Shown here: piece after piece, positions 1 to 32,140 of the stretch | How positions within the stretch are numbered: position 1 is the stretch's first letter | How the letters are laid out: each line of letters starts with the position of its first letter | Origin: Nitrospirota bacterium | GTDB lineage: Bacteria; Nitrospirota; Leptospirillia; Leptospirillales; Leptospirillaceae | Assembly: GCA_021816465.1 (NCBI GenBank) | Contig: JAKAYF010000020.1 | Coordinates: forward strand, 1 to 32,140 | DNA: 32,140 nt | Direction of reading: 5' to 3' | Notes under the pieces: model-generated | Database searches by the model: none | What the model saw: only the letters and a program-made list of their open reading frames with translations | What the model was told of the DNA's origin: nothing | Program-made: the position numbers and the translations under genes

Positions 1-130
1 CTGTAGAGAAAAGAGGGACTAGGTGAAGAATCCCTTTTCCTGGCAACATGTGAAAGTTCCTGAAAGCAAAAACGCCGGATCCGGTCGGGGAGCCAGGAGT
101 GAAAACCGGGGAGACCCATGCTCGTCCCGC

Positions 131-156
131 ATCATTATGACACCGATCATAATGAT
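131..156. repeat. Perfect 10-bp inverted repeat, operator-like
   Basis: ATCATTATGA and its exact reverse complement TCATAATGAT are separated by six bases (CACCGA). No T-run follows, so it does not look like an intrinsic terminator. Spacing and symmetry suit a dimeric repressor site or an RNA hairpin. It lies about 150 bp upstream of the efflux operon promoter. Which protein would bind is unknown. Confidence 0.5.
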
Positions 157-216
157 TTCCGGACGATCGTGAGACAGTCGGTCACAGGATCACCCTTAGG
201 GGTCCTTGCAAGAGAG

Positions 217-233
217 GGGGAGATGCTCTCCCC
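217..233 (+). repeat. GC-rich hairpin followed by short T stretch
   Basis: GGGGAGA and TCTCCCC pair perfectly around the loop TGC, followed by TTTGATA. It could be a weak terminator of a transcript entering from the left or of a short RNA in 1-240. The T-run is only three bases, so termination is uncertain. Confidence 0.35.
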
Positions 234-302
234 TTTGATAAGCCTCGGATTTGGTGGCGGGTCGTTGACCTCAAATCTGTCGAAGGAACTGCCGGACAAT
301 GC

Positions 303-331
303 TTGTTTTTCGTAACACGTTCATTTATAAT
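303..331 (+). promoter_or_regulatory. Sigma70-type promoter of the efflux operon
   Basis: A perfect -10 hexamer TATAAT lies at 326-331 with a weaker -35 TTGTTT at 303-308 and a 17-bp spacer. Transcription would start near 338-341, immediately upstream of the 5' hairpin and the riboswitch aptamer, which is where a riboswitch leader should begin. Confidence 0.6.
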
Positions 332-344
332 GGTTCTATCTGAT

Positions 345-361
345 GGGTGACCCAGTCACCC
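345..361 (+). repeat. 5'-end hairpin of the riboswitch leader
   Basis: GGGTGAC and GTCACCC pair perfectly around the triloop CCA. It sits at the predicted 5' end of the transcript, just before the aptamer. It may stabilise the mRNA 5' end; it is not part of the known fluoride aptamer core. Confidence 0.45.
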
Positions 362-369
362 CAAAATAT

Positions 370-453
370 GGGCGATGGGGTTCGCCTGAACCGCACCGGC
401 AGCAGTTGCTACCGGATGATGATGACCCCTACTTTAAAAAAGTAGGGGGAGAT
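370..453 (+). promoter_or_regulatory. Fluoride riboswitch (crcB motif), translational
   Basis: The aptamer core reads GGCGATGGGGTTCGCC (371-386), then TGAACCGC, a variable stem (396-415), then GATGATGACCCCTACTT. This matches the crcB/fluoride aptamer as I remember it from Bacillus cereus (GGCGAUGGAGUUCGCC ... AAUGACUCCUAC). The P1 stem is GGCGA/TCGCC. Its loop GGGG (377-380) can form the pseudoknot with CCCC (426-429), where the Bacillus version pairs GGAG with CUCC: a compensatory change that supports the assignment. The expression platform is CCCCTACTT (426-434) pairing perfectly with AAGTAGGGG (440-448), which contains the ribosome binding site GGGGGAGA (445-451) ahead of ATG at 454. Fluoride binding would lock CCCC in the pseudoknot, free the site and turn translation on. 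No poly-U follows, so control is translational rather than by termination. Confidence 0.88.
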
Positions 454-711
454 ATGTTCGTTCCGGATGGATTTTTAAAGATATTGCTCTTGTTGGCGTT
501 TTTCCTCTTCTGGCTCATTTATGCGCTCATCCATGGCAATACCGGACCTTCTCCGGCTCAAAAGAATCCCTCCGTACCATTGATCGGCAAAATCACCCTT
601 CTGCTTCTGGCAGCTGTTCTGGCGATCTCCTTTGTCCATTTTGAAGACTCCCTGGACTGGCCTGATTTCTCAGCTCCCCCCCTCTTTCAGAATCTCCTGA
701 GCTCAAGATGA
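454..711 (+). CDS. Small two-helix membrane protein, first gene under the fluoride riboswitch
   Basis: This is an 85-residue protein with two hydrophobic segments (about residues 8-27 and 46-62) joined by a polar loop, and an acidic, proline-containing tail. The frame stays open upstream to 343, but the start at 454 follows GGGGGAGA at good spacing, and that site is exactly what the riboswitch hairpin hides; the earlier ATG would lie inside the leader. The stop overlaps the next start (ATGA at 708-711), so translation is probably coupled to the MFS gene. It lacks the motifs and four helices of CrcB/Fluc. In size and position it resembles the AaeX/DUF1656 proteins found beside some efflux pumps, but sequence similarity is not convincing. 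Possible roles are pump accessory subunit or translational-coupling cistron. Function unknown. Confidence 0.7.
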   Translation: MFVPDGFLKILLLLAFFLFWLIYALIHGNTGPSPAQKNPSVPLIGKITLLLLAAVLAISFVHFEDSLDWPDFSAPPLFQNLLSSR

Positions 712-2237
712 AGCCCTGGACTTTTCTCGTACACAGGGAGATCTCTCCTTGGCTGGTCCTCCTCTCCGTCATTGTCGGCGTCGGAATGCCTCTTGCCGAC
801 ACAACGATCACCAATGTCGGGCGAGTCTTTATCGTAAGCAGTCTCGGAGTCACAAGCTATGAAGCCGGATGGCTGACCGCAAGCTACAGTCTGGCCCTTG
901 CGGTTGGCGTTCCCCTGTCGCATCGGCTGAGGGGTTTTTTCGAAGAAAAGAACCTGTATTCGGGCGCTATTCTGGCATTCATGCTGGGCTCCCTTTTCAT
1001 GGCCATGTCCACAAATTTCACCGAAGCCATGTTCAGCCGGGGACTTGAAGGGCTCTCGGCCGGGATACTGCTCCCCCTTGCCCCGATATTGATCCAGGAA
1101 TCCTTCCCGGAAAAAATCCGCCCGGTCGCCATGTCCACATTTGCCATTGCAAGCGCCATCTGGGTGACCCTCGGACCGACAATTGGCGGATTCATCATCG
1201 ACAACCAGGGATGGCAATGGGCTTTTGCCGTCAATATCCCCATCGGTTTTTTGGCCATTCTCTTTGCCCAGCTGTTCCTTTCCAATCACCCCAGGCAGGA
1301 CCCCCGCCAATTTGACGGGACGGGATTCATCATCCTGTCTGCGTCCCTCGGATTTCTTTTCACCGGATTCATGCGGGCAGAATGGGTCGGATGGCATTCA
1401 GACCAAACCGTCTTCTTCCTCGTTGCCGGGGTTCTTTTCTTTTTTCTTTTCTGGATCTGGTCCTTTTTCCATCCGGATCCGATCCTCCCGACCGAGATCC
1501 TGAAAAATCCTTTATTCGCCGTCATTCTCGCAATCGTATTCCTGCAGGCAACACAGAGCTTCGGAAGGCTCTATCTTCTTGCACCCTATCTTGAGAAAAA
1601 CTACCACTTCATGGCCCACAACGCCGGAGAGCTGATCGCTGTCGGTGCCCTTACGGAAATCCTGATTTCATTATCTTTCCTGTTTTCCCGGTTCCTGCCG
1701 GGAAAGTGGCCCATCCTCCTTGCATCGGGATGCATTCTTGTCTCCATTTCCAATATCGATTTTCTTTTTCTTCCTGCAACCAGCTTCAGTCTCTTCTTTA
1801 TCATAAAGTCCCAGCTCATTTTTGGAGCCGGTCTGGCCCTGACCCAGATATCGCTGGCCCCTCTTGCGGCCACGATTTTTCCCGCAGACCGCATCCGCGC
1901 CGCAACAACCTATCTCCTTGTTTTCCAGTTCATTGGAGGTGCGTGGGGAACAATGCTCGGACGCCATCTGGTGCTTCATGTCAAACCCGTCTTTTCACAG
2001 ATGCTGCCCCAGCTGTCCTACCGTCCTGATCCCCATGCGTCCGCCATCCTTCCAGACAAGCTTGCCCAGGCATTTACATCGAATATTATCTTTTACGACC
2101 TGGGTCTCATTGGACTCCTTGGAGGAGTCCTCGCAGTCGCACTTGTCCCGTTCATCTCGCCCAAAAGACAGGGACAAAAAGACCCACTAGGGAAGCCGGG
2201 ATTCAGAGAGATGGCTTCCCTTCTCAAGAAGGAATGA
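708..2237 (+). CDS. DHA2-family MFS exporter, EmrB-like inner-membrane pump
   Basis: The 509-residue product is a polytopic membrane protein of the length expected for a 14-helix DHA2 drug:proton antiporter. Near the N-terminus the DTTITNV motif matches the DTTIANV signature of EmrB. Around residues 155-180 the motif GPTIGGFIIDNQGWQWAF corresponds to the EmrB antiporter motif (GPxxGGxxxDxxxWxWxF). The ATG overlaps the stop of the small upstream gene as ATGA, with no strong ribosome binding site of its own, so expression should follow the riboswitch-controlled cistron. Downstream EmrA-like and TolC-like genes complete a pump spanning both membranes. Known EmrB substrates are hydrophobic drugs and uncouplers; the substrate here is unknown, and the fluoride switch suggests a link to fluoride or fluoride-associated stress. 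Confidence 0.88.
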   Translation: MKPWTFLVHREISPWLVLLSVIVGVGMPLADTTITNVGRVFIVSSLGVTSYEAGWLTASYSLALAVGVPLSHRLRGFFEEKNLYSGAILAFMLGSLFMAMSTNFTEAMFSRGLEGLSAGILLPLAPILIQESFPEKIRPVAMSTFAIASAIWVTLGPTIGGFIIDNQGWQWAFAVNIPIGFLAILFAQLFLSNHPRQDPRQFDGTGFIILSASLGFLFTGFMRAEWVGWHSDQTVFFLVAGVLFFFLFWIWSFFHPDPILPTEILKNPLFAVILAIVFLQATQSFGRLYLLAPYLEKNYHFMAHNAGELIAVGALTEILISLSFLFSRFLPGKWPILLASGCILVSISNIDFLFLPATSFSLFFIIKSQLIFGAGLALTQISLAPLAATIFPADRIRAATTYLLVFQFIGGAWGTMLGRHLVLHVKPVFSQMLPQLSYRPDPHASAILPDKLAQAFTSNIIFYDLGLIGLLGGVLAVALVPFISPKRQGQKDPLGKPGFREMASLLKKE

Positions 2238-2286
2238 AAATGCATTGCACCCTTCAAATAAAAACAATTTCCCGGGAGAAATCAGA

Positions 2287-3276
2287 ATGACCGCAGAAGA
2301 CCAGAACAATCATTCTGGAACAAGAACCCGTTTTTTTTCTCTTGCCGTCATGGTTCCCCTTCTGGGCTTTCTCCTGACGCTCCTGTGGGCAGTCAACCAC
2401 TGGTACGGAGAAACCCGGTATGTGGCCTCCGATGATGCCTACATCCAGGGAAAGATCACCTATGTTTCCTCAAGGCAACCCGGACGCCTGATCGCACTGA
2501 ATGTCAACGAAGGTGATCCGGTCAGGTTCGGGGAGATTGTTGCCACAATCGACCGGACAGGAGATTCCTACCTGAAACCGCAGGACACATCGAAGAATCT
2601 TCAGTCTTTCACCACCATCAAACGGGACATGGCCAAACTCCGGAGCCTCGAAAAACAGGAAACCGACGCGAAAGATCACTATCAAAGAGCAAAAGAACTC
2701 CTTGGCGAGGGATTTCTTTCGCCACAGAAACTCGAAGACCTCAAAACCGACTGGGAGCAGATCCATGTCCAGGTTTCAGAGACAAGAAAGCTGATCTCGG
2801 CTGAACAGCAGTCCCTCGACATATCGGAGGTCCACCCCAGAAATCGCATTGTCTACGCACCAATCAGCGGCCAGATCGCCCAACGACTCGTCAATCTCGG
2901 AGAATCGGTCAAGGCCAACCAGCCCATTGTCAGCATCATCAATCTTGAAAATCCGGACAACATATGGCTCGATGCGTTCGTCCGCGAAACACAGGTCTGG
3001 AAAATCAAACCCGGACAAAAGGTACAGATACACGTTGACGCCTGGCCAAAAGACCATTTTACGGGACATGTTCTGGAGTTTATTCCTGCGGCATCTCAGG
3101 CGTTTTCCCTGTTGCCGACCCAAAATGCGGCAGGAACGTTCGTCAAGGTTGTCCAGAGAATTCCTGTCCGGATTGTTTTTGATTCCCTCAAGGGGAGAAC
3201 ACTCCTTCCCGGGATGTCCGCAGAGGTCCGAATCGACAGGAAAGGTCCTGCCGGTTCCCGGAAGAGGGATCATTGA
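2287..3276 (+). CDS. EmrA-like membrane fusion protein (HlyD family)
   Basis: The 329-residue adaptor would bridge the MFS pump and the outer-membrane channel. It has a single N-terminal membrane anchor (about residues 17-35), followed by the hallmark SDDAYIQGKITYVSSRQPG segment, a first biotinyl-lipoyl half (GRLIALNVNEGDPV), a helical hairpin around residues 105-185, and the second lipoyl half (IVYAPISGQIAQRLVNLGESV). A beta-barrel domain follows. I chose ATG 2287 because GGGAGA lies seven bases upstream; a TTG at 2245 would only add 14 unconvincing residues. It starts 49 bp after the MFS stop and its own stop overlaps the tolC-like start (TGATG). Confidence 0.88.
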   Translation: MTAEDQNNHSGTRTRFFSLAVMVPLLGFLLTLLWAVNHWYGETRYVASDDAYIQGKITYVSSRQPGRLIALNVNEGDPVRFGEIVATIDRTGDSYLKPQDTSKNLQSFTTIKRDMAKLRSLEKQETDAKDHYQRAKELLGEGFLSPQKLEDLKTDWEQIHVQVSETRKLISAEQQSLDISEVHPRNRIVYAPISGQIAQRLVNLGESVKANQPIVSIINLENPDNIWLDAFVRETQVWKIKPGQKVQIHVDAWPKDHFTGHVLEFIPAASQAFSLLPTQNAAGTFVKVVQRIPVRIVFDSLKGRTLLPGMSAEVRIDRKGPAGSRKRDH

Positions 3277-4637
3277 TGGGAAGGCTGTCCGGCTTGCCAC
3301 TCATGGTGTTCCCCCTCCTTCTCCTCTCCTTTTTCACTCCGGGACCGATGGCAGGAGCCCAATCGCCGGAAGAATTCAATGATGGGGCCAGCATTCCGAT
3401 CACCCGGGCCCAGGTCGCGAGAAAGGCCCTTGAGAACAACCCGTCGATTGTCATCTATGCCAGCGAATTTGACTCCAAGAATGAAGAGATCGGAATAAAA
3501 AGAGCCACCTACTATCCACAAATCTCGCTCAATCTCGATGAACTGTTCCTCAACACCCCTGTTGTCGGCATTTCGCTGCCCAATGAAACCGGAATCCCCC
3601 TGACTCTCTTCAACCCCAGCCTGAATCAGGAAATCAGCGGCTTTGGAAAACGCCATAACGAAGTTCTTGCAGCACGGCTTGCGAAACGGTCGGCTCGATG
3701 GAGCCTGAAGGAGGCGCAGCTGAATGTTGTATGGGATGCCGAGATCGCCTTCGACAACCTGGCCATGTACCAGCATCTTTTAAAAGCCGCCCTCAAAAAT
3801 GAGAAGGCCGCGAGGATTCATCTGTCTTCAGAAGAAAAACGTCTTTCCAGGGGACTGGCAATTCTCCCTGACGTCACACAGGCCCGGGTTTATCTGGAAA
3901 CAGCAAGCTATGCCGTCATGACCATCCAAAACAATATCCGGAAAGCCCAGACCGATCTGGGCTACGCAATGGGATCAAGCACCTTTTCCGCCTTCCATGC
4001 CGTCGAGAAAGGGGAACGAAACAATATCCCGAGAGATCCGGAGGCACTGATTGCCTACGCCCTTGACCACAGGCCCCTGATCAGGTCTCTTGAAGATCTT
4101 GATGAAAGGCGAAATGCCCTGATCAAACGGGCTTATGATGAAAATCTTCCAACATTGTCAGCTTTTGCCAACGGACTTTTTCTGTACGGCGTCCCTCCGA
4201 ACATCTCGGGAGCACCGCCGAACAGCGGTCTTTTCCTCCCGACCTATCAGACGGGAATCACACTCTCTGTCCCCATTTTTACCGGAATGAAAATCCTTCA
4301 CGAGACGCAGTCTGAGAAAGACAAGCTCCGGGGCGAGAAGGCAAAGACCCGTCTGGCCCGGATCAGGGTCATCAGAAATGTCCGGAAAGCATGGTTCGAC
4401 CTGAAAACCCAGAAAAAAAAGATCATCCTTGATGAAAGCCGGCTTGAAAATGCCCGGACAAACAAGAGCATGGTTGAAAAAAGCTTTAAAAGAGGCTTGG
4501 TCGATTCCGTTACGCGGATCCAGGCCCAGGCTCAATACCTTTCCGCCAGGGAGAGCCTGATTGCAGACCGGTATCGATACAAGATGATCCAGGATGAGGA
4601 AGGACGGCAGATCGGACTGTTGCCGGATGGGAAATAA
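3276..4637 (+). CDS. TolC-like outer-membrane efflux protein
   Basis: The 453-residue product has an N-terminal signal peptide (hydrophobic core about residues 7-25, probable cleavage after GPMAGA) with no lipobox cysteine. Two outer-membrane-factor repeats follow, seen as long amphipathic helices rich in Ala, Glu, Lys and Arg (about residues 50-200 and 270-440), with the usual SVPIFTG-type strand near residue 335. It would form the trimeric periplasmic tunnel and outer-membrane barrel of the pump. ATG 3276 overlaps the adaptor stop (TGATG) and has GAGG just upstream, so pump stoichiometry may be set by coupling. Length is typical for the family. Confidence 0.87.
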   Translation: MGRLSGLPLMVFPLLLLSFFTPGPMAGAQSPEEFNDGASIPITRAQVARKALENNPSIVIYASEFDSKNEEIGIKRATYYPQISLNLDELFLNTPVVGISLPNETGIPLTLFNPSLNQEISGFGKRHNEVLAARLAKRSARWSLKEAQLNVVWDAEIAFDNLAMYQHLLKAALKNEKAARIHLSSEEKRLSRGLAILPDVTQARVYLETASYAVMTIQNNIRKAQTDLGYAMGSSTFSAFHAVEKGERNNIPRDPEALIAYALDHRPLIRSLEDLDERRNALIKRAYDENLPTLSAFANGLFLYGVPPNISGAPPNSGLFLPTYQTGITLSVPIFTGMKILHETQSEKDKLRGEKAKTRLARIRVIRNVRKAWFDLKTQKKKIILDESRLENARTNKSMVEKSFKRGLVDSVTRIQAQAQYLSARESLIADRYRYKMIQDEEGRQIGLLPDGK

Positions 4638-4671
4638 GAAAACAATCAATCATGTTATATGGAGAAGGTTC

Positions 4672-5352
4672 ATGGCAGACTGGTTTTCAGGAAAAAAGGT
4701 CCGGATCAGAATCGGACGCTTGATCTACGCATCATTGGTGTTCTCCCTTGTGTTCTTTGGAGCCATCGGGGTCATTCACGCACAGGTGAACGATACCGCC
4801 TCAATCCATCGTTATGTGGGAGACGAGACATGTGAGGTCTGCCATTCGTCGGAGCGTATCGGCAACCAGTTCGGGATCTGGAAAAACTCGCCACATGCCC
4901 GGGCATTCACCGACCTTTCCTCTCTGAACGCCAGAACCATCGCCGCGAAAATGGGGATTTCAGATCCCCAAAAAAGTCCGGCATGCCTTTCCTGCCATAC
5001 AACCGCACCACATGTTGGCCTTACCGGCATCACCTCCTCCTTTCGACAATCCGACGGGGTGCAATGCGAGTCATGCCACGGTCCGGGAGAAGACTATGCC
5101 CGCTACAGCGCCATGGTGGATCCCCACAAGGCCGCCAGCTCCGGCCTTGTGGAAGTCCCCGGAGAAAAGACCTGCATCACCTGCCACAACCCTTCATCGC
5201 CAACCTACAAGACATTTGATTACAAAAGGGATGTGAAGAAGATCCTTCACAAAATACCAGCGCGCTTCCACAGGGAAAACCCGCAGGACCAATCAGATCT
5301 CAACGGAATCCCCTCAAGTGGGCGGAGCAAGAAAAGCGATCCTGACGAATAA
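4672..5352 (+). CDS. Tetrahaem c-type cytochrome, cytochrome c554-like
   Basis: The 226-residue protein has a membrane anchor or signal peptide (about residues 17-37) and four CXXCH haem sites: CEVCH (54-58), CLSCH (105-109), CESCH (132-136) and CITCH (168-172). The surrounding patterns, W-x-x-SPHARAF and GVQCESCHGPGEDY, are typical of the cytochrome c554 family of periplasmic electron carriers. ATG 4672 is chosen because GGAGAAGG lies just upstream; starts further left would overlap the tolC-like gene. The gap to that gene is only 34 bp and no terminator is visible, so it may be the last cistron of the efflux operon. A link between electron transfer and efflux is unproven. The lysine- and arginine-rich tail after residue 185 is unremarkable. 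Confidence 0.82.
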   Translation: MADWFSGKKVRIRIGRLIYASLVFSLVFFGAIGVIHAQVNDTASIHRYVGDETCEVCHSSERIGNQFGIWKNSPHARAFTDLSSLNARTIAAKMGISDPQKSPACLSCHTTAPHVGLTGITSSFRQSDGVQCESCHGPGEDYARYSAMVDPHKAASSGLVEVPGEKTCITCHNPSSPTYKTFDYKRDVKKILHKIPARFHRENPQDQSDLNGIPSSGRSKKSDPDE

Positions 5353-5520
5353 GAAGGTCCAACCCGGGATGGGCTGTGGATAAGTCTGTGGATCTTGATC
5401 TTTTTGTATCATAGGAAAAGATCTTGACATACGCTGTCCATCATCTGGTCATCGAAAAAAAATTCGGCGGTTTGCTGTCAAACGCTTCGGGAAGCTTGCC
5501 AAAGCCCCCTTTCGGCCCCT
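5353..5520. other. Convergent intergenic region with two DnaA-box-like sites
   Basis: Between the convergent cytochrome and coaX genes lie TGTGGATAA (5375-5383, a perfect DnaA box) and TGTGGATCT (5387-5395, 7/9), three bases apart. An AT-rich stretch follows with GATC three times (5391, 5397, 5420), including GATCTTTTTGTAT, which resembles the E. coli oriC 13-mer at 11 of 13 positions. No dnaA, dnaN, gidA or par gene is present nearby, so a replication origin is not claimed; a DnaA-titration or regulatory site is also possible. Confidence 0.35.
5455..5485 (-). terminator. Putative intrinsic terminator after coaX
   Basis: Read on the minus strand, GCGTTTG pairs with CAAACCGC (one bulged C) around ACAG, followed by GAA and eight T residues. 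It lies 35 bp beyond the coaX stop and would end the long minus-strand block. Confidence 0.5.
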
Positions 5521-6300
5521 TTATTCCCCCCGGAGGACCCGGATGGCACCCCGATGAAGAAGGTGACGATCCATAAAACAGAACCGATGAAACATCGGCC
5601 TTACGATCGGAGAGAGACCGCCTGTCAGGAATACTTCAAATCGCTCACCCAAAGCGTCCTCGGCATCAAAGAGGAGCCCCTCAACGGATCGAACCGCCCC
5701 AAGAACCGTTCCGGCCTGGATGGATTCTTCTGTCGATCTGCCGGGAAAAGAAATCCTTGAGGGACGAAGAGTTCTCCCCCGATCACCCAGAACAACACGT
5801 CCCGCTCCAATCACGCCGAGAGACAGGGATATCCCGGGAGCGATCGAACCGCCGACCACCTGCCCTTTGTGGAAAACGGTCATTGTCGTGTGGCTGCCGA
5901 AATCGACAACAGCAAAGGATCCTTCCATCAGGCGGGGGAAACGGTCGACAGCCCCCAGAACCGAGAGCAGCCGATCGGAACCCATCGATTCGGGAGGATT
6001 GTAGTGGATCGGAAAAGGATAGTCTCCATGGGAAAAAAGGACAGGCTCGAGCCCTCTTTTCCGGAAAGAGTCTGCGAAGGGATCCGTCGGGATGGAGGCG
6101 ACAGCGGAAATAAAGACATTTGAAACGGGAGACTCTTTCTCGAGGAGACTGTCCAGGGCTGACTCAGGAAAGCTCTCCCCCGGCGGTGGCGTTTTGAATG
6201 TGCGGACAGACCGGATCGATCTCCCTTTTCCCCAGAACACACCGACACAGCGTGAAACTCCGACCTTGAAGGTCAGGTCAAAAGGAGACCGGGCAGCCAT
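5521..6300 (-). CDS. coaX: Type III pantothenate kinase-like protein with degenerate first motif
   Basis: The 259-residue product aligns with CoaX, which phosphorylates pantothenate in the first step of coenzyme A synthesis. Recognisable family blocks are the substrate/catalytic segment MGSDRLLSVLGA (about residues 105-116), the phosphate segment VVDFGSHTT (usually DFGTATT), GGSIAPGISLSL, the TEESIQAGTVLGA segment and LTGGL near the C-terminus. The N-terminal phosphate motif, normally D-x-G-N-T, reads K-V-G-V-S (about residues 12-16): the aspartate and asparagine are both replaced. Length is normal, so this is not a truncation. It is either a divergent active enzyme or one that has lost activity. 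The start overlaps the birA stop (TGATG), last in the minus-strand block. No other pantothenate kinase is in the window. Confidence 0.75.
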   Translation of the reverse strand: MAARSPFDLTFKVGVSRCVGVFWGKGRSIRSVRTFKTPPPGESFPESALDSLLEKESPVSNVFISAVASIPTDPFADSFRKRGLEPVLFSHGDYPFPIHYNPPESMGSDRLLSVLGAVDRFPRLMEGSFAVVDFGSHTTMTVFHKGQVVGGSIAPGISLSLGVIGAGRVVLGDRGRTLRPSRISFPGRSTEESIQAGTVLGAVRSVEGLLFDAEDALGERFEVFLTGGLSPIVRPMFHRFCFMDRHLLHRGAIRVLRGE

Positions 6301-7049
6301 CAGGCGGTAATCCGCCTGATGGACCTGACCGTCACAGGAAGAGTGACCTCTCCCTCCCCCTCTGTGCCAAGGAGTCGAAGATGGCCTCGCTCTCCCAGCC
6401 CAAGAACCTTGCCCATCTTATTTTTTCCCGGCTCGCTCCATGTCACCCAATCCCCCCGCCACAGGAGCCTGTCGTCGAGAAATCTCCAGATCTCCCCATG
6501 GGAAAGCTCCCCGGACAAGCACACCATCATCCTATCCTGGATTAAAAGAGGAAGCGTCATTGGATCCGGCGGCAATGGCCTGTCCGGTATTGTGATTCCT
6601 CCGCCATCCGGAACATGCGGATCCTTCCGGTTAAGACCGATTCCAATCAGGTCCCCGCGCCCTCCATGGGACTCAACAAGAATGCCGCCGACTTTCATCC
6701 CGGAATCGGTGCGATAAATATCATTCGGATACTTGATTCCGAACGACTTTCCGATCCGGTCTTCAAGAACGGTCAAAACAGAATATGCCGCCAGGAGTGT
6801 CCAGGGAAAAGTCATCCCTTCGGGAGTTTCTGGCATCCATACAGACATGGCCAGATTGCCGGGGAGATGGAGCCATTTGTTGCCCGGGCGCCCCCTTCCG
6901 GAGATCTGGAGATCAGAGAAGACCGCCGTCCCGGGATCCAATGCGGTCCTGGCCTTTTCTTTCAACCAGTTTTGTGTCGAATCAACCTCGGACAGGTGGA
7001 AGAGCGGAGGATTTTCCCGAACAAGATGACCCCAGCTGGCATTTTCCAT
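6300..7049 (-). CDS. birA: Biotin-[acetyl-CoA-carboxylase] ligase (BirA, no DNA-binding domain)
   Basis: The 249-residue enzyme activates biotin with ATP and attaches it to the biotin carboxyl carrier protein. The biotinyl-AMP loop reads QISGRGRPGNKW (about residues 48-59; family GRGRxGxxW), the catalytic and biotin-binding block is IKYPNDIYR with KVGGILVES (about 104-125), and GIGLN follows. A short SH3-like C-terminal domain ends the protein. The N-terminal helix-turn-helix of E. coli BirA is missing, so it should be a pure ligase and not the biotin-operon repressor. Its ATG overlaps the nadC stop and its stop overlaps the coaX start (both TGATG), indicating translational coupling in a cofactor cluster. 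Confidence 0.88.
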   Translation of the reverse strand: MENASWGHLVRENPPLFHLSEVDSTQNWLKEKARTALDPGTAVFSDLQISGRGRPGNKWLHLPGNLAMSVWMPETPEGMTFPWTLLAAYSVLTVLEDRIGKSFGIKYPNDIYRTDSGMKVGGILVESHGGRGDLIGIGLNRKDPHVPDGGGITIPDRPLPPDPMTLPLLIQDRMMVCLSGELSHGEIWRFLDDRLLWRGDWVTWSEPGKNKMGKVLGLGERGHLRLLGTEGEGEVTLPVTVRSIRRITA

Positions 7050-7924
7050 CAGGACAACAGGTCAAGTCTCATGGAAGCATCCGGAGCAGAATGGGTCAAT
7101 GCCCCCACCGACAGGACGTCAACATCCAGTCTGGCAAGGGATGGAATCTGATCAAGGGTAATACCGCCGGAGACCTCCAGAAGGACATCCGGATGGATTG
7201 CGCGCAGCTCGGGAATCAGACGCTCCATCAGCTCCGGGGACATATTGTCCAGCAAAATGATATCGACCCTGAGCCGGCAAGCCTCCAGCGCCTGTTCCGG
7301 GGTGTCCGCCTCCATCTCGATTCTCAGGGGATGGGGAGCCTGTCGCCTGACCCGGGCAATCATTCCGTGAAGACTTTCTGAGGCCGCAATATGGTTGTCC
7401 TTGATCAGGATACCGTCGTCAAGTCTCATCCTGTGGTCGTCTCCTCCGCCGGCACGAATGGCATAGCGCTGGAAATCACGAAGCCCCGGAAGTGTTTTCC
7501 TCGTTCCGGTGATACGCAGTGGCCGGGCAGAGTTTCTGAGGAGACGAACCTGGTCCACATAGCGCGAGGTCAGGGAGCTGATACCCGAAAGGTGTTTCAA
7601 CAGATTCAAGATGACCCGTTCGCAAAGGAGCAACGACTCAAGAGCCCCCTCCATCACGACAAGGCGCTCTCCCGCAATATAATGCTGTCCATCCGAAATC
7701 GCATCAAATCTGCCCAGAGGATCGGCAAACGACAGGATCCTGCTTCCGAAAGGCCCCCCGCAGAAGACACCCTCCGACTCGGCAATGATTGTTGCAGAAG
7801 CTTTGCGTCGACGGACTTCGTCGGAAAAGACGGAACGGGTGGTCACATCGCCACTGCCGACATCTTCAAGGAGAAATCTTTTGAGCTGGTCGTCGAATGA
7901 AAAAATGGGGGCAAGGTCAATCAT
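7049..7924 (-). CDS. nadC: Nicotinate-nucleotide pyrophosphorylase (quinolinate phosphoribosyltransferase)
   Basis: NadC converts quinolinate and PRPP to nicotinate mononucleotide, CO2 and pyrophosphate in NAD synthesis. The 291-residue product shows the N-terminal LLEDVGSGDVTT segment, the signature TGTRKTLPGLRDFQRYAIRAGGGDDHRMRL, given here only in parts: TRKTLPGLR and GGGDDHR, then LIKDNHI. It also shows IEMEADT, DIILLDNMSPE and LEVSGGI blocks lining the barrel. The usual asparagine before His-Arg (GGxNHR) is aspartate here, a mild deviation. ATG overlaps the valS stop (ATGA). Confidence 0.92.
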   Translation of the reverse strand: MIDLAPIFSFDDQLKRFLLEDVGSGDVTTRSVFSDEVRRRKASATIIAESEGVFCGGPFGSRILSFADPLGRFDAISDGQHYIAGERLVVMEGALESLLLCERVILNLLKHLSGISSLTSRYVDQVRLLRNSARPLRITGTRKTLPGLRDFQRYAIRAGGGDDHRMRLDDGILIKDNHIAASESLHGMIARVRRQAPHPLRIEMEADTPEQALEACRLRVDIILLDNMSPELMERLIPELRAIHPDVLLEVSGGITLDQIPSLARLDVDVLSVGALTHSAPDASMRLDLLS

Positions 7925-10650
7925 CGGCCAGAATTCCCCAAGCCACGTTCGACGAGGATCTTGACCTGCTCAAGGGCAGATACAATCGCATTTTCCTCAT
8001 CTTCGGCGTCCTGCTTTGCCCGCTCATCCTTTTCGATCACCTCCGGGGGAGCCTTATCGAGATACTCCCGGCTGGCGAGCCGCTGCGCAATGGAGTTTTT
8101 TTTCTGCCGGATTTTTTCCACCTCTTTCTTGAGACGGGCTTCCTCCATCCGAACATCGACAAGACCAGCAATATCCAGGGAAACGAATCCCTCGGAAACC
8201 GAAGCCCTGATGCCGGGAGGGACAAGATCCACCGAGACGGGAACCAGGGGGCGGACCTTTGCAAGACGGGAAACAAGCCCCATGTTGTCTCCCAGAATCG
8301 ATCCACTTTTTTCATTGATGACAAAGACACCCGGAATTTCCTGGGCAGGAGAAATCTTCAGATGGCTGCGAATTTGTCGAATCTCCCCCACCAGAGTCAT
8401 GACGCGTGAGAACCCTGCCGAGGTTTGCTCGGCTGAAGCGCGTTCCTCTCTGAGCTCGGGGAAACGCTGGTCTCCGATCGGGGGCTCGTCGGGAAAAAAA
8501 AGACTCCAGATTTCAGAGGTCACAAAAGGCATGATCGGATGGGCCATCTTCAGAAGGACCGAACCTGTATAGAGAAGAGTCCTGCGGGTTTCTATCCGGA
8601 GCGGATCATTTTCCGGAAGATCGAGCGAGGGCTTTGTCGCTTCGATATACCAGTCACAAAACTGATGCCATGTAAAATGGTAAAGGGTGTTTGCCACTTC
8701 ATCAAAACGATAGGAAGAAATCGCCTCCCGCATCTCGCGGACGGACCGCGAAAGCTCAAGGAGAATCCATTGATTGGCGATGCCGGAGACATCTTCGGGG
8801 GAAAGCTCCCTGGGAAGGGACTCGCCCTGGGCCGCCCGGTCTATATAACGAAATGCATTCCACAACTTCGAAACAAAATTCCGGAACCCTTCGACCCGAT
8901 CGGTAGCAAGACGGATGTCCCTTCCGGGAGAGGCCATCTGAACCAGCGTCATCCGAAACGCATCGGTACCGTACTTCTCCATGATCTCGAGCGGATCAAC
9001 AACATTCCCGCGGCTCTTGGTCATTTTTTGTCCGAACTGGTCCCTGACCAAAGCATGGATATAGACATCCTTGAATGGAACCTTGCCTGTGAGATGAAGC
9101 CCCATCATCACCATCCTGGCAACCCAGAAAAACAGGATATCGAACCCCGTCACAAGAAGGCTTGTGGGATAGAACCGTTCAAGGTCAGGGGTGCTCTCCG
9201 GCCACCCCATTGTGACAAAAGGCCACAAGGCGGAAGAAAACCATGTATCGAGGACATCCGGATCTCTCAGGATATCCGGACTCTGACATCGCTCACAGCA
9301 AGAGGGAACATCTTCCCTGACGGTGACATGCTGACATTTCGAACAATGCCACGCCGGAATCGGGTGTCCCCAGAAAATCTGGCGGGAAATGCACCAGTCC
9401 CGGATATTGACCAGCCAGTCGTAATAGGTGTTTTTCCAACCTTCGGGGTAGAACCTGATTTCCCGATTCTTCACGACCTCGATGGCATTTTTGGCCAGGC
9501 TTTCCATCTTCACAAACCATTGGAGGGACAGCCTTGGCTCGACGATGGTCTGGCAACGATAGCAGACACCAACGGTCCCCGGGTACGCTTTTTTGGAGAG
9601 AAGGAGATCTCTGGCCTCAAGATCGCTGACCACTCTTTCTCTGGCCTCCTCCCTGCTCAATCCGGAAAGTTTTCCTGAAGAGGCGTTCATGCGCCCATGC
9701 GCGTCGATGACTTCAAAGTTTCCCAATCCATGCCGCTGGGCAATTTCCCAGTCTACCATCGCATGGGATGGAGTGATTTTAAGGACTCCCGTCCCGAACT
9801 CACGATCGACCGCAGGGTCCGAAATGACCGGAATCAGTCTCCCACCGACCGGAGTGACCACTTTTTTGCCAATCCATGACGTATAGCGTGTATCATCCGG
9901 AGAAACGGCAAGGGCCATATCCCCCGGAATCGTCTCCGGACGCGTGGTTGCAACAACGAGAAACTGGCTTTTGTCGGAAGGGTCGAGATAGCGGCATTCA
10001 TACATGATTCCTGACTGGTCAACATGGGTGACTTCCACATCGGAAAGAGCTGTCAGGCAGCGGGGACACCAATGGATCATCCGCTCCCCCCGGTACAGAA
10101 AGCCCTCCGAATGCAGACTGACAAAAACTTTTGTAACCGCCTTTGAAAAACCGGGATCCATCGTAAAGCGTTCATGATCCCAGGACAGGGAAGCGCCAAG
10201 CCTCCTGATCTGGTCAAGAATTCCGCCCTGGATACTCGACTTCCATTCCCAGACCTTCTTGATAAAATCATCCCTGCCAATTTTCTCAAGGGAGATGCCT
10301 TCCTTGCTGAGCTGTCTCTCGACAACATTCTGTGTGGCAATACCGGCATGGTCCGTACCTGGAATCCAGAGGACATCATCCCCTTCCATCCTGCGGAATC
10401 GGGCAACGACATCCTGAAGCGTCAAGTTCAGTGCGTGGCCCATATGAAGCCTGCCGGTAATATTCGGCGGAGGAATGACCATTGAAAAGGAAGGCGCGGA
10501 CGGTGATGCCCGATGCGACTTGCTAAATGCCTCGAGGGCAACAAGCTGGCGTGGTTCGACCATCCCGGGATCGTAGCGGCTTGAGAGCCGCCCAAAATCG
10601 TTGGAACCCGAATCTTCCTGCTGAAGCGATGTATTTTCTGAAGTAGACAA
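7921..10650 (-). CDS. valS: Valyl-tRNA synthetase
   Basis: This class I synthetase charges tRNA-Val. The 909-residue product contains PPPNITGRLHMGHAL with the HIGH-equivalent HMGH at 69-72, a CP1 editing domain (TTRPETIPGD block), a CPRC and later cysteine pairs suggesting zinc knuckles, KMTKSRGNVVDP as the KMSKS loop, an anticodon-binding domain, and a C-terminal coiled coil (about residues 835-905) typical of ValS. No ATG precedes the conserved RYDP start region. I chose TTG 10650 because AAGGAAGAG lies immediately upstream; another TTG at 10695 has no ribosome binding site and would add an unusual hydrophobic extension. It overlaps nadC by four bases. A 90-bp gap separates it from mltG. 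Confidence 0.92.
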   Translation of the reverse strand: MSTSENTSLQQEDSGSNDFGRLSSRYDPGMVEPRQLVALEAFSKSHRASPSAPSFSMVIPPPNITGRLHMGHALNLTLQDVVARFRRMEGDDVLWIPGTDHAGIATQNVVERQLSKEGISLEKIGRDDFIKKVWEWKSSIQGGILDQIRRLGASLSWDHERFTMDPGFSKAVTKVFVSLHSEGFLYRGERMIHWCPRCLTALSDVEVTHVDQSGIMYECRYLDPSDKSQFLVVATTRPETIPGDMALAVSPDDTRYTSWIGKKVVTPVGGRLIPVISDPAVDREFGTGVLKITPSHAMVDWEIAQRHGLGNFEVIDAHGRMNASSGKLSGLSREEARERVVSDLEARDLLLSKKAYPGTVGVCYRCQTIVEPRLSLQWFVKMESLAKNAIEVVKNREIRFYPEGWKNTYYDWLVNIRDWCISRQIFWGHPIPAWHCSKCQHVTVREDVPSCCERCQSPDILRDPDVLDTWFSSALWPFVTMGWPESTPDLERFYPTSLLVTGFDILFFWVARMVMMGLHLTGKVPFKDVYIHALVRDQFGQKMTKSRGNVVDPLEIMEKYGTDAFRMTLVQMASPGRDIRLATDRVEGFRNFVSKLWNAFRYIDRAAQGESLPRELSPEDVSGIANQWILLELSRSVREMREAISSYRFDEVANTLYHFTWHQFCDWYIEATKPSLDLPENDPLRIETRRTLLYTGSVLLKMAHPIMPFVTSEIWSLFFPDEPPIGDQRFPELREERASAEQTSAGFSRVMTLVGEIRQIRSHLKISPAQEIPGVFVINEKSGSILGDNMGLVSRLAKVRPLVPVSVDLVPPGIRASVSEGFVSLDIAGLVDVRMEEARLKKEVEKIRQKKNSIAQRLASREYLDKAPPEVIEKDERAKQDAEDEENAIVSALEQVKILVERGLGNSGR

Positions 10651-10740
10651 AAACTCTTCCTTTCCAATAAAGAACAAAATGAACGACCCGGCCAATCATG
10701 GGGCCAGCCTTATTCCAGAATCGGCCACCAAACCTGCCTG

Positions 10741-11811
10741 CTAGTGCTTCTTTCGGGAACGGATCATCTTCCTGATGTGTTCGTCCTGCTCCTGTAATGT
10801 CTCGGCATAAAGATGGCCACCATGGCCATCGGAGACAAAGTACAGATAAGGCGTTTCCCTCGGAGAAAGAACCGCATCGATGGCCTGCTCGCCCGGGCTT
10901 GAGATGGGCGTCGGGGGCAGACCGGGATACTTATAGGTGTTGTAGGGAGAATCTACCTGAAGGTCTCTTGAATGAAGCCGTCTTCTTCCATTGAGTGCAT
11001 AGATGACCGTCGGATCACTCTGAAGTCGCATGTGCCTTGTCAAACGATTCAGGAATACGCTTGCAACAAAAGGCATATCCCTGGGATTTCCCGTCTCTTC
11101 CTGGACAATCGAGGCAAGTGTCACCAGTTCTTCCACCGACAGGTGCTCCTGCTCCATTTTCTTTTTCTTTGCTCCGTTGATATCGTGCCAGAAGCGTGAA
11201 ACCATCATGCGGAACGCGTCCCGCGGAGTCGCCATTCTTGGAAAAAAATAGGTATCCGGAAACAGGTATCCTTCAAGGGATACAGAATCGACCCCAAGAC
11301 TTTTGACAAACGCCGGATCATTCGCAGTGTTGAGGATATCCGTCTCTGAACCCATCCCAATCGACGAAAGCCTTTTGGCGACCTGGGCCACGGTGAACCC
11401 TTCGGGAATGGTTACCTTGTAAAAATATCGTTGTCCCTCGTGCAAATCCATCAGAATCCTTAGGGGAGACATATCCCCCGAGATCCCGTATTCTCCCGAC
11501 CGGATATTGGTATCGATTCCCAGGACTTCTCCCCAGAAGACAAGCGTCTCCGGATAATGGGTCAGCCCATCCTCATACATTTTCGTCACAACCTTCCGGA
11601 AAGAGTCGCCGGGAAGAACATCAAGGAGGACAGATCGGGAACGGTCATCCCCGGAATAAAACAATGCATGGATATTCCATGCGGCAAAAAGGACAAGCAA
11701 TACAAAAAAGATCAGAGCAAATGACCTGACAGGGTTTTTTCCGAAAATCCGGTTGAGAGGGTCCTGTGGAGGATGATCCCCCACAACACCCCCTTCTTTT
11801 TCAGGATTCAT
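10741..11811 (-). CDS. mltG: Endolytic murein transglycosylase MltG
   Basis: MltG cuts nascent peptidoglycan strands at the inner membrane and sets glycan length. The 356-residue product has a cytoplasmic N-terminus, one membrane helix (about residues 28-48), a LysM-like region including IPEGFTVAQVAKRL, and the YceG catalytic domain with LEGYLFPDTYFF, ASIVQEETG (catalytic Glu by alignment, about residue 239) and LQSDPTVIYAL. ATG 11811 overlaps the end of ruvX by 11 bases; an in-frame ATG at 11856 would extend the overlap without a better ribosome binding site. In many bacteria mltG lies next to ruvX, as here. Confidence 0.9.
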   Translation of the reverse strand: MNPEKEGGVVGDHPPQDPLNRIFGKNPVRSFALIFFVLLVLFAAWNIHALFYSGDDRSRSVLLDVLPGDSFRKVVTKMYEDGLTHYPETLVFWGEVLGIDTNIRSGEYGISGDMSPLRILMDLHEGQRYFYKVTIPEGFTVAQVAKRLSSIGMGSETDILNTANDPAFVKSLGVDSVSLEGYLFPDTYFFPRMATPRDAFRMMVSRFWHDINGAKKKKMEQEHLSVEELVTLASIVQEETGNPRDMPFVASVFLNRLTRHMRLQSDPTVIYALNGRRRLHSRDLQVDSPYNTYKYPGLPPTPISSPGEQAIDAVLSPRETPYLYFVSDGHGGHLYAETLQEQDEHIRKMIRSRKKH

Positions 11812-12403
11812 CGCAATACGTCCCGGCCTTGCCTGAGAACATAGCGGTGTGTCCATCTTTTAAGCGGCATCGAAGCGATGACAGAAAGCTCTCGAGAATC
11901 AATGCGGCACTTTTAGAATCCATCCAGGGATCTTTCGTGAATTTTTTTCCTTTTTTAGGGGCCCTGGCAACAAACGGGGCAGACCTTACTGTTTCAGAAG
12001 ACAAACCTTCATCCCAAAAAAGGACAGGCAAAGGGATCTCCCTCGAAAGAGATCTCCCGGACTCAAGAAAGTCCTGGGCCTTTGGATTGGGATCACCGGA
12101 CAAGTGGTAGTAGGGAACCCCGAAGATCATCCCGGAAACGGCTTCTTCAACGACAAGCTTGCGGATGGCACTGACAAAAAGTGCATCCTTCACACTGGAA
12201 AACGGCCCATGAGATTGGCGGATAAAGGGGTCCACCGGCCAGGAAAATCGGCCTTCACGATCGGAAAGGGCAAGCCCCACCCTCCGCTCCCCCCAGTCGA
12301 CAGCGACAAAAACACCGCCGTTTCCCGACAGCAGTGCCGTCTCCTGGGGGAAGTCTTGCCCTGAAGGTATTTCCCATCGAATCGTCGGATCAGAAACCAT
12401 AGA
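11801..12403 (-). CDS. ruvX: RuvX/YqgF family nuclease (putative Holliday junction resolvase)
   Basis: This RNase H-fold protein is implicated in processing 16S rRNA 5' ends and possibly Holliday junctions. The core begins VFVAVDWGERRVGLALSD (catalytic Asp about residue 35), followed by IFGVPY, LFWDEGLSSETV (usually DERxTT) and SAALILESFL. At 200 residues it is longer than the usual 135-150 because of about 30 residues ahead of the core and a tail of about 20. I chose ATG 12403 because GGGGGA lies seven bases upstream; TTG 12421 and ATG 12415 are in frame further out. The second motif has Gly where many members have Arg, a minor divergence. Confidence 0.82.
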   Translation of the reverse strand, partial: SMVSDPTIRWEIPSGQDFPQETALLSGNGGVFVAVDWGERRVGLALSDREGRFSWPVDPFIRQSHGPFSSVKDALFVSAIRKLVVEEAVSGMIFGVPYYHLSGDPNPKAQDFLESGRSLSREIPLPVLFWDEGLSSETVRSAPFVARAPKKGKKFTKDPWMDSKSAALILESFLSSLRCRLKDGHTAMFSGKAGTYCDES

Positions 12404-12690
12404 GAGATCCCCCATCAACAATCGGAAAACGGCTTATGGACAACGCGTTCGCAATCGTTTTTCCGGACCAGCAAAGCCATTTCATCGGAAACCGTGCTCC
12501 TCGTATCGGAATGCCGGAAGCGTCGGCGGGACAACACGGTGGAGATGGTCTGTCGTTACATCGAAGTCCAGAGGAGCGGGGAAAAACCGCGCAAGGCCAC
12601 GCCACCTGCGTTTCCTCTCTTGCGTTCCAAACCGGAAAAAGCCAGGCAGCGGACAGGAGTTCAACGTCGAACAGAGCATGCCGGCGATGA
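12404..12690. other. Noncoding gap inside the minus-strand block
   Basis: These 287 bases separate alaS and ruvX. On the minus strand one frame gives a 65-codon ORF (12482-12679) with no ribosome binding site and no recognisable family; another is open but runs back into alaS. The + strand ORF (12436-12690) is also unconvincing. I see no clear promoter or terminator. It may be a gene remnant or an unrecognised RNA. Confidence 0.4.
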
Positions 12691-15342
12691 TCAGGCTTTA
12701 AAAGCATCACCAAAAGTTCTGGCCCCGATTTCCCGCATCTCGGCGAGAAGGCTCTCCAGATTTTCCGGCATCGGCCCTCCACCTTCCGCCCATATCGGCT
12801 TTCCGCCACCTCTTCCCCCCAAACGGGCGGAGAAGCTTTTGACAAGATCTGAAACCGGAAATTTTTTGGCAACGTCCTCGGAAGCCCAGCCCAGAAGGAC
12901 CACTCTCTCCGGAAGGACGCCCAAAAGAAGCACTGCCCCGGAGGTCACGTCCGACTTGAGCGCATCCATGCGAAGCCTCAGATCCTTTGGATCATCAATC
13001 GTGACATCGGTAAAGAGGAAGGAGCTTCCGTTGACCCTGACCCACTCTTTATCCCGTTGCCGATCTTCGGAAACAAAAAGCTTTGTCTTGAGAGCGGCCA
13101 CTTCCCGCTGAAGCCTGTCCCGCTCAGTTTTCAGGGTGGCAAGGCGCGAAAGGGCCTCTTCCGACTTTACCCCGCCCATTTCCTGCTCAAAAGCTTCAAG
13201 CGATGACTTCCAATAAAGAATCCGGTCATATGCCGCGGATCCGCAGACAGCTTCGATTCTCCTGATACCCGCAGCAACACCGCTCTCCTGAAGGATCAAA
13301 AAAGTTCCGATCTGACCTGTGCTCCTGGCATGGGTTCCGCCACAGAACTCGGTCGACGTTCCTTCCACCGAGACAACACGAACGATATCCCCATACTTTT
13401 CGTCAAAGAAAGCCAGGGCACCCACTTCCTGGGCCTTCGACTTTTCCATTTCGGAAGCATTCACCGGCTGGTCGCGGCGAATCCACTCATTGACGAGAGC
13501 ACCTATCTCTTCAAGATCGACCTTTGAGACCGGATGGGGAGAGGAAAAATCGAACCGCAGACGTTCCGGGGTAACGAGAGAGCCGGCCTGACGCACATGT
13601 TCGCCAAGAACCTGTCTTAATGCCGCGTGGAGAAGATGTGTCGCTGTATGGTGAATTTCCGTCTGGCGTCTTGAAAACAGATCAACCTGCTGATCCAGGA
13701 GTTCGCCTTTACGGACCGTTCCGCTTGTGACGGTCCCGACAAGAAGGATCCAGCCGGGCCATGGCTTTTTTGCGCTGGAAACGGTGATCTGACCAAAAGG
13801 TCCCCGCAAAAGCCCCCGGTCGCCGACCTGCCCGCCCCCTTCTCCGTAAAAAACGGTCGGGGTAAGCACCAGGGAGACCGATTCTCCCTCATGAACTTCG
13901 GTCACCTCTTTTCCGTCCCTGATCAGGAGAATCGCCTCGCCCATGACCTGGTCACGCTCATAGCCCAGAAACGAAACAGGAACGGACAGTCTTGAAGCCG
14001 GGACAGGAAAATCTTCCTTTTTGCCAACCCAGGACTGCCGTCCCCTTTCCCTCTGTTCTTCCATCTTTTCTTCAAATCCCTTGAAATCAAGATGGACGCC
14101 CTGATGCCTTGCAACATCCTCACAAACGTCGATTGGAAAACCATGAGTATCGTGCAGTTTGAAAAGCATCTCCCCGGGAAGGATATTCTCATTTCTTGAA
14201 ATCACTTCGTTGATGTAGCCCTTAAGCACAGGAAGCCCTTCCGAGAGAGTCCTTGAAAAACGGTCTTCCTCATGGGAAAGGACGTCCTGTATTCTCGACA
14301 GGGAGTTCTCAAGCTCGGGATAGGGATGATGCATCATGAGAACAGTCTGTTTTGCAAGATCGGACAAAACGGGAGAGGGCAGCTCAAGCTCCAGGGAAAA
14401 CTGGATGGCTCTCCGGAGAATGCGTCGGAGAACATATCCGCGACCTTCATTCGACGGAACAATCCCCTCGTGAAGAAGGAAAACGCCTGAGCGAAGATGA
14501 TCTGCAATAACCCGGAACGCATAATCGAGGGAACCATTGCCCATTTCATAGGGCACTTTTGCTTTTTGGGAGATGGAGTCTATCAGCGGCAGAAACAAAT
14601 CTGTTTCATAATTGCTGGCAACTCCTGCCATAATCGCAGAAATCCGCTCAAGACCCATCCCGGTGTCAATCGAGGGTCTGGGAAGCGGAGTCAGAACTCC
14701 ATCCCTTGAACGGTTGAACTGCATGAAAACAAGGTTCCAGATTTCAAGATAGCGGTCGCAATCGCATCCGACCATACAATCCGGAGAGCCGCAGGAAAAA
14801 GCCGGTCCCTGATCCACCAGAATCTCGGAGCAAGGTCCGCATGGACCGGTATCGCCCATCTGCCAGAAGTTGTCCTTTTCTCCCAGACGGACGATACGGG
14901 AAGGATCCACACCAGGCAGAGCCGACCATAGCGCCATCGCCTCATCATCATCCCTGAAAATGGTGATCCAGAGGCGCTTCGGGTCAATGGCAAGCTCCCG
15001 GGTCAGAAATTCCCAGGCAAAAGCAATGGCATCGGATTTGAAATAATCTCCGAAAGAAAAGTTTCCCATCATCTCGAAAAAGGTATGATGCCTGCGGGTA
15101 AAGCCAACCCGATCCAGATCGTTGTGCTTTCCTCCTGCCCGAATGCACTTCTGGATAGAAACAGCACGGGGCGTCCTTGGGGATTCCAGACCAAGGAAGA
15201 TGTCCTTGAACGGAACCATCCCCGCATTTGTAAACAGGAGTGTTGGATCCCCAGCAGGAATCAGGGAGGAAGAAGGTGTTACCGCGTGTCCTCGCGACTC
15301 AAAGAAATGCAGATACTTCTGCCTGATCTCCCAGGATGTCAT
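12691..15342 (-). CDS. alaS: Alanyl-tRNA synthetase
   Basis: This class II synthetase charges tRNA-Ala and clears mischarged Ser/Gly. The 883-residue product has the class II core at residues 1-250 ([53 protein letters not shown]), a tRNA-recognition middle domain, the editing domain with zinc ligands [11 protein letters not shown] and [15 protein letters not shown], and the C-terminal dimerisation/DHHA1-type domain ending in the glycine-rich [15 protein letters not shown] segment. A cysteine-rich insert ([15 protein letters not shown], about residues 180-195) is seen in many bacterial AlaS. Its ATG overlaps the recA stop (ATGA). Confidence 0.95.
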
Positions 15343-16424
15343 GGGTTTGACTCACGCCCCTTTCTTGCACCCGGAACAGGAGCTCCCGGGGCGGGAACAT
15401 TTGGATCCTGTGGCAATGCAGGCATGGAAAGCTTTTCACGGAGAGCAACCTCAACCTTGAGTGCCACATCTGGGTGGGACTTGAAATACGTCTTTACAGA
15501 CTCTTTTCCCTGGCCAATTTTTTCCGTTCCCAGTGAATACCACGAGCCTGCCTTTTCAAGGATCCCGTTTTCAACGCCCAGGTCGATGAGCTCACCAACA
15601 CGGGAAATACCTTCATTGAAGCTGATATCAAACTCTGCCTGCCTGAACGGAGGCGCCATTTTATTCTTGACAACTTTGACCCGAACCCTGTTGCCAAGGA
15701 CCTGATCCCCGTCCTTGATCGCTTCAATTCTCCTGATATCCAGCCGAACGGAAGCATAGAACTTCAAGGCATTTCCACCAGTGGTCGTTTCTGGGTTTCC
15801 GAACATCACCCCAATTTTCATACGGATCTGATTGATGAAAATGACTGTTGTGTTGGATTTTGAGATTGAAGAGGTCAGTTTGCGAAGGGCCTGGCTCATG
15901 AGCCTTGCCTGAAGCCCCATGTGGGAGTCCCCCATCTCGCCTTCAAGCTCTGCCTTGGGAACAAGCGCCGCCACAGAATCGACCACCACCAGATCAATCG
16001 AACCTGAGCGAACAAGGGTTTCTGCGATTTCAAGAGCCTGCTCTCCCGTGTCAGGCTGGGAGATCAGAAGATCTTCCGTCTTGACACCAAGCTTTCTGGC
16101 ATAACCAAGGTCAAGGGCATGTTCTGCATCGATAAAAGCTGCGATACCGCCCCTTTTATGAACTTCAGCGATCGCCTGGAGAGTCAGGGTCGTCTTTCCT
16201 GAGGACTCCGGACCAAAGATTTCGATCACCCTTCCCCGGGGATAACCTCCGATGCCAAGTGCCAGATCAAGGGAAAGAGACCCCGTCGGAATAGCGGGCA
16301 CAATCACCACCGGCTGGTCTTTTCCCAGACGCATGATCGAACCTTTGCCAAACTGTTTTTCAATCTGGGACAAAGCAAGTTCCAATGACCTTTGACGATT
16401 CACATCTTTTTCTTCAGCCAACAT
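15339..16424 (-). CDS. recA: Recombinase RecA
   Basis: RecA forms filaments on single-stranded DNA for recombination and induces LexA cleavage. The 361-residue product contains [18 protein letters not shown] at the N-terminus, Walker [10 protein letters not shown] (71-79), Walker [13 protein letters not shown], the L1 and L2 DNA-binding loops ([34 protein letters not shown]), and a C-terminal domain ending in a Pro/Ala-rich tail. I chose ATG 16424 because GGAAGGGGGA lies just upstream and the family normally has about 10-15 residues before the ALSQIEKQ helix. Earlier in-frame starts (16466, 16496) would place coding sequence over the palindromes described upstream. Followed directly by alaS; no recX gene is visible. 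Confidence 0.95.
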
Positions 16425-16471
16425 TCCCCCTTCCGAAATACCAGCAGGTATTCCGCAATTTTCCATTACCA

Positions 16472-16496
16472 TTGAGCACTCAAATACAACGCTCAA
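16472..16496 (-). promoter_or_regulatory. Palindromic element ahead of recA
   Basis: TTGAGC (16472-16477) and GCTCAA (16491-16496) form a 6-bp inverted repeat 13 bases apart, and TTGAGCACTCAA within it is itself palindromic (TTGAG-CA-CTCAA). It lies 48-72 bp upstream of the recA start. It does not match the E. coli (CTG-N10-CAG) or Bacillus (GAAC-N4-GTTC) LexA boxes. A lineage-specific SOS operator is possible but unproven. Confidence 0.3.
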
Positions 16497-16531
16497 AACA
16501 GATGTGACTTCCGGACAAAATTCTCGTTGAT

Positions 16532-16577
16532 CCTGATCAGGTTCTCCATTTTACACCAAAAGTCCCTCCGGGTTGAA
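16532..16577 (-). promoter_or_regulatory. Candidate recA promoter with adjacent palindrome
   Basis: On the minus strand TTCAAC (16572-16577) and TAAAAT (16548-16553) are separated by 18 bp. CCTGATCAGG, a perfect 10-bp palindrome (16532-16541), lies at the predicted transcription start. The -35 box is poor, so this promoter is tentative. Confidence 0.3.
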
Positions 16578-16596
16578 GTAGAAGACCCGACCTCAT

Positions 16597-17061
16597 TTAG
16601 AAAAGGGAATGGAAAAAAACTCCCTTTGTCAAAACAAAAAAGATCATCTGGCCAATGAGTCCGGCAAACAAGCCGGCAACAACATCATCTGCCATAATGC
16701 CAAACCCTCCCGGCAATCTTTCCAGATCGGCAATAAACCAGGGCTTTCTGATATCGAAAAACCGGAACAGGAGAAACGACAGCACCATTCCGGATGCCGA
16801 ACGGGGAAGCAGGGAAAGAGCAACAAGCTGACCGGCAACTTCATCTATGACAACACAGGAAGGATCCGGGTCGGAGAGTTCCGCAACAGCCTTATGGCTT
16901 GCAAAAAGACCAATGGCAAAGACAGCGGCAATCAGAAACAGGTTCGCCATAAAACTGGCACCCGGAAAAAAAGCCCAGGCGACGACTGTCGCCAGGCTGG
17001 TTATCGTCCCGGGCCCATAAGGAAAATACCCCAGGCCGAATACGGTATAGACCCACTTCAT
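16597..17061 (-). CDS. pgpA: Phosphatidylglycerophosphatase A
   Basis: PgpA dephosphorylates phosphatidylglycerol-phosphate in the inner membrane. The 154-residue product starts with the family block GLGYFPYGPGTITSL, has CVVIDEVAGQLVAL in the middle and ends with FFDIRKPWFI, LPGGFGIMADDVVAGLFAG: the acidic IDE and MADD residues are the expected metal ligands. Four hydrophobic segments are visible. Length is typical. It begins 36 bp after the Cys-rich gene stop and precedes recA by about 170 bp. Confidence 0.9.
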   Translation of the reverse strand: MKWVYTVFGLGYFPYGPGTITSLATVVAWAFFPGASFMANLFLIAAVFAIGLFASHKAVAELSDPDPSCVVIDEVAGQLVALSLLPRSASGMVLSFLLFRFFDIRKPWFIADLERLPGGFGIMADDVVAGLFAGLIGQMIFFVLTKGVFFHSLF

Positions 17062-17097
17062 CAGAACCGCCTGAAACCCATCTCTCCAGGATAAATC

Positions 17098-17817
17098 TTA
17101 CAAACCGAGGCTAAGAACATGCTGGTCCAGTGCCTGATAGAACTCATCCCCCATCAGAAACCGGATAGTCCCTTCCATCGAACGGTACATAAGCGGACCA
17201 AGCCCGCTGTCATGGCAGGGGAGATGAGAAAGGTAGGGCGTTGACTGGGAGCGGAGGATTGTTTCGCCATCCTTTTGGTAGATTCCAAGAGGGTACTGAA
17301 CGCAATCAAGGGGCTTCAGGGCCATCCAGTTCATCCCCTGGTCGATGGCGTAGGCGTGAATCGAGCAGACATTTTCCATCTGGGCGTTCTTTGTCAGGAA
17401 AATGCAGGAATCCATCTCCTCCCCACCTTCACCGCCCTTTCGGACAATCTCGTTGCAGCGATAGTCGGACTCAAGACTGATCGCACGGGCCATGGCGAGG
17501 ACCTCATCACCGTCAAGCTCGCATCCGTCAGGACATTGGGTTCGACAATCCGCAACAAAAGTCCCTTTTTTTTCGAAGATTTTCTGCTTTTGGGGAGTCA
17601 TATAAGGAAGGATTCCTTCCATATGGGGAAAAATGCGCTCTGCCTCCCCAGGAGCCAAAATATTCGACCGGTAACAACACATTGAATGACAATTCTGTGT
17701 CGTGACATTGCAGTCATAGACCGTCAGCCATAGCTGGGGATCGACCAGAACACCGTTAATTCTGACATAGGGGATCTCGCGGGACGGGAAGGGAATAAAA
17801 GCGGCGTTGGACATCAT
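17098..17817 (-). CDS. Cys-rich YkgJ/DUF3109-like protein, putative metal binding
   Basis: The 239-residue soluble protein has cysteines grouped as C36, C43, C47 and C48 (CHSMCC), a second cluster (CRTQCPDGC, about residues 92-100), and a distal block with CIFLT, CSIHAYAID and KPLDCVQYPLGIY. The order C..CC, CxF, CxIHxxA, KPxxCxxYP is the pattern of the YkgJ/DUF3109 group of putative zinc- or iron-chelating proteins, though I assign it from motif memory only. I chose ATG 17817 (a second ATG follows at 17814; TTG 17829 is also in frame); no strong ribosome binding site is visible. It sits between the lipoprotein gene and pgpA, probably in one transcript. Exact function unknown. Confidence 0.6.
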   Translation of the reverse strand: MMSNAAFIPFPSREIPYVRINGVLVDPQLWLTVYDCNVTTQNCHSMCCYRSNILAPGEAERIFPHMEGILPYMTPQKQKIFEKKGTFVADCRTQCPDGCELDGDEVLAMARAISLESDYRCNEIVRKGGEGGEEMDSCIFLTKNAQMENVCSIHAYAIDQGMNWMALKPLDCVQYPLGIYQKDGETILRSQSTPYLSHLPCHDSGLGPLMYRSMEGTIRFLMGDEFYQALDQHVLSLGL

Positions 17818-17858
17818 CGGCTCTTTCAAGGGGGAGAGAAGCGTTCGCTTCTGACAGG

Positions 17859-18242
17859 TTAGTGGGCCTTGTTTTTCAGAGGAATCAACTGAAAATTCAG
17901 GGTACCTTCATTTGTTGTGATCAGGATATTGCTTTTTCTGGCCTTGTCGGTTGCCTCGATCATCAGAACAGAGCGTGATGTCTCATTTTCTCCGGAGGTT
18001 GAGCGCGTAATGGTCCAGCCGCTTGCCGAACCGACCTGCATGTCTCGGATTCGCTGTCCGGACCTGAGCTCGATGGCGCAGACATGGTCAACGGCACAAT
18101 GGATTCCTGGACCAGTCGCATCATCGCCGGTGGATTCGATCAATGAATAAGACGGTCCACCGGAGGAACAGCCTGCGGCAACAGCAAGAATACCAAAAAT
18201 GGACATACCACAGAATCCCCTGAAATAGCCAAGAGAACGCAC
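17859..18242 (-). CDS. Lipoprotein resembling the VirB9/TrbG N-terminal domain
   Basis: The 127-residue product starts at GTG 18242, chosen because a perfect AAAGGAG (18249-18255) lies six bases upstream and because it gives a classic lipoprotein signal: basic start, hydrophobic core, then AVAAGC with Cys25. Starting at the ATG 18206 would remove the basic residues. The mature part contains IELRSGQRIRDMQVG, GWTITRS, a VLMIEA strand and SNILITTNEGTLNFQLIPL. This order (xxLxxGExIxxxxxGD, W, IKP-like strand, TNLxIxTxxRxYxxxL) resembles the beta-sandwich of VirB9/TrbG/CagX. It has none of the C-terminal half and no type IV secretion gene is nearby, so it is an orphan domain, possibly an envelope protein of another role. 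Two cysteines (CAVDHVC) could form a disulfide. It stops 41 bp before the Cys-rich gene. Confidence 0.6.
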   Translation of the reverse strand: MRSLGYFRGFCGMSIFGILAVAAGCSSGGPSYSLIESTGDDATGPGIHCAVDHVCAIELRSGQRIRDMQVGSASGWTITRSTSGENETSRSVLMIEATDKARKSNILITTNEGTLNFQLIPLKNKAH

Positions 18243-18562
18243 GAATGACTCCTTTGCCGTAATAGTAATAATTGATGCCCCAGACCAGATAAAAACAGGA
18301 CACAAAGAAATCCCATCGCCAAGTCTGACAGAAGTTTTCTTCCATGGCAAGGACATTTTCTTCGATTCCAGACGTTGCATCCACCGAAAAAACAAGCGGC
18401 AAACAGCAGAGAGAATCCCGCGTTCTGAAAATGACCACCAGGATGTTTCACCTTGTTTCATTGTTGCGATCCAGCCAAAAATTCGTGCTAGACTGCAATC
18501 AGGTGGAGTTAGCCAACAAAATCAAACAATCAAAAACCTTTTGGAACGAAAAAGGAGCTTCC
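18243..18562. other. Divergent intergenic region
   Basis: These 320 bases separate the divergent lipoprotein (minus) and exported-protein (plus) genes. A + strand promoter candidate is at 18464-18494. Open frames on the minus strand (for example 18451 to 18140) run into the lipoprotein gene in another frame and lack a ribosome binding site, so I do not call them. No terminator or clear minus-strand promoter was found. Confidence 0.5.
18464..18494 (+). promoter_or_regulatory. Candidate promoter for the exported hypothetical gene
   Basis: An extended -10, TGC-TAGACT (hexamer 18489-18494), has TTGCGA (18464-18469) upstream with a 19-bp spacer, longer than ideal. It would give a leader of about 60 bases before the start at 18563. 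Confidence 0.4.
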
Positions 18563-19198
18563 ATGAAATTTTTGAATCAGGCACCAAAAAAGAAGACGGG
18601 ACGCGTTGCACAGATTCTTGCAGTGGCGGCACTTTCTGTTTCCACCATGCTCCTTGCTCCGTCACCTTCTCCCGCAAAGCAGACCACCGGAGTTTTGATG
18701 GTTTCGAACAAAGGCATCAAAACATTCGACGGGAGAACAATCTTCTCCAAAAGTCACATCATCAATTATAAAGACCTCTTCATTGACATCACGAAGAAGA
18801 AGCCCTACAAGGACCCCAGTGGCAGAATGGTCACCATTCCGAACAATGCTATTTTCAAAAATGCCAATGAGGTCACGTTCCGCTTCTGGCACCCCAGAAA
18901 CGAACCAAGACTTCTCGATGGCATCGTCGTCAAGTCCTATGACAAAAAAGGACACCTGATCCATCACGGAGTCTTTGACAGAGGCGTTTTTGTCTCCATG
19001 ATGATCAAGGACCTTTTTCATGGAAAATGGGTCGAGCTTCAGGACGTCGGAACATTTGTCAAGGGTGACAAGTCACTTTATGTGAAAGTTCGGATCCGCC
19101 ACAGCCAGCAGATCGCCCTTGTTCCATTTGCAACATTTCTTCAGGATTTTGCCAACCGCATCAACACCGAACCGGTTATTTCCTGGGCGGTCAAATAG
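18563..19198 (+). CDS. Exported protein of unknown function
   Basis: The 211-residue protein starts at ATG 18563, five bases after a strong AAAGGAG; the frame is open further left but without a start signal of that quality. Residues 1-39 form a signal peptide: basic KKKTGR, hydrophobic core AQILAVAALSVSTMLL, then a Pro/Ser stretch with likely cleavage after SPSPA. The mature part is basic and rich in Lys, Phe and Val, with alternating short strands (TGVLMVSNKGIKTFDGRT, DGIVVKSYDKKGHLIHHGVF, LYVKVRIR), suggesting a small beta-rich periplasmic domain. No catalytic motif or cysteine is seen, and I do not recognise the family. It appears to be a single-gene unit with its own promoter and downstream hairpin. 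Confidence 0.75.
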   Translation: MKFLNQAPKKKTGRVAQILAVAALSVSTMLLAPSPSPAKQTTGVLMVSNKGIKTFDGRTIFSKSHIINYKDLFIDITKKKPYKDPSGRMVTIPNNAIFKNANEVTFRFWHPRNEPRLLDGIVVKSYDKKGHLIHHGVFDRGVFVSMMIKDLFHGKWVELQDVGTFVKGDKSLYVKVRIRHSQQIALVPFATFLQDFANRINTEPVISWAVK

Positions 19199-19222
19199 AC
19201 CACTTTCCCCTTGTCGCTGAGA

Positions 19223-19269
19223 TCCCGGGAGGCATTTGCCCAAGACAACTCTCCGAATGCCCCCCGGGA
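19223..19269 (+). terminator. Long hairpin after the exported hypothetical gene
   Basis: TCCCGGGAGGCATT (19223-19236) pairs with AATGCCCCCCGGGA (19256-19269) with a single mismatch over 14 bp, 25 bp beyond the stop. The following CCCTTTCATT is only weakly T-rich, so it may terminate inefficiently or protect the mRNA 3' end. Confidence 0.5.
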
Positions 19270-19343
19270 CCCTTTCATTAAACCATATAAATCAAAATTC
19301 AACATATCCTTAATAAACAACCAAACCAGCATTCAACTACGTA

Positions 19344-19371
19344 TTGAATTAACACAATAAAAGAGTATGAT
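19344..19371 (+). promoter_or_regulatory. Candidate distal promoter of the polyamine operon
   Basis: TTGAAT (19344-19349) and TATGAT (19366-19371) are separated by 16 bp in an AT-rich stretch. It lies about 300 bp upstream of speD and just ahead of a second candidate promoter. Confidence 0.4.
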
Positions 19372-19382
19372 ATTGCCGCTGT

Positions 19383-19411
19383 TTGACATGAGGGCCAAAA
19401 GCCCTGAGAAT
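19383..19411 (+). promoter_or_regulatory. Candidate proximal promoter of the polyamine operon
   Basis: A perfect -35 TTGACA (19383-19388) is followed after 17 bp by GAGAAT (19406-19411), four of six for the -10. The spacer contains the inverted repeat AGGGC-CAAAA-GCCCT (19391-19405), a possible operator. The leader to speD would be about 250 bases long. Confidence 0.45.
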
Positions 19412-19502
19412 TCACAGTGGGAGCCGAGAGACAGATCCGGTCAATTCCTTTCGGGCGCCCCGCATCTTATTTGACGACCGGAAAAACACAGGAGTTCACA
19501 AA

Positions 19503-19646
19503 ATGTCGGCCGGAAGGTTCGATTGGATGTGGCAGGAAAGTTTTTGTTTAATTCCCTTAAACGATAATCTGGAGACGATTTCGTCCTTTTCTTTGATGGG
19601 ATGGGGTCTTCATTTTGTCTGGCCCAAGGGATTTGGGCTGACCTAG
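19503..19646 (+). CDS. 47-codon upstream ORF (leader peptide candidate) before speD
   Basis: ATG 19503 follows AGGAG (19490-19494) with an 8-base spacer, a better initiation signal than many real genes here. The peptide begins MSAGRFDWMWQESF and ends FVWPKGFGLT: it has four Trp and six Phe, and no known family. The TAG stop (19644-19646) lies in the loop/right arm of a perfect 8-bp hairpin and 21 bases before the speD start. A ribosome finishing this ORF would melt that hairpin and stand next to the speD ribosome binding site, so it may act as a translational switch. It is too short to judge by codon use, and a chance ORF cannot be excluded. Confidence 0.45.
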   Translation: MSAGRFDWMWQESFCLIPLNDNLETISSFSLMGWGLHFVWPKGFGLT

Positions 19647-19652
19647 CCCAAA
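19632..19652 (+). promoter_or_regulatory. Hairpin just ahead of the speD ribosome binding site
   Basis: TTTGGGCT (19632-19639) and AGCCCAAA (19645-19652) pair perfectly around GACCT. The stop codon of the upstream ORF is within it and the speD ribosome binding site GGAGG (19656-19660) starts four bases later. It could modulate speD translation. Confidence 0.45.
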
Positions 19653-19667
19653 GATTGGAGGAAAGAA

Positions 19668-20141
19668 TTGCACGCTCTCGGCACACACCTTCTCGTTGAC
19701 CTCAAAGATTGCCAGAATGATGGATTGAACGACATTCAGTTTGTACAGGAAGCCATGCTTTCTGCTGCCCGTGATGCCCAAGCAACAATTGTTGATTTCA
19801 AGTTTCATGAATTCAGCCCTTTTGGTATCAGTGGGGTGGTTGTTATTGCCGAATCTCACCTTGCGATCCACACGTGGCCAGAATATAAATATGCCGCGGT
19901 CGATGTCTTTACATGTGGAGACACCTTGCAACCCGAGGTCGCTGCCATCGCGCTTGCAAAGGCTTTTGCCTCAAGGAATCCGAGCATCCATGAAGTCAAG
20001 CGGGGAATTATCGGAATAGACAACATTCACCGTCCGCACAAGTCAGAAGATGCCGGAAAGGCCCCAACATCAAAAGAAACATTGCCAGGAGAGGAAACGG
20101 TTGATCATGAGCGAGCCTCGGACTTCGAAGTGGTATATTGA
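19668..20141 (+). CDS. speD: S-adenosylmethionine decarboxylase proenzyme
   Basis: SpeD makes decarboxylated AdoMet, the aminopropyl donor for polyamine synthesis. The 157-residue product is the short bacterial (SpeH-type) form: ALGTHLLVDL start, FSPFGISGVVVIAESHLAIHTWPE with the self-cleavage site before Ser63 that becomes the pyruvoyl group, and VDVFTCG with the catalytic Cys83. Translation starts at TTG 19668, seven bases after GGAGG; no ATG is available before the conserved start. The C-terminal 25 residues extend past the usual family end and overlap the next gene by 35 bases, implying coupled translation with the aminopropyltransferase, its direct pathway partner. Confidence 0.92.
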   Translation: MHALGTHLLVDLKDCQNDGLNDIQFVQEAMLSAARDAQATIVDFKFHEFSPFGISGVVVIAESHLAIHTWPEYKYAAVDVFTCGDTLQPEVAAIALAKAFASRNPSIHEVKRGIIGIDNIHRPHKSEDAGKAPTSKETLPGEETVDHERASDFEVVY

Positions 20142-21027
20142 GTACTCCTCACCCTATCTGGGACATATGCACGGACTCTCTGAGCTCGTCGTATCCCTCA
20201 GGACAAATTTCCAGAAAATGGACATTCTCCGGTCCGGGGCTTTTGGCACATGTCTCATTCTTGACGACAAGATGCAGTCCACCTCGGTTGATGAGTTCAT
20301 TTATCACGAAGCATTGGTTCACCCTGCAATGCTCACTCATCCCAGACCAGAAAAGGTGCTCATCATCGGAGGCGGCGAAGGCGCAACCCTGAGAGAGGTA
20401 CTCCGCCACAAGACCGTACGCCAGGCTGTCATGGTCGATATTGACGACCAGGTCATCGAACTGAGCCGGAGACATCTTCCGGAGTGGCACAAGGGATCCT
20501 TTGACGACCAGAGATCCGTCGTGATCGCAACCGATGCCAGAAAGTACCTTGAGGAGTCAAAGGATACCTTTGACGTGATCATCACTGACCTCTCCGAACC
20601 TGTCGAGGAAGGTCCTGCATACCTCCTTTACACAAGGGAGTTCTACCAGATTGCGGTCTCCCACCTGAGCCCCGAAGGAACGCTTTCCCTTCAGGCCGGC
20701 ACAGCGGCGATCCCTTATCTGTTCAACTTCGGTGCGGTTTTCCAGACCCTTTCGGCGGTCTTCCCCGTCGTTGCTCCTTACCAGGCATTCATTCCGTCTT
20801 TCGGTCTTCCCTGGGGATTTATCGTTGCAAGCAAGGACAGGGATCCAAGGCGCTTTGACACCAACAGCATCGATTCGATGATCCTCGAGAGAATGCAGGG
20901 CACCAATGATTTCTACGATGGCATCTGCCATCAGGGGCTCTTCAGCCTCCCGAAGCATATTCGCCAGGAACTTGCTTCCGCGAATGTGGTGATCGAGGAC
21001 AACCGCCCCATATTCTCTTACCATTAA
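20107..21027 (+). CDS. speE: Polyamine aminopropyltransferase, ACL5/thermospermine synthase-like
   Basis: The 306-residue enzyme transfers the aminopropyl group from decarboxylated AdoMet to a diamine or polyamine. The Rossmann motif GGGEGATLREVLRH (88-101), the acidic MVDIDDQVIELS and the ATDARKYL block are typical of the family. The catalytic region reads TDLSEPVEEGPAYLLYTREFY (given in part: DLSEPVEEGPAYLLYT, 161-176) rather than the DSTDPxGP of E. coli SpeE, and QAGTAA plus PSFGLPWGFIVAS follow. These resemble the ACL5/thermospermine synthase branch (DxxDPxxGGPxxxLYT, VPSFxxxWG). The product, spermidine, thermospermine or an agmatine derivative, cannot be told from sequence. ATG 20107 is chosen; TTG 20101 is two codons upstream and better spaced from GAGG (20091-20094). 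Confidence 0.85.
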   Translation: MSEPRTSKWYIEYSSPYLGHMHGLSELVVSLRTNFQKMDILRSGAFGTCLILDDKMQSTSVDEFIYHEALVHPAMLTHPRPEKVLIIGGGEGATLREVLRHKTVRQAVMVDIDDQVIELSRRHLPEWHKGSFDDQRSVVIATDARKYLEESKDTFDVIITDLSEPVEEGPAYLLYTREFYQIAVSHLSPEGTLSLQAGTAAIPYLFNFGAVFQTLSAVFPVVAPYQAFIPSFGLPWGFIVASKDRDPRRFDTNSIDSMILERMQGTNDFYDGICHQGLFSLPKHIRQELASANVVIEDNRPIFSYH

Positions 21028-21036
21028 TCGGCTGAC

Positions 21037-22500
21037 ATGACCCCCTACGATCATAATCGGACACCTTTATTTGATGCGATGGTTGCTCTTGCCGAAAGCA
21101 GGAAGGTCTCCTTCCACACACCAGGCCACAAAAGCGGAAAAGGGATCTCCACCCGCTTCAGAAAATTTGTCGGGCCAAAGGTCTTTTCCATCGACCTGAC
21201 CTGCCTTGATGAAGTGGACTCCCTGCAGAAACCAAGGGGAGTCATAAGAGAAGCGCAAGAGCTTGCCGCAGATATCTATGGGGCTGACCAGTCCTTCTTT
21301 CTCGTCAATGGGACTTCCGGCGGGAATCAGGCAATGATTCTGTCGGTGATGAGCCCTGGCGAACCGATCCTTCTCACCAGGATCCTGCACAAATCGGTGG
21401 TTTCGGGCTTGATCATGACCGACTGCAAACCTGTTTTTATCCCTCTTGAATCAACGCCAGACTGCGACCTGCTTCTCAATGACCGGACATCAACCATCGT
21501 TCAGGCCATGGACGACCATCCGGAGGCCAAGAAACTTTTCCTGACCTCCCCGAATTACTACGGGGTAACGGTCGATCTTCCCCTTATCATTGAAGAAGCC
21601 CACCGTCGTGGCGTTACCGTTCTTGTGGATGAAGCTCATGGCCCGCATCTTCATTTTCATGATGACCTTCCGCCAAGCGCAATGTCGTCAAATGCCGACC
21701 TCTGTGTTCAATCCACCCACAAGATCATTGGCGGAATGACACAGGCATCAATTCTGCACGCAAAAAAGTCAAATATTGATATCGAACGCCTGACCAGCGT
21801 CCTTCGGTATCTCCAGACAACCAGTCCTTCCTATATCCTGATGGCGTCTCTTGATCTGGCTCGCATGCAGATGGCCACGGAAGGAAAAAAGCTTCTGACC
21901 AAGGCAATCGACCTGGCCAGAAAAGCCCGGGAGAAGATTCGTAAAATACCTGGACTGACCTGTATTGATCGCAACGAAGTCAAGGCCGCCTCAGGCGGCG
22001 ACAATGATCTCGATGAGACCAAGCTCGCGATTGGTGTCAAGGGGATAGGACTCACAGGCTACCAGGTCTCACAGAAACTGAACCATGAATTCGGGATTCA
22101 GGTTGAGATGGCCGACCTGCACCATGTTCTGGTCATTGTCAGCATTGGAGACCACAGGGAGGATCTCGACCGGCTTGTCCGGGCCATGGAGGCCATTTCC
22201 CATCAATCCCTCTCCTCGAAGACGGTAGAGCCAATCAATGTCAAACCTCCTTATGCCATTGCCTCTTCGCGAATTAATCCCAGAGAGGCCTTTTTCTCAA
22301 GACATCATTCCGTTCCCCTTGAAGAAGCACTTGGAAAAACCGCCGCAGACATCGTGACCGTTTACCCTCCTGGAATTCCTCTTCTCATTCCGGGGGAAGA
22401 GATTACCCAAACCGTTCTGGACCACCTGATCCTCATGCGCGAAACAGGGGCCACACTCGACGGTCTTGATTCAGCAAACAGGCTGATCAATATCGTCTGA
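21037..22500 (+). CDS. speA: Arg/Lys/Orn decarboxylase, SpeA-type (PLP, short form)
   Basis: The 487-residue PLP enzyme is the short Bacillus SpeA-like form without the N-terminal wing domain of the E. coli decarboxylases. Key blocks are SFHTPGHK (25-32), FLVNGTSGGNQAM (88-100), SPNYYGVTVDL, DEAHGPHLHFH (198-208, PLP-ring contacts) and QSTHKIIGGMTQAS with the Schiff-base lysine K229. A C-terminal domain ends YPPGIPLLIPGE. The family acts on arginine, lysine or ornithine; arginine is my preference by analogy to SpeA. It would supply agmatine (or a diamine) for the adjacent aminopropyltransferase. It starts nine bases after the preceding stop, in the same operon, with a weak ribosome binding site. 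Confidence 0.85.
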   Translation: MTPYDHNRTPLFDAMVALAESRKVSFHTPGHKSGKGISTRFRKFVGPKVFSIDLTCLDEVDSLQKPRGVIREAQELAADIYGADQSFFLVNGTSGGNQAMILSVMSPGEPILLTRILHKSVVSGLIMTDCKPVFIPLESTPDCDLLLNDRTSTIVQAMDDHPEAKKLFLTSPNYYGVTVDLPLIIEEAHRRGVTVLVDEAHGPHLHFHDDLPPSAMSSNADLCVQSTHKIIGGMTQASILHAKKSNIDIERLTSVLRYLQTTSPSYILMASLDLARMQMATEGKKLLTKAIDLARKAREKIRKIPGLTCIDRNEVKAASGGDNDLDETKLAIGVKGIGLTGYQVSQKLNHEFGIQVEMADLHHVLVIVSIGDHREDLDRLVRAMEAISHQSLSSKTVEPINVKPPYAIASSRINPREAFFSRHHSVPLEEALGKTAADIVTVYPPGIPLLIPGEEITQTVLDHLILMRETGATLDGLDSANRLINIV

Positions 22501-22530
22501 CGCTCACCCCACACTCTCCAGAGGCAAATC

Positions 22531-25278
22531 ATGAATCGTCTCGTCAAAAATGGCCCATGGCTGCTACTCGTCCTTTTGATTGGTTCCGGGTGGACCATCG
22601 AAACACTCATGGACGAATCGGTCGACTACCTGTGGTTTTCTTCTCTCAAAGCCCTATCCATATTCTGGACCTATTTCTGGGCCAGACTGTTTTCAGGCGT
22701 CATTTTTGGCAGCCTCTTTTTTATGGCCCTGTCTGCCGCACTGAGGACAATTCCAGGGAAAATTCCGTCCATAACCATCCGGATAGGACCAAGACTCCAG
22801 GAAATTCCGGTCACAGCCATCAGGAAAATTCTCCAGATCGCCATTTTTCTGATATCCATTTTTGTCGGGGAAGGATTTTCCGACCCGAACATGGCCCTTT
22901 CATTTCTTTCCGCTTTTAAATCGACACAGGGAGGACCTGCCGATCCGGTCTTTCATCACCCCCTTTCCTTTTACCTCTTCGACTTGCCGCTTATCGAGCC
23001 ACTCATCACCTTTTTAACGACAATTCTGCTTCTTTCAGTCATTGTTTCATTGATTTTGGGAAGACTGACCGGTTTTCTCAGGCTGTCGCCACAAGGAATT
23101 TCATTTGAACCCGCCTACAGGAAACGCTTTCTCCTCCTTTCTGGAACAGCGATCGCCTCCCTGGGAGTTTCCGTTTTCCTCGAACGCTATGATCTTCTGA
23201 CCAAAACGCATGAAATGATCACAGGTCCGGGATATACGGAAACACATTCAACGATCCCGGCACTCCTGTTCACGGCAATCCTGGCGTTTTTGACATCTGC
23301 TTCCTGTTTTGTGGCAGCCTTATCCGAGTCAAAGCTTCTCCTCCCACTAGGACTTGGAACCACCGCTTTTGCCTCATACTTTATCGGCGCGGTTATTTAC
23401 CCGGATATGCTTGAAAGATTTGTCGTCCTGCCCGACCAGTTCCACCGGGAAAAACCTTATATCGAAAAAAATATCCAGTGGACCAGAATGTCCTACGGTC
23501 TGGACCGTGTGGCCATTGAACATATCTCTGAGCTTAAAACACCCACACAGCAGGATTTTGAAAAAAATGCCCCGACCATCAACAATATCCGCCTATGGGA
23601 CCATCGCCCGCTTCTGACCACGGTAAGACAGCTACAACAAATAAGAACCTATTACCAGTTCCCGTTGCTGGCACCTGACAGATATATGGTGAACGGACAG
23701 CTCCGGCAAGTTCTTCTGGCACCCAGAGAGCTCTCCTATGCCAATCTCCCATCCCCCAACTGGATCAATCTGCATCTGGCCTATACCCATGGACACGGGC
23801 TGATCATGGCACCTGTCAATCGGGTAACCGATGAAGGACTGCCTCTTTTCTGGATCAGGAACATCCCCCCGGAAACACCGGCCAGTCTTCCGCTCAAACA
23901 CTCCAGAATCTATTTTGCAGACAGAAATCTGCCTTATGCGATCGTCAATACACAGGTAGGGGAGTTTGATTACCCAAGCGGGAACAAAAACGTCTACAAC
24001 CACTATGCGGGAACAGGTGGGATAAAATTATCGTCGACCATGAGGAAAATCCTGTTCAGCTATCACTTTGGAACTCCCAAGATTTTCCTCTCTGATGCGA
24101 TTGGACCACAAAGCCGGATCCTGATTCATCGAAATATCTTTACAATCGTCCATAACCTGGCTCCATACCTGACGCTGGATCCGGACCCTGTCCCTCTTGT
24201 AACCTCCGATGGCCGTCTCCTCTGGATGATTGATGCTTATACGACATCATCCCATGTTCCCTACTCGAAGGAGGTTCCCGGACCTCTCGCCATGATCAAT
24301 GCCAGGTCCCACTTCTCGGGTGGTCATTTGCCGGCCTTGAGAAGCTGGCACAGGGAAATCAACATGATTCACAACCCGGTCAGGATCATTGTCGATCCCC
24401 AGTCGGGAGTCCCAACCTTTTATGTGACGGACCCCAGCGACCCCATGATTGCGACATACCGGGCCATTTTCCCGGATCTGTACAAACCAATGGAAATGAT
24501 GGGGCCAGATCTTCAAAGCCATCTTCGCTTCCCACCGGGGATTTTCTCAATTCTTGCCAGAGTGTACGAGTCTTATCACATGACAGATCCGCATACTTTT
24601 TTTAACAGGGAAGACCTCTGGTCCCTGCCGTCAAGGAACGAAGAGCCGATGAGCCCCTATTATACCGTCATGAGACTTCCGGGATCCGCAAAAGAAGAAT
24701 ACGTCCTTATGCTCCCCTATACCCCATCCCAGAGACAAAATCTCTCTGCATGGCTGGTGGGACGATCAGACGGCAGCCATCTTGGAGGAATGAAGGTCTA
24801 TACCTTCCCGAAAGAGAGACTTATTTATGGACCTGACCAGATTGAGGCACGCATAGACCAACGCGGCCCCATATCAAAACAGCTCACGTTATGGAACCAG
24901 CAAGGATCTCACGTTGTCAGGGGAACACTTTTAATCATTCCCGTTGCAGGGACACTGCTCTATGTCGAGCCTCTTTATCTTGAAGCAACCAGCCAGGGAG
25001 CCCTCCCTGAACTCAGGAGAGTCATTGTTTCCATGGGAGACCGGGTTGTCATGAGAAAGACGCTTTCTGAAGCGATCAATGCCCTTTTTGAGAACAGTCC
25101 CGTGAGTCAGAAGATCGAGCCACAAAAGCGGGAGATTTCATCAAGAAGAACCCATGATGGATGGGCCGAGCTCCATTCCCTCGAAAAAGATGCGGACAGC
25201 GCCCTGAGGAGTGGAGATCTGGAAAGACTTGGCGCCGACATGAAAAAGATTCTGAACACCATCAGGAACCATCCATAG
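22531..25278 (+). CDS. UPF0182 (COG1615) large membrane protein
   Basis: The 915-residue protein has about seven membrane segments in its first 290 residues (near 8-27, 44-68, 98-114, 152-180, 199-217, 244-264, 270-290), followed by a very large extracytoplasmic domain. The order and blocks such as VDYLWFSSL near the start, FSFLSAFKSTQGG-like and PIFHHPLSFYLFDLP-like segments, then the YPDxxERFVVLPDQFHREKPYIEKNI block match UPF0182, a widespread family without a settled function. ATG 22531 follows GAGG by six bases and lies 30 bp after the decarboxylase stop, so it is probably the last gene of the polyamine operon. It converges on recN with only 28 bp between stops. Confidence 0.88.
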   Translation: MNRLVKNGPWLLLVLLIGSGWTIETLMDESVDYLWFSSLKALSIFWTYFWARLFSGVIFGSLFFMALSAALRTIPGKIPSITIRIGPRLQEIPVTAIRKILQIAIFLISIFVGEGFSDPNMALSFLSAFKSTQGGPADPVFHHPLSFYLFDLPLIEPLITFLTTILLLSVIVSLILGRLTGFLRLSPQGISFEPAYRKRFLLLSGTAIASLGVSVFLERYDLLTKTHEMITGPGYTETHSTIPALLFTAILAFLTSASCFVAALSESKLLLPLGLGTTAFASYFIGAVIYPDMLERFVVLPDQFHREKPYIEKNIQWTRMSYGLDRVAIEHISELKTPTQQDFEKNAPTINNIRLWDHRPLLTTVRQLQQIRTYYQFPLLAPDRYMVNGQLRQVLLAPRELSYANLPSPNWINLHLAYTHGHGLIMAPVNRVTDEGLPLFWIRNIPPETPASLPLKHSRIYFADRNLPYAIVNTQVGEFDYPSGNKNVYNHYAGTGGIKLSSTMRKILFSYHFGTPKIFLSDAIGPQSRILIHRNIFTIVHNLAPYLTLDPDPVPLVTSDGRLLWMIDAYTTSSHVPYSKEVPGPLAMINARSHFSGGHLPALRSWHREINMIHNPVRIIVDPQSGVPTFYVTDPSDPMIATYRAIFPDLYKPMEMMGPDLQSHLRFPPGIFSILARVYESYHMTDPHTFFNREDLWSLPSRNEEPMSPYYTVMRLPGSAKEEYVLMLPYTPSQRQNLSAWLVGRSDGSHLGGMKVYTFPKERLIYGPDQIEARIDQRGPISKQLTLWNQQGSHVVRGTLLIIPVAGTLLYVEPLYLEATSQGALPELRRVIVSMGDRVVMRKTLSEAINALFENSPVSQKIEPQKREISSRRTHDGWAELHSLEKDADSALRSGDLERLGADMKKILNTIRNHP

Positions 25279-25306
25279 GCAAGTCCAGATCGTTTTCGGA
25301 TCGACT

Positions 25307-26965
25307 CTATTGAGGCAGGCGATCCTGCAAAAGCTCTCTGGCAAGAAGCCGAGTCGAGGGGGACATTGTGTCCCCTCCCAACATGCGGGCAATCTCTCCT
25401 ACGCGTTCCTCTCCTTCGATCTTCACGATAGAAGACTGAACAGCATCACCAACGAGATTTTTCTGGACAAGGAGGTGATCATTTCCCTTCCTTGCAACCT
25501 GATGCAGGTGGGTAATCGTCACAACTTGCCGATGGCGGGCAATCTCTGAAAGAAGATCCCCCAGAACCTCTCCGACCTCTCCGCCAATTCCGGAATCGAC
25601 CTCATCAAAAACAAGCGTTGATTGGGCATCCCTGTCCGAAAGGATCCATTTCAGAACCAAAATGAGTCTCGAGATTTCACCGCCTGAAGCGACCTCGTCA
25701 AGCGGTTTGGGAGGGATCCCCGGATTCGCAGAAAAAAGGAACCGGACAGAGTCTGCTCCCCCCGGAGGAAAATCTCCCTGGGGAAGGTCCATCCGGTCAA
25801 CGATAAAGATCGCATTTTCCAGTTTGAGCTTTGCCAGACGATCTTTCATCATCGGTTCAAGCTTCCGGCCTCCCTCAATTCGCTTTTCCCGGATCATTGA
25901 GGAGATCTGAAAAAGCTCATCCTCCAGAGCTGCAATTTTAGATCGAATGGTTGCGATCCGAGATTCGATATCGTCCGATTGAGGAATAGTCAGCGTCGAA
26001 AAAAAGCCCCATAAATCCTGAGGCTCTACCCTGTACTTTCTCGACAAACGCTGATACAGATCGAATCTGGACTCGATCCTCAACGCCTCTTGCGGGTCAA
26101 AGTCGAGACCTGAAAGATAGCCTCTGGCATTCCCCGAAAGTTCCCGCAAAGACTCCATCGACTCTTCCAGAAGCTTTTTGAGCCCCAAAAGACGACTATC
26201 GTAATCGGTCAAACGGCTTAAACTCGCATCCAGATGCCTCAATTGTCCCAGAACAGAAATTTCGCCATCGTAAACGGTATCCAGGATGTTCCCCACGCAT
26301 GTTTCAAGTTCTTTGGCATGATGGTGTGCCGAAAGAAGATCCGCGAGCTCAAACCACTCACCTTCAACCGGGGAGAGAAGATTGCGGTCATCAATTTTTT
26401 CCATCAGGCTATCCTTTTCTGACAGCAGCTCCTGCTCTGCGGCCAGAAGGGATTCAAGCTCACCCAAAAGCGACTTTCGTTCCGCACGAATGAGCTCATA
26501 TTCTTCAACGAGGAAATCAGCATCTGAAAAGGAGTCCAGAATCTTCCGATGAACACGCGGGTCCAGAAGTCGGGAGCCTTCACCCTGCCCGACAATATCA
26601 AGCAAAACCCGACCGAGCTCCTGCAATTGGCCGATCGAGGCAAAATGGCCATTGATCGTTTGTCGGGTCCTTCCGTTTTCGAGAAGGACACGGCGAACAA
26701 CAATGTCCTCATCTTCAGAAACAAGATCTTTCATAAAGTCCGGAACGGTTTCGAAAGGAGAAAAGCCTGCCTCGACGATTCCCTCACTATAACCAGGCCT
26801 GATACTCAACCCTTTCGGTTTTCCGCCAGAAATAAAATCAATCGCATCAACAAACAATGATTTTCCCGCCCCTGTTTCCCCTGTGACAACGGTCAGTGCA
26901 GGGCCAAAAGAAAGCATGTTCTGATCGATTGTTGCAATTGAGCGGATGTTGAGAAATTCAAGCAT
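25307..26965 (-). CDS. recN: DNA repair protein RecN
   Basis: RecN is an SMC-like ATPase that acts at double-strand breaks. The 552-residue product has the N-terminal LEFLNIRSIATID strand, Walker A TGETGAGKS (about residues 28-36), two long coiled-coil arms (about 150-235 and 265-360), the ABC signature VASGGEISRL, and Walker B LVFDEVDSGIGGEVGE followed by ITHLHQVA. I chose ATG 26965, which starts the protein directly at the conserved LEFLNI segment; the frame is open 20 residues further left without a ribosome binding site. It lies 86 bp after trxA on the same strand, with a hairpin between. Confidence 0.93.
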   Translation of the reverse strand: MLEFLNIRSIATIDQNMLSFGPALTVVTGETGAGKSLFVDAIDFISGGKPKGLSIRPGYSEGIVEAGFSPFETVPDFMKDLVSEDEDIVVRRVLLENGRTRQTINGHFASIGQLQELGRVLLDIVGQGEGSRLLDPRVHRKILDSFSDADFLVEEYELIRAERKSLLGELESLLAAEQELLSEKDSLMEKIDDRNLLSPVEGEWFELADLLSAHHHAKELETCVGNILDTVYDGEISVLGQLRHLDASLSRLTDYDSRLLGLKKLLEESMESLRELSGNARGYLSGLDFDPQEALRIESRFDLYQRLSRKYRVEPQDLWGFFSTLTIPQSDDIESRIATIRSKIAALEDELFQISSMIREKRIEGGRKLEPMMKDRLAKLKLENAIFIVDRMDLPQGDFPPGGADSVRFLFSANPGIPPKPLDEVASGGEISRLILVLKWILSDRDAQSTLVFDEVDSGIGGEVGEVLGDLLSEIARHRQVVTITHLHQVARKGNDHLLVQKNLVGDAVQSSIVKIEGEERVGEIARMLGGDTMSPSTRLLARELLQDRLPQ

Positions 26966-26995
26966 CAAGAAGATCCCTGGGGAATAAGGAAGGGG

Positions 26996-27034
26996 AATAA
27001 TCGGGTGCCGAGAAAAAAGCAGCACCCGATTATT
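26996..27034 (-). repeat. 13-bp perfect hairpin between trxA and recN
   Basis: AATAATCGGGTGC and GCACCCGATTATT pair perfectly around a 13-base loop. On the minus strand it begins 17 bases after the trxA stop. The bases after it (CCCCTTCCTTATT) are pyrimidine-rich but not a U-run, so it could be a leaky terminator or a processing/stability hairpin that sets different trxA and recN levels. Confidence 0.55.
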
Positions 27035-27051
27035 TGAGGCATCAACACCTG

Positions 27052-27384
27052 TTATGAAGCAAGAAGGGTATCGATTTTATCTTTGAAGTTTTTCTTGCTT
27101 TGTGCACCAACGACTTTGTCGACGATCTGCCCATCCTTAAAGAACATCAAGGTTGGGATACCCATCACCTGATAGCGGACAGCGATATCCTGATTGTCAT
27201 CGGTATTTAATTTTACAAACTGGACCTTGCCTGCATATTCAACAGAGAGTTCTTCGACAATTGGAGCAACCGAACGACAAGGACCGCACCATGGCGCCCA
27301 AAAATCGACCATCATCAGCCCCTTCGAACCAAGAACGTCTTTCTCCCAATCCTGACTACCAACCTCTTTTACCGATCCTGCCAT
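27052..27384 (-). CDS. trxA: Thioredoxin
   Basis: The 110-residue protein is a classic cytoplasmic thioredoxin reducing protein disulfides: [22 protein letters not shown] contains the WCGPC active site (about residues 32-36), with the cis-proline loop [12 protein letters not shown] and the VVGAQSK segment. ATG 27384 is preceded by GGGAGG at six bases. It has a good promoter about 140 bp upstream and recN downstream. Confidence 0.95.
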
Positions 27385-27526
27385 GAATCCTCCCTTGCTG
27401 CGTAAAAAAAACGCCGACCCTGATCAACGACAAGAAGTTTCCGACAGGAAAACCTCTCCATTTTCAGAAAGCCTGCACCATGTTAAGAAATCTCTAAGGA
27501 AATCGCGAGCAATCACCTATCCCCCT

Positions 27527-27556
27527 ATTGTATGGGGCGAATCACGGGACTGTCAA
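27527..27556 (-). promoter_or_regulatory. Sigma70-type promoter of trxA
   Basis: On the minus strand a perfect TTGACA (27551-27556) is followed after 18 bp by TACAAT (27527-27532), five of six for the -10. Transcription would start near 27520, giving a leader of about 135 bases before trxA. Confidence 0.65.
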
Positions 27557-27790
27557 ACAAAAATCTCTCTCGTGACTGCTCCCCACGGATGGATCCGGGA
27601 GCACCCCCAAGACTCCGGAGCAAGTCTCAAAACATTCAGGAATGGGTTATGGTCCCAATCCTTTTTTATCAGTACTCAAGGCAGAATACCCCCTCTTAGG
27701 CGTTCTTTGCCAAGAGGGGGATGAATGCCACAATGCCACTTGATCCCGAAAGAAAGAGATGTTTGTCCGGACAGAAGTATGTTCTGCCGT
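27557..27790. other. Hairpin-rich intergenic stretch between groEL and trxA
   Basis: No convincing gene is found between the groEL terminator and the trxA promoter; the + strand frame at 27383-27724 lacks a ribosome binding site and a known family. Two clear hairpins lie here: TGCTCCCC...GGGAGCA (27577-27603), and CCCCCTCTT with AAGAGGGGG (27689-27697 and 27712-27720) with GGC/GCC inside. Neither is followed by a U-run on either strand. A small RNA is possible but not shown. Confidence 0.4.
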
Positions 27791-27827
27791 AAAAAAAAGA
27801 GGAAGACATTTCTGTCTTCCTCTTTTC
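27791..27827 (-). terminator. Intrinsic terminator of groESL
   Basis: On the minus strand AGAGGAAGACA pairs perfectly with TGTCTTCCTCT around GAAA, followed by eight T residues. It lies about 37 bases beyond the groEL stop: a textbook rho-independent terminator. Confidence 0.9.
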
Positions 27828-27863
27828 AGGAACGGAGATCCAGACATTGTAACCGCCTGGAAA

Positions 27864-29489
<1,626 letters not shown>

Positions 29490-29575
29490 TTAACAAAACC
29501 TCCTGAAAAGTTAGATATCATTTAGATACAGAAAGAATGACGAAGAAAGAAAACAGGACCAATCCGCAAAAGGGA

Positions 29576-29839
29576 TCAGGCAGTCAAGACCCCGAGGATA
29601 TCCTCTTCCTTAAGGATCAGATACTCAGTCCCTTCCATCGTAATCTTTGAACCGGAATATTTATCGAAAAGAACAACTTCGCCAACCTTGACCGACTTCA
29701 CTTCGTCGCCGATTCCTTCGACCTTGCCTTTTTGGGGCTTCTCTTTTGCCGCATCAGGGATATAAAGACCACCCTGTGTTTTCTCGGCCTCCTCGGAATA
29801 GCTAACGAACACGCGATCTTTCAACGGCTTGAACTTCAT
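29576..29839 (-). CDS. groES: Co-chaperonin GroES
   Basis: The 87-residue lid of the GroEL chamber begins MKFKPLKDRVFVSYSEE, has the mobile loop EKTQGGLYIPDAAKEKPQKG (about residues 18-37) and ends with the TEYLILKEEDILGVL strand. ATG 29839 is chosen because AGGAGG lies eight bases upstream; the frame continues 18 codons left, where it would run into the promoter leader. Transcribed first in the groESL operon. Confidence 0.96.
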   Translation of the reverse strand: MKFKPLKDRVFVSYSEEAEKTQGGLYIPDAAKEKPQKGKVEGIGDEVKSVKVGEVVLFDKYSGSKITMEGTEYLILKEEDILGVLTA

Positions 29840-29882
29840 TGACACTCCTCCTTTAAGATGAATAACGCTTCTCTTGTGGTGA

Positions 29883-29909
29883 TTAGCACTCACCCCTCAT
29901 GAGTGATAA
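29883..29909 (-). promoter_or_regulatory. CIRCE operator (HrcA site) of groESL
   Basis: TTAGCACTC (29883-29891), nine bases, then GAGTGATAA (29901-29909) matches the CIRCE consensus TTAGCACTC-N9-GAGTGCTAA with one mismatch. It overlaps the predicted transcription start of groESL, so HrcA should repress the operon until heat or protein-folding stress. hrcA itself is not in the window. Confidence 0.93.
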
Positions 29910-29910
29910 T

Positions 29911-29939
29911 AGAATACCAGAGCTCCATTTCCTTTGCAA
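29911..29939 (-). promoter_or_regulatory. Sigma70-type promoter of groESL
   Basis: On the minus strand TTGCAA (29934-29939) and TATTCT (29911-29916) are separated by exactly 17 bp, immediately upstream of CIRCE. This is the standard arrangement for HrcA-repressed chaperone operons. Confidence 0.7.
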
Positions 29940-29985
29940 GAGGAGCTTTACCACTCCTCTCGCCTGAGCACACGAATCGTTCCGC

Positions 29986-30024
29986 TAAAAATAAAAAAGG
30001 GAGGAAACATCTGTTTCCTCCCTT
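29986..30024 (-). terminator. Intrinsic terminator of ctpA
   Basis: On the minus strand AAGGGAGGAAACA pairs perfectly with TGTTTCCTCCCTT over 13 bp, followed by TTTTTTATTTTT. It lies about 22 bases beyond the ctpA stop. Confidence 0.88.
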
Positions 30025-30046
30025 CCCATGACAGAGAACAACAAGG

Positions 30047-31321
30047 CTAGCGTGATGCCAGAAGATCCTTGTCCAGAATGCGTATTGCCGCCTGAACCTG
30101 GGTATCATCCTTCATTGGAATCCTGCCCAGAGGCAAGTGATACTGGACATTGGATTTGGGGATATGGATCGTTGCCTCCGCCCCGTCAGGATTCAGGAAG
30201 TGATGCTTCAGGTCCACTTCTCTTGGAACCTTGATCGATTTCATCCCTTTGGGAATAACCTCCTTGACGATAACATCCGGAGTAATTCCATAGTCCTGAA
30301 TCGAACGACCGGAGGGAGTGAAGTAGCGGGCCGTGGTCAAACGCAAGGCAGAGCCATCAAACAGGGGCAGAATAGTCTGGACAGAGCCCTTTCCAAAGCT
30401 TTGGGTTCCGAGGATCGTTGCCCGATGGTAGTCCTGGAGCGCTCCGGAGAGAATTTCCGCTGCCGACGCAGACTCGGTATTTACAAGAACGACAATAGGA
30501 AAATGTTCAAATGGTTTTTCATTTCTGGCATGGAATGCATGGAACTGTCGACGGCCTTTCATGGAAACGACCACCTTGTGTTCCGGAAGAAAAAGAGACG
30601 CAGAGTCAACCGCATCGTTAAGCAAACCACCAGGATTATTCCTGAGATCGATGATCAGGGCCTTCATGCCCTGACTCCTCAGTTCGACAATGGCTTTTCC
30701 CATGTCCCGGGCATTGTTTTCCGAAAACTCCCGGTCAAGGATGTATCCGATGGTCGGAGATATCATTTTTGCCTTGACCGTATGAATCTGGATTACTTCC
30801 CGCACAACGTTGAAGTCCCTGGCCTCAAAGACACCTTTTCTCCGGATTGTCAATGTAACGGCAGTTCCAACCCGTCCACGCATCAAGTGAACCGACTGGG
30901 CCAGACCCAGCTTTTCCGTCGACAAGCCGTTGACCTTGACAATTTCATCGCCTGCCTTGATGCCAGCTCGTTCCGCCGGAGCATTTGGAATCGGGGACTG
31001 GACAATGATCTTTGTCCCCCTTGTCGTGATCTTGATACCAACTCCGCCAAACTGACCTTTCGTATCAATTTCAAGCTCATGATATTCTTGTGGAGTCATA
31101 TACTCGGAATGGGGATCAAGTGATGCGACCATTCCCTTGATCGCAGAGGTCAAAACCGGCTTTCCCGAGAGGGGATCCACGTAATCCTTCTGGATCAGGG
31201 AATAGACCATCGACAGGACCTTCAATGATTTATCTGTCCCACCATCCGCAAAAACAGCATGGCCGACACCACCGACAAGAATGCCAATTGCCAGAACGAG
31301 AAAAACCCTACTGGTTTTCAT
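30047..31321 (-). CDS. ctpA: Carboxyl-terminal processing protease (S41)
   Basis: This exported serine protease trims C-termini of envelope proteins and often regulates peptidoglycan hydrolases. The 424-residue product has an N-terminal signal/anchor (about residues 5-24), a PDZ domain (about 88-165: FGGVGIKI, AGIKAGDEIVKVNG), then the S41 core with LIIDLRNNPGGLL, VLVNTESASAAEILSGAL (catalytic Ser, 284/286 region) and TQSFGKGSVQ with Lys311 as the general base. I chose ATG 31321, six bases after GGAAG; ATG 31336 and 31327 are in frame. It lies downstream of the envC-like gene, the common envC-ctpA order. Confidence 0.92.
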   Translation of the reverse strand: MKTSRVFLVLAIGILVGGVGHAVFADGGTDKSLKVLSMVYSLIQKDYVDPLSGKPVLTSAIKGMVASLDPHSEYMTPQEYHELEIDTKGQFGGVGIKITTRGTKIIVQSPIPNAPAERAGIKAGDEIVKVNGLSTEKLGLAQSVHLMRGRVGTAVTLTIRRKGVFEARDFNVVREVIQIHTVKAKMISPTIGYILDREFSENNARDMGKAIVELRSQGMKALIIDLRNNPGGLLNDAVDSASLFLPEHKVVVSMKGRRQFHAFHARNEKPFEHFPIVVLVNTESASAAEILSGALQDYHRATILGTQSFGKGSVQTILPLFDGSALRLTTARYFTPSGRSIQDYGITPDVIVKEVIPKGMKSIKVPREVDLKHHFLNPDGAEATIHIPKSNVQYHLPLGRIPMKDDTQVQAAIRILDKDLLASR

Positions 31322-31601
31322 GACCATCTTCCACATTTTCTATCACGATCCTTCTTTTATAGGGTTTCATGGTTTTTCCCCATCTCTCAACACACCTCCA
31401 TATGATCTACCGGAGACAATCTCACTTGACCTCAACATCCCATCATTACCAAGGATCTGGTGACCAGCAACAAAAAATCCCAGCAGAAATGGATACTACA
31501 GAAGAAAAAGAGGAAGTGCCATTTTTAATAATTCCAGAACTGACTCTTTTCAGATTATCACCCTATTGCCCAATGGGCAAGGGAGTTAAGAAGAAAAGTG
31601 A
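31322..31601. other. Intergenic region between envC-like gene and ctpA
   Basis: These 280 bases hold a hairpin just after the envC-like stop (TTGCCCA/TGGGCAA, 31566-31580) without a U-run. A + strand ORF (31369-31647) has no ribosome binding site and overlaps the envC-like gene; I reject it. No confident promoter was found. Confidence 0.4.
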
Positions 31602-32140
31602 TTATCTTGAAAGGTATGGAACAGGATTAACGGGGTTTCCACCATGAGTCAGACCAAAAAAGAGTGTATCCCTCCCGTGGGATCCGCCACCTCCCGCATA
31701 GCCGATAACATGGCCCTTATTCACCAGCTCTCCCTTCTTCACTGCAATTCGTCCAAGATGACCGTAAAGAGAATAGATATGATTTCCGTGATCAATGATT
31801 ACCATTTGGCCATACCCTGTGTAGTGGCGGGCAAAGATCACCTGCCCATCACCGGAGGCGTGAATTTTCTCCCCTTGGTGAACACCAATATCAATTCCGT
31901 CATGGAAGCGACCAAAGGCTTCAACAATCTCCCCTCTGAGTGGCCATCTGAGGCTCCCTGCCCTGAGGTGCAGACGTTTAAGGGCGTGGAAACGGGTTTT
32001 GTAGCGGGAAGAGGCTGCCTCAAGATGCTGGATCAGATGCAGCAAGTGTCTTTTTTTTATCTGAATGCGTGTATCATTTTTCTTTAACTTCCGTTCCATT
32101 GCTAGGAGATGGGCAAGTTCACCCCGCATGGAATTCATTC
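31602..32140 (-). CDS. EnvC-like murein hydrolase activator, degenerate LytM/M23 domain (partial)
   Basis: The gene enters from the right edge; the last 178-179 codons are visible. A basic helical stretch (first ~55 residues, end of a coiled coil) leads into LRWPLRGEIVEAFGRFHDGIDIGV, given in part: WPLRGEIVEAFG and HDGIDIGV. A LytM domain follows, with GDGQVIFARHYTGYGQMVIIDHG and YSLYGHL blocks. The first metal motif HxxxD is kept (HDGID), but the HxH motif is replaced: the strand reads TLFFGLTHGGNPVNPVPYL, as in EnvC's LYFEIR strand. This predicts a non-catalytic activator of cell-wall amidases in division, not an active peptidase. The neighbouring ctpA fits the frequent ftsEX-envC-ctpA layout; ftsX would be expected beyond the window. 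Confidence 0.82.
   Translation of the reverse strand, partial: MNSMRGELAHLLAMERKLKKNDTRIQIKKRHLLHLIQHLEAASSRYKTRFHALKRLHLRAGSLRWPLRGEIVEAFGRFHDGIDIGVHQGEKIHASGDGQVIFARHYTGYGQMVIIDHGNHIYSLYGHLGRIAVKKGELVNKGHVIGYAGGGGSHGRDTLFFGLTHGGNPVNPVPYLSR

Follow-up and report, generated by a model that had tools for sequence, protein, structure and literature searches.

Leptospirillum and its kin, the acid-loving, iron-oxidising bacteria of acid mine drainage and biomining, carry fluoride riboswitches directly upstream of genes for a tripartite efflux pump of the EmrAB–TolC type. Comparison of their genomes indicates that this pairing, which recurs across five genera, is not accidental, and the pump is probably fluoride-induced and acts in fluoride resistance, as a main fluoride defence of the family that would stand in for Fluc/CrcB and CLC-F. 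Direct transport of fluoride by the pump is put forward more tentatively. Should fluoride be what the pump removes, this would be a new class of exporter running on different energetics; should it be something else, the pump would point to a so far unrecognised consequence of fluoride poisoning. Fluoride inhibition is also a practical problem in bioleaching (PMC12831704).

Only two kinds of bacterial fluoride exporters are known (PMC11139923). Genes linked to fluoride riboswitches have been reported to include, besides fluoride exporters, those for Na+/H+ antiporters, pyrophosphatase and haloacid-dehalogenase-type proteins (PMC11139923), as well as functions in DNA repair, K+/Cl- transport and formate hydrogen lyase (PMC2864571). 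An EmrAB-type pump behind a fluoride riboswitch, or a fluoride riboswitch together with Leptospirillum efflux, was not reported in any of the open-access papers searched. As far as checked, the aptamer and the pump type are thus both known, and what is new is their combination, its conservation and its setting in exporter-poor genomes.

Genomes Compared

The window analysed here (32,140 nucleotides) is the entire contig C90 of a draft genome, G000 (1.98 Mb, 80.5% complete). The family comparison covered 21 Leptospirillum-family genomes, in which the surroundings of riboswitches were searched with the window proteins. A phylum-wide riboswitch survey covered 396 genomes, and neighbouring genes were sampled at 36 riboswitch loci outside the family.

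The Riboswitch and Its Expression Platform

The fluoride riboswitch aptamer lies on the forward strand at positions 362–438, where cmscan matches RF01734 over its full length with 43.3 bits (gathering threshold 34; E-value 5.6e-9). A first-pass annotation, made from the letters of this DNA, had recognised a crcB-type aptamer here and proposed the covariance search, and the match is significant. RF01734 is the sole Rfam family at its gathering threshold in the window, and the draft genome contains no second copy of the aptamer. The sequence agrees with the model at its conserved positions, and the pseudoknot between the loop of the first hairpin and the 3' strand is present as GGGG/CCCC. In relatives the two strands read GGAG/CUCC, a compensatory change, or GGGG/CUCC, so that the variable pair occurs as G–C, A–U and G–U across the family copies; the compensatory pseudoknot of the earlier annotation is borne out in this way.

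The expression platform is an anti-aptamer hairpin at 426–448 (forward strand), CCCCUACUUU-AAA-AAAGUAGGGG, which is built on the 3' pseudoknot strand. Its 10 base pairs join 426–435 to 439–448, the 5' arm starting with the pseudoknot strand CCCC, and its predicted stability is −15.1 kcal/mol versus −6.6 ± 2.2 for shuffled sequences (z −3.9; 0 of 200 shuffles equally stable). The 3' arm ends with GGGG at 445–448, which is the 5' part of the purine-rich GGGGGAG at 445–451 (forward strand), the likely ribosome binding site of the first gene, before the ATG at 454. The hairpin over the ribosome binding site, also proposed in the first-pass annotation, is therefore found to cover four of the seven positions. 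Because the 3' pseudoknot strand CCCC is at the same time the 5' arm of the hairpin, aptamer and hairpin are mutually exclusive. No U run follows the hairpin and the ribosome binding site is covered, and the platform therefore looks translational; the natural reading is a riboswitch that would turn translation ON. A terminator-type platform was rejected on the missing U run, and the terminator-like sites scanned were not above chance. A sigma-70 promoter was likewise considered, with TATAAT at 326–331 and a poor −35 element; the promoter scan gives no support and the promoter is not claimed.

This arrangement is shared among the copies in front of MFS genes. In all seven, an equivalent hairpin pairs the pseudoknot strand with a purine-rich stretch immediately preceding the start codon of a gene for a two-helix membrane protein (2TM), and the three strands covary, being GGGG/CCCC/GGGG in most and GGAG/CUCC/GGAG in L120 and L127. 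Copies in front of adaptor genes also have an anti-aptamer hairpin (CUCCUACC with GGUGGGAG, or close variants). In these, the start codon is about 150–240 nt beyond the hairpin, and their mechanism may differ for this reason, a point against the fluoride-defence reading. The adaptor-class leaders (L118, L122, L126 and others of genus g3) are long and in places C-rich before the start codon, and Rho-dependent control of them is possible. Compared with known fluoride riboswitches (the crcB motif, RF01734), the window shares the full aptamer, the pseudoknot, the conserved blocks and an ON logic through an anti-aptamer hairpin; it differs in that the platform looks translational and is not a terminator, and in that it would control a tripartite MFS pump.

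The Operon

Five genes follow on the forward strand. The first (454–711) encodes the two-helix membrane protein, of 85 amino acids, with a C-terminal motif FExSxxWPxFS, a conserved companion of this MFS clade. The second (708–2237) encodes an EmrB-like DHA2 MFS transporter of 509 amino acids, supported by Pfam and NCBIfam (MFS_1; EmrB best); its match to TIGR00711 (E-value 2.9e-59) reaches 201.1 bits, below the curated cut-off of 230.2. An EmrA-like periplasmic adaptor of the HlyD family (2287–3276; Pfam, NCBIfam and best solved relatives) and a TolC-like outer membrane channel (OEP; 3276–4637; Pfam, NCBIfam) come next, and the last gene (4672–5352) encodes a tetrahaem c-type cytochrome, c554-like according to Pfam. 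The 2TM and MFS genes overlap at their stop and start codons, as do the adaptor and channel genes. Among solved structures, EmrB is the best relative of the MFS protein and EmrA is among the best for the adaptor. Among the sequence collections searched, the named relative closest to the window is a Leptospirillum sp. MAG, with 84% identity in the adaptor. The gene calls of the first-pass annotation thus stand for the three pump genes, with the two-helix protein recognised at its place and matching no Pfam or NCBIfam family; the cytochrome, which had been called only possible, has four CXXCH motifs besides its Pfam match.

With EmrAB–TolC of E. coli, a DHA2 MFS tripartite pump, the window pump has in common the three components and the kept equivalents of D29 and R109. 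It differs in having E for Q112, an additional two-helix protein and tetrahaem cytochrome, and riboswitch control.

Conservation of the Pairing

Above-threshold fluoride riboswitches number 20 in the family, in 17 of the 21 genomes, and 19 of them are directly upstream of pump parts; at the twentieth (G020) the contig ends 298 bp downstream. In the window's own genus, all three species have the contiguous order riboswitch–2TM–MFS–adaptor–channel–cytochrome. Genus g4 (G005) has two riboswitches, one before the MFS gene and one before the adaptor–channel pair. The riboswitch heads the adaptor–channel pair in g2 (G003) and in most g3 genomes; a further copy precedes the MFS gene in G011 and G019 (g3), so that in G005, G011 and G019 the split pump loci each have their own riboswitch. 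In g5 (G006) the riboswitch heads the MFS gene; a partial adaptor is on another contig, with no riboswitch upstream within the readable stretch. Full-length adaptor orthologues occur in 16 family genomes, 15 of them in riboswitch-led operons and the remaining one with a contig end intervening, and the four riboswitch-free genomes are also without the adaptor. Two RF01734 matches in G009 and G015, weak at 22 bits, are below threshold and were set aside as chance. The scan of relatives that the first-pass annotation had suggested has, in this way, turned up the same pairing well beyond the window.

Two observations in the same set count against the fluoride-defence reading or limit its reach. 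In many species of g3, the largest genus, the adaptor and channel are riboswitch-led and their own MFS gene is not, which leaves the partnering pump uncertain there. G008 (96% complete) has no riboswitch, no adaptor and no CrcB, and the system would therefore be dispensable in some members of the family. A motif search found no diverged riboswitch upstream of the 15 other MFS copies of the family (the upstream DNA of L131 being missing).

Outside the family the picture is another one. The adaptor gave no comparable match in the 275 other Nitrospirota genomes searched, and one scan of a contig collection with narrow peptide patterns gave none outside Leptospirillum and 'Nitrospirae' MAGs; pairings in other phyla are possible. 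Fluoride riboswitches are present in 159 of the 396 phylum genomes. Of the 36 sampled loci, 20 open with a gene for an Na+/H+ exchanger (two clusters) and 7 with one for CrcB; pump parts were not detected at any of them by tblastn. An internal control is provided by a more distant adaptor–MFS paralogue of the same family genomes, which has no riboswitch; in the draft genome its operon has the order TetR, cytochrome, EmrA, EmrB, TolC, EmrA', EmrB'.

Known Fluoride Exporters in the Family

CrcB (PF02537) was not found in 20 of the 21 family genomes, and these 20 include G002, a single contig that is 99% complete, and G006 (99%). The exception is the window's own draft genome, with one crcB copy on contig C99, which has no riboswitch and is not linked to the pump operon. 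Its presence counts against the pump as a stand-in exporter, and the earlier statement that neither crcB nor a CLC-F gene is here holds for the window and fails for the draft genome. This crcB gene and a DUF190 gene next to it (L130, 11261–12086) stand between amidase/formamidase-like and urease-like genes; the CrcB–DUF190 stretch is possibly an acquired island.

Each of the 21 genomes has one CLC protein. A hidden CLC-F was considered and rejected, all three CLC-F signatures (GNNLI/GMGLI, GREGT/V and GEVTP, as given in PMC11139923) being missing from the CLC of every one of the 21 genomes. These CLCs (L060–L080) are divergent, with GGSAG(L/M)EG in place of GREG and neither canonical nor CLC-F signatures.

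The window pump has the same place behind a fluoride riboswitch as Fluc/CrcB and CLC-F, including CrcB in other members of the phylum. The proteins are unrelated, however, and the known exporters are an inner-membrane passive channel or a single-component antiporter, whereas the pump spans both membranes. The fluoride-defence reading is strengthened because the pairing recurs, follows the split pump parts and is found in genomes without CrcB and CLC-F. The first-pass proposal of a fluoride-induced, envelope-spanning exporter in an acidophile has thereby gained strong comparative support and is partly borne out, with fluoride itself, a fluoride complex, an uncoupler or a metabolite as candidate substrates.

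The Linked MFS Clade

The riboswitch-linked MFS proteins form one clade (support 99/99). They have in common a residue aligned with Q112 of EmrB, E114 in the window (codon 1047–1049, forward strand). This position is E in all seven linked proteins and Q in all 50 other EmrB-type rows (15 non-linked family homologues, 4 paralogue rows and 31 further EmrB-type proteins), while D31 and R111 of the window protein are the kept equivalents of D29 and R109. In EmrB, Q112 hydrogen-bonds D29, whose mutation abolishes resistance, and vesicle assays suggest that further residues take part in coupling (PMC13139468). A substitution fixed within one clade counts as only one event in evolution, and the change from Q to E is for that reason a lead, not proof.

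A Possible Mechanism and Its Substrate

How the cell responds to fluoride, what the pump carries and what drives it are inferred as follows. HF entering the cell would lead to accumulation of fluoride in the near-neutral cytoplasm, where it would bind the aptamer together with Mg2+. In the bound aptamer the pseudoknot would keep the CCCC strand, the hairpin at 426–448 would be blocked and the ribosome binding site would be free. The two-helix protein and the EmrB-like pump would then be translated, with adaptor and channel following on the same message. The resulting EmrAB–TolC-type assembly would use the large inward proton gradient to expel fluoride species across both membranes, the exported species being most likely F- or HF itself. 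Release beyond the outer membrane would avoid the acid periplasm, where fluoride would turn into HF and re-enter.

The energetics might explain why a pump of this kind is used. Fluc channels require a membrane potential that is positive outside (PMC11139923), and in acidophiles the inside is positive, so that anions are drawn into the cell (PMC12831704). Because of this inside-positive potential, a passive Fluc channel would import fluoride in acidophiles; a proton antiporter could still export it because the pH gradient is usable. As a tentative proposal, bacteria may thus have a third class of fluoride exporter, in which an MFS tripartite pump, driven by protons, takes fluoride directly from the cytoplasm to the outside; it would have evolved where a passive channel would run in reverse. 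The known substrates of EmrB-type pumps are organic amphiphiles and uncouplers, with no inorganic anions among them, which counts against fluoride export.

A serious contender, not far short of an even chance, is that the pump is fluoride-induced and exports an organic weak acid, an uncoupler, or a metabolite or damaged product arising from fluoride-blocked enzymes or a collapsed proton gradient. It would then repair consequences of fluoride stress, like the riboswitch-controlled Na+/H+ antiporters and pyrophosphatases, which handle pH and phosphate and not fluoride itself. In E. coli, EmrAB–TolC gives resistance to CCCP and nalidixic acid (PMC13139468), and the paralogue operon of the draft genome sits behind a TetR gene, as is typical for organic substrates. 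However, no primary fluoride exporter was found in most family genomes, and a helper alone would leave fluoride inside; moreover, the proton-coupling site of the linked clade carries a fixed substitution for which a general drug pump would have no use.

Export of fluoride itself also has to be weighed against export of a metal–fluoride complex (with aluminium, iron or another metal) in place of free F- or HF, which we consider unlikely. A large-cavity MFS pump is better suited to a complex than to a small ion; on the other hand, the aptamer reports cytoplasmic F-, fluoride enters as HF, and we know of no high levels of metal–fluoride complexes in the cytoplasm. Complexation by Al3+ or Fe3+ does matter in bioleaching liquors, where it relieves fluoride inhibition (PMC12831704). 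Finally, it is very improbable that the aptamer is vestigial or now binds another ligand, leaving the operon without fluoride regulation: several family copies score only 34–38 bits, barely over the threshold, but the conserved positions are intact in the window, the pseudoknot is always kept, with compensatory changes across five genera, and none of the 20 copies shows decay.

Accessory Genes

The two-helix protein was compared with DUF1656/AaeX, for which there is no Pfam support. It precedes most members of the MFS clade in the family, riboswitch-linked and non-linked alike, and would therefore belong with the pump rather than with fluoride control, possibly as a small accessory subunit of the EmrB-type pump. 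A C-terminal motif resembling FExSxxWPxFSxxxPxYFLxxPS is found in the window protein and in the protein upstream of the MFS gene at L120, L127 and L132–L144.

The cytochrome has an orthologue at the same operon position in two congeners, and a c554-like homologue is present in 20 of the 21 family genomes. Its link to efflux pumps is conserved and has no obvious explanation. Two paralogous operons of the draft genome combine a c554-like tetrahaem cytochrome with EmrA/EmrB genes, at 4672–5352 of the window and at 14543–17365 of contig C87 (L205, 6508–9693).

Follow-up and report, generated by a model that had tools for sequence, protein, structure and literature searches.

Upstream of speD, the gene encoding S-adenosylmethionine (AdoMet) decarboxylase, a DNA stretch of 32,140 nucleotides (hereafter the window) carries a short open reading frame with a start signal of its own, and the question arose whether this upstream ORF (uORF) controls speD and, if so, by which mechanism. 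The window originates from a Leptospirillum species; the nearest public locus, in a Leptospirillum MAG, encodes a SpeD that is 97% identical, and the same operon is present in a complete genome of the genus (G002). A sequence-only reading had described a 47-codon uORF with a well-spaced AGGAG, ending inside a perfect hairpin 4 nt before the speD ribosome binding site, and a TTG start of speD. Indeed, these features were found on the forward strand. The uORF (MSAGRFDWMWQESFCLIPLNDNLETISSFSLMGWGLHFVWPKGFGLT; 19503–19646) comprises 47 codons and a TAG stop (19644–19646), its Shine-Dalgarno sequence AGGAG (19490–19494) lies 8 nt before the ATG at 19503, the hairpin spans 19632–19652, and the Shine-Dalgarno sequence of speD, GGAGG (19657–19661), starts 10 nt past the uORF stop. 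The product of speD (19668–20141, TTG start at 19668, 157 amino acids) matched PF02675 (E = 5.6e-40) and the equivalog TIGR03330 above cut-off. It is followed on the same strand by a gene encoding a SpeE-like aminopropyltransferase (20107–21027, 306 amino acids; PF01564, E = 1.1e-46; NF002010 above cut-off), which overlaps the end of speD, and by a gene encoding an Orn/Lys/Arg decarboxylase (21037–22500, 487 amino acids; PF01276, E = 1.6e-80). The decarboxylase gene was found downstream in all 18 operons of the family, in one of them cut by the contig end. L. ferrooxidans has the same three-gene set, and enzyme assays showed its decarboxylase to be specific for L-lysine (PMC8503589). When expressed in E. 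coli, the aminopropyltransferase of L. ferrodiazotrophum gave spermidine and some spermine (PMC11107197).

A probable sigma-70 promoter of the operon, TTGAAT-16 nt-TATGAT, is located at 19344–19371 (+) and matches the consensus at 9 of 12 positions; a second consensus match is listed at 19383–19411. The transcript would be expected to start near 19378, and conservation within the genus, ~50% at most further upstream, jumps to 100% around 19356. Other genera have comparable promoter-like boxes ahead of the uORF. The predicted 5′ UTR of about 110–125 nt (19378–19489, +) is strongly conserved in the genus; an Rfam search of it returned no known RNA family, and a search for a family-wide conserved structure in the 5′ UTR found none. 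Among the three genomes of the genus this segment is near-identical and exceeds much of speD in conservation, and the middle of the uORF (about 19545–19600) is the most variable part; the strong constraint on the 5′ UTR goes beyond what the peptide explains. Further upstream, a long G+C-rich inverted repeat, CCCGGGAGGCATT ... AATGCCCCCCGGG (19222–19275, +), was seen by eye 3′ of the preceding gene; it is probably the terminator of that gene, which would separate it from the speD transcript. Elsewhere in the window, a fluoride riboswitch (RF01734, 362–438, +, 43.3 bits) lies just 5′ of an efflux-like gene run, assigned by eye from the translations: a small membrane protein, an MFS transporter (708–2237), an HlyD/EmrA-like protein (2245–3276) and a TolC-like protein (3273–4637).

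To find out how general the arrangement is, 21 genomes of the Leptospirillaceae were searched, many of them incomplete MAGs; 18 of these, from five genera, contain speD. The uORF was found directly 5′ of speD at all 18 loci, with a length of 43–50 codons and always with a Shine-Dalgarno sequence (AGGAG in the genus of the window, AAGGAG in the other genera). Its C-terminus is exactly VWPKGFGLT followed by the stop codon in every case (19617–19646 in the window), a result on peptide conservation that the sequence-only reading, which had proposed this check, did not have. The twelfth residue before the stop, a leucine, is likewise invariant and is followed by Trp in 15 sequences and by His in three, and the next position varies freely. 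When genera are compared, 10–12 of the last 12 residues are identical, against 1–6 of 30–36 in the remainder. TAA serves as stop in 14 loci and TAG in four, all of them stops read by RF1; the absence of TGA may reflect shared ancestry. The distance from the uORF stop to the speD start is 21, 22, 24 or 28 nt, and the Shine-Dalgarno sequence of speD starts 9–15 nt past the stop at all 18 loci. Read-through of the stop into speD, which is in frame in the window, was considered and rejected: a gap of 22 or 28 nt elsewhere places the two genes out of frame, and the variable gap therefore rules out both read-through and a start of speD fused to the uORF. Since all 18 loci have the uORF with the invariant VWPKGFGLT and stop, its occurrence is far beyond chance. 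The 18 genomes belong to one family and represent fewer independent events than genomes.

A scan with a degenerate DNA pattern for WPKGFGLT-stop, with the reversed pattern as control, gave one match per genome in the 18 speD-containing genomes, always just 5′ of speD. The three family genomes with neither speD nor speE, of which one is 96% complete, gave no match, nor did 375 other Nitrospirota genomes, and the reversed pattern gave zero matches. In a set of 80 speD loci from many phyla the uORF motif was found in Leptospirillaceae loci only; the leaders of 22 speD genes in other Nitrospirota families differ and have no counterpart, and none was found in viral contigs.

Two other groups of speD leaders were noticed in this comparison. 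In Rokubacteria (three loci, L020, L021 and L022), short ORFs near speD end in FVAGEVR-stop (two of the three) and MDGxDKGGSxD-stop. In another Nitrospirota family (L099, L100, L108, L109 and L129), the speD leader contains three apparently covarying hairpins about 130 nt upstream, together with conserved AGGTGA and TTCAC segments that may pair with each other; the RNAalifold z-score was about −17 against column shuffles, in a gappy alignment of five sequences, and there was no Rfam match in the three loci scanned. These leaders are candidate structured RNAs, possibly riboswitches.

At the nine invariant residues, each codon that has synonyms shows variation, and at least 15 substitutions were counted, all of them synonymous and none nonsynonymous. 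For random substitutions 24% would be expected to be synonymous, and the chance of 15 out of 15 is about 6e-10; the substitution count is a lower bound, and the calculation uses a simple model of neutral change in place of a phylogenetic dN/dS. The C-terminus of the peptide beside the stop codon is thus under strong, family-wide purifying selection, and because of this a regulatory uORF on speD, with a logic like that of the eukaryotic uORFs, is the best reading of the locus. The comparison establishes, at the level of the DNA, that the uORF exists, where it lies, that it is conserved and that its C-terminus is selected.

What would such a peptide do? A short ORF with its own start signal lies immediately upstream of speD at all 18 loci and the amino acids near the proposed stall site are kept while the codons drift, both of which are expected of an arrest leader. 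The conserved residues sit directly against the stop codon, the N-terminal half is free to vary, the codons drift synonymously and the downstream gene is always the same one; such traits characterise arrest peptides and most likely point to an effect on termination. We therefore lean, with somewhat better than even confidence, towards the uORF being a translated, cis-acting arrest peptide that acts at its own stop codon and occludes the start of speD, most plausibly as polyamine feedback; its translation, the stalling at termination, repression over activation and the ligand are what we infer. In the proposed mechanism, the C-terminal segment L-W/H-x-VWPKGFGLT in the upper exit tunnel would inhibit RF1-dependent release at TAA or TAG, and the ribosome would stall with the uORF stop codon in the A site. 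A ribosome held at a stop codon covers roughly the next 9–10 nt, and 30S initiation needs about 20 nt upstream of the start. The stalled ribosome would extend to roughly the 5′ edge of the speD Shine-Dalgarno sequence, within the 30S footprint, and speD would not be initiated. With the Shine-Dalgarno sequence only 9–15 nt past the stop, a stalled and an initiating ribosome could therefore not coexist, and the direct effect of stalling would be repression of speD. Repression would probably extend to the operon through the speD/speE overlap, the start of speE at 20107 lying inside speD. In the absence of the signal the ribosome would terminate and clear, or reinitiate, and SpeD would be made. 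As the operon is biosynthetic, stall-dependent repression fits end-product feedback, and the signal would most plausibly be a polyamine that the operon produces, with spermidine first in line. This choice of ligand is a guess from the operon; lysine, cadaverine, putrescine or SAM could serve instead, or the stall might need no ligand.

A first alternative is a stall that needs no ligand, or a slow termination, by which speD would be tuned through translational coupling with no metabolite sensing. The short, constant gap, the weak TTG or GTG starts of speD and a Shine-Dalgarno sequence predicted to be mostly paired would all suit it, and SecM-like peptides need no small-molecule ligand. However, coupling alone needs no nine invariant residues beside the stop, any ORF being sufficient, and we regard this explanation as unlikely. 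Coupling could matter in addition to an arrest, given that folding predicts the Shine-Dalgarno sequence of speD to be largely base-paired in the majority of species, whether or not a stalled ribosome is present. The TTG start itself, suggested earlier as something that could increase the dependence on coupling, may favour it, but relatives start with GTG and TTG also occurs in unrelated Nitrospirota that have no uORF, so that the start codon is weak evidence.

A second alternative reverses the sign of the effect. The uORF could be an activating arrest peptide whose stall raises expression of the operon by blocking Rho or by opening an RNA structure, in the manner of SpeFL, TnaC and mdtU, and the bacterial uORFs of polyamine pathways described in two papers do activate in this way (PMC7815308, PMC8429421). 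Against this, the gap here is only 21–28 nt, compared with 106 nt between mdtU and mdtJ, which is hardly enough for a Rho site or a switch; Rho-dependent attenuation within these 21–28 nt seems unlikely, and no terminator-like site was found between the uORF and speD on the forward strand. Furthermore, when the footprint of the stalled ribosome was masked in partition-function folding, the speD Shine-Dalgarno sequence was freed inconsistently, and the idea that a stalled ribosome opens the ribosome binding site was rejected. Activation is, on these grounds, a rather improbable reading. More doubtful by far is a small protein acting in trans, for example on SpeD, with a merely operonic position: it would account for the good start signal and the conserved residues, but only about 12 C-terminal residues are conserved and the rest is unalignable between genera, unlike a folded protein, and the peptide has no match in Pfam or NCBIfam.

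The hairpin that the sequence-only reading had placed beside the uORF as part of the control was analysed separately. In the window it reads TTTGGGCT-GACCT-AGCCCAAA, a perfect 8-bp stem with the stop codon inside, 4 nt before GGAGG. Perfect stems of at least 8 bp occurred in 12 of 500 Markov-randomised leaders (about 2%), and the hairpin is thus moderately unusual. It is confined to the genus of the window, the bases after the stop differ in the other genera, and structure around the uORF stop is not conserved across the 18 genomes (RNAalifold, z = −0.6). As a conserved element it was therefore rejected; it is probably accessory or incidental as far as the alignments indicate, and of the control proposed for uORF and hairpin together, the uORF is retained and the hairpin is no general part of the device. 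A known riboswitch, including the spermidine riboswitch (a SAM-I variant), was rejected likewise, there being no Rfam riboswitch match in the Leptospirillum leader or the related leaders scanned. That a hairpin or other RNA structure is conserved and not the peptide is scarcely credible, in spite of the perfect stem and the highly conserved 5′ UTR in the window's genus, since the hairpin is missing in the other genera, the z-score around the stop gives no sign of conserved structure, Rfam is blank and the motif varies at synonymous positions only.

The literature search returned no paper with the motif and none on a speD leader peptide, a soft negative with subscription journals mostly outside the search. 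The earlier expectation that a bacterial analogue of the eukaryotic uORFs would be new does not hold for the kind, which is already known from the bacterial polyamine-pathway uORFs speFL and mdtU (PMC8429421, PMC7815308); the peptide family, its place on a bacterial speD and the proposed repression by occlusion appear to be new. If the arrest-peptide reading is true, bacterial polyamine uORFs would serve feedback repression of biosynthesis as well, beyond the induction known from speFL and mdtU, the nine-residue invariant motif would be ready for ribosome structure work, and the regulation of polyamine synthesis in biomining bacteria would become accessible for the first time.

How does the uORF of the Leptospirillaceae compare with known systems? 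We know of no arrest peptide with sequence likeness to VWPKGFGLT. SpeFL activates speF. It is an ornithine-sensing leader of E. coli that stalls at its own stop codon by inhibiting RF1 (PMC8429421), and speF control involves Rho binding and mRNA structure (PMC7815308). Both SpeFL and the uORF described here are leaders of bacterial polyamine operons, but SpeFL differs in sequence, gene and phylum. MdtU, encoded by a 34-codon uORF of mdtJI (the spermidine exporter of E. coli), is spermidine-dependent, most strongly conserved at its C-terminus and exerts positive control of the exporter through Rho (PMC7815308). It resembles our uORF in its polyamine setting and in where conservation is strongest; gene and phylum differ. 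In TnaC, C-terminal residues beside the stop block release and the ligand is captured in the exit tunnel (PMC8429421); unlike the peptide described here, TnaC senses tryptophan, ends at an RF2 stop (UGA), acts by Rho antitermination and belongs to a catabolic operon. Whereas speF, mdtJI and tnaAB lie downstream of SpeFL, MdtU and TnaC, the gene downstream here is speD. SpeFL and TnaC together make inhibition of a release factor at the peptide's own stop codon, with a bound small molecule, an established bacterial principle. In bacteria, the spermidine riboswitch turns off speD, speE and decarboxylase genes (PMC10853860); it differs in being an RNA aptamer without a peptide.

The closest parallel in logic is eukaryotic. 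At high spermidine, ribosomes pause at the stop codon of the MAGDIS uORF of mammalian AMD1 and block initiation at the downstream AdoMet decarboxylase (PMC13025110). Like MAGDIS, the uORF of the Leptospirillaceae is located on the AdoMet decarboxylase transcript, with speD downstream at 18 of 18 loci and conserved residues beside the stop; unlike it, the C-terminus here is VWPKGFGLT, MAGDIS being a six-residue peptide of unrelated sequence that operates with eukaryotic initiation, and the polyamine response here is putative. The full parallel, in which VWPKGFGLT would be a polyamine-sensing nascent peptide in the exit tunnel that blocks RF1 release and shuts off AdoMet decarboxylase by occlusion, as a convergent counterpart of MAGDIS, is put forward tentatively, as a possibility that falls somewhat short of even chances. 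If the mechanism holds, the relation to MAGDIS would be one of convergence and not of membership, and, if the stall is real, animals and an acidophilic bacterial lineage would control the same step of polyamine synthesis by the same trick with unrelated peptides.
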